From: Chloroflexota bacterium
GTDB lineage: Bacteria > Chloroflexota > Dehalococcoidia > SHYB01
DNA: 44,125 nt
Direction of reading: 5' to 3'
Assembly: GCA_016875535.1 (NCBI GenBank)
Contig: VGPF01000017.1
Coordinates: 1 to 44,125 of the forward strand
Positions 1 through 44,125 of this stretch are shown piece by piece. A program made the translations under genes and the position numbers. The notes under the pieces were generated by a model, which did not search any database, was not told where the DNA came from, and was given only the letters and a program-made list of their open reading frames with translations. Position 1 is the first letter of the stretch, and the number at the start of each line of letters is the position of its first letter.

Positions 1-39
1 GTTGATGATCTCCTCTGCCGCAAACCGTTTCCTTGGCAT
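1..39 (-). CDS. Transposase OrfA, IS3-like, first 13 codons only
   Basis: The minus strand encodes MPRKRFAAEEIIN from an ATG at 39, running off the window edge. This is the typical N-terminus of IS3-family OrfA proteins (basic MPRKRF-type start followed by an acidic-aliphatic helix that opens the helix-turn-helix). A ribosome site AAGGGAGG lies 5 bases upstream of the ATG. Family knowledge: OrfA is the DNA-binding part of an OrfAB transposase made by programmed frameshifting. The rest is outside the window. Confidence 0.75.
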   Translation of the reverse strand, partial: MPRKRFAAEEIIN

Positions 40-107
40 CGCTGCCTCCCTTTCCGTCCAGGCATTTTTTCACTTTGCGCCTGGTCTAGTTTTTGGGGGG
101 CAGGTCA
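1..107 (-). mobile_element. Left-edge fragment of an IS3-like insertion sequence
   Basis: Read on the minus strand, the segment starts at 107 with TGACCTGCCCCCCAAAAAC, which has the look of an IS3-family terminus (TG start, then a C-run and A-run). About 50 bases further in is a strong ribosome site (AAGGGAGG) and then an ATG at 39. The other end of the element lies outside the window. The monooxygenase coding sequence resumes immediately after position 107, so the element has inserted into that gene. Family assignment rests on the terminus style and the 13 visible transposase residues; only one end is seen, so target duplication cannot be checked here. Confidence 0.75.
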
Positions 108-625
108 CCAGCGAGTACATTGACGCGTACCGACGGGACATCAAGAACGCGACGCCGGTAGGCAAATTCGTGAACAATAAGTTCGCCCTGTGGGTGACAG
201 CCATGTGCGCCGAGGATGAAGAAGAGGCGCTGAACATCCAGTGCCCCAACGTGAAGACCTACCTGGAGCACTCTCATGCGCTCCACGCCCCGTGGCTCAA
301 CGGCAATGCGCCTCACTCCTACCAGTGGCACTATGAGCACTTCGGCCAACTGTACGAGCAGGTGAAAAGTGTTGACATCAAAGAAGTGATCAAAGTGGGC
401 CTGGGCAGCGCCTGCATCGGCAGTCCGGAAACGTGCCTGAAGATCCTCCAGCGCATGTCCGACGCCGGGGTAGACGAGGCGCTCTTCTTCATGCAATCAT
501 TCACCACACCGCATAAGGCGATCATGCGCTCCATCGAACTCTTCGCCAAAGAAGTGCGGCCGCGCATCAAGCCGCCCAAGCAGGCCGTGGGCGGGCAGCC
601 GGCAAGCCACGGGCATCACGGGTAG
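108..625 (+). pseudogene. Luciferase-like flavin-dependent monooxygenase, 3' fragment cut by an IS
   Basis: The open frame from 108 to 625 encodes about 170 residues resembling the C-terminal part of bacterial luciferase-like (LLM class) F420/FMN-dependent oxidoreductases: a YIDAYRRDI helix, a PVGKFVNN strand, the substrate-side helices, and near the end the SPETCLKILQRMSDAGVDE segment typical of the last barrel repeat. The frame stays open upstream to position 2, but those residues are encoded by the inserted IS end, so the apparent N-terminus is a chimera and not a real start. The N-terminal two thirds of the barrel is missing. It precedes the amidohydrolase at 652 by 26 bases and may once have led that operon. 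A full copy beyond the IS cannot be excluded. Confidence 0.75.
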
Positions 626-651
626 GACCGATTCAGGCAGAGGAGGGACCG

Positions 652-1794
652 ATGTATAAGGGCTATCGCTTCATAGAGGTAGACGCGCACATGCTGGAGC
701 CGTCCGACATGTGGGTGAAGTACCTGGAGCCGAAGTTCCGGGATGAGATGCCCGTCTCCTCCACGGGCTACTACGGCGATCCTCCAGGCTTTCAGACCAA
801 GGTCCAGATAGGCGAATATTTCATGCCCTTCGGCACCAAGGACCTGCCGCCCGCCGGGCTCCCTGGCCTGAAGGAGTCCTATGGAGACTACATCGCCAAA
901 GGCTTTACGCCCGATTGCTACGAGACGGTTCTGGCGCGAACGGGCATTGACTACATGATGATGTTTCCCACGGTGAACTTGTACGTGACCACCGTCCTGA
1001 AACTTTCGCCGGCCACCGCCGCCGCCTACCGCCGCGCCTACAACAACTGGCTGTATGACTTCATCGTGCAGATCAAGGGCAGGCGGCTCCTCGGCGCAGG
1101 GGCGATAGACCTTCGGGACCCGGTGGAGGCGGCAAGGGAAGCGCGCCGCTGTGTGAAGGAACTAGGCTTTAAGGCAATCATGATCAACCCGGAGCCCGTG
1201 GGGGAGCACCGCCTGTACGACCCTCTCTACGACCCGCTGTGGAGCGAGCTGGAAGACCTGGATACGGCGCTGGCCGTTCATGTAGTCTCCGGCACCGCAT
1301 CCGAGACCTGGACGCGGCACTATTTCCCGGCGCAGCGCCTCACCAAGGGTCGCAGCGCCTGCTCCTTCACCATCGGCAACATGCTGGCCTCCATGGCGCT
1401 CATCGCCGGGGGCGTGCTGGAGCGCCACCCCAAGCTGCGCGTGGTACACCTGGAATCGGGCGCGGGATGGACGGCCTTTTGGCTGGACCGGATGGACGCG
1501 TCGGTCGCCGGGGCCTTCCGCGGAACGCTTTTTGAAGGCGTGAAGAAGTCCCCCGTCGAGTACTTCCAGCGCCAGTGCTTCATATCGGCAGACCCGGACG
1601 ACCCGGGCCTGAAGCCAGCGTACGAGACGCTTGGCACCGACAGCCTGGTGACGGCCACCGATTTCGGCCACCCTGAGGGAAAGGGTTACATCCACGCGCT
1701 GGAAGATATGCTGAAGCAGCCTATCCCGGATGATGTGCGACACAAGATGATGTGGGACAACGCGGCTCGGCTGTACGCCATCAGAGAGAACTAA
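652..1794 (+). CDS. Amidohydrolase family protein (PF04909 type), paralogue 1
   Basis: A 380-residue TIM-barrel metal-dependent hydrolase/decarboxylase of the amidohydrolase-2 (ACMSD-like) family. The expected metal and catalytic positions are present: Asp11-x-His13 in the first strand (EVDAHMLEPSDMW), His210, Glu268 in HLESGAGW and Asp337 in TATDFGHP. Family members hydrolyse or decarboxylate aromatic and cyclic carboxylates, often after ring oxidation; the substrate here is unknown. The start is fixed by GAGGAGGG about 4 bases before the ATG. It is followed 13 bases later by a second amidohydrolase and then an AhpD-like protein, all on the same strand, so these probably form one operon. Confidence 0.85.
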   Translation: MYKGYRFIEVDAHMLEPSDMWVKYLEPKFRDEMPVSSTGYYGDPPGFQTKVQIGEYFMPFGTKDLPPAGLPGLKESYGDYIAKGFTPDCYETVLARTGIDYMMMFPTVNLYVTTVLKLSPATAAAYRRAYNNWLYDFIVQIKGRRLLGAGAIDLRDPVEAAREARRCVKELGFKAIMINPEPVGEHRLYDPLYDPLWSELEDLDTALAVHVVSGTASETWTRHYFPAQRLTKGRSACSFTIGNMLASMALIAGGVLERHPKLRVVHLESGAGWTAFWLDRMDASVAGAFRGTLFEGVKKSPVEYFQRQCFISADPDDPGLKPAYETLGTDSLVTATDFGHPEGKGYIHALEDMLKQPIPDDVRHKMMWDNAARLYAIREN

Positions 1795-1807
1795 GCGGGA
1801 GGCCGCT

Positions 1808-3160
1808 ATGGCGCTGATCCAAAAAGATTTCCCGGTCTTCGACTGCGACGCCCATGTCACCGAATCGCCGGATATCTGGAACTACCTCTCCGTCCAGGAG
1901 CGGGAGGCCGTCAAGCCCTGGTTCTGGCCTGACGAGGACTTCATCGCCGTCAACGGCAAACGGGCCCTGCCGGCCACCTGGGGCAAGACGCGCACCAGCT
2001 TCGCCGCCAACTACCAGGGCCCGGAGCGCCGTGTCCCCAACCGCGCCGAAGTAGGCGGCCCCGGCGTCACAAAGAGGCTCTTGCGCAAGCTCTCTACGAT
2101 GCAGCTGACAGAAGAGCAGTTGAATTATGTCGAGCATAGAGGGGCCCGCGATCCGAAGGCGCGCATCGGGGACCTGAACCAGCAGGGGATAGACCAAGTG
2201 GTGGTTATCCCGCTCATGATGTTCGGCGCCTATCTCTTCATCGAAAACCCACAGGCGGCGGCACTCGTCGCACGGGCCTACAACGACTGGGCGAGCGATT
2301 GGTGCTCGGAAGACCGTCGCAGGCTCTTCCCTGCGGCAGTCATCCCGCTGCAGGACCCCAAGCTAGCCGCTGAGGAGTTGCGCCGTGTGGCGGCTAAGGG
2401 CTTCAAAGTCGCCATGATACGCCCGGTGGACGTGAACGGCGGCTACCCGAACCACTCTGGCATGGAGCCGCTGTGGCAGGCCTTTGCCGATACCCAGGTT
2501 TTAGTGGCGATGCACTCCCTGCCGCGAGCCACCATCCCAACGCTGAACCCCACGGGCAGGCAGAACGGCGCAGGCGACCTCCTGTGGAAGGTGGGCAACC
2601 CCAAGCAATTGCGGGAGCCGACGGAGCCGCAAGGGTTCGTCTTTGAGGCGATGGTATGGACGATCAATATGCTGATGTCCGGCTTCTTTGAGCGGCATCC
2701 CGATGTTTCGCGCATGGCGATCATGGAGTCGAACGCCTCCTGGCTCCCGATGCTGCTTGAGCAATGCGATCGCGCCTTCCCGATGTACCGCAACCAGCGC
2801 CCAGCGAAACTCTCGCAAACGCCCAGCGAGGTATTCCTAGACCGCATCTTCATCTCCTTTGAAGGCGATGAGTCCACCGTCTACCGCCAACATAAGTTCT
2901 TCGAGAACATCGGCATATGGGCCTCGGACGCCTATCACCATGACGGCTCAGACGCCTGGTCGGCCATGCGGGAGATGCAGTCCTGCAAGGTGCCGCAGGC
3001 GACGATCAAGAAGTTCATGGGGGAGAATGCGCGCCGGATGTACCGCATCCCGCCGCAGACCTTCACTTCGCTTGAGCCGGAGGCCTACCCGCGTCCCGAT
3101 TGGTACCCCAAAGAGGCGGAGATCGAACGGGAATACGCCCACCTGGCGAACCGGGCTTAG
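1808..3160 (+). CDS. Amidohydrolase family protein (PF04909 type), paralogue 2
   Basis: A 450-residue amidohydrolase-2 family protein, longer than its neighbour mainly through an insertion near residues 40-100 and a C-terminal tail. Active-site positions are conserved: Asp14-x-His16 (FDCDAHVTES), His236, Glu307 in MESNASW and Asp374 in WASDAYHHDG. It shares the overall plan of the gene at 652 but is clearly divergent, so it is an old paralogue and not a fresh duplication. A GGGAGG-like ribosome site precedes the ATG. Likely a hydrolase or non-oxidative decarboxylase in breakdown of a cyclic or aromatic acid; the substrate cannot be told from sequence. Confidence 0.85.
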   Translation: MALIQKDFPVFDCDAHVTESPDIWNYLSVQEREAVKPWFWPDEDFIAVNGKRALPATWGKTRTSFAANYQGPERRVPNRAEVGGPGVTKRLLRKLSTMQLTEEQLNYVEHRGARDPKARIGDLNQQGIDQVVVIPLMMFGAYLFIENPQAAALVARAYNDWASDWCSEDRRRLFPAAVIPLQDPKLAAEELRRVAAKGFKVAMIRPVDVNGGYPNHSGMEPLWQAFADTQVLVAMHSLPRATIPTLNPTGRQNGAGDLLWKVGNPKQLREPTEPQGFVFEAMVWTINMLMSGFFERHPDVSRMAIMESNASWLPMLLEQCDRAFPMYRNQRPAKLSQTPSEVFLDRIFISFEGDESTVYRQHKFFENIGIWASDAYHHDGSDAWSAMREMQSCKVPQATIKKFMGENARRMYRIPPQTFTSLEPEAYPRPDWYPKEAEIEREYAHLANRA

Positions 3161-3171
3161 GCCGCCGGGCA

Positions 3172-3732
3172 ATGGCACGCGTCCCTTATATCACCCAACC
3201 GCCCGCATCCGCGGAAGGGCGCGAGGCCTTCGAGTTCATCACCCGCCGACGGGATCGCATCTCCCGGCTCTTCTCCACTTACATGAACAGCCCCAGGGTG
3301 GCGAAGCATCTCTACGCGCTGATGGAATATCTGCGCTATGACGCGAAGCTCGAGCCAACGATAAAAGAGACCGTTATCTGCACGGTCTCAAAGGTGATGA
3401 AGAACGCCTGGGAATACGATAGCCACGCCATCCTCGCCCGCCATCACGGTGTGCGCGAGCAGGTCCTGAAAGCGATTGAGACGGGGAACACTCGTAGACT
3501 GAAGCCCGAGGAGCGGCTCTGGATCCGATTCACCAAACAGACGATGGCCTGCAAGATAGACCAGAAGACCTATGACGCCGCCCAGAAGGCCCTCGGCAAT
3601 CAGGGCATTATCGAAATCATGGCCATCATCGGCTGTTACGTTATGCTGAGCTACGTTGTGCTAGGCCTGGATGTGGACATCGCCTCCGGGAACCCGCCGC
3701 ATCCGCTGGACGACGTTCCGAAGCCCGTCTAG
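3172..3732 (+). CDS. Carboxymuconolactone decarboxylase / AhpD-like protein
   Basis: A 186-residue all-helical protein resembling the CMD/AhpD-like family (central segment with TIKETVICTVSKVMKNAWEYDSHAILARHHGV). Classic AhpD proteins carry a CxxC pair before the conserved His; here the equivalent place reads NAWEYDSH with no CxxC, so peroxidase activity is unlikely and a lactone decarboxylase or structural role is more plausible. The ATG at 3172 is chosen because it lies 11 bases after the preceding stop; a longer upstream frame overlaps that gene. It is the third gene in the run starting at 652, which suggests work on the same catabolic substrate. Confidence 0.75.
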   Translation: MARVPYITQPPASAEGREAFEFITRRRDRISRLFSTYMNSPRVAKHLYALMEYLRYDAKLEPTIKETVICTVSKVMKNAWEYDSHAILARHHGVREQVLKAIETGNTRRLKPEERLWIRFTKQTMACKIDQKTYDAAQKALGNQGIIEIMAIIGCYVMLSYVVLGLDVDIASGNPPHPLDDVPKPV

Positions 3733-3734
3733 CC

Positions 3735-4028
3735 CTAGCGCCTGCTGGCAGAGAGCGCCCCAAAGGTCGCGACACAAAAGGGGACGCAGTAGGTCAGCGG
3801 AATCTTCCAGTAGAGCGCGGCTGGGAAGTCGCCTTTCGCCAGCACAGTCCCCTGGTTAATGGCGGTTAGCGCCGTGCCTACAATGAGCGCCACAATGAGC
3901 GAACGCCGCAAGATAGCCCAGTGGCGCAGGGCGCAGCGAAAGCACCTCACCAGCACGCGGCCATCCCCTTTAAGGGAGTAGGTGTGGCCAACCAAGCAGT
4001 TACACCGTTCACAGCGTTCTTGGACCAT
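3735..4028 (-). CDS. nrtS: NrtS-like nitrate/nitrite transporter with N-terminal zinc ribbon
   Basis: A 97-residue protein with two parts. Residues 1-35 carry a CxxCxC and a CxxC (Cys6, 9, 11, 29, 32), which looks like a small zinc ribbon. Residues about 38-93 hold two membrane segments with the NrtS signature: a LRRSLIVALIVGTALTAINQG helix and a LYWKIPLTYCVPFCVATFGAL helix. Family knowledge: NrtS was described as a small nitrate/nitrite transporter in cyanobacteria and is usually about 70 residues without the ribbon. It is convergent with the AhpD-like gene (ends 2 bases apart) and divergent from the gene at 4100. No nitrate-reduction gene is near, so the substrate is inferred from family only. 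Confidence 0.65.
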   Translation of the reverse strand: MVQERCERCNCLVGHTYSLKGDGRVLVRCFRCALRHWAILRRSLIVALIVGTALTAINQGTVLAKGDFPAALYWKIPLTYCVPFCVATFGALSASRR

Positions 4029-4099
4029 CGCACCGCTAGTCTACCAAGAGATTGACAGCTAGAGGAGACTTAGCGGTAACCAAGCACGTGGAGAGGCCT

Positions 4100-4993
4100 A
4101 TGCACCCCCTCATCATTGAAGTGGCGATGAACGAGCTGATGCCCAAGGAGGAGAACCCTCACGTACCTTACGGGCCGGAAGAGGTGGCAAAGGATGCCGC
4201 CGCATGCATCGAGGCGGGCGCCGCGATGCTGCACTTCCACGCCCGCGACCCGCGCACTGGGGAGCAGCGCTGGACGGACGACCGCCTCTACGCGGACTCC
4301 ATCAGGCGCATCCACAAGGCAGGCGTCAGCAAGGACGTCGTCTTCTACCCCACGTACAAGGGTCTGACCGAAGCCTCCCTTTCCCACATCATCGCCCTTG
4401 CCAAAGACCCTGAAGTGCGCCTCACGATGGCGCCGCTGGACATGGGCGCTGTGCTGCTGAACAAGTACGATAGCCGCACCAAGACCTTTGCGAACCCGGA
4501 ATCGGGAAAGGTCTTCACCCACGCGCAGGAGATTTTCTGGTACAACCTGGTGAACGCCCACGGCCTGCGCCCCTACAACGGCTGCGCCGAGCCGGGGCAT
4601 ATCCGTCACCTTCTAGCCTATATGGATATGGGCTTGGTGCAGGAGCCGGTGCTCATCAAATATTTCTGCTCCGTGGACGGCCCCTACGGCATGCCCCCGA
4701 CGCCTCGCGGGGTGCAGATGTATACGGAGATCGTGCGGGAGCTTGCGCCGAAGCTGAACTACGCGTGGTTCGTGATGTGCTACGGCCAGGCCATCATCCC
4801 CATGGCGGCGCAGGCGATCGTCTCCGGCGGGCATATCCGCATCGGCCTTGGCGATGAGACCTGGTCGGACGCACAGCCGCGCCCGACCAACGCCGACCTT
4901 GTGCGGCGCGTTGTGACGATGGCGAAGGCCTGCGGGCGGGAGATCGCGACCCCGCGCCAGGCGCGGGAAATCATGGGCCTGCGGGCCGCCTGA
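4100..4993 (+). CDS. Beta-keto acid cleavage enzyme (BKACE, former DUF849)
   Basis: A 297-residue zinc-dependent TIM barrel of the BKACE family, whose members condense a beta-keto acid with acetyl-CoA to give acetoacetate and a new acyl-CoA. The zinc-binding HFH motif is visible at His45/His47 (AAMLHFHARDPRTG), preceded by the EVAMNE first strand. Near the C-terminus the usual RVGLED motif reads RIGLGDE, a variant in which the catalytic-region Glu is displaced. The ATG at 4100 with GGAGAGG just upstream is preferred over a TTG at 4052, whose extra 16 residues do not fit the family. It converges with the thiolase at 5005. Confidence 0.8.
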   Translation: MHPLIIEVAMNELMPKEENPHVPYGPEEVAKDAAACIEAGAAMLHFHARDPRTGEQRWTDDRLYADSIRRIHKAGVSKDVVFYPTYKGLTEASLSHIIALAKDPEVRLTMAPLDMGAVLLNKYDSRTKTFANPESGKVFTHAQEIFWYNLVNAHGLRPYNGCAEPGHIRHLLAYMDMGLVQEPVLIKYFCSVDGPYGMPPTPRGVQMYTEIVRELAPKLNYAWFVMCYGQAIIPMAAQAIVSGGHIRIGLGDETWSDAQPRPTNADLVRRVVTMAKACGREIATPRQAREIMGLRAA

Positions 4994-5004
4994 GCACGGC
5001 TCCG

Positions 5005-6141
5005 CTACGGCTCGTTCGTCATCAGTGTCACGCCCGGCACCGCGGAGAGGCAAAAGTAGAGGACGCGCTTGCAGTTGGGCACTTGATTGATGGCCGTGCC
5101 GCGCAGCTGGCGCACCGCCTCCGCGTGGGCGTTCCACCCCTGCAGGAAGGCCTCCGCCATCATACCGCCGCTTGTGTTCACAGGCAGTTCGCCGCCGTGG
5201 GAGATTCGCCCACCCTTGATCCACTTGAGGCCTTCGCCACGAGGAGCGAAGCCCAGCCCTTCAAGTCCCCACAAGGCGGCGACGCTGAAGTTGTCATACA
5301 TCTGCACGCAATCTATGTCCTTGAGCGTGACGCCCACGGAGTCCAGGCCATCCCGCTTGAGGCCCTGGCAGGCGGTGGTCCACAGCTCAGGGTCCAGGTA
5401 CCGCTCAAAGAGCGCCACCTGGGTCGCGATGCTGGTGAAGTAGACGGGCTTCTGCTTCAGCGCCCTGGCCCGGTCAGCCGTCGTGAGGATCAAGGCCACT
5501 GCGCCATCGTTGATCAGGCAGTAGTCATAGAGGCGCAAGGGTTTGGCGATGTAGCGCGCCTGCACGTATTCATCCAAGGTGATCCTATCGCGAAGGATGG
5601 CGCGCGGGTTGTTGACGGCATGGTTGCGTATCTGCACGGCGATCTCGCCAAGCTCCTCTTCCTTCGCGCCGTAAAGGTGCTGATAGCGGGTGAAGCCCAT
5701 GGCGTAGGTGGCCCCGGCTGAGGTCATGCCGTATGGCCGGTCGTACAGGTCGCCATCATTGACGCCCCCGAACTTGTTGCCCTGGGCGCGGAAGGCGACG
5801 CTGTTGAAGGCCACAACGTAGTTGGCCATGCCGCTCAGGAGCGCGCCTGCGGCCTGCGAGAGCATGGTGGGCATCTGGCGGCCCGCGCGCTGGTACTCGT
5901 TCACGTACCGCGCCCGCTTCATGCCGCAGCGGTAGGCCGCCGTAACGTAGGAGGTGCCGCCTGCGATGAGCCCATCTATCTGTGATAGCTGGAGGCCGGC
6001 ATCGTCCAGAGCCTCCTTGAAGGCAGCGACGAACATCTCGTCTTGGGTGCGGGCCTTATCAGGCTTGTCCCACAACTCGCGGAAGTTGCTGGCGCCCACG
6101 CCGACGATGGCGATCTTGTCGGCAAAGTCCTTGTTACTCAT
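5005..6141 (-). CDS. Thiolase-superfamily protein lacking the canonical cysteine
   Basis: A 378-residue thiolase-fold protein similar to SCP-x/Ltp2-type lipid-transfer thiolases. N-terminal half: IAIVGVGASNFREL and the DAGLQLSQIDGLIAG helix-strand. C-terminal half: DCVQMYDNFSVAAL and GELPVNTSGGMMAEAF. The position where thiolases have the nucleophilic Cys reads AGRQMPTMLSQAAGALLSG with no cysteine, and the C-terminal GHPxGATG box is absent. Such enzymes include Ltp2-type retro-aldolases, which normally pair with a DUF35 protein; none is seen nearby. It may be an aldol-type C-C lyase in acyl-CoA breakdown. It converges with the BKACE gene with an 11-base gap. Confidence 0.75.
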   Translation of the reverse strand: MSNKDFADKIAIVGVGASNFRELWDKPDKARTQDEMFVAAFKEALDDAGLQLSQIDGLIAGGTSYVTAAYRCGMKRARYVNEYQRAGRQMPTMLSQAAGALLSGMANYVVAFNSVAFRAQGNKFGGVNDGDLYDRPYGMTSAGATYAMGFTRYQHLYGAKEEELGEIAVQIRNHAVNNPRAILRDRITLDEYVQARYIAKPLRLYDYCLINDGAVALILTTADRARALKQKPVYFTSIATQVALFERYLDPELWTTACQGLKRDGLDSVGVTLKDIDCVQMYDNFSVAALWGLEGLGFAPRGEGLKWIKGGRISHGGELPVNTSGGMMAEAFLQGWNAHAEAVRQLRGTAINQVPNCKRVLYFCLSAVPGVTLMTNEP

Positions 6142-6236
6142 GGGAGGCAGAGCCTACGGGCTAGCCGAAGAGGAGTCAACCGCTTCGGAAGCAGCGCGTT
6201 CAGGCGCGGGAGCCGATGCAGCGGCCGCCCTTTCTA

Positions 6237-6265
6237 TTGAAGGGGCCAGGTGCCACTGCTACAAT
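6237..6265 (+). promoter_or_regulatory. Sigma70-type promoter for dcd-ribD-ribE
   Basis: TTGAAG at 6237-6242 and TACAAT at 6260-6265 are separated by 17 bases, a near-consensus pair. Transcription would start near 6272, about 34 bases before the GTG of dcd. It probably drives the dcd-ribD-ribE run, which has gaps of 8 and 15 bases. Confidence 0.6.
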
Positions 6266-6305
6266 CCTCCTACAGATTCGCAACACCGTCCCTCAGGGAG
6301 CCACC

Positions 6306-6872
6306 GTGGTACTCAGCGACCGCACAATCAAGGAAGAGCTTAAGGCCAAGCGCATCATCATCGAGCCTCTCGCGGAGCGCGCCGTCCAGCCTGCAAGCGT
6401 GGACGTTCACCTGGATAACCGCATCCTGGTCTTCCGCAACTCCCTGCGGCCGTACATAGACGTGCGCCAGGACGTGAGCGACCTGACGGAGATGGTGCTG
6501 ATCACGGACGATAAGCCCTTCATCCTGCACCCCGGCGAGTTCGTCCTCGGCTCCACGCTCGAAGATATCGGCATCCCGAACGACTTAGTGGCGCGCCTGG
6601 AGGGCAAAAGCTCCCTGGGCCGCCTGGGCCTGCTCATCCACTCCACGGCCGGGTATGTGGACCCCGGCTGGCGCGGCCATCTGACCTTGGAGTTGAGCAA
6701 CGTCGCGAAGCTGCCCATCACCCTGTACTACAAGATGCGCATCGGCCAGCTCTCCTTCATCCGCCTGACCACGCCCGTGGACAATCCCTACGGCTCCGCG
6801 GCCCTTGGGAGCAAGTACCAAGGTCAGACGGTGCCCACGGCGAGCAAGATCCACAAAGACTTCAAAGGCTAG
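6306..6872 (+). CDS. dcd: dCTP deaminase
   Basis: A 188-residue dCTP deaminase, close to the usual length of about 190. It converts dCTP to dUTP (and possibly on to dUMP if bifunctional) for thymidylate synthesis. The family core is intact: LGSTLEDIGIPNDLVARLEGKSS-type region around residues 81-103, HSTAGYVDPGW from 112, and the catalytic Glu129 in RGHLTLELSN. The GTG at 6306 is chosen because the protein then begins MVLSDRTIKEEL as in the family, with AGGGAG 6 bases upstream; residues encoded further upstream have no counterpart. First gene of a run with ribD and ribE. Confidence 0.92.
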   Translation: MVLSDRTIKEELKAKRIIIEPLAERAVQPASVDVHLDNRILVFRNSLRPYIDVRQDVSDLTEMVLITDDKPFILHPGEFVLGSTLEDIGIPNDLVARLEGKSSLGRLGLLIHSTAGYVDPGWRGHLTLELSNVAKLPITLYYKMRIGQLSFIRLTTPVDNPYGSAALGSKYQGQTVPTASKIHKDFKG

Positions 6873-6880
6873 CCCCGGCC

Positions 6881-7978
6881 ATGAGCAGCGGCCCCTCCAG
6901 CTCTATGCGGCGGGCCCTGGAACTCGCCCAAAGCATCCTTGGGACAACGTCGCCGAACCCAGTCGTCGGCTGCGTCATCGTCAAGAACGGCGCTGTCATC
7001 GGCGAAGGCGCCACGCAGCCGCCGGGCGGGCCCCACGCGGAGCGCGTGGCCTTAGATCACGCAGGCGAGGCGGCCCGAGGCGCGACGATGTACGTTACCC
7101 TGGAGCCGCATAACTTCCAGGGGAGAACCTCACCCTGCACTGTGGCCATCATCGAGGCAAAGATATCTGAAGTCCACATCGCTACGATTGACCCGAACCC
7201 ACAGGTGAACGGCACAGGCATCGGCGACCTGAAGGCAGCGGGCATCAAGACGACGCTGGGCGATGGAGAGCGCGAATCGCGCAGGATCAACGAGGCCTAT
7301 ATCAAGTGGGTGACCGCCAAGCGCCCCTACGTCTACGCCAAGTTCGCCATGAGCCTGGACGGCAAGATCGCCACGCGCACCGGCGATTCCAAATGGATCA
7401 CCAGCGAAGCGGCGCGCGCCAAGGCCCACGAGCTGCGCAGCATAGTGGACGCCATCATGGTGGGCGCCAACACCGTCCATCGGGACGACCCTCGCCTGAC
7501 GGCGCGCCTCTCTGGCGATGCGCCTGCTAAGCGCCAGCCCCTGCGGGTCATCGTGGACAGCCGGGGGCGCACGCCTGCCGCCGCAAAGCTCCTGCAAGAG
7601 CCGGGAAAGACGCTCATCGCCGTTACGGCCAATGCACCCACCTCAACGTGGTCGAACCTCATCGGCGCAGGGGCGGAAGTTATCGTCGCGCCGGAGGCTA
7701 ACGGCAAGGTGGATTTGAATCATGTGCTTGACGTTCTAGGCAAGCGCTCTGTCACGAGCGTCCTTGTGGAAGGCGGCGGCGAACTGCTCGCCTCCCTCTT
7801 TGAACAGCAGTTGGTGGACAAGGTCTACGCCTTTATCGCGCCTATCATCGTGGGCGGACGTGAGGCGGTGACACCGGTGGAGGGGAAAGGGATCAGGAAG
7901 ATCGCAGAGGCGCTGCGACTGAAGGAGCGAACGATGACGCACTTGGGAGACGACTTGCTCATCGAGGGGTATCTCTAA
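6881..7978 (+). CDS. ribD: Bifunctional riboflavin biosynthesis deaminase/reductase RibD
   Basis: A 365-residue two-domain enzyme making 5-amino-6-ribitylamino-uracil phosphate. Residues 1-145 are the deaminase domain: SPNPVVGCVIV, then His52-x-Glu54 (GPHAERVAL) and Cys86 in GRTSPC. The first zinc cysteine of the usual LEPCxHxGRTPPC box is replaced by His77 (LEPHNFQGRTSPC). Residues 146-365 are the reductase domain (KFAMSLDGKIAT, SKWITSEAAR, DAIMVGANTV, VLVEGGGELLASL). Length is normal and both domains are complete. It lies 8 bases after dcd and 15 before ribE. GTP cyclohydrolase II/DHBP synthase and lumazine synthase are not in the window. Confidence 0.93.
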   Translation: MSSGPSSSMRRALELAQSILGTTSPNPVVGCVIVKNGAVIGEGATQPPGGPHAERVALDHAGEAARGATMYVTLEPHNFQGRTSPCTVAIIEAKISEVHIATIDPNPQVNGTGIGDLKAAGIKTTLGDGERESRRINEAYIKWVTAKRPYVYAKFAMSLDGKIATRTGDSKWITSEAARAKAHELRSIVDAIMVGANTVHRDDPRLTARLSGDAPAKRQPLRVIVDSRGRTPAAAKLLQEPGKTLIAVTANAPTSTWSNLIGAGAEVIVAPEANGKVDLNHVLDVLGKRSVTSVLVEGGGELLASLFEQQLVDKVYAFIAPIIVGGREAVTPVEGKGIRKIAEALRLKERTMTHLGDDLLIEGYL

Positions 7979-7993
7979 AGCGATGGTGACCAC

Positions 7994-8572
7994 ATGTTCA
8001 CAGGCATAATCGAAGAGCTTGGGCGCGTGGAGGCCATGAAGAACGGCGACCTCCGCATCGCCGCGAAGACCGTGCTCAAAGGCACCAAGCTCGGCGATAG
8101 CATCTCGGTCAACGGCGCGTGCCTCACGGTGACGCGCCTTACCAAGGATGGCTTTTCCGTCCACGTGGTCCCTGAAACCTTCCGCCGCACCGACCTCGGC
8201 GCGCTGAAGCCGGGTTCACCCGTGAACCTGGAGCGCGCGCTGGCCGCGGGCCAACGCATGGGCGGCCACATGGTGCAGGGCCATGTGGACGGGACGGGAA
8301 CGATCGCGGCGATCAAGAAAGAGAAGAACGCCCTGCTGATACGCTTCACAGCCCCTGGAAAGATCCTGCGCTACGTGGTGGAGAAGGGCTTTATCGCCAT
8401 AGACGGCGTGAGCCTCACGGTGGTGAGCGTGGACGGCAGAGGCTTCACCGTGACGCTCATCCCCTTCACGCGCACGCACACCGTGCTGGGGAGCAAGCGG
8501 GTGGGCCATCACGCCAATCTGGAGATTGACGTGATGGCGAAGTACGCGGAGCGGCTGGCGAAGCGGCGGTAG
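7994..8572 (+). CDS. ribE: Riboflavin synthase (alpha chain)
   Basis: A 192-residue riboflavin synthase, which dismutates two lumazine molecules to riboflavin. The protein shows the expected tandem repeat of two lumazine-binding barrels: the first begins MFTGIIEELG with GDSISVNGACLTV, the second follows GGHMVQGHVDGTGTI with GFIAIDGVSLTVV. Length is slightly under the usual 200-215. It follows ribD by 15 bases and is probably co-transcribed with dcd and ribD. It converges with the tRNA thiolase gene 20 bases downstream without a clear terminator between. Confidence 0.92.
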   Translation: MFTGIIEELGRVEAMKNGDLRIAAKTVLKGTKLGDSISVNGACLTVTRLTKDGFSVHVVPETFRRTDLGALKPGSPVNLERALAAGQRMGGHMVQGHVDGTGTIAAIKKEKNALLIRFTAPGKILRYVVEKGFIAIDGVSLTVVSVDGRGFTVTLIPFTRTHTVLGSKRVGHHANLEIDVMAKYAERLAKRR

Positions 8573-8592
8573 GGCAAGCCGAAACGACGGCG

Positions 8593-9540
8593 CTACGATG
8601 CTGTCGGAATGACTGCCTTCCCCTTCGCCTTGGCCGCCTTGGCTCGTTCCCACATACGGCAGAAGGCGCAGACCTCGCCCGTCGTCGGCTCGCCGCACCG
8701 GCTGCAGGCGTTGAGCGTCACCCCCGCCTCATCCCGGTGGAGCACCGGTTGGAGGCTCTTTAAGAAGCCGTCCACAAAGGCCTGCTTTGATCCGGGTGAT
8801 GCCGCCTCGATGGCGTTCAGCGCTTCTTTGTAGACGATGGACTGGGCACCCTGGGCGTTCGGGCACTCCTCTTCGATGTAGTCAATCCCCTTGATAAGCA
8901 CATAGCTCAGCGTCTCGCGCTCGGTGAAGGTGTACAGCGGCTTCACTTTCTTCGCTAGGTGCGGGTGCGTGCTCTCCAGCACCGGCGATTGGCGGGCCAG
9001 GTAGTCCATCTGCCAGTGGAGGACGTTGCCCATCAGCGTAGCCGCCTCATCGTCCAAGTTGTGGCCGGTGGCCAGCACGTTGTAGCCGTGCTCGTGCGCC
9101 ACCTGGTTCAGCAGGTAGCGCTTGGTGAGGCCGCAGCCGGAGCAGGGGACGCGCCGCAGCGCCTTGGAGAGCTCGGAGATGCCTATTAGGCCATCGCCGT
9201 ACTCCGCCCGCACGTCCTTCACAATGAGCGGCAGCCCGCGCTCGCCCGCGAAGGCCATGGCCTTCTCCTTGGAGCGCATCGAGTAGTCGCTGATACCTAG
9301 GTCAATGTAGAGGCCCGCCGTCTGGTACCCTGCGCGGACCAGCACGTCCCACAGCGCCAGGCTGTCCTTGCCCCCGGAGACGGCCACCAGGATCTTGTCC
9401 TGGAGGGTGAACATCTTCTTGGCCTTGATATTCCGCTCCACCTGGCGCTCAAAGAACTCGGTGTAGTGGGGCGCGCAGTAGGCGGCGTGATGCCGCTTTA
9501 GCTCCACCCAGGCGCGCTCTTGGCACTTCAGACAGCGCAT
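8593..9540 (-). CDS. ttuA: TtuA-like tRNA 2-thiolation enzyme (PP-loop, Fe-S)
   Basis: A 315-residue protein of the TtcA/TtuA family that activates tRNA uridine by adenylation and replaces oxygen by sulfur. Features in order: N-terminal zinc finger (Cys3, Cys6, Cys22, His25), PP-loop SGGKDS at 55-60, Fe-S cysteines Cys133 and Cys136 (PCSGCG) with Cys226 (EEECPNAQ), and a C-terminal zinc finger (Cys279, 282, 291, 294). This is the full TtuA/NcsA-type plan, distinct from two-finger-less TtcA. The ThiS-like sulfur carrier immediately upstream (gap 2 bases) matches the TtuB-TtuA logic of Thermus. The exact tRNA position (for example U54) is inferred. Confidence 0.85.
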   Translation of the reverse strand: MRCLKCQERAWVELKRHHAAYCAPHYTEFFERQVERNIKAKKMFTLQDKILVAVSGGKDSLALWDVLVRAGYQTAGLYIDLGISDYSMRSKEKAMAFAGERGLPLIVKDVRAEYGDGLIGISELSKALRRVPCSGCGLTKRYLLNQVAHEHGYNVLATGHNLDDEAATLMGNVLHWQMDYLARQSPVLESTHPHLAKKVKPLYTFTERETLSYVLIKGIDYIEEECPNAQGAQSIVYKEALNAIEAASPGSKQAFVDGFLKSLQPVLHRDEAGVTLNACSRCGEPTTGEVCAFCRMWERAKAAKAKGKAVIPTAS

Positions 9541-9542
9541 GG

Positions 9543-9743
9543 CTACGCGCCCCCCGAGATGGCGGAGAGGATCTCGATCGTCTCGTCATCCTTCACAAAG
9601 GCGTCACGGGTTAGCAGGACCCTGCCCTGGATGGCGATGAAGTTCTCCGGATTGAGCTGGAGCTCCTTCATGATGTCGCTGACTTGCCTGCCGCCCTGGA
9701 TGGCGACCTCGCGGCGGCGCGGCTGGCGGATGATAACCTTCAT
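9543..9743 (-). CDS. ThiS/MoaD/TtuB-like ubiquitin-fold sulfur carrier
   Basis: A 66-residue beta-grasp protein: MKVIIRQPRR opening strand, a central helix, the NPENFIAIQGRVLLTRDAF segment typical of ThiS-like carriers (no Cys, basic surface), and DDETIEILSAISGG near the end. Sulfur carriers normally end in Gly-Gly, which is adenylated and thiocarboxylated; here one Ala follows (SGGA). It sits 2 bases before the TtuA-like gene in the same direction, so it is most likely the sulfur donor for that enzyme. An E1-like activating protein is not in the window. Start fixed by GGAGAGG upstream of the ATG. Confidence 0.8.
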   Translation of the reverse strand: MKVIIRQPRRREVAIQGGRQVSDIMKELQLNPENFIAIQGRVLLTRDAFVKDDETIEILSAISGGA

Positions 9744-9769
9744 AGGCCTCTCCAGGTGACGTACGTAGC

Positions 9770-9775
9770 ATTATA
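9770..9775 (-). promoter_or_regulatory. Candidate -10 box for the sulfur carrier-ttuA operon
   Basis: On the minus strand TATAAT lies 26 bases before the carrier start at 9743. No good -35 is seen at 16-18 bases upstream, so the assignment rests on the perfect -10 and its position alone. Confidence 0.4.
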
Positions 9776-9869
9776 TATCGGACTTCCTGGTATGCGGAGG
9801 CGCACAGGAACCGATTAGCGCAGCGCCGCATCAAACCTACGCACGGGAGGAAAACCCTGGGCTGTACGC

Positions 9870-9898
9870 TTGACTGCGGCCCGGGCCTTCTCTAGTAT
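9870..9898 (+). promoter_or_regulatory. Sigma70-type promoter for the zinc-finger protein
   Basis: TTGACT at 9870-9875 and TAGTAT at 9893-9898 are 17 bases apart. The GTG start at 9930 lies 31 bases downstream with GGAAGAGG between, so promoter, ribosome site and start are consistently spaced. Confidence 0.6.
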
Positions 9899-9929
9899 TC
9901 CTGGTAGGAGATACCGGAAGAGGAACAGC

Positions 9930-10226
9930 GTGGGGAAGCATCGCATCTTCAAGCATAGGCACAGGCATGACGGCGATGACGGCTGTCATGATGCCTCCGG
10001 CTTTGACTGTCGGGAGGTCCACAAGCACGCCTCTGACATGGTGGACGGCGATATGCCGAAGCCCATGGCGGAGCGCATCAGGCAGCACCTTGGCTTCTGT
10101 CCTCCCTGCCAGGCCCTCCTCAATTCCGTAGCCAAGACCGTCGGCCTCGTCAAGAGCGTTCCGAAAGCCAAATGTCCTGAGTCTCTGAAAGCCTCCATCC
10201 TCGAAAAGACCAAGACCGCCAAGTAA
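9930..10226 (+). CDS. Small zinc-finger (anti-sigma HC2-like) protein
   Basis: A 98-residue protein. The N-terminus is unusually rich in His, Lys, Arg and Asp (MGKHRIFKHRHRHDG). Residues about 25-62 resemble the putative zinc-finger (zf-HC2/ZAS) domain of cytoplasmic anti-sigma factors: FDCREVHKHASDMVDGDM, then HLGFCPPCQALL with the H-x3-C-x2-C pattern. There is no transmembrane segment and no adjacent sigma factor, so an anti-sigma role is only a possibility; it may be a free-standing redox or metal-responsive protein. The GTG at 9930 is preferred because of the ribosome site and promoter spacing; upstream codons overlap the -35/-10 region. Confidence 0.65.
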   Translation: MGKHRIFKHRHRHDGDDGCHDASGFDCREVHKHASDMVDGDMPKPMAERIRQHLGFCPPCQALLNSVAKTVGLVKSVPKAKCPESLKASILEKTKTAK

Positions 10227-10274
10227 CCGCCTCCCTTCCTCTCTCCTGCGCGTTCTTCTGAAGCCACCCTCTCC

Positions 10275-10985
10275 ATGCCTCTCTTTCGCAGCAGCCGTAA
10301 CCCCTCCTCATCAAACGCACCCTCAACTAACCCCCTTGCCGAAGGCCGCCGCCTTATGGACGGCGGGCTGTGGAAGGGCGCCATCACCTCCCTCACACAG
10401 CATCTTCGCAGCAACCCCGCTGACACTGACGCCCTCAGCCTTCGCGGTGCCGCTTATGTCATGTCCGGTCGCTATAAGAAAGCGCTCCCTGATCTCGAAA
10501 AGGCCCTGGAGCAGAATCCACGCCACCTAGAGGCCCTTCTCAATCGCGCCGCCGCCTTGGACCACCTCGGCCTGCAACCTGCGGCTCTCAGCGACTACTC
10601 ACGCGCCATAGAAGTAGCGCCGGAAGATGCGCGCACCTGCAACGGCCGGGGCATCGTTTCCATGAACATGCGCGATTTCGAAAAGGCCCTGGAAGACTTC
10701 CAGCAGGCCCTACGGCTGGAGCCCAAGGAATGGCTCCACTACTTCTCGCGGGGGATGGCCCTGTACAACCTCGCCCGCTACCCGGAAGCCATCGCCGATT
10801 TCAATGTGGTCATCCGCCATGAGCCGAAGGAGTCGGAGGCCATTCTCCATCGCGCCCTCTGCTACGCAGCACTGGGCCAGGATGAGAAGGCCCAAGCCGA
10901 TGCCGAGGAGTGCCGCAAGCTCGGCCTGGATCGGAAGGCCGTCAACCGCCTCCTGGACAAGAAGCGGAAGGAACGCGCCGCCTGA
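10275..10985 (+). CDS. Tetratricopeptide-repeat protein
   Basis: A 236-residue cytoplasmic protein made of about five tetratricopeptide repeats after a Ser/Asn-rich N-terminal tail of about 20 residues. Repeats are visible as GLWKGAITSLTQHLRSNP, GRYKKALPDLEKALEQNP, GLQPAALSDYSRAIEVAP, RDFEKALEDFQQALRLEP and ARYPEAIADFNVVIRHEP, each spaced 34 residues. No signal peptide or catalytic domain is present, so it is probably a protein-protein scaffold. Partner unknown. It stands alone between the zinc-finger gene and the unknown protein at 11052. Confidence 0.85.
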   Translation: MPLFRSSRNPSSSNAPSTNPLAEGRRLMDGGLWKGAITSLTQHLRSNPADTDALSLRGAAYVMSGRYKKALPDLEKALEQNPRHLEALLNRAAALDHLGLQPAALSDYSRAIEVAPEDARTCNGRGIVSMNMRDFEKALEDFQQALRLEPKEWLHYFSRGMALYNLARYPEAIADFNVVIRHEPKESEAILHRALCYAALGQDEKAQADAEECRKLGLDRKAVNRLLDKKRKERAA

Positions 10986-11001
10986 CCCGCGATTCCGCTG
11001 A

Positions 11002-11007
11002 TATAAT
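11002..11007 (+). promoter_or_regulatory. Candidate -10 box before the unknown pair at 11052
   Basis: A perfect TATAAT lies 45 bases before the ATG at 11052. The -35 region overlaps the end of the TPR gene and matches consensus poorly. Confidence 0.4.
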
Positions 11008-11051
11008 GATCGCGTCGCACCACATCCCTCGTGACGCCTGGAGTTCGCCCA

Positions 11052-11648
11052 ATGTCTGACGAGATCAAGAGCGCCTATGAAAAGGCCATGGAACGGGTTG
11101 CGGGGCTCAAAGCGCCTACCCCAAAGCAAAAACTCGAATGGGACGGCGTCCCCAAGGGGCAAAAGCTCGCCGCCGACTTTCTGAAGGGGAAAGACGACCC
11201 CCTCTCCGCCCTCAACGCCCACGAGCAATCGCTGCGCCCCTATGTGCTCAAAGGCGCGATTGACGTCCTAGTTGCCAACATCGCCCTCCCGCGGACGCCG
11301 CTAGCGGAAAAGAGCGTGAAGCGCTCCGTGGAAGGCGTCCGCCTCCTCCTTGGGAGCAAGCCTCAGACCAAGGAGATCGTGACGCGCGTCAACTATGTGC
11401 TGGATCAGTACAAAAGCCACGGCGAGCAGCAGCGCCAGCAGGTCCTGCAGCAGCTGAAGCAGCAGTTCGCCATGCAGCTTCAGCAGGCGGCCCAGCAGCG
11501 CGGCGTTCAGGTCCCGCCCAATGCCAATGTGGAGTCCATGCCGGAGTTCCAGCAGGAGTGGCTGCGCGTCCGCGCCCAGCTGGACCAGCAGTACGATGAG
11601 CACCTGGAGAGCTTCCGCGAGGCGATCAAGGCCCTCGTGCAGGTCTAG
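11052..11648 (+). CDS. Unrecognised helical protein, Gln-rich
   Basis: I do not recognise this 198-residue protein. It is soluble and mostly helical, with a conspicuous glutamine-rich amphipathic stretch around residues 118-150 (repeated QQ pairs with Leu and Val) that probably forms a coiled coil. No cysteines, no signal peptide and no known catalytic motif are visible. The ATG at 11052 with CTGGAG upstream is preferred to a GTG at 11031. It ends 2 bases before the next gene, so the two are very likely translated from one message and may act together. Confidence 0.6.
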   Translation: MSDEIKSAYEKAMERVAGLKAPTPKQKLEWDGVPKGQKLAADFLKGKDDPLSALNAHEQSLRPYVLKGAIDVLVANIALPRTPLAEKSVKRSVEGVRLLLGSKPQTKEIVTRVNYVLDQYKSHGEQQRQQVLQQLKQQFAMQLQQAAQQRGVQVPPNANVESMPEFQQEWLRVRAQLDQQYDEHLESFREAIKALVQV

Positions 11649-11650
11649 CT

Positions 11651-12352
11651 GTGGAGAACGCCGAAGAGCGCATCGCCAAAGCCCTGGAGCAGACCAGGGT
11701 CGTCCGCCCGCCCAAGCAGTTCCTGGCCACCTTTGGGGTGACGAATCTCAAGTATTTCCTGGTCACAGAGCCTATCTTCGCCGAGTTCGATGCCAATGCG
11801 GGTCCAGAATCCGTGATCCGCGAAGGGAAGGTCATCGCCAAGCGGCCCGAGGTAGTGACGCCCGGCTATCTCCTCAACCTCCAAGGTTTCGGTGATGAGG
11901 CGCGCCACTACTTCCAGATGATGGCGCGCCAATACGGAACGAATGCTCCCGGCCTGATGTACACCTATCGCAACGAGGTCGGCGGCATGAACATCGTTAG
12001 CGGCGAGCCGGAGACCGTGGCCCAGCGCATCAAGGGCGATCTGGACGGCCGAAGCGAGCACCTCGCCGTCGTCATTAGGGGCCCGGACGAGCTGTGGGAC
12101 GTCGCCCTCCTCAAATTCATCTACGAGTTCACCGCCTCCTCCGTAGCCGGTAACGTCGGCGAATTGAGCGGCCGTGGCCTCCTCGACCCCGACCCCACCG
12201 GCGTCCCCCGCGCTGCCATCGAGCGCATCGAAGCACTCTTCCGCCAAGTCGAGGGCGGCCTAGATCCAACCACCCTCAAGCGGGAGCTGGACCGCTGGGG
12301 CCTATTCCGCCACTATGAAGACCGGTTCTTGGGGCTCTTCAAGAAGCGTTGA
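11651..12352 (+). CDS. Unrecognised conserved-looking protein paired with the gene at 11052
   Basis: A 233-residue soluble protein that I cannot assign. It begins with a helical segment, then a predicted beta-rich middle (GVTNLKYFLVTEPIF, GKVIAKRPEVVTPGYLLNL), and ends in a basic helix (RHYEDRFLGLFKKR). The start is a GTG 2 bases after the upstream stop, so translation is probably coupled. Composition matches the surrounding housekeeping genes, arguing against recent transfer. No active-site motif is recognisable. Confidence 0.6.
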   Translation: MENAEERIAKALEQTRVVRPPKQFLATFGVTNLKYFLVTEPIFAEFDANAGPESVIREGKVIAKRPEVVTPGYLLNLQGFGDEARHYFQMMARQYGTNAPGLMYTYRNEVGGMNIVSGEPETVAQRIKGDLDGRSEHLAVVIRGPDELWDVALLKFIYEFTASSVAGNVGELSGRGLLDPDPTGVPRAAIERIEALFRQVEGGLDPTTLKRELDRWGLFRHYEDRFLGLFKKR

Positions 12353-12382
12353 TTGCCCCTTTCCGGCAGGCGGTGCTAGACT
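12353..12382 (+). promoter_or_regulatory. Candidate promoter for ispH
   Basis: TTGCCC at 12353-12358 and TAGACT at 12377-12382 are 18 bases apart, immediately after the previous stop and 35 bases before the ispH ATG at 12418. Confidence 0.45.
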
Positions 12383-12417
12383 GAAGTCCACCCGCTCATA
12401 ACAGAAGGGACTCGCCA

Positions 12418-13371
12418 ATGGTGCAAACGGCCAAGGAGACGGGAAGTGTCCTCCTCGCGAAGCCACGCGGCTTCTGCGCCGGGGTGGAGCGCGCCATAGA
12501 CATCGTGGAGATCGCCCTGGAGATGCACGGGCGGCCCGTCTACGTGCGCAAGGAGATCGTCCATAACCCACACGTGGTGGAGGACCTGCGCAAGAAAGGC
12601 GCAATATTCGTCGAGTCCGAAGACGAAGTGCCGGAGGGCGCCGTGGTCATCTTCAGCGCCCACGGCGTGGCCCCTGCCGTGCGCAACAATGCCCAAAGCC
12701 GCAAGCTCACCACGATAGACGCTACCTGCCCTCTGGTAACCAAGGTCCACGTTGAGGCCATCAAGTACGTGAAGGAGGGCTTCTCCATCCTCCTCATCGG
12801 CCACGCCGGCCACGATGAGATCATCGGCACCATGGGGGAAGCGCCCAACAGCATCCAGCTCATCGAAGATGTGGAGGACGCCGAAAACGTCAGCGTGAAG
12901 GACCCCAACAAGGTCGTCTGCCTCACTCAGACGACCTTGAGCATAGACGATACGAAGGAAGTGGTGGACGCCCTCAAGCGCCGCTTCCCCAATATGCATA
13001 CCCGGAATGACATCTGCTACGCCACCCAGAACCGGCAGGCGGCAGTCAAGGACCTTGCCAAGCGCGTTGACCTCATCCTCGTCGTCGGCGCGGCGAACAG
13101 CTCCAACTCCGTCCGCCTGATGGAAGTGGCGCGCGCCCAAGGCGTAAAGGCACACCGCATCGCCGACGTGAAAGAGGTACGCCCCGATTGGCTCCAGGGG
13201 GTCGCCTCTATCGGTGTCACCTCTGGTGCGTCAACGCCTGAGGTAAAGGTTACTGAGGTGGTGGACTACCTGAAATCCAAGGGGCACGTCGCCGCCAGGG
13301 AAATCAAGGTCGTTGACGAAAACGTGACATTCTCCCTCCCAAAGGAACTGCGCGACCACCGGAAGAAGTAG
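12418..13371 (+). CDS. ispH: 4-hydroxy-3-methylbut-2-enyl diphosphate reductase
   Basis: A 317-residue IspH (LytB), the last enzyme of the MEP isoprenoid pathway, reducing HMBPP to IPP and DMAPP with an Fe-S cluster. The three cluster cysteines are present: Cys20 in PRGFCAGVERAI, Cys104 in DATCPLVTKVH and Cys200 in NDICYATQNRQ. Substrate-site elements SAHGV and QTTLS are also intact, as are the GAANSSNSVRL and GVTSGASTPE segments. Length is normal. It stands as a single gene with its own candidate promoter. Its presence indicates that the organism uses the MEP route. Confidence 0.95.
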   Translation: MVQTAKETGSVLLAKPRGFCAGVERAIDIVEIALEMHGRPVYVRKEIVHNPHVVEDLRKKGAIFVESEDEVPEGAVVIFSAHGVAPAVRNNAQSRKLTTIDATCPLVTKVHVEAIKYVKEGFSILLIGHAGHDEIIGTMGEAPNSIQLIEDVEDAENVSVKDPNKVVCLTQTTLSIDDTKEVVDALKRRFPNMHTRNDICYATQNRQAAVKDLAKRVDLILVVGAANSSNSVRLMEVARAQGVKAHRIADVKEVRPDWLQGVASIGVTSGASTPEVKVTEVVDYLKSKGHVAAREIKVVDENVTFSLPKELRDHRKK

Positions 13372-13435
13372 TCCGATATGGCCTCTTCCCGGCCTAATCC
13401 TTTTTCCATCAACCGGCGTATCCTAAGCTAGACCC

Positions 13436-15163
13436 ATGCGCTCTCCCTACAGGCGGCTCTGGACTGCCCTCCCCATCGTCGCTATCGCCGCGCTGCTTGT
13501 CGTCTCCTGCGGAAGTGACTCCGGATCCCCCAAGCCGGACACACGCACGCCGCGCCCAACGGCGACCCTTGCGCCCACGGCCACGCCCGCTGAGACGCCT
13601 ACCCCAACGCCGACGCCTCGCCCAACACCGCCGCCCACTGCCGCCGCGCTCAACCCCGTCACCCGCATCATCATCAGCACGACGCAACCTTCCGGCGGCG
13701 CGACAGCCGCCTTGGGAACCATCCAGCGCTTCAGCGCCACCGGCCTGCGCCCGTTGGAGCGCATCACCATCACCCACGTAGGACCCAGCGGCCCCAGCCA
13801 GCGCAAACACCTGCGGCGGAGCACTAGAGACGGAACCATCACCTGGCAGCGCTCGCTCCTGGATAACCAGCCGGGAACGTGGACGGCCCAGCTTCGCGGC
13901 GAGGCCGGCACGCGGTTCGACTATACCTACACCATCGCGCCGCTCGCCTTGCAGACGCGCACCTTCGTCAGCAAAGGGACAGAGTTCCACGTTTATGACA
14001 CCCCGATGGCTGGCATCTTTTTCTACCCCGAGATACCCAACGCCTCCGCGGTTCTTGTGGCGCAGTATCACGATCTAGCGCGCAGGACGATCCTCCCGGC
14101 GCTCAACACCACGCTGGATGACGTCATTGACTTCTACTTGACGCCGAGCGTTGAAAAGATGCTGGCGGAGATACGCAACGGCGGCGCCACGGCCGGCGGC
14201 TATGAAGCAGGCGTCTCTCTCTATAGATACGAGCGCTCCGGCATTTACATTGACATGAGCGCCGACCCGGAGACGATGCCTCACGTGGTAGTGCACGAGA
14301 TGGTGCACCAGATCACCGGGCGCATCGAAGGCAGCCGCCAAGCCCCGCTCTGGTTCATCGAAGGGCTGGCCGACCACTTAGGCCACCAGGCGGCTCTACC
14401 GCTCATGGGCGATGATGAGAGCCTCTGGCGAAGGGTCATGCGCAAGGCGGCCCGGGAAGGCATCCTGGCAAGCCGATGGGTGGACCTCAACGCCCTTGGC
14501 GACTACGACGCCTGGCACAAAGAGACCGACACGAAGCGAATCGAGCAATACTACGCCGAGTCATATGCCGCCATAGACTACATCGCCCGCACCTACGGGA
14601 ACGGCGTCCTTCGCCAGCTCCTCGAAAAGCTGGCCGATAGCCCCAAAGACCTCGATGGCGTCTTCCGCTCGCTCTTCCAGATAGACTCCCATGCCCTCCA
14701 GGAGCAAGTCCGCGCCGATCTGCTTAAGCTCGATGACTTTGAGCTCCGCGCTAAGACCCTGATTGATTACGCCAAGGCCTTCTTCGCCATCGTGGAGGAG
14801 ACCCAGGCCGTCCGCGATAGATGGAACGCCTATATCCGCGAGCGTGATGCCCTTCCCCGTGCTACGCGGGTGGCGCGTGTGACGCAGTTCTTGAGCGAAT
14901 ATCGAGCATTGCGCGTGAAGCTGGAGTCGCTGAGCTTTCCAGGCCCGGCGGGCGAAGCCGCCGCCATCCAGCTTGAGGGCCTGCGCTCCCTTGAAGCAGC
15001 GATGGATTCCTATATCCGCTTCGAGCAGAACGGCCGCCAAGCCGACCTCAACACAGGGAACGATAGCCTGGGTCGCGGGGATAACCTCCACTTCGCGGGG
15101 CAAGATCTGCTCGTGGATGCGCTCACGGACAACAATATCCAAAGAGCAAGAGGTCTTCGGTAA
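13436..15163 (+). CDS. Lipoprotein with gluzincin-type metallopeptidase domain
   Basis: A 575-residue exported lipoprotein. Residues 1-25 form a signal peptide with lipobox VVSC and the lipid-bearing Cys25. Residues about 33-66 are a Thr-Pro repeat linker. Residues about 70-160 look like a beta-sandwich. A peptidase-MA-like domain follows, with zinc motif HEMVH at 287-291 and the third ligand Glu309 in WFIEGLADH, the gluzincin arrangement. The C-terminal 130 residues are helical. It would act outside the membrane on peptides or proteins; the substrate is unknown. It is convergent with pabB. Confidence 0.8.
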   Translation: MRSPYRRLWTALPIVAIAALLVVSCGSDSGSPKPDTRTPRPTATLAPTATPAETPTPTPTPRPTPPPTAAALNPVTRIIISTTQPSGGATAALGTIQRFSATGLRPLERITITHVGPSGPSQRKHLRRSTRDGTITWQRSLLDNQPGTWTAQLRGEAGTRFDYTYTIAPLALQTRTFVSKGTEFHVYDTPMAGIFFYPEIPNASAVLVAQYHDLARRTILPALNTTLDDVIDFYLTPSVEKMLAEIRNGGATAGGYEAGVSLYRYERSGIYIDMSADPETMPHVVVHEMVHQITGRIEGSRQAPLWFIEGLADHLGHQAALPLMGDDESLWRRVMRKAAREGILASRWVDLNALGDYDAWHKETDTKRIEQYYAESYAAIDYIARTYGNGVLRQLLEKLADSPKDLDGVFRSLFQIDSHALQEQVRADLLKLDDFELRAKTLIDYAKAFFAIVEETQAVRDRWNAYIRERDALPRATRVARVTQFLSEYRALRVKLESLSFPGPAGEAAAIQLEGLRSLEAAMDSYIRFEQNGRQADLNTGNDSLGRGDNLHFAGQDLLVDALTDNNIQRARGLR

Positions 15164-15169
15164 GAACGG

Positions 15170-16585
15170 CTAACCGCCGCGCAGCGCCGCCAGGAGCGCC
15201 TTCCCCTTGTCCAGGGTCTCCTGGTACTCCGCCTCCGGATCGGAATCGGCGACGATGCCGCCGCCGACGTGGAAGTGGGCCATGCCGTCCTTCACCACCA
15301 GTGTCCGGATGGCGATATTCAGGTCGAAGTCTCCCGTGGCGCTCAAGTAGCCGATGGCTCCCGTATAGACGCCCCGGCTCACCGGCTCCAGTTCGTCAAT
15401 GATTTCCATCGAGCGTATCTTCGGCGCGCCGGTGATGGAGCCTCCGGGAAACGCGGCCCGCAGGACTTCACCAGCCGTTCTCTCGCTAGGCAAGCGCGCC
15501 TCTATGGTGGAGACGAGGTGATGCACCGTAGGGAAGCGCTCCAGCGCCATCATCTTCGCCACCCGCACACTCCCGATCTCCGCTACGCGCCCAAGGTCGT
15601 TGCGCTCCAGGTCCACGATCATGATGTGCTCGGCGCGGTCCTTGGCGCTGGCCGCAAGTTCCCGCGCCAGCCGCCTGTCTTCGGCAGGCGTCGCCCCGCG
15701 CGGGCGTGTCCCCTTGATGGGGCGCGTCTCCAGCCTCTCGCCCGCGCGGCGAAGGAAGCGCTCCGGCGAAGCGCTGACAACGGCGAAGCTTTCGTACTGC
15801 AGGTACGCAGCGAAAGGCGCTGGGTTGATGCGGCGCAAACGCTGATAGAGCTCCCACGGCGCCCCTCTCCACGGCGCGCTGAAGCGTTGGCTCAGGTTCA
15901 CCTGGTAGATATCCCCCGCTATGATGTGCCTCTTCGCCTCCCTTATCGCGGCGATGTAGCCGCCTTTGGTGAACGTCGCTTCCAGCTTCGCGGAAGATGC
16001 AGCCGGAGCAGGCCCCCTCGCCTCCGGTTGCGGTGGGCCGCCTATGGCTGCAAGCAGTCCCAGCATTCGCTCCTTCGCGCGCCTGGCCCGCTTCGCCGCC
16101 GTGCGTTCAGGCAGGCCCGTTGAGATGGCGTACGCCTTTCGCGTCACGTGGTCATAGGCGATGAGCGAATCGTACCAGCACAGCACTGATTCCGGCAGCT
16201 TCAGGTCGTCCTGCGGGCGGTCCGGCAATCGTTCGATGAGGCGACCGAGGTCATAGCCTAAGTAGCCCACTGCGCCGCCGATGAAAGGTACTGGGTAATC
16301 GCCCTTTGGGACGGGATACCGCCCAAGCAGGTCGTCTATCACATCAAAGGGGCCGGCCGTGAAGGTGCGTTTGCCCTGGCCGCCGATGACTTCAACCCTC
16401 CGCCCACTGCTCTTCACAACAAGGAAGGGGTCGCCGCCCAGAAAGGAATAGTGCCCGATCCGGCCATAGCCGCGCCCGCTCTCCAGCAGGAAGGGAAACG
16501 GCTGAGCGAGGAAGCGCTCAAAGAGCCGCGCAGGCGAAGGGGCGCGAGGAAGCTCGCGGATGAGGATGGGAGAAGACATAGGCAA
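15170..16585 (-). CDS. pabB: Aminodeoxychorismate synthase component I
   Basis: A 471-residue chorismate-utilising enzyme. The catalytic domain is complete: YIAAIREAKRHIIAGDIYQVNLSQRF, SASPERFL, RTRP-type PIKGTRPRG, IVDLERNDLGR, FPGGSITGAPK and the C-terminal GGGIVADSDPEAEY. Lys291 in PIKGT is the PabB hallmark (TrpE has PIAGT), so this is para-aminobenzoate/folate synthesis and not tryptophan synthesis. The N-terminal LLESG tryptophan-pocket element is present. No PabA glutaminase or PabC lyase lies alongside. It is downstream of the HbpS-like gene on the same strand. Confidence 0.9.
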   Translation of the reverse strand: MPMSSPILIRELPRAPSPARLFERFLAQPFPFLLESGRGYGRIGHYSFLGGDPFLVVKSSGRRVEVIGGQGKRTFTAGPFDVIDDLLGRYPVPKGDYPVPFIGGAVGYLGYDLGRLIERLPDRPQDDLKLPESVLCWYDSLIAYDHVTRKAYAISTGLPERTAAKRARRAKERMLGLLAAIGGPPQPEARGPAPAASSAKLEATFTKGGYIAAIREAKRHIIAGDIYQVNLSQRFSAPWRGAPWELYQRLRRINPAPFAAYLQYESFAVVSASPERFLRRAGERLETRPIKGTRPRGATPAEDRRLARELAASAKDRAEHIMIVDLERNDLGRVAEIGSVRVAKMMALERFPTVHHLVSTIEARLPSERTAGEVLRAAFPGGSITGAPKIRSMEIIDELEPVSRGVYTGAIGYLSATGDFDLNIAIRTLVVKDGMAHFHVGGGIVADSDPEAEYQETLDKGKALLAALRGG

Positions 16586-16636
16586 GAATCATAGCAAGAA
16601 GAAGCCGATGGAAATGAACAGAATCAGGGGGAACTG

Positions 16637-17065
16637 TCACGCCTCCCAGTTGTAGCCCATCGCCTCCACGCCCGCCCGTCCAATGGCGATGTCTCCCTCG
16701 TTGGAGTCGCCGCTGACGCCGATGCCTCCCAGGCAAACGCCATCCTTCGTGAGGATCGGCACGCCGCCCTGGCCTGAGGAAGCCCGGGGGCCGATCGCCT
16801 CCTCCAGCGTGCGCCCTACGCCCTTGTACTTGGCGGAGAAGCTGGCTGAGCTCTCCTTGGCCACCGCCGCTGTGTACGCCTTGCGGGTGGAGACCTCTCC
16901 GCAAAAGGCCAGCGCCTCATCCTGCCGCAGGAAGTGGATCAGCTCGCCCCGATGGTCCGTGATGGCGATGGCCACGGGCCGCTTCGCGATGCGCGTTGCC
17001 ATGTCCGCCATGGCGTTCATGGCAACGCGCGCCTCTTCAGCGCTCAAGGTCGGGCGCATATACAT
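16637..17065 (-). CDS. HbpS/GlcG-family protein (haem-degrading domain)
   Basis: A 142-residue protein of the GlcG/HbpS family (PF03928-like). The family pattern is clear: an N-terminal helix (LSAEEARVAMNAMADMA), AITDHRGELIHFLRQDEA, the STRKAYTAAV helix, and GGVPILTKDGVCLGGIGVSGDSNEGD. Members bind haem or cobalamin or act as accessory proteins in catabolic operons; the precise role here is not known. It lies 51 bases upstream of pabB in the same direction but is functionally unrelated. Start at the ATG with GGAGGT upstream. Confidence 0.8.
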   Translation of the reverse strand: MYMRPTLSAEEARVAMNAMADMATRIAKRPVAIAITDHRGELIHFLRQDEALAFCGEVSTRKAYTAAVAKESSASFSAKYKGVGRTLEEAIGPRASSGQGGVPILTKDGVCLGGIGVSGDSNEGDIAIGRAGVEAMGYNWEA

Positions 17066-17132
17066 CGGGAGACCTCCAGAAGGGAATCGCCAGATTTTAG
17101 CACTTATTTAGCGCCATAAACGGAGACTTGGC

Positions 17133-17138
17133 TATAAT
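17133..17138 (+). promoter_or_regulatory. Candidate -10 box for the glycosyltransferase pseudogene
   Basis: A perfect TATAAT 24 bases before the ATG at 17163, in an AT-rich leader. No convincing -35 is seen. Confidence 0.4.
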
Positions 17139-17162
17139 GCCGCTCAATCTGGTGACCAAACT

Positions 17163-18025
17163 ATGCAACAACTTAATGTCACAGTAGTCATCCCAACGTT
17201 CAACCGAAAACTTGGGCTACTTCGCAACTTGGCCAAAATCCCAAAAGACGTCGAAGTTATCGTAGTCGATGATGGGTCTCAGGACGGCACCGAACAAGCC
17301 GTGGCGCAGGTTCGTAGAGACAGCCTGGGTTCATATCAAGCAGGCCAATAAAGGCCCTGCATCAGCCCGAAACAAAGGAATCGAGGCAGCCTCAGGCGAG
17401 TACATCGCCTTTACTGATGACGACTGCGTTCCAGTGCATCCCTGGCCCTGGCCTCTAATTACTCGATTGGAACGCGAAACCACGCAAACAGCAGGCGCCG
17501 GAGGCCGGGTACTGCCCTTAGGGAAAGGGCTGCTCTCCCGCTACTACACCTTTCATCGAATCCTTGAGCCTCCTGAGTCATGCGCCTACTTGGTCACGGC
17601 AAATTGTGCATACCGCCGGAAAGCGCTTTTGGAAGTAGGTGGATTTGATGCCAGGATCAAACAACCGGGTGGGGAAGACCCAGCACTCTCCATGAAAATC
17701 AGACGCATGGGATATCACCTTGCATTTGAGCCCACTGCGCTGATCCTGCACGAATACAGGGAGAACCTGCGAGACTTCGCAAACACCTTCTATCGGTATG
17801 GCAAGGGTAATGTCTATGTCATGGGTTAGCGAACTTGCGCCTCAAAAGCTGTCTATCTCCAACGTATACAGAGATATGAAGTTCGCCTGGAGGAAATACT
17901 CATTGGCCAAGTTGCCACTATATGAACGAGCTGCTTTCTTGATTTTGCGAATCATCCAGAGACTAGCTTACAACGCTGGATGGCAATCAGGGCGTAAGGC
18001 TCGGGAACGGGCCAGGGATTCCTAA
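17163..18025 (+). pseudogene. Family 2 glycosyltransferase broken by two frameshifts
   Basis: Three reading frames join into one GT-A glycosyltransferase of about 285 residues. Segment 1 (17163 to about 17325) holds VTVVIPTFNR and the VVDDGSQDGT nucleotide-sugar site. Segment 2 (about 17315-17829, shifted by one base) holds NKGPASARNKGIEAASG, the metal-binding FTDDDC and the GGEDPALSMKIRRMG acceptor-side motif. Segment 3 (about 17815-18025, shifted by one more) gives a basic helical C-terminus. Each junction is explained by one extra base, the second near a GGG run at 17823-17825. The region is visibly AT-richer than its neighbours, suggesting transfer. Sequencing error is an alternative to true decay. 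Confidence 0.75.
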
Positions 18026-19185
18026 TTCGGTGTCGGCGTGATGGGCTTGTGCACGTCGAGCTTGAAGAAGCTCGCCGGATTCTCCAGCAGGATCCTCCGT
18101 TTGAGCCCTTCCGGCACGCCTCCAAACGCCTCCTTGATGAACTCGCGCGATCTGGGGAATGAGCCGACCGAGTGCGGGAAATCGCTCCCCCACATCAGAT
18201 TCTGAACCGGCAGGTGGTCCCTCAACTGTAGCGCCATCGGGTCGCGGATGATGCCGAACTGCACGTGTTCCCTGATGTACTCAGTCGGCGGCCTCTTCAG
18301 CGTCGCCTTGAACCAATCGCGAAAGACGCGGTAGTTATCGTCCATGATCCAAAAGTGGGCGGGCATCCAGCTGGCGTTCGTCTCCGCGAAGTAGAAGCGG
18401 ATGGAGGGGAACCGGTCAAAGAGACCACTGGTGACCATATGCGCCAGGCACAGCATCGGCGCCATCCCGCCGGTGCGCTGGGTAAGGGCCGAGGCGAACT
18501 GCGCGTTGCCCGTGCCTGCGCCTCCGCCGCCGAAGTTCGGCTGACGGTCGCCGAAGTCGGCATGGGGAGAAAGGGCCACTCCGAGCGAAAGAGCCGTCTC
18601 CCAGAACCGGTCGTCCTCGGGATTCGGCGTGCCGCCGCCGTTCGGCCATTGGTGGATCGCCACGCCCCGCAAGCCCAGCGAATGGATGCGCTTCAGCTCG
18701 GCCACGGCATCGTCTATCCCCGTGATGGGTATGACGGCGTTGCCGATGAGCCGGTCCGGCGCTACCGAGCAATAGTCCTGGGCCAGGAAGGTGTTGTAGG
18801 CTTGCACCATGGAAAGATAGACTGGCCTATCTTTGACACCCTCCAAGAACTTCGTGGCGAAGATCGGCGGAAAGAGGACCTCGGCATCTATGCCGTCCAT
18901 ATCCTGTTCGCGCAGCCGCTGCTTGGCATCGCCGGCGCCGATGTGCGGCGACCCATCCGGATTGAAATAGCTGGCGTTGCGGAAGCGCACCGGGTCGCCC
19001 GCCGTGATGTTCTGCCCGTTGTGGAGCAGCGGCTGTCCTTCGATGATCCAGCCCTCGCCGCCCTCAGGCAGCTTCACCAGCCGGGGCGCGCGATCACGCC
19101 ACTTGGCGGGGACGTACTTCACCCAGACATCGGGCGGGACTTCCACATGCCCATCGGAGGAGATGACCTGGTAGGTGCGCGCCAT
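18022..19185 (-). CDS. Amidohydrolase family protein (PF04909 type), paralogue 3
   Basis: A 387-residue amidohydrolase-2 protein with all expected active-site positions: Asp11-x-His13 (SSDGHVEVPPDVW), His208 in SPHADFG, Glu268 in FAETNASW and Asp335 in MWGSDFPHS. The ATG at 19185 has GGAGCC-like upstream sequence and is preceded by a consensus-like promoter. It is divergent from a class III CoA-transferase, a pairing seen again at 22.3-25.0 kb, which suggests that ring or amide hydrolysis and CoA activation belong to the same degradation routes. Its stop overlaps the end of the glycosyltransferase pseudogene. Confidence 0.85.
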   Translation of the reverse strand: MARTYQVISSDGHVEVPPDVWVKYVPAKWRDRAPRLVKLPEGGEGWIIEGQPLLHNGQNITAGDPVRFRNASYFNPDGSPHIGAGDAKQRLREQDMDGIDAEVLFPPIFATKFLEGVKDRPVYLSMVQAYNTFLAQDYCSVAPDRLIGNAVIPITGIDDAVAELKRIHSLGLRGVAIHQWPNGGGTPNPEDDRFWETALSLGVALSPHADFGDRQPNFGGGGAGTGNAQFASALTQRTGGMAPMLCLAHMVTSGLFDRFPSIRFYFAETNASWMPAHFWIMDDNYRVFRDWFKATLKRPPTEYIREHVQFGIIRDPMALQLRDHLPVQNLMWGSDFPHSVGSFPRSREFIKEAFGGVPEGLKRRILLENPASFFKLDVHKPITPTPN

Positions 19186-19222
19186 TGCAGGCTCCTTGGC
19201 AGACGTTCAAGCTGTCGCGAAC

Positions 19223-19252
19223 GTTGTACCCCACGCCTGAAGAGAGTGTCAA
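19223..19252 (-). promoter_or_regulatory. Promoter for amidohydrolase paralogue 3
   Basis: On the minus strand TTGACA (19252-19247) is followed after 18 bases by TACAAC (19228-19223). The gene starts at 19185, about 38 bases further on. Two ACGTT elements flank the -10 and could be part of a control site. Confidence 0.5.
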
Positions 19253-19361
19253 CGCGGCGCCGCGCAACCGGCTGCCCTTTGGGCAGATCATCTGGCGCGC
19301 CTTGTCCCTTCCCCTTTTATCGCATACGATACCTGGCACTTTGCGGAGGGTCACCGCGCCC

Positions 19362-20543
19362 GTGGCTTCCATCCTGGATTCCCAACTGCTGAGCGACGTC
19401 ACCATCCTTGAATGGGGCGAATTCATCTCTGTGCCTACCTGTGGCCGTCTCTTGGCCGATATGGGGGCGGACGTCATCAAGCTGGAGCCGCCGGACGGCG
19501 ATATCGCCCGCAAGGCGCCCCCCTTCATCCGCAGCAAAGGGGGCCCCGAGGCCAGCGCCCTCTTCCAGCACCTCAACATGGGCAAGCGCGGCATCACCCT
19601 GGACATCTCATCCACCAAAGACCTCGCTAAGCTTCACACCCTGCTTAACACCGTTGACGTCCTGGTGGAAGGCCAGCGTCCCGCCCTCATGGAGGCCCTC
19701 GGCCTCGATCACGCCGGGCTGCGCAAGCGTCACCCCCAGCTCAACGTCGTCTCCGTCACGCCATTCGGCAAGACCGGCCCCCGCCGCGATTGGCACGGCG
19801 CCGATATCGTCATCTGGGCCATGTCCGGCATCGCCACCGCTCACCCGCGCTTCGTCCCCAAGCCGGGTATGCAGCCTCTCGCCATGCCCGGCTATGCCGC
19901 CGATACCCTGGCCGGCTACTACGCCAGCTCCGCCGTCATGGCCGCCCTCGTCCGCCGGTGGCGGACGGGCGAGCCGAGCCTCGCCGATCTCTCCGCCCTT
20001 GACCTCCTCTTGAGCATCCTCCACGTCCGCATCGCCGGGTACGATTACGAGGGGAAGGTCATCCCCCGTGTGGGAGAGACGCCTCCCTCTCGCACGGTGC
20101 CGTGGGGCCTCTACCCATGCAAGGACGGCTACGTAGGCCTCTTTGTCGTCCAGGATGCCCAGTGGCAGGGCCTCATTCGCGCCATGGGCAAGCCCGATTG
20201 GGCGCTGACACCCCTCTTCGCGGGCTACAACGGCCGCGCCGAGCACGGCCCAGAGCTCACGGCCCTCCTCAAGACCTGGCTCGATGCACACACGATGCTG
20301 GACATCTATGAACGCTGCATGGCGAACGACGTTCCGTCCTGCGCCATCGTCCCCTTCAAGGACGTGGAGCGCAATCCCCAGCTGCTAGCCCGCAAGGCCT
20401 GGGAAGTCGTCCGGCATCCGCGGCTGGGCAAACTGCCCGTCCTCAGGCCTCCCTACCGCTGGGCAGGCCAGCGCTGGTCGCCCAAGCGCTTCGCCCCAAG
20501 GCTCGGAGAGCACAACAAGGCGATTCTGGGGGCTGGCACATGA
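19362..20543 (+). CDS. CaiB/BaiF-type CoA-transferase, paralogue 1
   Basis: A 393-residue class III CoA-transferase, moving CoA between carboxylic acids. N-terminal CoA-binding fold: VTILEWGEFISVPTCGRLLADMGADVIKLEPP. The catalytic Asp of the family is present as Asp181 (GYAADTLAGYY). The C-terminal motif differs from the usual GKGQHVDVS, reading GEPSLADLS. A GTG at 19362 is chosen because residues from here match the family and GCGGAGGG lies 11 bases upstream; the open frame continues back to 19185 through the intergenic region with no family similarity. Divergent from amidohydrolase 3. Confidence 0.8.
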   Translation: MASILDSQLLSDVTILEWGEFISVPTCGRLLADMGADVIKLEPPDGDIARKAPPFIRSKGGPEASALFQHLNMGKRGITLDISSTKDLAKLHTLLNTVDVLVEGQRPALMEALGLDHAGLRKRHPQLNVVSVTPFGKTGPRRDWHGADIVIWAMSGIATAHPRFVPKPGMQPLAMPGYAADTLAGYYASSAVMAALVRRWRTGEPSLADLSALDLLLSILHVRIAGYDYEGKVIPRVGETPPSRTVPWGLYPCKDGYVGLFVVQDAQWQGLIRAMGKPDWALTPLFAGYNGRAEHGPELTALLKTWLDAHTMLDIYERCMANDVPSCAIVPFKDVERNPQLLARKAWEVVRHPRLGKLPVLRPPYRWAGQRWSPKRFAPRLGEHNKAILGAGT

Positions 20544-20612
20544 ACCGGCACCGCGTCGGAGAGATAGACTTCAGCCTAATCCCTTACTCCTTCCCCAAAA
20601 AGGAATGGGTAT

Positions 20613-20689
20613 CCCCTTTGTCTTGGCAAAACTCGTTCGCCGTCAGCAGCAAAGCGTCCCTCCCTTCTCAGGGCAGGGATACAAAGGGG
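20613..20689 (+). repeat. Inverted repeat in the leader of CoA-transferase 2
   Basis: CCCCTTTGT (20613-20621) and ACAAAGGGG (20681-20689) are perfect complements 59 bases apart. The right arm overlaps the GGGGAGG ribosome site of the gene at 20701, so pairing would hide that site. Whether the RNA folds this way is inference. Confidence 0.5.
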
Positions 20690-20700
20690 AGGTTACACCC

Positions 20701-21918
20701 ATGAGCCTCCCCTTCCAAGGCCTCCGCATCATCGAGCTCGGCGCTGCCGTCGCCTCGCCCTACTGCGCCACCATGTGCGCCGACCTGGGGGCGGAAGTCA
20801 TCAAGATCGAGTCCAAGCGCCGTCCCGATAACATGCGCCACGCCTCCACCACCGTGCCCACGCCTAACGGCCTGGATGGCGGCTTCCTCTACAACGCCAT
20901 CAACCGCAACAAGCGCGGCATGAGCCTGGACCTGACCACTCGCGAAGGCAAGGCCCTCTTCCTTGACCTGGTGCACACCGCCGATGCCATTGTGGAAAAT
21001 TACGCCGCCGGGACTATGGAGAGGCTCTTCAGCCTGGGCTACGAGCGCCTTCGCAAGGAGCGCCCCGACCTCATCATGGTCTCCCTCTCCGGCTATGGCG
21101 CCACAGGCCCCTACAAGGACCGCGTCGCCTACGGCATCGTCCTTGAAAGCCTCGCCGGCATGGTCCAGATGGAAGGCTATAAGGGCGGCCGGCCTTATGA
21201 GACGCCCATCACCTATAACGACTACATCTCCGCCCTTCACGGCTTCCAGCTCCTGTGCGCCGCCCTCCTGCGGCGGGACAAGACAGGCAAAGGCATCGCC
21301 ATTGACTTCTCGGAGTTCGAAGAGACCCTCTTCCTTGTTCCCGAAGGCCTTTTCGATTGGCTCGTGAACCGCCGGGAACGCACCCGGGACGGCAACCATA
21401 GCGACTTCATCCCCATCCACGGCGTCTATCGCTGCAAAGGGAACGATGCCTGGGTTGCCATCGCCGTAGCCACCGAGCCCCAGTGGCGCGCCTTCTGCAA
21501 CGCCATCGGCAGAGGCGATTGGCTCGCCGATGGCAAGCTCGCCACCCGCGAGGGGCGGATAGCTCAGCGCGAGATGCTGGAGGCGGGCGTCACCGCCTGG
21601 ACGTCACAGCGTACCGCCGCAGAGGCGACGCAGCTGTTGCAGGGCGCAGGCGTTCCCGCAGGTCCCACCTACCAGGTTGACGAGGCTCTGGCCGACCCGC
21701 ACGTCGTGGAGCGTGAGGTTATCGCCAAGGACACGATGCACCCCTACACCAAGGGGAAGCGCGTCCCGCTCACGCCCCTGCGCCTTGACGGCCTGCCGCG
21801 CGCCATGCGCCGGCCTGCCCCCACATGGGGCAAGGATAATGAGTACGTCTGCAATGAGCTGCTGGGAAAGACGGTGGCCGAAATGGAGCGATTGAAGGCG
21901 GCAAACGCCTTCAATTGA
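20701..21918 (+). CDS. CaiB/BaiF-type CoA-transferase, paralogue 2
   Basis: A 405-residue class III CoA-transferase with a canonical layout: GLRIIELGAAVASPYCATMCADLGAEVIKIE at the N-terminus, NRNKRGMSLDL, the catalytic Asp174 in TYNDYISALHG and the GKGIAIDFSEFEE motif. The C-terminal EAT-LLQGAGVPAGPTYQVDEAL segment closes the interlocked fold. The ATG at 20701 follows GGGGAGG by 8 bases. Acid substrate unknown. It lies 157 bases after paralogue 1 with its own structured leader, so it may be separately controlled. Confidence 0.88.
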   Translation: MSLPFQGLRIIELGAAVASPYCATMCADLGAEVIKIESKRRPDNMRHASTTVPTPNGLDGGFLYNAINRNKRGMSLDLTTREGKALFLDLVHTADAIVENYAAGTMERLFSLGYERLRKERPDLIMVSLSGYGATGPYKDRVAYGIVLESLAGMVQMEGYKGGRPYETPITYNDYISALHGFQLLCAALLRRDKTGKGIAIDFSEFEETLFLVPEGLFDWLVNRRERTRDGNHSDFIPIHGVYRCKGNDAWVAIAVATEPQWRAFCNAIGRGDWLADGKLATREGRIAQREMLEAGVTAWTSQRTAAEATQLLQGAGVPAGPTYQVDEALADPHVVEREVIAKDTMHPYTKGKRVPLTPLRLDGLPRAMRRPAPTWGKDNEYVCNELLGKTVAEMERLKAANAFN

Positions 21919-21966
21919 CGCAGTCACTTCTCTCGCTCTGGGTCAGTCTCCCAGCGCCGCCTGCCG

Positions 21967-22281
21967 CTACTTCACCGCTAGGTTGTCCACCTCGGCATGC
22001 GTGATGAGCGGCGTCAGCTTCCCGAACCACGCCCCGAACTCCGCTCCGGCCTTCGGGTCCTTCATCGCCTTCTCCATATCGGCGTCCAGCTGGCCCAGGC
22101 TCGAAACTTCCCACTCCCAGATGATGCGGTCCGTCCTGCCCGAATTGTAGTCGCTCAGGATCCGCGCCTTGTACTTCATGCCGAACTTTATGAAGAGCTT
22201 CTCCCCCTGCTTCAAGAGGGCGATGATCTTGTCGCCCTCTCCGGGCTTCCCAAAGAACGTCCTGCGGTGCACGATAGCCAT
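21967..22281 (-). CDS. Small ferredoxin-fold protein, NIPSNAP/ABM-like
   Basis: A 104-residue protein that looks like a dimeric alpha-beta barrel: MAIVHRRTFFGKPGEGDKII opening strand and helix, ARILSDYNSGRTDRIIWEWEVSSL middle strands, and a helical DMEKAMKDPKAGAEF tail. This resembles NIPSNAP or antibiotic-biosynthesis-monooxygenase-type stress-response domains, but no signature residue settles which. The downstream position on the same strand as amidohydrolase 4 (gap 46 bases after that gene's stop) suggests it may belong to the same transcript, since transcription runs from 23506 towards 21967. Confidence 0.55.
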   Translation of the reverse strand: MAIVHRRTFFGKPGEGDKIIALLKQGEKLFIKFGMKYKARILSDYNSGRTDRIIWEWEVSSLGQLDADMEKAMKDPKAGAEFGAWFGKLTPLITHAEVDNLAVK

Positions 22282-22327
22282 GCCATTGCCTACTTCGACT
22301 TGCCTAGGCGGCGGATTCTACCTCAGC

Positions 22328-23506
22328 CTACCCGGGGATTGCCAGCACTCGGCGCGCATTCCCCCCCATCAGCCGCGCGATGGTCGCCGCAGGCGCACCA
22401 CCCTTCTTCAGGTCGGCTACCGCCTCTTTCGCCGTGCCTGTCTCCTGATTCGGGTAGCGCGACCCCCATGCCGCGATGGGCTTGAAGAGTCCGTGCATGC
22501 GGCGCACGCTTCCGTCGCAGGAATCGAACGTGACGGCGTTGGTGTGCCCCATGTAGACATGCTCAGGCTCAAGGCTCACCGGGTCTGCCTGCTGGGAGAG
22601 CCATAGGTACGTCTCGATCTTCTCCAGCGTTACCGGCAGCCACGCGCACCCTGAATGGGCGAACATCGTCTTCAGCTTGGGATACTTCTCCATCATCCCG
22701 TCCGCCATCATCGCCACCAGGCTCACGCCGCTATCCATCGTGTTCGCCACCAGGTCGGCCACGGGATGGCCGATCTTCATATTGGCGGAGACACGCTCCA
22801 CAAAGGGAGCGTTCGTCTCCCACTCCACAGCCGCAGGCCCGCTGGAGGGATGGATGCACAGCGTCAAGCCAAGGCGCTCCATCTCGCCCCAGAGCGGCCT
22901 GAAGTACGGCTGGTGGAAGAATCGCCCGTTCCGATTGATAGGCCGCACCAGTGCCGCCTTGAAGCCCTCCTGTGCCACGCGCTGCGCCTCGGCGATGGCT
23001 AGCTCCACGTCCTGCCACGGCAGAACGGCCACGGGAAAGAGCCGCCGGGGCGCGGCCCTGCAAAAATCGGCCAGCCACCGGTTGTAGGCGCGTGCCAGGG
23101 CGGCGGCAGCCTGCGCATCGTCTACGATCGGGAAATATTCGAGGAAATACGTGGGGTAAAGTAGGGCCTGCCGCACGCCCATCGCATCCATGTCTTTCAG
23201 GCGCGCCTTGGCGTTGGAGGCCCCTGGGTTCGGCGCGTGCCGCTTCCGCAGGTCCATCCCGCCGATCCTCTTCGGCGTCATCCCCGGCTTCCAGATGGCG
23301 TGCCTGGGCAGGTTCGGCGTCGGCAGCTCCTTCGCCGCCTTGCCGTTTACCACAAAGGTCACGCCCCCCTTGCGATGCTCGCGCCAAAAGGCCTTCCGCG
23401 CCGCAGGGCGGTGCTTCGCCTCCAGATACGTCGTCCAGACGTCGTCCGGCTCCAAGACGTGGCTATCCGCGTCTAAAACAGCGATGGTTCGCTTTGTTGC
23501 AGGCAT
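22328..23506 (-). CDS. Amidohydrolase family protein, paralogue 4, degenerate active site
   Basis: A 392-residue amidohydrolase-2 protein. The first-strand Asp14-x-His16 (DADSHVLEPDDVW) and His219 (CIHPSSGP) are kept. The usual Glu in the ExxxxW strand is replaced by His284 (FAHSGCAWLP), and the usual Asp of W(A/G)SDxPH is replaced by Arg350 (WGSRYPNQE). With two of the key polar positions changed it may use a different chemistry or serve as a non-catalytic partner. A near-consensus promoter and a palindrome lie upstream. Divergent from CoA-transferase 3, whose catalytic Asp also seems lost. Confidence 0.8.
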   Translation of the reverse strand: MPATKRTIAVLDADSHVLEPDDVWTTYLEAKHRPAARKAFWREHRKGGVTFVVNGKAAKELPTPNLPRHAIWKPGMTPKRIGGMDLRKRHAPNPGASNAKARLKDMDAMGVRQALLYPTYFLEYFPIVDDAQAAAALARAYNRWLADFCRAAPRRLFPVAVLPWQDVELAIAEAQRVAQEGFKAALVRPINRNGRFFHQPYFRPLWGEMERLGLTLCIHPSSGPAAVEWETNAPFVERVSANMKIGHPVADLVANTMDSGVSLVAMMADGMMEKYPKLKTMFAHSGCAWLPVTLEKIETYLWLSQQADPVSLEPEHVYMGHTNAVTFDSCDGSVRRMHGLFKPIAAWGSRYPNQETGTAKEAVADLKKGGAPAATIARLMGGNARRVLAIPG

Positions 23507-23541
23507 CGTTTACCCCTTGTCACCAGGCGTGCGACCCGCTG

Positions 23542-23570
23542 AAAATATCGCCCGCAGCCTGTGCTGTCAA
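23542..23570 (-). promoter_or_regulatory. Sigma70-type promoter for amidohydrolase paralogue 4
   Basis: On the minus strand TTGACA (23570-23565) and TATTTT (23547-23542) are 17 bases apart, upstream of the ATG at 23506. Confidence 0.6.
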
Positions 23571-23580
23571 CGCGAGAGGC

Positions 23581-23595
23581 ATCAGCGCCGCTGAT
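23581..23595. promoter_or_regulatory. Palindrome ATCAGCGCCGCTGAT, possible operator
   Basis: Perfect 7-base arms around one central base, placed 10 bases upstream of the -35 of the amidohydrolase 4 promoter and between two divergent genes. The position suits an activator or shared regulator; binding protein unknown. Confidence 0.4.
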
Positions 23596-23665
23596 AGCTC
23601 TCCCTTGCGCCGGATTGCGCCCCGCACGCTGGCACAGGCCCTTGCCCTGCGCTATGCTCCTGGGC

Positions 23666-24958
23666 ATGCCCATGGCCACACCCGCATCAGCACAGCGCGG
23701 CTTCCTCTTCGATCTCCGCGTCCTTGAGCTCGCCGACCACAAGGGCGAGTTCTTGGGCCGCCTCTTGGCCGGCGCGGGCGCCGATCTCCTCAAGATCGAG
23801 CCGCCTCAAGGCAGCCCCACTCGCGCCATCGGCCCCTTCTACGAAGATAAGCCGGACCCCGAGCGAAGCCTGCACTTCTGGCATTACAACTTCGGCAAGC
23901 GCGGCATCTCCCTGGATATTGCGAAACAGGAAGGTGCAGCGCTCCTGAAGCGCCGCGCCGCGCGATCAGACATCCTTATCGAGACTTTTGCCCCAGGCTA
24001 CATGGCAAGTCTTGGACTGGATTACGCGGCACTGCAGGCCGTCAACCCGAGCCTCATCTATGTCTCCATCACGCCCTTCGGCCAGACCGGCCCATGGCGC
24101 GATTGGAGATCCTCCGACCTCGTTCACCTCGCCCTCGGCGGCGTCATGATGAACTGCGGCTACGATCCGCAGCCCACCGGCGACTACGATCTGCCTCCCA
24201 TCGCGCCTCAGATGTGGCAGGCCACGCACATCGCATGCAACCAGGCCAACATCGCCGTTCTAGGCGCGCTCCTTTACCGCGAGCGGACGGGCAAGGGCCA
24301 GCACATTGACGTCTCCATGCACCAGGCCGTCAGCTGCAACACGGAGGCCGATGTCCCCTACGAGGTCTATGGCCGCATCCCCCTCAAGCGCCAAACGGCC
24401 CGCCATGCCCTGCCCGCCGTCAACGCCCCAACCCTTGCCATCACCAAGGATGGCCGCTACCTCCACGTTGGGGCCTACAACACCAACATGCGCGGCGAAA
24501 CCGGCGGCCACCGCCTCATCGTCGAGCTCCTCGAAAAGCACAAGTCGGCAGACGACCTCGGCGAGCTCTACCGGAAGGACCCGGCGAGCCTCCAATCGCC
24601 CAAGGTCGCGCGCCATCTGAACGATGTCATGCGACGCTGGGTGGCCGCCTATAAGTTCAACTCGGGGATCTGGGAGGAAGGCCAGCGCTCGCGACTCCAC
24701 TGGGCGCCCATCCGCAGGCCGGAAGAGAACCTGGACGACCCCCACTGGCAGGCCCGCCACACCTTCACCCAGGTCTACCACAAAGAGTTGGGGCGCACCC
24801 TGCCCTACATCGCCGCGCCGTGGATGACCGAAACCTGCCCGCCGCGCCACGGGCCCCGCGCACCCAGCCTCGGGGAGCACAATGCCCAGGTCTACGGCAG
24901 GGAATTGGGCATGACCAAGGCCCAAATCGCCTCGCTCAGGCGGCGCGGCATCATCTAA
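23666..24958 (+). CDS. CaiB/BaiF-type CoA-transferase, paralogue 3, atypical
   Basis: About 430 residues of class III CoA-transferase. The fold markers are clear: DLRVLELADHKGEFLGRLLAGAGADLLKIEPP, NFGKRGISLDI and GKGQHIDVSMHQA. In paralogues 1 and 2 the catalytic Asp lies 12 residues before the (A/G)AL(V/L)xR helix; here that place is Thr187 (QMWQATHIA), so classical ping-pong transfer by an Asp anhydride may not occur. The ATG at 23666 is favoured; 23654 and 23672 are equally open. Divergent from amidohydrolase 4 and overlapping the stop of the haem-binding pseudogene. Confidence 0.8.
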   Translation: MPMATPASAQRGFLFDLRVLELADHKGEFLGRLLAGAGADLLKIEPPQGSPTRAIGPFYEDKPDPERSLHFWHYNFGKRGISLDIAKQEGAALLKRRAARSDILIETFAPGYMASLGLDYAALQAVNPSLIYVSITPFGQTGPWRDWRSSDLVHLALGGVMMNCGYDPQPTGDYDLPPIAPQMWQATHIACNQANIAVLGALLYRERTGKGQHIDVSMHQAVSCNTEADVPYEVYGRIPLKRQTARHALPAVNAPTLAITKDGRYLHVGAYNTNMRGETGGHRLIVELLEKHKSADDLGELYRKDPASLQSPKVARHLNDVMRRWVAAYKFNSGIWEEGQRSRLHWAPIRRPEENLDDPHWQARHTFTQVYHKELGRTLPYIAAPWMTETCPPRHGPRAPSLGEHNAQVYGRELGMTKAQIASLRRRGII

Positions 24959-25441
24959 TCGTCGTCTTCTCTGCCGTTTCCTGGGGCGGCGCCCTGGATC
25001 ACCGCGAGCCCGTCGGCTAACTGCTTGCGCTCAGCGGCCAAAAGCTTGGCCGATGGGTATAAGATCGTGTACTTCCCAGGCGGCATGGATATCGAAAGGA
25101 CCGCTTCGGCCAGGTCATCCGCCTCTTGGACCCGGTCCCATTCAGAGAAGTTCAGCTCGTCCCGGCCCCTCTTCACATCGCTATAGATAAGCCATGACAT
25201 TGGCGCGATGTTGGAGTACCACGGCCAACGTCGTCTCATTGCTGTGACAATCGAAGCATGCCTTTTTCGCCAGGGCGTGCGTCTGCGGGCTGTCCCACGC
25301 AGGCTCGCCGGTGACAGGAGGGTTGGCGTGGTCACGACCGTACGGGACGGCCTGCATCACGATAAACGCCAGGATTGCAAGCCCGATAAGAACGACGACG
25401 AGGCGCAGGAATAGGTTCTTTGGCAGAGGCAGGAGCTTCAT
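24955..25441 (-). pseudogene. Membrane-anchored haem-binding protein with one-base frameshift
   Basis: Two minus-strand frames join into one haem-binding-domain protein of about 160 residues. Frame 1 (25441 to about 25229) has a membrane anchor (LFLRLVVVLIGLAILAFIV) and the c-type haem motif CFDCH in KKACFDCHSNETT. Frame 2 (from about 25226 to 24955) continues exactly as the family does: WPWYSNIAPMSWLIYSDV, RDELNFSEWD. Removing one of the paired bases at 25227-25228 restores NETTWPWYSN. The gene would otherwise be complete with normal length, so either a very recent mutation or a sequencing error is likely. Family role: periplasm-facing haem protein of unknown function. Confidence 0.8.
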
Positions 25442-25581
25442 GGGAGTTCACCTCGCCCATATAACTAAGGCAGTGGCGGGCGCACGGTGTGAATCATCTC
25501 TAGGAGTCCATGAAAAAGCCGTGGAATCCTTGCTGCGTCACAGCATGGGGTAGCCGCTCCGCAGTTAGCGGCAAAAGGACA

Positions 25582-25606
25582 AATCCAAGAAGCCTTGACT
25601 TGGATT
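25582..25606. repeat. Short palindrome between the haem protein and SDR genes
   Basis: AATCCAAG (25582-25589) and CTTGGATT (25599-25606) are perfect complements around 9 bases. The surrounding 25442-25684 segment holds no gene that I can support; the palindrome could be a weak hairpin beyond the SDR stop or an operator. Confidence 0.35.
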
Positions 25607-25684
25607 AAGGCGCCGGTCGCTCTGTCTGGGCCTCTAAACCTTCTCGACCCCTGCTCCGTGCTCTCTGAACCTTGTTCCTCCCCT

Positions 25685-26467
25685 TTAGCCCACCATCACT
25701 TGCCCGGCGTCCACCACCAGCGTCTGCCCGGTGACGAACGCGCTATCGTCGCAGGCAAGAAAGACGGCCGCGCCGTCCACATCGTGGTCCTCAAGGACGC
25801 GGTTGAGCGCCGAGGCGCGGGCATAAGAGTCGAACGTCTTCGGCCCGTAGATCTTCTTCGCCGTCTCCGTCAGCGCAAGCCCGACACAGAGATGGTTGAC
25901 GCGGATCTTGTGCTGGCCGGCATACCGAGCCATCGCCTTGGTTGCATAGGCAAGCCCGGCCTTGCTGAGCCCATAGGAGGGGATAGGCAGATGGTTCTCA
26001 TCGTGGCCGTTCACGCCCAGGATCCTCGAATCGTAGGTATCGTATGCGCCTAAGTTGATGATGGAGCCGGAGCGCTGGCGGCGCATATACGGGAATGCAG
26101 CCCGCGAGCAGATGATGGCGCCGATGAGGTTCACATCCATCATCTTCCGCAGATGCTCTAACGAAAGGTCGGCGATATCCGGCGATTCCCGGTGCTCCGC
26201 CGCGTTCACCAGCACGTCAATCTTCCCCAACCGCTTGGCGACCAGCTCCATAACCGTTTCCACCTTCCCCGCATCCGTCACTTCAAGCACCATGGCGTGG
26301 GCCTTCCCGCCACCCTTCACGATCGCCTCTTCCACCTGGAGCGCCGCATCGACGCGGGCGTCCACTATTACAATATACGCCCCCTCATAGGCAAAGCGCT
26401 GGCAGATGCTCATCCCGATTCCCTGTCCCGCCCCGGTAACAATCGCGACACGGTCTTTCAGCCTCAT
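25685..26467 (-). CDS. Short-chain dehydrogenase/reductase (SDR)
   Basis: A 260-residue classical SDR. The cofactor motif TGAGQGIG (residues 11-18) and DVNLIGAI are present, NNAG is reduced to NAA (88-90), and the catalytic YGLSK gives Tyr165 and Lys169. The catalytic Ser expected three residues after Asn138 (INLGAYD) is Ala141, which would weaken ordinary alcohol oxidation or ketone reduction. Asp36 after the second strand suggests NAD(H) preference. The ATG is preceded by GGAGTG. The 94-base AT-rich segment upstream, shared with no divergent gene, probably holds its promoter. Substrate unknown. Confidence 0.82.
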   Translation of the reverse strand: MRLKDRVAIVTGAGQGIGMSICQRFAYEGAYIVIVDARVDAALQVEEAIVKGGGKAHAMVLEVTDAGKVETVMELVAKRLGKIDVLVNAAEHRESPDIADLSLEHLRKMMDVNLIGAIICSRAAFPYMRRQRSGSIINLGAYDTYDSRILGVNGHDENHLPIPSYGLSKAGLAYATKAMARYAGQHKIRVNHLCVGLALTETAKKIYGPKTFDSYARASALNRVLEDHDVDGAAVFLACDDSAFVTGQTLVVDAGQVMVG

Positions 26468-26561
26468 AGCCCACTCCTAAATTTGGTCTAAAACTTATTT
26501 TATCACAAAATTCAGGCAAATGGGTACTTGGGAAGGTCTCCAAATAAACCTGAAGACGCTG

Positions 26562-27356
26562 CTACCGACCCTTGAACCGTGGCTTTCGCTTCTCCCTAAA
26601 GGAGGTCACCGCCTCCAGAAAGTCTTCCGTCTGCCCCACGCTCTTGTAGCCCGCTGATTCAAACAGCAGCTGGTGCTCCAGCGGCACCTCCATGCCAAGG
26701 CGGAGATTCCGCTTCGCGTGAATCATGGCGATGGGCGGCTTCTCTGCGATCTTGGCCGCCAGCGCCATCGCCGCCGGCAGCAGCTCGCCGTCCGGCACCA
26801 CGCGGCTCACCAGGCCGATGCGCTCCGCCGTTGCCGCCTCTATGGGCTCGGACGTGAACGTCATCTCAGCCGCCCAGGAAAAGCCGACGGTGCGCGGCAG
26901 GAAAAACGAGCCTCCGGCATCCGGCAGGAGCCCGCGGTCCACCCAGGCCGTGATGAAGCGCGCCGATGCCGCCGCGATGCGGATATCCGCCGCCAGGGCT
27001 ATCGAAAGCCCGGCGCCCACCGCCACGCCGTTGATCGCCGCGATGAGCGGCTTTTCGAAGCGGTAGATCTCCTGGATGAAGTTCCCCACCGGGTCAATGA
27101 ACTGCTCCCGCACGTCTATCCCCGCGATGCTGCCCACAGCCTGCGTCACCACGTCCGCCCCGGAGCAGAATCCCCGTCCCGCCCCGGTAATGACCGCCGC
27201 GCGCACCTCCGGGTCTCTGCTTAGCTTGCTGCACAGGCCCGCCAGCTCCAGCCGGTCCTTCATCCGAAAGGCGTTCAGCCGCTCCTCCCGGTTCAGCGTC
27301 AGCAATGCGACATGGTCTCTCTTCTCAACCAGCACGTACGGCTTCTCGGTGGTCAT
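26562..27356 (-). CDS. Enoyl-CoA hydratase/isomerase family protein
   Basis: A 264-residue crotonase-fold protein: LNREERLNAFRMKDRLELAGL, oxyanion-hole segments AVITGAGRGFCSGAD and INGVAVGAGLSIALAADIRIA, and WVDRGLLPDAGGSFFLPR. The two catalytic glutamates of true enoyl-CoA hydratases are not at their usual places (the first aligns with Ser in GAGLSIA); the GLLPDAGGS form is nearer to PaaG-like isomerases. It therefore more likely isomerises or opens a ring of an acyl-CoA than hydrates a simple enoyl-CoA. Divergent from the nitroreductase at 27470 and same strand as the SDR 94 bases downstream. Confidence 0.85.
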   Translation of the reverse strand: MTTEKPYVLVEKRDHVALLTLNREERLNAFRMKDRLELAGLCSKLSRDPEVRAAVITGAGRGFCSGADVVTQAVGSIAGIDVREQFIDPVGNFIQEIYRFEKPLIAAINGVAVGAGLSIALAADIRIAAASARFITAWVDRGLLPDAGGSFFLPRTVGFSWAAEMTFTSEPIEAATAERIGLVSRVVPDGELLPAAMALAAKIAEKPPIAMIHAKRNLRLGMEVPLEHQLLFESAGYKSVGQTEDFLEAVTSFREKRKPRFKGR

Positions 27357-27432
27357 AGGTGTGCCTTTCGGTGAAACTCGCCGCTATTCTAGGCGACACC
27401 GATCGCATCCGCTACCGCGCCTCGCCCCTTGG

Positions 27433-27438
27433 TATACT
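27433..27438 (+). promoter_or_regulatory. Candidate -10 box for the nitroreductase gene
   Basis: TATACT 31 bases before the ATG at 27470; no clear -35. An imperfect dyad (TCGGTG 27368-27373 with CACCGA 27397-27402) lies just upstream in the shared divergent region. Confidence 0.35.
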
Positions 27439-27469
27439 GCGGGCGGCCACTTTGCCAGGGAGCATCGCC

Positions 27470-28078
27470 ATGACCGACGCAAAACTCTTCGATGTCCTCT
27501 ACAGCCAGCGTGCCGTTCGCAAGTACAAGCGCGACCCGGTGCCTAAGCACCTCATCCATAAAGTCATAGAAGCGGCAACCAAGGCCCCCAGCGCCGTCAA
27601 TATGCAGCCCTGGCGCTTCGTCGTTGTCACTGAGCCTGCCAAGGTCCGCTGGGTCGCCGAGCTCTATAGCCGCACCTGGCGCGAGAACAACGCCAACCCT
27701 TCGGCCAAGACCTATCTGGCCGATAAGGATCAGAAGGTCCTCCAGCACGCCCACGAATTCGGCATGGGCGGCATCTTCGAGGTCCCCTGTTTCATCTTCG
27801 TCTGCAGCACCCAGCCCAGCGCCGAGATTTCCATCCTCCAGGCGAGTCAGAACCTCATGCTCGCCGCCCGGGGCCTTGGCCTCGGCACCATCTTCACCAC
27901 GCTGCTCGCGCGCTATTGGGGCGATGTGAAAAAGTACCTCGGCATCCCGGAAAACGTCCACATCGTCTGCATGATTCCCCTGGGCTATCCTTCATCCCCG
28001 GCGGCCTTCGGCCCTACGCGCCGCCTTCCCGTGGAAGAGGTCGCCTTCCAGGATGCCTGGGGAACGAAATTCTTGTAG
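27470..28078 (+). CDS. Nitroreductase-family flavoprotein
   Basis: A 202-residue nitroreductase-fold protein that would bind FMN and act as a dimer. The FMN phosphate-binding start SQRAVRKYKRDPVP, the APSAVNMQPWRFVVV loop and the C-terminal GLGLGTIFTTL and IPLGYPS segments are all in place. Substrates in this family range from nitroaromatics to enones and quinones, and cannot be told here. The ATG at 27470 has AGGGAG 8 bases upstream; the open frame extends to 27359 but without similarity. Its 3' end is 13 bases from the next gene on the same strand. Confidence 0.85.
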   Translation: MTDAKLFDVLYSQRAVRKYKRDPVPKHLIHKVIEAATKAPSAVNMQPWRFVVVTEPAKVRWVAELYSRTWRENNANPSAKTYLADKDQKVLQHAHEFGMGGIFEVPCFIFVCSTQPSAEISILQASQNLMLAARGLGLGTIFTTLLARYWGDVKKYLGIPENVHIVCMIPLGYPSSPAAFGPTRRLPVEEVAFQDAWGTKFL

Positions 28079-28091
28079 AGGAGTTGCTTCT

Positions 28092-28835
28092 ATGCCTCGC
28101 AGCAATACGATCCCAGAATATCGACTGCGCGGGAGTCTCCTGCGGTGCTTGAAACTGACCGGACGTTCTCGTGAGCGGGTTGCCAGAGCCCTTTCTGCGC
28201 TTGCCGAGCCGAGCATAGCTGTTATCACACCTGAGGACTTTTGGATGCCTCAAGGGTTGGATATGCCAGAGGAGGCCAAGCTCGGCCAACATGAGCCTTT
28301 TCTCACATCTGAGACCAGAGAGAGCCTAACCCAATGGTGGCTAGAAGTCCCAAGAAATGCAAATACACCAAACTGGGACATCGCATCTACATGCAGAGTA
28401 AGTGGCCGCAAGGGCCTTCTGCTTATTGAGGCTAAAGCGCACAGCAACGAACTTTCATCTCTAGGGAAAAGCAGTCCTAGATCGAGAAACGGCTGGAAAA
28501 ATCATGAGAAGGTTGCAACGGCTATCAGTGAAGCAAACGATGCCTTGAACCGAATCGCGCCAGGTTGGTCTCTTTCGCGCGACTCACATTATCAACTAAG
28601 CAACCGTTTCGCCTGGGCGTGGAAACTCACCTCTCTGAAAGTACCTGTTGTGCTGGTTTATCTCGGTTTCCTAGACGCAAATGAAATGGACGACCAAGGG
28701 CAACCTTTCGCAAGTCCATCAGCCTGGGAAAATTGCATACGAGCTCATGCACACGGTGTCGTACCAGACAGTGTCTGCGGCAATATGTTAGATATCGCTG
28801 GCACTCCGTTCTGGCCCTTGATTCGTACGGCATAA
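28092..28835 (+). CDS. Orphan protein with PD-(D/E)XK nuclease-like pattern
   Basis: A 247-residue protein that I cannot assign to a named family. The middle reads WDIAST, a short basic turn, then GLLLIEAKAHSNEL: Asp96, 16 residues, Glu113-x-Lys115. This is the arrangement of PD-(D/E)XK nuclease cores (acid at the end of one strand, E-x-K in the next). The N-terminus is basic and helical and could touch nucleic acid. Base composition is clearly more AT-rich than its neighbours, suggesting transfer. It follows the nitroreductase by 13 bases with GAGGAG before the ATG, but no methylase or other defence partner is adjacent. Confidence 0.55.
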   Translation: MPRSNTIPEYRLRGSLLRCLKLTGRSRERVARALSALAEPSIAVITPEDFWMPQGLDMPEEAKLGQHEPFLTSETRESLTQWWLEVPRNANTPNWDIASTCRVSGRKGLLLIEAKAHSNELSSLGKSSPRSRNGWKNHEKVATAISEANDALNRIAPGWSLSRDSHYQLSNRFAWAWKLTSLKVPVVLVYLGFLDANEMDDQGQPFASPSAWENCIRAHAHGVVPDSVCGNMLDIAGTPFWPLIRTA

Positions 28836-28881
28836 AGCTGGGCGAGTTCCAACGTTCACCCTTCCGATTTACGGCATAAAA

Positions 28882-28930
28882 ATCCCGCCTTCGTCACTGC
28901 TCCAGTGGAGGAGCAGAGCATCGGCGGGAT
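28882..28930. terminator. Bidirectional hairpin between convergent genes
   Basis: Outer arms ATCCCGCC (28882-28889) and GGCGGGAT (28923-28930), inner arms CTGCTCC (28897-28903) and GGAGCAG (28910-28916). An A-run precedes the left arm, which gives a U-tail for minus-strand transcripts. It lies between the orphan gene and the AAA operon, both ending here. Confidence 0.6.
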
Positions 28931-28952
28931 GATGAAGTCCAGAGAAAATTAC

Positions 28953-30506
28953 TTAGACTTCAAAAAGCGCAGGCTGCTTCTGCTTCAGCGCTGAGACCGT
29001 CCTCCGTGGCGTGATCGCCAGCGCCGCCGAATCGTCGTCCTTCTCCTGCTTGGATGGCTTGCGTGCCTCATCCATCAGCTTCAGGTAATCGCCCACCTGG
29101 TCCGTCATCGCGATGTGTCCCCGCTCACGCAGCCTGCCGAACAGGTCCATCTCCCACTCGATGCCCACCGTCGGGTGCGGCATGAACGATTTGATGGACT
29201 GATAGCCCATGATGGAGAGCGAGCCGGGCCCCTTGGTGCGCAGCGGCTGCAGCCAGGAGAGCATGATGTCCCGCCCTGTCAGCCCATTGCGGAAGGCCTC
29301 TGCCGCCAACTCTTTGCGCTCGGAGTCGGAAAGATCGAAGAACGTCGGGTCCAGCTGGTCCTTCAGCATTTTCCCGATGGCGTCGGCCGAAGGTCGCGAG
29401 ACGAAGAAGATGTTGTCCCCGGCGCGCGAGATGAACGCTTCGTCTATCCGCAGGGGGTCGTTCGTCGTCCCAACGATGATGACCGTGGAGACGCCGCCCG
29501 CATCCATCACCTTCTTGCGCAGCGCCAGCATCTCCTCCCGCGTCTCCTTCGTCCACATATCCTCCGGGAACTGGATATCGCCCTTGCTGTCCTTCTTCCC
29601 CAGTTTCCGCACTTCCTCGGAGAGCTTCTGCCGCAGCTTCACCACGTCCGGGTCGTTCCACAGCGCCTTGATGCGCAGCTCTGTCTCCAGCTCCTGCACG
29701 CCCTGCACGTCCTGGATGAGCGAGTTCACGATGTCGCGGTACTCTTCGTGCGTGTTCTTATCTGCCCGGTTGGAGACCAGCGAGTCAATCTCGTCCAGCA
29801 CCAGCAGCACCGTGGAGCCGCGGTTGCACTCGGAACGCGCCGCATCGAGGATCTGTTGCGCGTTCCGGGCGGACATGCCCAGGTACGGGTCTTTGATCTC
29901 CGTCGCCTTGATGATCTTCAGCTTCACGTCCAGCTGGGAACCGTCGCTCGTCGGCAGGGCCAGCTTAGAGGCCATCGCCTTCGCCAGCATCGTCTTGCCG
30001 CAGCCGTACGGACCGAAGAGCATAAAGACCCGCGGCGGCATGCTCTTCCTGATAAGGAACCACTCGGGGTGCGTCAGATAATAGAGCGATTGGTCAATCC
30101 GGGCCTTCACATTGCCCAGCCCGGCGATCGCTTCAAAGTCGGATGGGGCAACCGTATCCCACTTGATCTGCACAGGCCCTTGCGTCGCCGTGGCCACATT
30201 GGACTGCGCGCGCTGGTTGCCCTGCGCGCTGGGGCCGGGAGCGGGCGGCGGTGGCGGCGTCAGGTCCGTCGGCTGCACGCTCACACGCTCGCCTTCCTTC
30301 AACGTCATCGCCAGGCGGCGGGGGAGCTTCACCTGGCTGGCGGGCAGCTTGGGATCGGTGATGAACGGCGTGACAAAGAATGTAGATGAGCCGGTGACGG
30401 TCAGAGAATCTTTCGCAGCAGCGCCCAGCTCTTCCATCGTGGCCGGGCTGATAACGGCCGCCTCCCCTTGGACCTTCTCTGCGACGACAAGATAGCGTGT
30501 TGCCAT
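28953..30506 (-). CDS. Cdc48-like AAA ATPase with single ATPase domain
   Basis: A 517-residue AAA protein. Residues 1-80 resemble a Cdc48/VAT-type double-psi-barrel N domain (AAVISPATMEELGAAAKDSLTVTG, then LPRRLAMTLKEGERVSV). A Pro-rich linker follows (84-93). The AAA domain has Walker A GPYGCGKT at 165-172, Walker B LLVLDEID at 234-241, sensor TTN at 347-349 and a likely arginine finger Arg361. Between Walker B and the sensor there are about 100 residues instead of the usual 45 or so, giving a charged helical insertion. It probably remodels proteins as a hexamer. The ATG at 30506 is chosen over upstream codons that lie within a GC hairpin. Last gene of a three-gene operon with two unknown proteins. 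Confidence 0.8.
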   Translation of the reverse strand: MATRYLVVAEKVQGEAAVISPATMEELGAAAKDSLTVTGSSTFFVTPFITDPKLPASQVKLPRRLAMTLKEGERVSVQPTDLTPPPPPAPGPSAQGNQRAQSNVATATQGPVQIKWDTVAPSDFEAIAGLGNVKARIDQSLYYLTHPEWFLIRKSMPPRVFMLFGPYGCGKTMLAKAMASKLALPTSDGSQLDVKLKIIKATEIKDPYLGMSARNAQQILDAARSECNRGSTVLLVLDEIDSLVSNRADKNTHEEYRDIVNSLIQDVQGVQELETELRIKALWNDPDVVKLRQKLSEEVRKLGKKDSKGDIQFPEDMWTKETREEMLALRKKVMDAGGVSTVIIVGTTNDPLRIDEAFISRAGDNIFFVSRPSADAIGKMLKDQLDPTFFDLSDSERKELAAEAFRNGLTGRDIMLSWLQPLRTKGPGSLSIMGYQSIKSFMPHPTVGIEWEMDLFGRLRERGHIAMTDQVGDYLKLMDEARKPSKQEKDDDSAALAITPRRTVSALKQKQPALFEV

Positions 30507-30532
30507 AGGTGCCCACCGGCATATTCGGTACG

Positions 30533-30561
30533 CCCGCCCCCTCCGCAAGGGAGGGGGCGGG
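30533..30561. repeat. Strong GC hairpin inside the AAA operon
   Basis: Perfect 12-base arms (CCCGCCCCCTCC and GGAGGGGGCGGG) around a 5-base loop, in the 94-base gap between the unknown gene at 30601 and the AAA gene. No U-run follows in the direction of transcription, so it is more likely an RNA stability or processing element, or a dispersed REP-like repeat, than a terminator. Confidence 0.65.
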
Positions 30562-30600
30562 GACCGGAGTGTGTTCGAAACTGCGGACGAGTGCGAGCTA

Positions 30601-31101
30601 CTACTGGTTGAACATGTTGTCCAGGCGGTCGTCATCGAGCCCGCCGTCAACATGCATGTGCTCTTCTTCGTCCTCTGCCTCGCGGCGCTTGATCATGTCA
30701 ACCAGCGGATCGCCGGAGGCCTGCTCGTCCAGGCGCAGGACCTTGCTCAGCTTGCCGAGCTTCCAGGATTGGCCGCTCAGTTCAAGCTCAAGGATGTTGA
30801 AGTCCACCGTGTCCTTGGCCACTTCGAGCTTCGCCAGCTCGTTCTCCACGATCTCCTGCTGCTTGCGGAGCCAGTCCGTGCCCAGGCGGCTCAGAAGCTG
30901 CTCGCGCAGGATGACCTTGCGGGCGCGGACGCGCGCCGCCGCCTTCAGCTCTTCCTGGAGGGAATGGAGCTGCTTCGCGTCCAGCTTCTGGAGATACAGC
31001 TTGAACTGCTGGACCTCGGCGTTCTGAACTTCACCAGGAGCAACCTCCTGGATCATCTGGTCAATGGCGGCTGGGGTGAGGGTTTGCGCTACGGTCGCCA
31101 T
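30601..31101 (-). CDS. Unrecognised coiled-coil protein with acidic tail (AAA operon)
   Basis: A 166-residue, almost entirely helical protein that I do not recognise. Residues about 25-110 are rich in Lys, Glu, Leu and Gln with heptad-like spacing and should form a coiled coil or helical hairpin. The last 30 residues are strongly acidic (EAEDEEEH, then GLDDDRLDNMF), a kind of tail that can recruit an AAA partner. No Cys, no signal peptide, no catalytic motif. The ribosome site GGGAGGA lies inside the end of the upstream gene, whose stop is 3 bases before this ATG. Function unknown; physical link with the AAA ATPase is inferred from the operon. Confidence 0.6.
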   Translation of the reverse strand: MATVAQTLTPAAIDQMIQEVAPGEVQNAEVQQFKLYLQKLDAKQLHSLQEELKAAARVRARKVILREQLLSRLGTDWLRKQQEIVENELAKLEVAKDTVDFNILELELSGQSWKLGKLSKVLRLDEQASGDPLVDMIKRREAEDEEEHMHVDGGLDDDRLDNMFNQ

Positions 31102-31104
31102 GGC

Positions 31105-32097
31105 CTATTTCCTCCCGTTGTTGATGTGATTGATGACCGCGGCGACGATCTTGGACTTGCTCCAGATCACGCGGCCTTCCTCTTTGAGCGTCTCGCACTC
31201 ATTGAGGATCTTCGCTTCGCGAGAGTTGTACCGGTCAAGAAGGTCCTTCACCGTCTTCAGGCGCTCCTTGAGGGCGTTCTCGCTCTGCTCCATCTTCTGC
31301 TTGTTCGTCCGCTCGCGGCTCACCAGGGCGTCAATGGATCCCTGGGTGGGAGGCCCGAACATCACATGATCCTCGGAAATCTCCACATTCAGATCGAACC
31401 GCTTCTTCGCCTCGCGAAGGATCGTCTTCATGTCCTCGCGATTGTCCACGCCCATCTGCTCGCCCAGTCGGTCCATAGAGATCGGCTGGCCGGCTGCATG
31501 GATCAGGAACTCGGCGTCGAAGAACCGCTCCTTCAAGATCTCGTAGTTCACGAGATAGCTGCCAACCTCAACAGCGAATACCGGATCAATCAGATTGTGG
31601 CCGCTGGACACCTGCGCCAGAAACTCCCGCTTCACCACGCCGTCCAGGGCTTGCATCAGATCAAGATAGGTAAAGCCGATCAGCCTCAGCAGATCGCCGT
31701 CCGTGACCACCTTCCCGCCCACATCATGGACCACACCCTCGGTCATCCAGTAGCTCTTGATGGCGTCCAGGACATAGACCGACCGCACATTGAACGCCGT
31801 CTCGAGATCCCTCCGGAATGCCGTGTAGTCGCGAGGTCGGATATACCGCAGAAGAAATCCGAACTTCGACCGATCTAGCGTATCCTTCGGATTGAAGGCT
31901 TTGGGATCAAAAGCCACCAAATTCTCCGCATGGACACATGCCAGACGCCGCTTCATCGCCCACTCACGGAATACCTTTTCTGTCTGAGCGGGCTTTGTAC
32001 GGTCCGGCGTCACCTCACAAAAACCGTACATTTGAATCATGCGTTCCCAGTCGCCTCTCCGCTCACTGGAAACTGGCCACGCGCTAATCAGAGCCAT
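31105..32097 (-). CDS. Unrecognised 330-residue protein, first gene of the AAA operon
   Basis: I do not recognise this protein. Residues about 1-60 carry WERMIQMYGF, the middle is helical, and residues about 205-250 (AGQPISMDRLGEQMGVDNREDMKTIL, then NVEISEDHVMF) look like a winged helix: three helices followed by a beta hairpin. The C-terminal 80 residues form a charged coiled coil ending in a basic helix. The ATG at 32097 is fixed by AAAGGAGG 6 bases upstream; a longer frame to 32160 adds residues from the leader only. It could be a DNA-, RNA- or adaptor-binding subunit working with the AAA ATPase. Codon use is less GC-biased than the neighbours. Confidence 0.6.
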   Translation of the reverse strand: MALISAWPVSSERRGDWERMIQMYGFCEVTPDRTKPAQTEKVFREWAMKRRLACVHAENLVAFDPKAFNPKDTLDRSKFGFLLRYIRPRDYTAFRRDLETAFNVRSVYVLDAIKSYWMTEGVVHDVGGKVVTDGDLLRLIGFTYLDLMQALDGVVKREFLAQVSSGHNLIDPVFAVEVGSYLVNYEILKERFFDAEFLIHAAGQPISMDRLGEQMGVDNREDMKTILREAKKRFDLNVEISEDHVMFGPPTQGSIDALVSRERTNKQKMEQSENALKERLKTVKDLLDRYNSREAKILNECETLKEEGRVIWSKSKIVAAVINHINNGRK

Positions 32098-32313
32098 TAG
32101 CTGCCTCCTTTCATTATTGTATTTTTTGCTGCTGGCTCTTGCAAAGGGTTTTAACCCCATTTAGAATCTTGTTCAGTACCACATACAATATAATCCGCCT
32201 CACGTAAGAGGGTTGTCAATACATTTTTGGACGAGTTTTGAACCAAGTTTAAAATTGACGGTTGCATTCATTACGTAAATCCCGTCGCCTCTTTCTATAT
32301 AAGGAAGCCAACA
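32098..32313. promoter_or_regulatory. AT-rich divergent control region of the AAA operon and HEAT gene
   Basis: A 216-base AT-rich gap between two divergent start codons in otherwise GC-rich DNA. On the minus strand TTGACA (32219-32214) faces TATATT (32192-32187), but the 21-base spacing is long. On the plus strand TATATAA (32296-32302) lies just before AAGGAAG and the ATG at 32314. ACGTAA occurs twice (32202-32207 and 32272-32277 region). Exact promoters cannot be fixed. Confidence 0.4.
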
Positions 32314-33885
32314 ATGGTCAGCCTCCCGTCTAAGAAATTCCTCGGGCCATTGACCGAGCGCGAGCTCGAGTACAGCTTCAAACAGCTCATCGGTAAATCG
32401 TGGCGATACCAGGACGCTAAGCCCTTCGCCCAGCGCGTCAAACACAACCCTGCCGTCGCCGCTCCCTACCTCATCGCCCAGCTCTCCCAGGGCGAGCGTG
32501 AGCGCGAAGTCGCCTCCTCCCTCCTCCTCCTCCTCAAGGGCCCGCGCGTCGTCGCCCCGCTCTACACGCTCCTGCGCGACCCAGAGAAAAACGATGTCGT
32601 GCGCGCCACCGCCGCCTCGCTCCTCTGCGCCCTCGGCGAAAACGTCACCTCCTCAGGCGCCGTCCGCGCCCTCCACGATCCCGCTGCCCTGGCCGATCAC
32701 GCGCTCCAGGTCATTCTCGAAAAGATCACCGACGACGAAGCCTTCCGGGAGCAGTTCCTCGATAACCTGGAGAGCGACGACGATGCCAGCCGCGCCGATG
32801 TCATCGCCTCCCTGGCCGAATCCAGGGACCATCGCGCCATGCATCTCCTCCTCCCCCTGCTCGATAGCTCGCGCCCCGCCACCGTCTCCCTCGTAATCTC
32901 CTCTCTGGATCGCCTGGAAAACAGCGCCGCCCTCGCGCCGCTCAAGGGGCTGGCGGAGAGCGGCCCGCGATCGCGCATCCGCCAGGAAGCCCGCGCCGCC
33001 TATGGCCGCCTCATGATGCGCTCCAGCGCCCACATGAAGCCGACCCTCTACCGCCCAGGGGCCAGCGCCTCCCTGCCGGTCCATCGTGCTTGCGTGACGC
33101 TCCTTGATCAGCACGGCGACCAGGCCATCGTCGTCGCCCGTGCCCGTGCCGATGGCTTCCTGAAAGTCCTCACCATCCATACGAGCGATCTCTCAGGGGT
33201 AAAGGACTGCTACGGTGTGGACATGATGCGCCCCCAGGAGCTCGATGAGATGCTCGCCGCCCTCAATCGCCAGGGCCTCTGCCCGGTGGAGGTGGGCCTT
33301 GTTGCATGCCGCGAGGTCATCTACGCCGCCCGCGAGCTGAACCTCTCCCTGGGGAAACGTCCGCCGATGCAGCTCGCCATCTGGCGCGACCTGCTGGAGA
33401 GCGAAGGGGCGCAGAATCTCGATGATGCACCCACATTGCGCCAGCTTCCCCTCTGGAATCACGATGAAGCCGACTTGCTGAGCGCCCTCCCCAAGACCGG
33501 CGCGCTCCTCGCCGCTCCTGAGTTCCGTCAGTGGTTCTTCGATGTCCAGCTCGTCTGGCCCTATGTTGATGAATGGAGCGCCGCATCTATCGAAGAGCGC
33601 TCCGGCGACCAAGGGAAAGCGACCCTCGATGCCCTTGTCACCCTTGCCGCGCGCGATCTCCTCAAGCCCGCCATGCGCAAGCTTCTCTGGCAGCGCCTCA
33701 CCAGGCAAGCGGAGCTCTTGGGGCGCCTCGGCAAGGCCGATCTCTCGCTCCTCACCGCCGCCGCCTCACACGGCCTCCACCCCGAGCACGGCATCCCCGC
33801 CGAGCACCATCCCTTCGTCCGCGCCATGGCCCTCGGCAGCTTCATGAATGCCGGCCTGCGGGTGGAGATGCGGAGCTCTGCTTGA
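32314..33885 (+). CDS. HEAT-repeat protein
   Basis: A 523-residue soluble protein. Residues about 35-235 are made of HEAT-type helical pairs, for example EREVASSLLLLLKGPRVVAPLYTLLRD, VVRATAASLLCALGE, ASRADVIASLAESRDHRAMHLLLPLLD and ARAAYGRLMM. Residues about 250-350 appear alpha-beta (CVTLLDQHGDQAIVVARAR, LKVLTIHTSDLSGVKDCYGVDMM), and the rest is helical. HEAT proteins are usually scaffolds. It is divergent from the AAA operon and shares its control region, so a functional link is possible but unproven. The ATG is placed by AAGGAAG just upstream. Confidence 0.7.
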   Translation: MVSLPSKKFLGPLTERELEYSFKQLIGKSWRYQDAKPFAQRVKHNPAVAAPYLIAQLSQGEREREVASSLLLLLKGPRVVAPLYTLLRDPEKNDVVRATAASLLCALGENVTSSGAVRALHDPAALADHALQVILEKITDDEAFREQFLDNLESDDDASRADVIASLAESRDHRAMHLLLPLLDSSRPATVSLVISSLDRLENSAALAPLKGLAESGPRSRIRQEARAAYGRLMMRSSAHMKPTLYRPGASASLPVHRACVTLLDQHGDQAIVVARARADGFLKVLTIHTSDLSGVKDCYGVDMMRPQELDEMLAALNRQGLCPVEVGLVACREVIYAARELNLSLGKRPPMQLAIWRDLLESEGAQNLDDAPTLRQLPLWNHDEADLLSALPKTGALLAAPEFRQWFFDVQLVWPYVDEWSAASIEERSGDQGKATLDALVTLAARDLLKPAMRKLLWQRLTRQAELLGRLGKADLSLLTAAASHGLHPEHGIPAEHHPFVRAMALGSFMNAGLRVEMRSSA

Positions 33886-33892
33886 TTCCCGT

Positions 33893-33923
33893 CTGCTGCA
33901 TCTTGAGATACCTCATGCAGCAG
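33893..33923 (+). terminator. Hairpin after the HEAT-repeat gene
   Basis: CTGCTGCAT (33893-33901) and ATGCAGCAG (33915-33923) are perfect 9-base arms around 13 bases, 8 bases after the stop. There is no T-run, so it is a weak or factor-dependent terminator at best. Confidence 0.4.
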
Positions 33924-33945
33924 GCCTGTGATACATAGCAGGCCT
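33919..33945. repeat. Direct repeat AGCAGGCCT before the carboxylase genes
   Basis: AGCAGGCCT occurs at 33919-33927 and 33937-33945, 18 bases apart start to start, each holding the palindrome AGGCCT. A TATAAG follows at 33945. The arrangement could be a paired operator, or chance. Confidence 0.3.
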
Positions 33946-34069
33946 ATAAGCGTACTTTCCCTTGCCTCTCCTTTCTCACTCTGCTAGCATGTCCCATGGT
34001 TCTACTTCTGGAGAACCGCCTATCGGATCCCTCCCACATCGCAACTTGCAACGGGGGCTGTGACCATCG

Positions 34070-35626
34070 ATGACCACCACCAAGAAGAGCCCGCTCGACC
34101 ACCTGAGCGACCTGCGCGAGCAGTCCAAGCTCGGCGGCGGCAAAGACCGCATAGAGGCCCAGCACAAGCGCGGCAAGCTCACCGCCCGCGAGCGCGTCAC
34201 CCTCCTTCTGGATGAAGGCTCCTTCGAAGAGCTCGATTCCTTCGTCGCCCATCGCGCTACCGATTTCGGCCTCGGCGATAAGAAATACCTCGGCGATTCC
34301 GTCGTCACCGGCCACGGCACCATCAACGGCCGCACCGTCTTCGTCTTCTCCCAGGACTTCACCGTCTTCGGCGGCTCCGTCTCGGAAGTCGTCGGCGAAA
34401 AGATCTGCAAGCTCATGGACATGGCCATGAAGGTCGGCGCTCCCGTCATCGGCCTCAACGATTCCGGCGGCGCGCGCATCCAGGAAGGCGTCGTCAGCCT
34501 CGCCGGCTATGGCGAAATCTTCCTCCGCAACACCCGCGCCTCGGGCGTCGTTCCCCAGATATCCGTCATCCTCGGCCCCTGCGCGGGCGGCGCTGTCTAC
34601 TCCCCCGCCATCACGGACTTCGTCTTCATGGTCAAGAACATCGGCCAGATGTACATCACCGGGCCGGACGTCATCAAGGCCGTCACCGGTGAAGAGGTCT
34701 CCCACGAAGACCTGGGCGGCGCCATGGCCCACGCCACCAAGAGCGGCGTCGCCCACTTCGCCCTCGATTCCGAGCAGTCCTGCATAGAGCAGATCCGACG
34801 CCTCGTCAGCTTTATCCCCTCCAACAACATGGAGGAGCCTCCCGCTCAGACGCCCACCGATAGCCCGGACCGCTCCACCGAATCCCTGGCCCAGATCGTC
34901 CCGGACGATCCCGCCAAGCCATACGATATGCGGGAGGTCATCGCCGCCGTTGTGGACGATGGCGACTTCATGGAGGTCCACGAGCATTTCGCCGGCAACA
35001 TCATCGTCGGCTTCGCCCGGTTCAACGGCCGCTCCGTCGGCATCGTCGCCCAGCAGCCCAACTTCCTCGCGGGCGTCCTTGATATTGACGCCTCCGTCAA
35101 GGCCGCGCGCTTCGTCCGCTTCTGCGATTGCTTCAACATCCCCCTCGTCACCTTCGCCGATGTCCCCGGCTTCCTCCCCGGCACCGGCCAGGAGCACGGC
35201 GGCATCATCCGCCACGGCGCCAAGCTCCTCTACGCCTATTCGGAGGCCACGGTGCCCAAGGTCAGCGTCATCACCCGCAAGGCTTATGGCGGCGCCTACA
35301 TCGTCATGAGCAGCAAGCACCTTCGCGGCGATATCAACTACGCTTGGCCCACCGCCGAGATCGCCGTCATGGGGCCGGACGGCGCCGTGAACATCATCTC
35401 CCGCGATGAGATCACCAAGTCCGCCAACCCGGAGCAGACCCGCAAGCGCCTCATCGGGGAATACAAGGAAAAGTTTGCCAATCCCTACATCGCGGCCGCC
35501 CGCGGCTATATTGACGATGTTATAGACCCCAGGGAAACTCGCGCGCGCCTCATCAAGGCCCTGGAGATGCTCCACGGCAAGCGCGAAAGCCTGCCCCCCA
35601 AGAAGCACGGGAACATACCGCTCTGA
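34070..35626 (+). CDS. mmdA: Acyl-CoA carboxylase/carboxyltransferase beta subunit (MmdA/PccB-like)
   Basis: A 518-residue carboxyltransferase of the MmdA/PccB/12S family, moving a carboxyl group between biotin and an acyl-CoA such as propionyl/methylmalonyl-CoA. N-terminal half: [31 protein letters not shown] and [17 protein letters not shown]-terminal half: [47 protein letters not shown] and [13 protein letters not shown], the two oxyanion loops. Complete and of normal length. Its stop overlaps the ATG of the 53-residue gene, and a 5S-type subunit follows. No membrane decarboxylase beta subunit is present, so a soluble transcarboxylase or carboxylase is favoured over a sodium pump. Confidence 0.88.
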
Positions 35627-35787
35627 TGCCCGATGAAAAGCTCGCTGCGGCCATCCTCGCCGCGGTAAACGCCTTCCTGGATGAAGAGGCCCAAGGGGCC
35701 AAGCCCGCCAGGCAGAACTGGTGGAGCTATAGCGGGCGCCTATCGGCCACGGCACAGCGGCTCGCCTGGTTGCGCAGGCCTCGGTAG
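35626..35787 (+). CDS. Small carboxylase-associated protein (epsilon/linker-like), 53 residues
   Basis: A 53-residue frame begins at an ATG overlapping the previous stop by one base (TGATG) and ends 26 bases before the next gene. The product starts [21 protein letters not shown], has a short Ala/Gly/Lys linker, then NWWSYSGRLSATAQRLAWLRRP. Small proteins of this style (acidic N-terminal helix, then a Trp/Arg-rich helix) often sit between MmdA-like and biotin-bearing subunits and help assemble the complex. The overlap and position strongly support translation; the assembly role is inference from context. Confidence 0.65.
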   Translation: MPDEKLAAAILAAVNAFLDEEAQGAKPARQNWWSYSGRLSATAQRLAWLRRPR

Positions 35788-35813
35788 CCCCCCGGGAAGC
35801 GCAGGCCCACGCC

Positions 35814-37709
35814 ATGACCCAGCAGAAGCCCAACCCGGAGGCCGTGTCCCCCCTTCGCATCACGGAGACCTCCTTCCGCGATGGCCACCAGTGCACCGTC
35901 GCCACCCGCATGCGCACCGCCGACCTGGAGGCGATCGCGGAGGCCATGGACCGCGCTGGCTTCCACTCCATCGAGATGTGGGGCGGCGCCACCTTTGACG
36001 CCATGACCCGCTTCCTGGCGGAAGACCCCTGGGAGCGCCTCCGCCTCCTCAAGCGCCTCATGCCCAAGACGCCATTCCAGATGCTCCTCCGGGGGCAGAA
36101 CCTCGTCGGCTATCGCAACTATCCCAATGACATCGTCAAAGCCTTCATCAACCACGCCGCCGGATGCGGCATAGACATCTTCCGCATCTTCGATGCGCTG
36201 AACGATGAGTGGAACCTGGAAAGTTCCATCAAGTATGTGAAGGAGTGCGGCAAGCACGCCCAGGGCGCCGTCTGCTTCTCCGTCACGGAAGGGCGCGTCG
36301 GCGGCCCCATCTACAACATAGACTATTTCGTGAAGAAGGCCCTCACCCTTCAGGATATGGGCGTGGACAGCATCTGCCTCAAAGACATGGCCGGGATGAT
36401 CAACCCCTACGATACCCAGGCCGTCATCCTGGCCTTCAAGTCCAAGCTTCGCGTCCCCATCCAGCTGCACACGCACTACACCAGCGGCATGGCCTCCATG
36501 GCCGTCCTCAAGGCCGCCGAAGCCGGCATAGACGCCGTGGACACCTGCCTGGCGCCCATGGCCCTTCGCGCGGCGCAACCCGCCATCGAGCCCATCGTCG
36601 CCACCCTGCGCGGCACCCCTCGCGATACCGGCCTCGATCTCGCCTACCTCCTCAAGCTCGGCGCCCACTTTGAAAAAGTCCTCCCCAAGTACCGCGATTT
36701 CCTGGACACCACGCGCTTCGCCGCCATAGATACCAACGTCCTCATGCACCAGATCCCCGGCGGCATGATCAGCAACCTCCTCTCCCAGCTCCGTGAGGCG
36801 GACGCCCTCGATCGCCTGCCGGAGGTCTACGTGGAGATCGCCAGGACGCGGGCGGACATGGGCCATCCGCCCCTGGTGACGCCCTCCAGCCAGATCGTCG
36901 GCGTGCAGGCCGTCAACAACGTCCTCTTCGGCCGCTACAAGATGATTACGGCCCAGGTGAAGGACTACTGCTTCGGCCTCTATGGCCGTCCGCCTGCCCC
37001 CATCAATCCTGACCTGGTGAAAGCGGCGCTCAAAGGCTACCCCGGCGGCGAAAAGCCCCTCACCGGCAAAACCGCCGACTACTTGAAACCCGAGCTTGAC
37101 AAGGCCAAGGCCGAATCCAAAGGCGTCGCCAAAGACATCGGCGATGTCCTCACCTACGCCCTCTATCCCACCACTGGCCTCCGCTTCCTTAAGTGGAAGT
37201 ACGGCCAGGAGCCCGTTCCTCCGGAGACCCAGGGCAAGACTCTGGAAGACATCAAGCGGGAAGATGAGCTCATCGCCAAGATCAAAGAGGGGAAGCCTGT
37301 GGAGACCCCCGCGAAGGCGCCGCCCGCCAAAAGCCCTCGTGCCCGCGCCTTCAACGTCTACGTTGCAGGTCAGCACTACCTGGTGGACGTTGACCCTGCC
37401 GATGGCGTCCCCAAGCTCCAGCCGCAGGTCCCTGCCTCTGGGAAAGCCCCGGCCCCTCAGCCCCAGCCGCCCAAGCCTCCCCCCGCCGTCTTCAACGGCT
37501 CGAATCAAGTCCTCGCCCCCATGCCGGGAATCGTGATAAAATGCCTCGTCGCTGAAGGAGATGTCGTGGAGGCTGGCCAAAGCGTCATCAGCCTGGAGGC
37601 GATGAAGATGGAGAACGCCCTCCCCGCACCCGCAGGCGGCAAGGTGCGCTTTACCGTCAAACCCGGCGCTAGGGTCACAAAGGGTCAAGTCTTAGCGGTC
37701 ATCGAATAG
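35814..37709 (+). CDS. Biotin-dependent carboxyltransferase, 5S/PycB/OadA type with biotin domain
   Basis: A 631-residue protein. Residues 15-280 are the HMGL-like carboxyltransferase barrel (ITETSFRDGHQC, LRGQNLVGYRNYPND, IFRIFDALND, LKDMAGM, and the metal-site LHTHYTSGMA). A conserved PYC/OADA domain follows (TPSSQIVGVQAVNN), then a Pro/Ala linker around 505-560 and a biotinyl domain with EAMKMEN, biotin Lys598. It would exchange carboxyl groups between pyruvate/oxaloacetate and biotin. With the MmdA-like subunit this reproduces the 12S, 5S and 1.3S parts of methylmalonyl-CoA transcarboxylase; a PycB role with a separate PycA is the alternative. Followed by a good terminator. Confidence 0.85.
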   Translation: MTQQKPNPEAVSPLRITETSFRDGHQCTVATRMRTADLEAIAEAMDRAGFHSIEMWGGATFDAMTRFLAEDPWERLRLLKRLMPKTPFQMLLRGQNLVGYRNYPNDIVKAFINHAAGCGIDIFRIFDALNDEWNLESSIKYVKECGKHAQGAVCFSVTEGRVGGPIYNIDYFVKKALTLQDMGVDSICLKDMAGMINPYDTQAVILAFKSKLRVPIQLHTHYTSGMASMAVLKAAEAGIDAVDTCLAPMALRAAQPAIEPIVATLRGTPRDTGLDLAYLLKLGAHFEKVLPKYRDFLDTTRFAAIDTNVLMHQIPGGMISNLLSQLREADALDRLPEVYVEIARTRADMGHPPLVTPSSQIVGVQAVNNVLFGRYKMITAQVKDYCFGLYGRPPAPINPDLVKAALKGYPGGEKPLTGKTADYLKPELDKAKAESKGVAKDIGDVLTYALYPTTGLRFLKWKYGQEPVPPETQGKTLEDIKREDELIAKIKEGKPVETPAKAPPAKSPRARAFNVYVAGQHYLVDVDPADGVPKLQPQVPASGKAPAPQPQPPKPPPAVFNGSNQVLAPMPGIVIKCLVAEGDVVEAGQSVISLEAMKMENALPAPAGGKVRFTVKPGARVTKGQVLAVIE

Positions 37710-37724
37710 CAGGAGATAGAGCAC

Positions 37725-37749
37725 GTCCCCCATACCCGGGGGACTTTTT
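37725..37749 (+). terminator. Rho-independent terminator after the carboxyltransferase operon
   Basis: Arms GTCCCCC (37725-37731) and GGGGGAC (37738-37744) with a 6-base loop, then TTTTT. It separates the carboxyltransferase genes from icd, though read-through is possible. Confidence 0.75.
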
Positions 37750-37777
37750 ACGTGAACGAGCGGCCTAGGAGGACGGC

Positions 37778-38995
37778 ATGACAACCACGGTTCAGCCCAA
37801 GAACTACACCATCGAGGAGGCCAAGACCCACTTCGGCAAGGTCCTCGAACAGCAGCTGGCGCGCGTCGAGCGCGTCAGGAAGGATACTGCGCCCACCGAT
37901 TTCTCCAAGGTCAAGCCCATCATCGTCGGCATCCTCGGCGGCGATGGCATCGGCCCTTACATCGCCGCCGATGCCCAGCGCGTCCTGGAAACCCTCCTCA
38001 AGGACGAGCTCAAGAGCGGCAAGGTGCAGTTCAAGACCGTCGAAGGCCTCACCATCGAAAATCGCGCCAAGCACCTCAAGGCCATCCCGGACGACGTGCT
38101 GGCCGAGATCAAAAAGTGCCACGTCACCCTCAAGGGCCCCACCACGACTCCTGAAAAAGGCGATGGATGGCCCAATATCGAAAGCGCCAACGTCGCCATG
38201 CGCAAAGAGCTCGATCTCTTCGCCAACGTGCGCCCCGTCCGCATCCCTAGTCAGGGCATTGACTGGATCTTCTTCCGCGAAAACACGGAGGACGTCTATG
38301 CCGTCGGCAGCCAGGGCATCCAGGTGAACGACCTGGCCGTGGACTTCAAGGTCATCACCGCCCCGGGCTCCCGCCGCATCATCCGCATGGGCTTTGATTA
38401 CGCCAAGCGCAACGGCAAGACCAGCGTCACCATCGTCACCAAGGCCAATGTCGTCAAGACGACGGACGGCCTCTTCCTGGAAATGGCCAAGGAGGTCGCC
38501 AAGGACTATCCCGGCATCAAGTGGGAGGGTTGGTACATAGACATCATGACCGCCAAGCTCTTGGACACCAAGCGCCGCACCGATTTCCAGGTCATCGTCC
38601 TTCCCAACCTCTACGGCGATATCATTACGGATGAAGCGGCGGAGATCCAGGGAGGCGTCGGCACCGCGGGCAGCGCCAACATCGGCAACAAGTACGCCAT
38701 GTTCGAAGCGATCCACGGCAGCGCCCCGCGCATGGTCAAGGAAGGCCGCGCCAAGTACGCCGACCCCAGCTCCATGATCCGCGCAGGCGCCATGCTCATG
38801 GAGCACATCGGCTTCGGCGCCACCGCCCAAAAGCTCAATATCGCCCTGGAGGTCTGCGGCCAATTCGAAAAGAAGCTCGTCATGACCGGCCGCGATACCG
38901 GCGCTACCGGCAAGGAGTTCGGCGACTACATCCTAGACACCATCAAAGACCCCACCCTGGAGTCCCGCTGGAAGAAATACTCCGGCGCCAAGTAA
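37778..38995 (+). CDS. icd: Isocitrate dehydrogenase (isocitrate/isopropylmalate family)
   Basis: A 405-residue beta-decarboxylating dehydrogenase. The N-terminal 40 residues are an extension. Then GILGGDGIGP, and the substrate loop Ser136-x-Asn138-x3-Arg142 with Arg152 and Arg167 (SANVAMRKELDLFANVRPVR, FFRENTEDVYAV with Tyr174). The Ser-x-Asn pair marks isocitrate dehydrogenase rather than isopropylmalate dehydrogenase. Metal-site Asp residues lie in NLYGDIITDEAAE. The cofactor loop reads FEAIHGSAPRMV, so NAD or NADP cannot be settled by eye. AGGAGG precedes the ATG. It sits between the carboxyltransferase set and malate dehydrogenase. Confidence 0.85.
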   Translation: MTTTVQPKNYTIEEAKTHFGKVLEQQLARVERVRKDTAPTDFSKVKPIIVGILGGDGIGPYIAADAQRVLETLLKDELKSGKVQFKTVEGLTIENRAKHLKAIPDDVLAEIKKCHVTLKGPTTTPEKGDGWPNIESANVAMRKELDLFANVRPVRIPSQGIDWIFFRENTEDVYAVGSQGIQVNDLAVDFKVITAPGSRRIIRMGFDYAKRNGKTSVTIVTKANVVKTTDGLFLEMAKEVAKDYPGIKWEGWYIDIMTAKLLDTKRRTDFQVIVLPNLYGDIITDEAAEIQGGVGTAGSANIGNKYAMFEAIHGSAPRMVKEGRAKYADPSSMIRAGAMLMEHIGFGATAQKLNIALEVCGQFEKKLVMTGRDTGATGKEFGDYILDTIKDPTLESRWKKYSGAK

Positions 38996-39151
38996 CTGCC
39001 TGTCACCCTGAGCGCTCCCGGTCCGCCGGGAAGCGAACGGGCCTACGAAAGCGATCGTCCGTCACAAAGACAAGCAGCCCGATCATTGAACTCTCCTTAA
39101 GGCAACAGGACCGCACATCAGCAACCAACGCACAGGAGCAGAAGAAAGCAC

Positions 39152-40078
39152 ATGCGAAAGAAAGTGACCGTCGTCGGAGCAGGCAACGTCGGCGCCACCC
39201 TCGCCCAGCGCGTGGCCGAAAAGGGCTATGCCGATGTCGTCCTCGTGGACATCGTCGAAGGCCTCCCCCAGGGCAAAGCCCTCGATATCCAGGAGTCCGC
39301 CCCCGTCCTGGAGTTCGATTCGCGCATCACCGGCTCCAACACCTATGAGGCCACCGCGAACTCGGACATCGTCGTCATCACCGCCGGCATCGCGCGCAAG
39401 CCCGGCATGAGCCGCGACGACCTCCTCAACACCAACCAGAAGATCGTCGGCGGCGTGACGGAGCAGGTCGTCAAATACTCCCCCAACGCCGTTCTTATCA
39501 TCGTCAGCAACCCCTTGGACGCCATGTGCCACGTGGCCCACAAGGTCAGCAAGTTCCCCAGGAACCGCGTCATCGGCATGGCGGGCGTCCTGGATACCGC
39601 CCGCTTCCGCACCTTCATCGCCATGGAGCTCAACGTGGCGGTGGAAGAAGTCCAGGCCTACGTCCTCGGCGGCCACGGCGATACCATGGTCCCCCTCACC
39701 CGCTACACCAGCGTCGCAGGCATCCCCGTCGGCGAGCTCATCCCCAAAGGCCGCCTCGACCAGATCGTCCAGCGCGCCCGGGATGGCGGCGCGGAGATCG
39801 TCAGCCTCCTCAAGACCGGCAGCGCCTACTACGCCCCTTCGGCCTCAACCCTCCAGATGGTGGAGGCCATCCTCTTCGATAAGAAGCGTATCCTCCCCTG
39901 CGCCGCGCTCCTGGAGGGCGAGTACGGCATCAAGGGCCTCTACATCGGCGTGCCCGTGAAGCTCGGCGCATCCGGCATCGAGCAGATCATCGAAGTGAAG
40001 CTCACGCCCGATGAAGGCGCCGCCCTCAAGAAGTCGGCCGCGGCCGTCCAGGAGCTCGTCACCGCCCTGAAGTTGTAA
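39152..40078 (+). CDS. mdh: Malate dehydrogenase
   Basis: A 308-residue NAD-dependent malate dehydrogenase of the LDH-like type common in Chloroflexota and related groups. The Rossmann start [15 protein letters not shown] is followed by Asp33, consistent with NAD. The specificity residue is Arg82 ([14 protein letters not shown]), with Arg88, Asp148, Arg151 and the catalytic His175 in GGHGDTM; Gln at the first position would have meant lactate dehydrogenase. Oxaloacetate is the shared metabolite with the carboxyltransferase genes upstream. GGAGCAG lies before the ATG. A very good terminator follows. Confidence 0.93.
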
Positions 40079-40104
40079 GCCCCGTCAGCCAAGTTCCCCC
40101 TCAG

Positions 40105-40136
40105 GGGCGGCTCATCCGAGCCGCCCTATTATTTTT
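40105..40136 (+). terminator. Rho-independent terminator after mdh
   Basis: Arms GGGCGGCTC (40105-40113) and GAGCCGCCC (40118-40126), 4-base loop, then TATTATTTTT. Confidence 0.85.
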
Positions 40137-40153
40137 CCGCGCATGCCCTTCCG

Positions 40154-40182
40154 TTGACACCCCGTCTCGACGGTCATATCAT
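40154..40182 (+). promoter_or_regulatory. Consensus promoter for amidohydrolase paralogue 5
   Basis: TTGACA (40154-40159), 17 bases, TATCAT (40177-40182). Transcription would start near 40189, 26 bases before the ATG at 40215, with TGGAGGG between. Confidence 0.75.
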
Positions 40183-40187
40183 GACCG
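40171..40187. promoter_or_regulatory. Palindromic operator over the -10 box
   Basis: CGGTCATATCATGACCG has perfect 7-base arms around ATC and covers the -10 of the preceding promoter, the classical position for a repressor. No regulator gene is adjacent, so the binding protein is unknown. Confidence 0.6.
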
Positions 40188-40214
40188 CCACAGCCGTATC
40201 ACCTGGAGGGCGCG

Positions 40215-41273
40215 ATGCACAAATGGGGCGTCATTTCAGCCGATTCCCACATCCTCATCAAGGACGATGCCCTCCTCAGCCATCTGGAGCCCAAGTGGCG
40301 CGCTCCCGTCAAAGAGGTCTTTGACTCCCGGCTCAAGGCCATCAAAGAGAGCAGCTCCCGCCTCTATGAGACGCCCAAGTGGGCCGCAGCCGGGCGCGCA
40401 GGGGAGTGGGACCCTACCGAACGGCTTAAGGACATGGACACCGATATGGTGGACGCCGAAGTCCTCTACTCCTCGCCCGATGGCGGCACCCGTTACTACT
40501 CCCTCCCCAGGGAAGGCTGCATCAAGGCTATCCAGGCCTTCAACGATGCCGCCCTTGATTTCACCAGCGCCGATCCCAAGCGCCTCCTCGCCGTCCATCT
40601 CGCCCCCGTCACCGACCCGGAGACGGCGGTGACGGAGGTGAAGCGCCTGGCTCACGCGGGCGTCAAGGCCATCATGATCCCCGCCCAGCCCTTGGACCTC
40701 GGCCTCAAGCCATATTGGGATAGGTCATGGGACCCCCTCTGGGCAACCCTGGAAGAGACGGGCATCCCCGTCAGCCAGCATCTGGGAGGCAACCAGACCC
40801 TCCAGCGCCTCATGCCCCACGATCCAACGCCTAACTACGGCATCTTCCGCGCCCTCTCTCAGCTCGTCCTCTCGGAACAGCTCGCCGGCTGGTGCATGGC
40901 CGGAACGCTTCACCGCTTCCCCAAGCTCAAGATCGTCATGGTCGAAGCCGGCCTGGGCTGGATACCCTACATGTTGGAGCGCATGGACTACACCGTTCGC
41001 AAGCTCCAGTGGAAGAAAGAAGTCCTGCCGGAAAAGCCCAGCCACTACTGGTACCAGTCCATAGCGGCGACTTTTGAAGAGGACGAGTTCGGGGTGAGGA
41101 ATCGGCACGATATCGGCGTCAACAGCCTCATGTGGGCCTCCGATTATCCGCACCCGGACTCCACCTGGCCTGACTCCCACGGCTCCATCAAGAAACAGTT
41201 CGCGGGCGTCCCCGCCGATGAAGTGAAAAAGATGACCTACGGAAACGTCGTCCGCTTCTACCACCTGAACTAA
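40215..41273 (+). CDS. Amidohydrolase family protein (PF04909 type), paralogue 5
   Basis: A 352-residue amidohydrolase-2 protein, the most compact of the five. Active-site positions are intact: Asp10-x-His12 (VISADSHILIKDD), His189 in VSQHLGGN, Glu244 in VEAGLGW and Asp310 in MWASDYPHPDSTW. It stands as a single transcription unit behind a terminator and a consensus promoter overlapped by a palindrome, so it looks tightly controlled by an inducer. The substrate is unknown; hydrolysis or decarboxylation of a cyclic or aromatic acid is the family expectation. Confidence 0.87.
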   Translation: MHKWGVISADSHILIKDDALLSHLEPKWRAPVKEVFDSRLKAIKESSSRLYETPKWAAAGRAGEWDPTERLKDMDTDMVDAEVLYSSPDGGTRYYSLPREGCIKAIQAFNDAALDFTSADPKRLLAVHLAPVTDPETAVTEVKRLAHAGVKAIMIPAQPLDLGLKPYWDRSWDPLWATLEETGIPVSQHLGGNQTLQRLMPHDPTPNYGIFRALSQLVLSEQLAGWCMAGTLHRFPKLKIVMVEAGLGWIPYMLERMDYTVRKLQWKKEVLPEKPSHYWYQSIAATFEEDEFGVRNRHDIGVNSLMWASDYPHPDSTWPDSHGSIKKQFAGVPADEVKKMTYGNVVRFYHLN

Positions 41274-41494
41274 CAGTGCGCCCAAGCCTCGCCTTCCAAT
41301 AAAGGCCTCAGGCATTCGGTAGACCTCCCGAACAGACCCGCCCACACAAACGAAATGCCCCTTTCGAAGATTCTGGCCTCAGGCCGGACCTTCGGCCCGG
41401 TCTGCCGGAACCACTCGCAGGGAAGGGGTAAAGGTTAGGTCGCCTGAATCCCCCTCTCCTCCGTCATCTGGCATGCTGCCTATGCAGAAAAAGT
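41274..41494. other. Gene-free segment between amidohydrolase 5 and efp
   Basis: No gene supported. GCCTCAGGC occurs twice (near 41307 and 41379), and a GC-rich imperfect hairpin lies around 41383-41405 after the second copy. It may hold the end signal of the amidohydrolase transcript. Confidence 0.4.
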
Positions 41495-41523
41495 AAGGCC
41501 TCCGGCTTCACGCCGGAGGCCTT
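41490..41523 (-). terminator. Rho-independent terminator of efp
   Basis: Arms AAGGCCTCCGGC (41495-41506) and GCCGGAGGCCTT (41512-41523) with a 5-base loop. Read on the minus strand the hairpin is followed by ACTTTTT, so it ends the efp transcript. Confidence 0.8.
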
Positions 41524-41545
41524 TGCATCTGCTCGAACCTTCGTC

Positions 41546-42118
41546 CTAAATGCGGCTGATGTACGTCCCGGTGCGCGTATCCACCTTCACCGTATCGCCC
41601 ACGTTCACAAAGAGCGGCACATCAACGGTCAGCCCCGTGGCGGTCTTGGCCTTCTTGCCGCCGCCGGCCGCCGTATCGCCCTTGAACCCCGGCTCAGCCT
41701 CCACGATCTTCAGGTCAACCGTGATCGGCAGCGTCACGGAGATCGGCCGCTCCTTGTAGACCACCATTTCCACCGGCATGCCGTCCTGCAGGAACTTCAC
41801 CGATTCGCCAAGGAGCTCGCTGGGTATGGCCTTCTCCTCATACGTCTCGCCGTCCATGAAGTGGTACATATCGCCATCGGCATAGAGGAAGGTCCCGGCG
41901 CGGCTCTCCACAACGGCCTTCGGCACCTTATCGTCGGTGCGGTAGACCTTTTCCGTTGTCGCGCCCGTCGCCACGTTGCGCAGCTTCATCCGCATCCGAG
42001 CTTCGGAGTTGCCCTTGCCGGCTTTGTACTGCTGGTACTCGAGGATGGTGAAGAGCTGGCCGTCTATCTCAAGGATCGTGCCCCGCGAAATTTCCAGGGC
42101 AGGAATCATGGTAGCCAT
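41546..42118 (-). CDS. efp: Elongation factor P
   Basis: A 190-residue EF-P, which relieves ribosomes stalled at polyproline. Domain I carries the tip loop KAGKGNSEAR with Lys35 at the position that is modified in many bacteria; the usual PGKG Pro is Ala here. Domains II and III are complete (YHFMDGETYEE, PITVDLKIVEAEPG, and the C-terminal DVPLFVNVGDTVKVDTRTGTYISR). No EpmA or other modifying enzyme is adjacent. GGAGG precedes the ATG and a plausible promoter lies upstream. It is relevant that the window encodes several Pro-rich linkers. Confidence 0.95.
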   Translation of the reverse strand: MATMIPALEISRGTILEIDGQLFTILEYQQYKAGKGNSEARMRMKLRNVATGATTEKVYRTDDKVPKAVVESRAGTFLYADGDMYHFMDGETYEEKAIPSELLGESVKFLQDGMPVEMVVYKERPISVTLPITVDLKIVEAEPGFKGDTAAGGGKKAKTATGLTVDVPLFVNVGDTVKVDTRTGTYISRI

Positions 42119-42149
42119 AGGAATACCTCCACAACGGTCGGGGAGGGCA

Positions 42150-42179
42150 AGTGTACCACAGGGTTAGCGGCGGCCACAA
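42150..42179 (-). promoter_or_regulatory. Candidate promoter for efp
   Basis: On the minus strand TTGTGG (42179-42174) and TACACT (42155-42150) are 18 bases apart, 31 bases before the efp ATG. Confidence 0.5.
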
Positions 42180-42254
42180 TCAGAGGCGGAAGGGCCCGGG
42201 AGGTGGTAGAATCTCGGCGGCATCCCGGCTGGAGGCATCCTCGCCCGACCCACC

Positions 42255-43079
42255 ATGCCCGAACAGATAGTCAACGGACTGCGCATCTACTACGACGAGC
42301 GCGGCGCGCCCGATGGCCCTGCCATCCTCTTCATCCCCGGCCTGGGCAGCAGCCACCTCAGCTGGGGCGGCGTCACCAGGCACATCCCGCCCTCCTACCG
42401 CATCATCGTCGTGGATCCGCGCGATGCCGGCCGGAGCGAGCGCACCATCGCCGATTACACCGTCGGCGATATGGCGGAAGATATCGCAGGCCTCCTCCAG
42501 GGGCTGAACGTCAAGAAGACCGCCGTCGTCGGCATCTCCATGGGAGGCGCCATCGCCCAGGAGCTGGCGATCCGCTACCCGGACAGGGTCGAGCGGGCCG
42601 TCCTCGTCGCCACCTATGATTCAGGGGACTCCCGGGGCACCTTCATCTTCGAGCAGTTCGCCCGCCTGCGCCGCCTCCTTTCCAAGGAAGATTATTACCG
42701 CACCATCCTTCCCTGGATCTACACCCACCAGGAGTTCGAGTCCATCGCGCCCGATCAGGCCGTCAAGCAGTTCGCCCAAGACCCCTTCTTCCAGGACCCG
42801 GACACCTACGAGCGGCAGATGCGCGCCACCATCGCCTACCGCTCCCGCGACCGCCTGGGCCTCATCACCTGTCCCACCCTGGTCATCTTCGGCGATGAGG
42901 ACATGTTCACGCCCCTGCGCTTCGCCCGCTCCCTCCAGGCCGGTATCCGCAACTCCAGGCTTGTGGTAGTATCCGGCGCGGGCCACGGCATCATCTGGAC
43001 GCGCATCGTGGAAGTGGCGTCCCTCATCGCAAACTTTATGAAGGAGCCGCCGCCCAAAAAGCAGGAGGCCGCCTCATGA
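42255..43079 (+). CDS. Alpha/beta hydrolase
   Basis: A 274-residue alpha/beta-hydrolase fold enzyme. The triad is readable: nucleophile Ser in GISMGG (near residue 95), Asp in FGDEDMFTP and His in SGAGHGIIW. The oxyanion-hole strand LFIPGLGSSHLSW and the VVDPRDAGRSE segment match esterases, lactonases and C-C hydrolases of this family. Its last four bases (ATGA) overlap the start of the sugar-isomerase-like gene, so the two are translationally coupled and probably serve one pathway. Substrate unknown. Confidence 0.87.
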   Translation: MPEQIVNGLRIYYDERGAPDGPAILFIPGLGSSHLSWGGVTRHIPPSYRIIVVDPRDAGRSERTIADYTVGDMAEDIAGLLQGLNVKKTAVVGISMGGAIAQELAIRYPDRVERAVLVATYDSGDSRGTFIFEQFARLRRLLSKEDYYRTILPWIYTHQEFESIAPDQAVKQFAQDPFFQDPDTYERQMRATIAYRSRDRLGLITCPTLVIFGDEDMFTPLRFARSLQAGIRNSRLVVVSGAGHGIIWTRIVEVASLIANFMKEPPPKKQEAAS

Positions 43080-43894
43080 ACCCTCGCTTTTCATGCAGCG
43101 TCACCACCGCCTGGAACTGGGACCTGGGGCAGTGTCTGGAGACCTGGAAACGGTTGGGCATCCCGGCCATCGGCATCACGAGACTGGGGATGGAGCGCTA
43201 CGGCAGGGAGAAGGCGATCAAGGCGATCCGCGAATCGGGTCTCGCCGTCTCCAGCTTCCAGGGCATCCGCGTCGCCGGCATGTTCGATAGGGCAACCTAC
43301 CAGCGGTCGAAGGACGAAGAGGTGCGCGCCCTGGACGATGCCGCGCAGATCGGCGCCGACTGCGTCTACCTCATCACCGGCCCCCGGGGCGCGCTCTCCT
43401 GGGACGAAGCCGCCAAGCGCACCGAAGCGACGGCCCGCGAGCTCCTGGCGGAGGCCAAGAAACGCAGGCTGCGCATCGCCCTGGAGCCCGTCCACCCCAT
43501 GCGCCAGGACCTGACCTTTGTGAATACCGCCGCCGACGCCTGGAGCATCGTGAAGGCGATGGACGATACGGACTTCGGCTACGTCTTCGATTGCTGGCAT
43601 CTCTGGTGGAGCCGGGATGTGATGGACGTCATCAAGCGATCGGCGAAGAAGATGTTCGCCGTGCAGATGGACGACCATAAACCCCACTCCAACCGCACGA
43701 TGGACCGCGCCATGCTGGGCAAAGGCATCATTCCATTGAAGGAACTCCTTGGAGCCATCGAGAAGGGCGGCTACAAGGGCTACTACGATGTGGAAATCAT
43801 CGCGGACGACCTGCAGCAGTTGGGCTATGAAGCGGCGCTGAAACAGATCATCGTTGACTTTGACCGCCTCTGGGCGGAGACGTTCGGGAAGTAG
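43076..43894 (+). CDS. Sugar phosphate isomerase/epimerase-like TIM barrel
   Basis: A 272-residue xylose-isomerase-like barrel. Metal ligands are recognisable at the ends of strands: Glu in IALEPVHP, Asp in FDCWHLWWS, His in VQMDDHKP and Glu in YDVEIIA. Members interconvert sugars, open lactones or act as inositol-type dehydratases. Overlap by four bases with the alpha/beta hydrolase suggests consecutive steps, for example ester or lactone opening and then isomerisation. The final 231 bases of the window follow with no terminator that I can define. Confidence 0.82.
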   Translation: MNPRFSCSVTTAWNWDLGQCLETWKRLGIPAIGITRLGMERYGREKAIKAIRESGLAVSSFQGIRVAGMFDRATYQRSKDEEVRALDDAAQIGADCVYLITGPRGALSWDEAAKRTEATARELLAEAKKRRLRIALEPVHPMRQDLTFVNTAADAWSIVKAMDDTDFGYVFDCWHLWWSRDVMDVIKRSAKKMFAVQMDDHKPHSNRTMDRAMLGKGIIPLKELLGAIEKGGYKGYYDVEIIADDLQQLGYEAALKQIIVDFDRLWAETFGK

Positions 43895-44125
43895 CCGGCC
43901 CCTCCGCCCGTCCTCCGTCTCTCCTAACCCCCGACCTTCCTCAATCCCTACTGCCCTTCTCCCCATCAGCGTCTTCCATCGTTCTGACGCCTCTCATTCC
44001 AATGAGTCCGGACCGCATGTTGCATCGGGGCCGCACCAGAGCGGACAAATCTCCCCATCCTGCCTCTGTGCTCTCTGTGCCCTCGGTGGATCAACCCTCT
44101 TCCTCCTCCTTCCTCCATTCCTTCT
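43895..44125. other. Gene-free, pyrimidine-rich right edge
   Basis: No gene supported. The plus strand is strongly C/T-rich, and near 44066-44092 reads CTCTGTGCTCTCTGTGCCC, an imperfect tandem repeat of CTCTGTG units. The last 30 bases are almost pure pyrimidine. Low complexity may be why the assembled sequence stops here. Confidence 0.45.

Follow-up and report, generated by a model that had tools for sequence, protein, structure and literature searches.

A conserved three-gene operon of one Chloroflexota family encoding a single-ring AAA ATPase and two orphan partners: a candidate remodelling machine

The window analysed here is a stretch of 44,125 nucleotides from a Chloroflexota bacterium (contig VGPF01000017.1, assembly GCA_016875535.1). 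It carries three co-directional genes on the minus strand, running from 32097 down to 28953, and next to them a divergent gene for a HEAT-repeat protein.

31105 to 32097, minus strand: gene 1, 330 aa, three to four predicted tandem winged-helix modules plus a 76-residue C-terminal helix
30601 to 31101, minus strand: gene 2, 166 aa, predicted to be helical with a long central helix, and an acidic C-terminal part with a conserved end motif
28953 to 30506, minus strand: gene 3, 517 aa, single-ring AAA ATPase
32314 to 33885, plus strand: HEAT-repeat protein, 523 aa, divergent from the trio and adjoining it in all three genera

Gene 1 is preceded by the ribosome-binding site AAAGGAGG and is separated from gene 2 by 3 bases; a further 94 bases separate gene 2 from gene 3. 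The reading frames, their starts and the 3-base gap agree with the original prediction made from this DNA. An in-frame ATG of gene 3 is also found upstream, at 30653, and the start at 30506 was preferred because it agrees with the relatives.

The trio is present in identical order in three genera of one family, represented by the window and by the genomes G002 and G003, among four family genomes; it was not found in the fourth, which is a 70%-complete draft. Across genera the protein identity is 65–72% for genes 1 and 2, which are therefore real genes, 55–60% for the ATPase and 47–50% for the HEAT-repeat protein. The higher conservation of the two partners compared to the ATPase is as expected if genes 1 and 2 constitute a working assembly. 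The block is flanked by carboxylase genes in the window and in G003 and by an ABC transporter and a HerA-type ATPase in G002, so that the conserved block itself comprises the HEAT gene plus the trio. The HEAT gene, which did not figure in the original prediction, is probably co-regulated with the trio, and it may possibly belong to the same system; its relatives elsewhere in the class (nearest E=1.6e-73) occur without the trio and in unrelated surroundings. The C-terminal region of the HEAT-repeat protein is conserved, with the sequence PVHRACVTLLDQ... GVKxCxGVDMM. At 28053–28835 (plus strand), downstream of a nitroreductase gene, there is a 260-aa open reading frame that has no Pfam match.

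New in this analysis is a strong hairpin in the 94-base gap ahead of gene 3. This element and the control region of gene 1 are located as follows:

30533 to 30561, minus strand: hairpin between gene 2 and gene 3, with a perfect GC-rich stem of 12 bp and a 5-nt loop
32190 to 32219, minus strand: sigma-70-like promoter of gene 1, TTGACA-18-GATTAT
32234 to 32249, minus strand: conserved 16-bp block AACTTGGTTCAAAACT upstream of the promoter, read by eye

Each of the three genera has a long GC-rich RNA hairpin at this position; the perfect stems measure 12, 18 and 13 bp, the shuffle z-scores are -2.7, -5.1 and -4.4, and perfect stems of at least 12 bp are rare in these contigs (about 1 per 10 kb). 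The hairpin sequences are completely different from genus to genus and none of the three is followed by a T run. The arms cannot be aligned between genera, so that RNAalifold yields no consensus for the region, and the hairpins were assessed sequence by sequence. The element is likely a partial terminator or an mRNA-stability element that lowers ATPase output relative to that of genes 1 and 2; its presence before the ATPase gene in three genera suggests that the cell makes more of the partners than of the ATPase, a dosage bias that would fit a catalytic remodeller acting on abundant subunits. In the promoter of gene 1 the TTGACA element is conserved in the three genera. The block AACTTGGTTCAAAACT, near-identical in the three genera, is possibly an operator; it was rejected as a LexA box, since neither spacing nor half-sites fit.

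Profiles built from gene 1 retrieved nothing convincing elsewhere in 400 genomes of the phylum and 393 of the class, the three marginal matches in the phylum (E 0.001–0.003, 17–19 bits) being confined to short stretches. In 148 class genomes the AAA profile added no member to the family at E 1e-20; at E 1e-14 its only matches in 400 phylum genomes were one FtsH-like protein and one TPR-AAA protein, both of which were set aside. In these searches the AAA gene is therefore never seen without genes 1 and 2. The gene-order survey proposed along with the original prediction thus came out in its favour, with the trio complete in each genome in which any one of its genes occurs and no AAA gene standing alone.

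At the thresholds used, the viral, phage and plasmid collections contained no relative of the trio. A match to the viral contig L023 was set aside as an unrelated P-loop protein, and a Methylocella tundrae plasmid (L032, NZ_LR536451.1) carries an AAA gene of the Cdc48 family immediately downstream of a cluster of gas-vesicle genes. Absence from the phage and plasmid collections speaks against an anti-phage or stress operon built around an AAA protein of the IetA/TRIP13 kind, which we consider very improbable. PADLOC does match the ATPase weakly with IetA (E=4e-18) and TRIP13 (E=6e-15), but only within the ATPase core; there is neither an effector domain nor a HORMA, CD-NTase or protease partner, and the vertical conservation in three genera beside metabolic neighbours also argues against such a role.

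The AAA domain of gene 3 is certain (PF00004, E=2.5e-22), and it is the only ATPase domain, as had been predicted: a second tandem domain was not found, nor did a Pfam scan detect an MIT domain. Walker A (GPYGCGKT), Walker B (LLVLDEID), the sensor-1 residue N349 and a YLG pore loop are intact. In the second region of homology (SRH) there is one arginine-finger position, R361, and the second (RPGR) arginine is missing. Aligned to VPS4B, p97 D2 and ARC, the protein has the features of a classical AAA ATPase, namely Walker A and B, sensor 1, the SRH and a lid motif of the GxSGADI type. Two further regions of the protein are considered below.

29493 to 29690, minus strand: insert of gene 3, residues 273–338, 66 residues between the Walker B helix and sensor 1
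30267 to 30506, minus strand: Cdc48/VAT-like N domain of gene 3, residues 1–80, weakly supported

The insert before sensor 1, put at roughly 60 residues in the original prediction, is exactly 66 residues long in each of the three genera. The Cdc48/VAT-like N domain, also claimed there, is weakly detectable: a match to Pfam CDC48_N exists, but at E=0.03 it falls under the cut-off. A three-sequence profile of the domain run against 177,635 PDB sequences gave Cdc48 as its top match at only E=0.61, and hhalign against p97 N produced a collinear alignment of 75 columns with a probability of 1.4%, compared to 0.1% for the reversed control.

CdvC, the archaeal Vps4, ranks first among the NCBIfam models for two of the AAA proteins and second for the third, with 70 bits for the window protein, 84 for G002 and 70 for G003, which is 14–23 bits over the CDC48 model (56, 61 and 52 bits, respectively); for the window protein the best model is pup_AAA. 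In a control, a Chloroflexota TPR-AAA protein, CdvC scored 52 bits lower than CDC48 (162 against 214). A tree of AAA domains, computed with the 66-residue insert excised, places the gene 3 family on a separate long branch and not with Vps4. Grouping with Vps4/katanin was neither recovered nor rejected (p-AU 0.24), grouping with ARC was not rejected (p-AU 0.44) and grouping with Cdc48 D2 was marginally rejected (p-AU 0.037). The reference sequences for these comparisons and those below were ESCRT-III, E. coli PspA, VPS4B, katanin, p97, PAN and ARC; CHMP1B, VPS4B and ARC were compared with PDB chains and agreed closely.

Gene 3 resembles Cdc48/p97/VAT in its classical AAA core and its weakly supported Cdc48_N-like domain and differs from them in having one ATPase ring instead of two, in the insert before sensor 1 and in the missing second RPGR arginine. 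With ARC/Mpa the gene 3 family shares an insertion after Walker A, and this, together with the rank of pup_AAA and the tolerated ARC grouping, would suit a role in protein quality control, in which an ARC/Mpa- or Cdc48-like unfoldase receives substrates from genes 1 and 2 as adaptors and hands them over to a protease or to refolding. We regard this as unlikely. No 20S proteasome genes were found in the five genomes searched, the genome of the window included, which counts against a degradation role with the proteasome; no OB domains were found in gene 3, and its C-terminus lacks the HbYX tail. Adaptors tied to a single ATPase and made upstream of the hairpin are also a poorer fit.

For neither gene 1 nor gene 2 was a usable family found in Pfam, NCBIfam, PADLOC or PHROGs, and so no clear match assigns either of the proteins that the original prediction had left unrecognised to a known family. 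Gene 1 matches DUF4358 (E=4e-6), mostly over its coiled-coil end, and the match drops to E=6e-4 in one relative; it looks compositional and was rejected. The AlphaFold2 model of gene 1, calculated from three sequences (pLDDT 71, pTM 0.48), has winged-helix-like modules at about residues 10–63, 73–132, 134–183 and 185–247 followed by a single C-terminal helix at 252–328. The possible winged helix of the original prediction is therefore retained as a predicted feature, with the count raised from one to three or four. The best folds found by Foldseek in the PDB were the tandem winged helices of UFL1/DDRGK1 and SelB (E=2.7e-4 and 4.6e-4), which gene 1 resembles in its predicted string of winged helices, despite 10–14% identity and a low global TM-score. 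Further matches included PCI-type subunits of the proteasome lid and COP9 as well as MarR-type and Z-alpha domains; there was no significant match to a viral fold.

Winged helices often bind DNA, so the target of the module could be something other than a membrane. The main rival to the reading we prefer is a nucleoprotein remodeller, possible but doubtful in our estimate, in which gene 1 would bind DNA or RNA, gene 2 would bridge and the AAA protein would strip or reload the complex, in chromosome organisation, replication or mobile-element control. That winged helices are mostly nucleic-acid binders, that the matches include MarR-type and Z-alpha domains as well as SelB, whose tandem winged helices bind RNA, and that a long helix follows the winged helices of gene 1 are all compatible with it. 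The best folds, on the other hand, are the protein-binding winged helices of UFL1/DDRGK1, PCI-type winged helices dominate the matches, and the modules are modest in net charge, with two of the four acidic.

The model of gene 2 is helical and of low confidence (pLDDT 61, pTM 0.27), and this poor model gave no fold match. The very acidic tail seen earlier holds up, with a net charge of -9 over the last 37 residues. Behind a variable acidic stretch, the C-terminus carries the motif DDDR(L/M)D(N/T)(M/L)F, which appears as DDDRLDNMF, DDDRMDTLF and DDDRLDTMF in the three genera. By hhalign, genes 1 and 2 reached a probability of at most 2% against ESCRT-III and PspA, compared to 46–57% in global mode and 13% in local mode for ESCRT-III against PspA, a positive control in which the alignments were similarly shallow.

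According to sequence surveys, ESCRT with a Vps4-type ATPase is archaeal and eukaryotic (PMC10936438, PMC11237479), and bacteria have only PspA/Vipp1 plus a few transferred Vps4-like genes without Snf7 (PMC10936438, PMC11237479). Haloarchaeal Halo_adaptin loci encode, in this order, a winged-helix/coiled-coil protein, an ESCRT-III-like protein and a Vps4-like ATPase with VAT_N and without MIT; this type of set has been proposed as the ancestral ESCRT, in a survey that finds ESCRT in archaea and not in bacteria (PMC10936438). The trio resembles Halo_adaptin in gene order, with winged helix plus coiled coil first (arCOG11741 in the archaeal loci), a helical protein second and AAA third, in the single AAA domain with a Cdc48-type N domain (weakly supported in gene 3) and no MIT, and in a host that divides with FtsZ. 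The likeness is one of layout as described in PMC10936438, gene 2 lacking profile similarity to ESCRT-III. The trio differs in being bacterial, in the 66-residue AAA insert and in the HEAT gene alongside. No adaptin-like IG, beta-propeller or CetZ gene is present among the neighbours examined, which are the HEAT gene and metabolic genes. AAA matches on haloarchaeal plasmids turned out to be Cdc48-type or conjugation-cluster ATPases and not Halo_adaptin. The genome has two FtsZ/tubulin genes (G000:C49 and G000:C2), as does each of three family relatives.

With ESCRT-III/Vps4 (Cdv) in general, the trio shares a single-ring classical AAA protein with an aromatic-x-Gly pore loop, a partner with an acidic C-terminus, and CdvC among the two best NCBIfam models; it differs in having no MIT domain match and no profile match to Snf7 or PspA. 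A true but highly diverged bacterial ESCRT would mean that gene 3 is orthologous to the Halo_adaptin-type Vps4/VAT_N ATPases, that gene 2 is a modified ESCRT-III and that gene 1 is the ESCRT-II-like winged-helix protein. Gene order, domain layout and the CdvC ranking are in its favour, and the acidic C-terminal motif of gene 2 looks, by eye, like MIT-interacting motifs. Against it stand the negative hhalign result alongside a working control, the AAA tree, which neither recovers nor rejects a Vps4/katanin grouping, and the lack of a Snf7 match in the genome; we judge it quite unlikely. Since the profile comparison of genes 1 and 2 is negative despite the control, the trio can be said to work like ESCRT, not to be ESCRT.

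The reading we favour, with a probability of about 0.42, is that the trio may be an AAA module dedicated to remodelling a two-protein assembly, in the manner of a VAT_N-type ESCRT/Vps4 system. The earlier suggestion, in which genes 1 and 2 serve the ATPase as adaptors or substrates or form a polymer that it remodels, is supported in part and stays an inference as to these roles. Gene 1 and gene 2 would form an assembly, probably oligomeric, which a gene 3 hexamer would recognise by means of its N domain, of the conserved acidic motif at the C-terminus of gene 2, or of both. Subunits would be pulled through the pore by the YLG loop, so that the assembly is dismantled or turned over and its subunits are recycled, with the gap hairpin setting partner output above that of the ATPase. 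In this scheme the gene set with its order and conservation, the AAA motifs, the insert and the hairpin are established, the tandem winged helices and the helical nature of gene 2 are predicted, and the complex, its polymeric nature, the direction of action and a membrane target are inferred. The missing profile similarity to Snf7 and PspA, the separate long branch of the AAA protein and the poor model of gene 2 count against an ESCRT-like module.

The trio makes a good candidate for a bacterial remodelling machine not yet described. The layout of the predicted ancestral set, that is, a single AAA protein with a Cdc48-type N domain, a winged-helix protein and a polymer protein, is the layout found in this bacterium. 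The trio could, by descent or by convergence, be a bacterial counterpart of the minimal ESCRT postulated as ancestral in archaea, in a Chloroflexota family with FtsZ and no detectable PspA in the genome, an idea that we hold to be rather improbable. Even if the likeness is convergent, the family has an AAA subfamily with two orphan partners of its own, a set small enough for reconstitution, and the trio offers a test of how general the design is in which an AAA protein dismantles a helical assembly.
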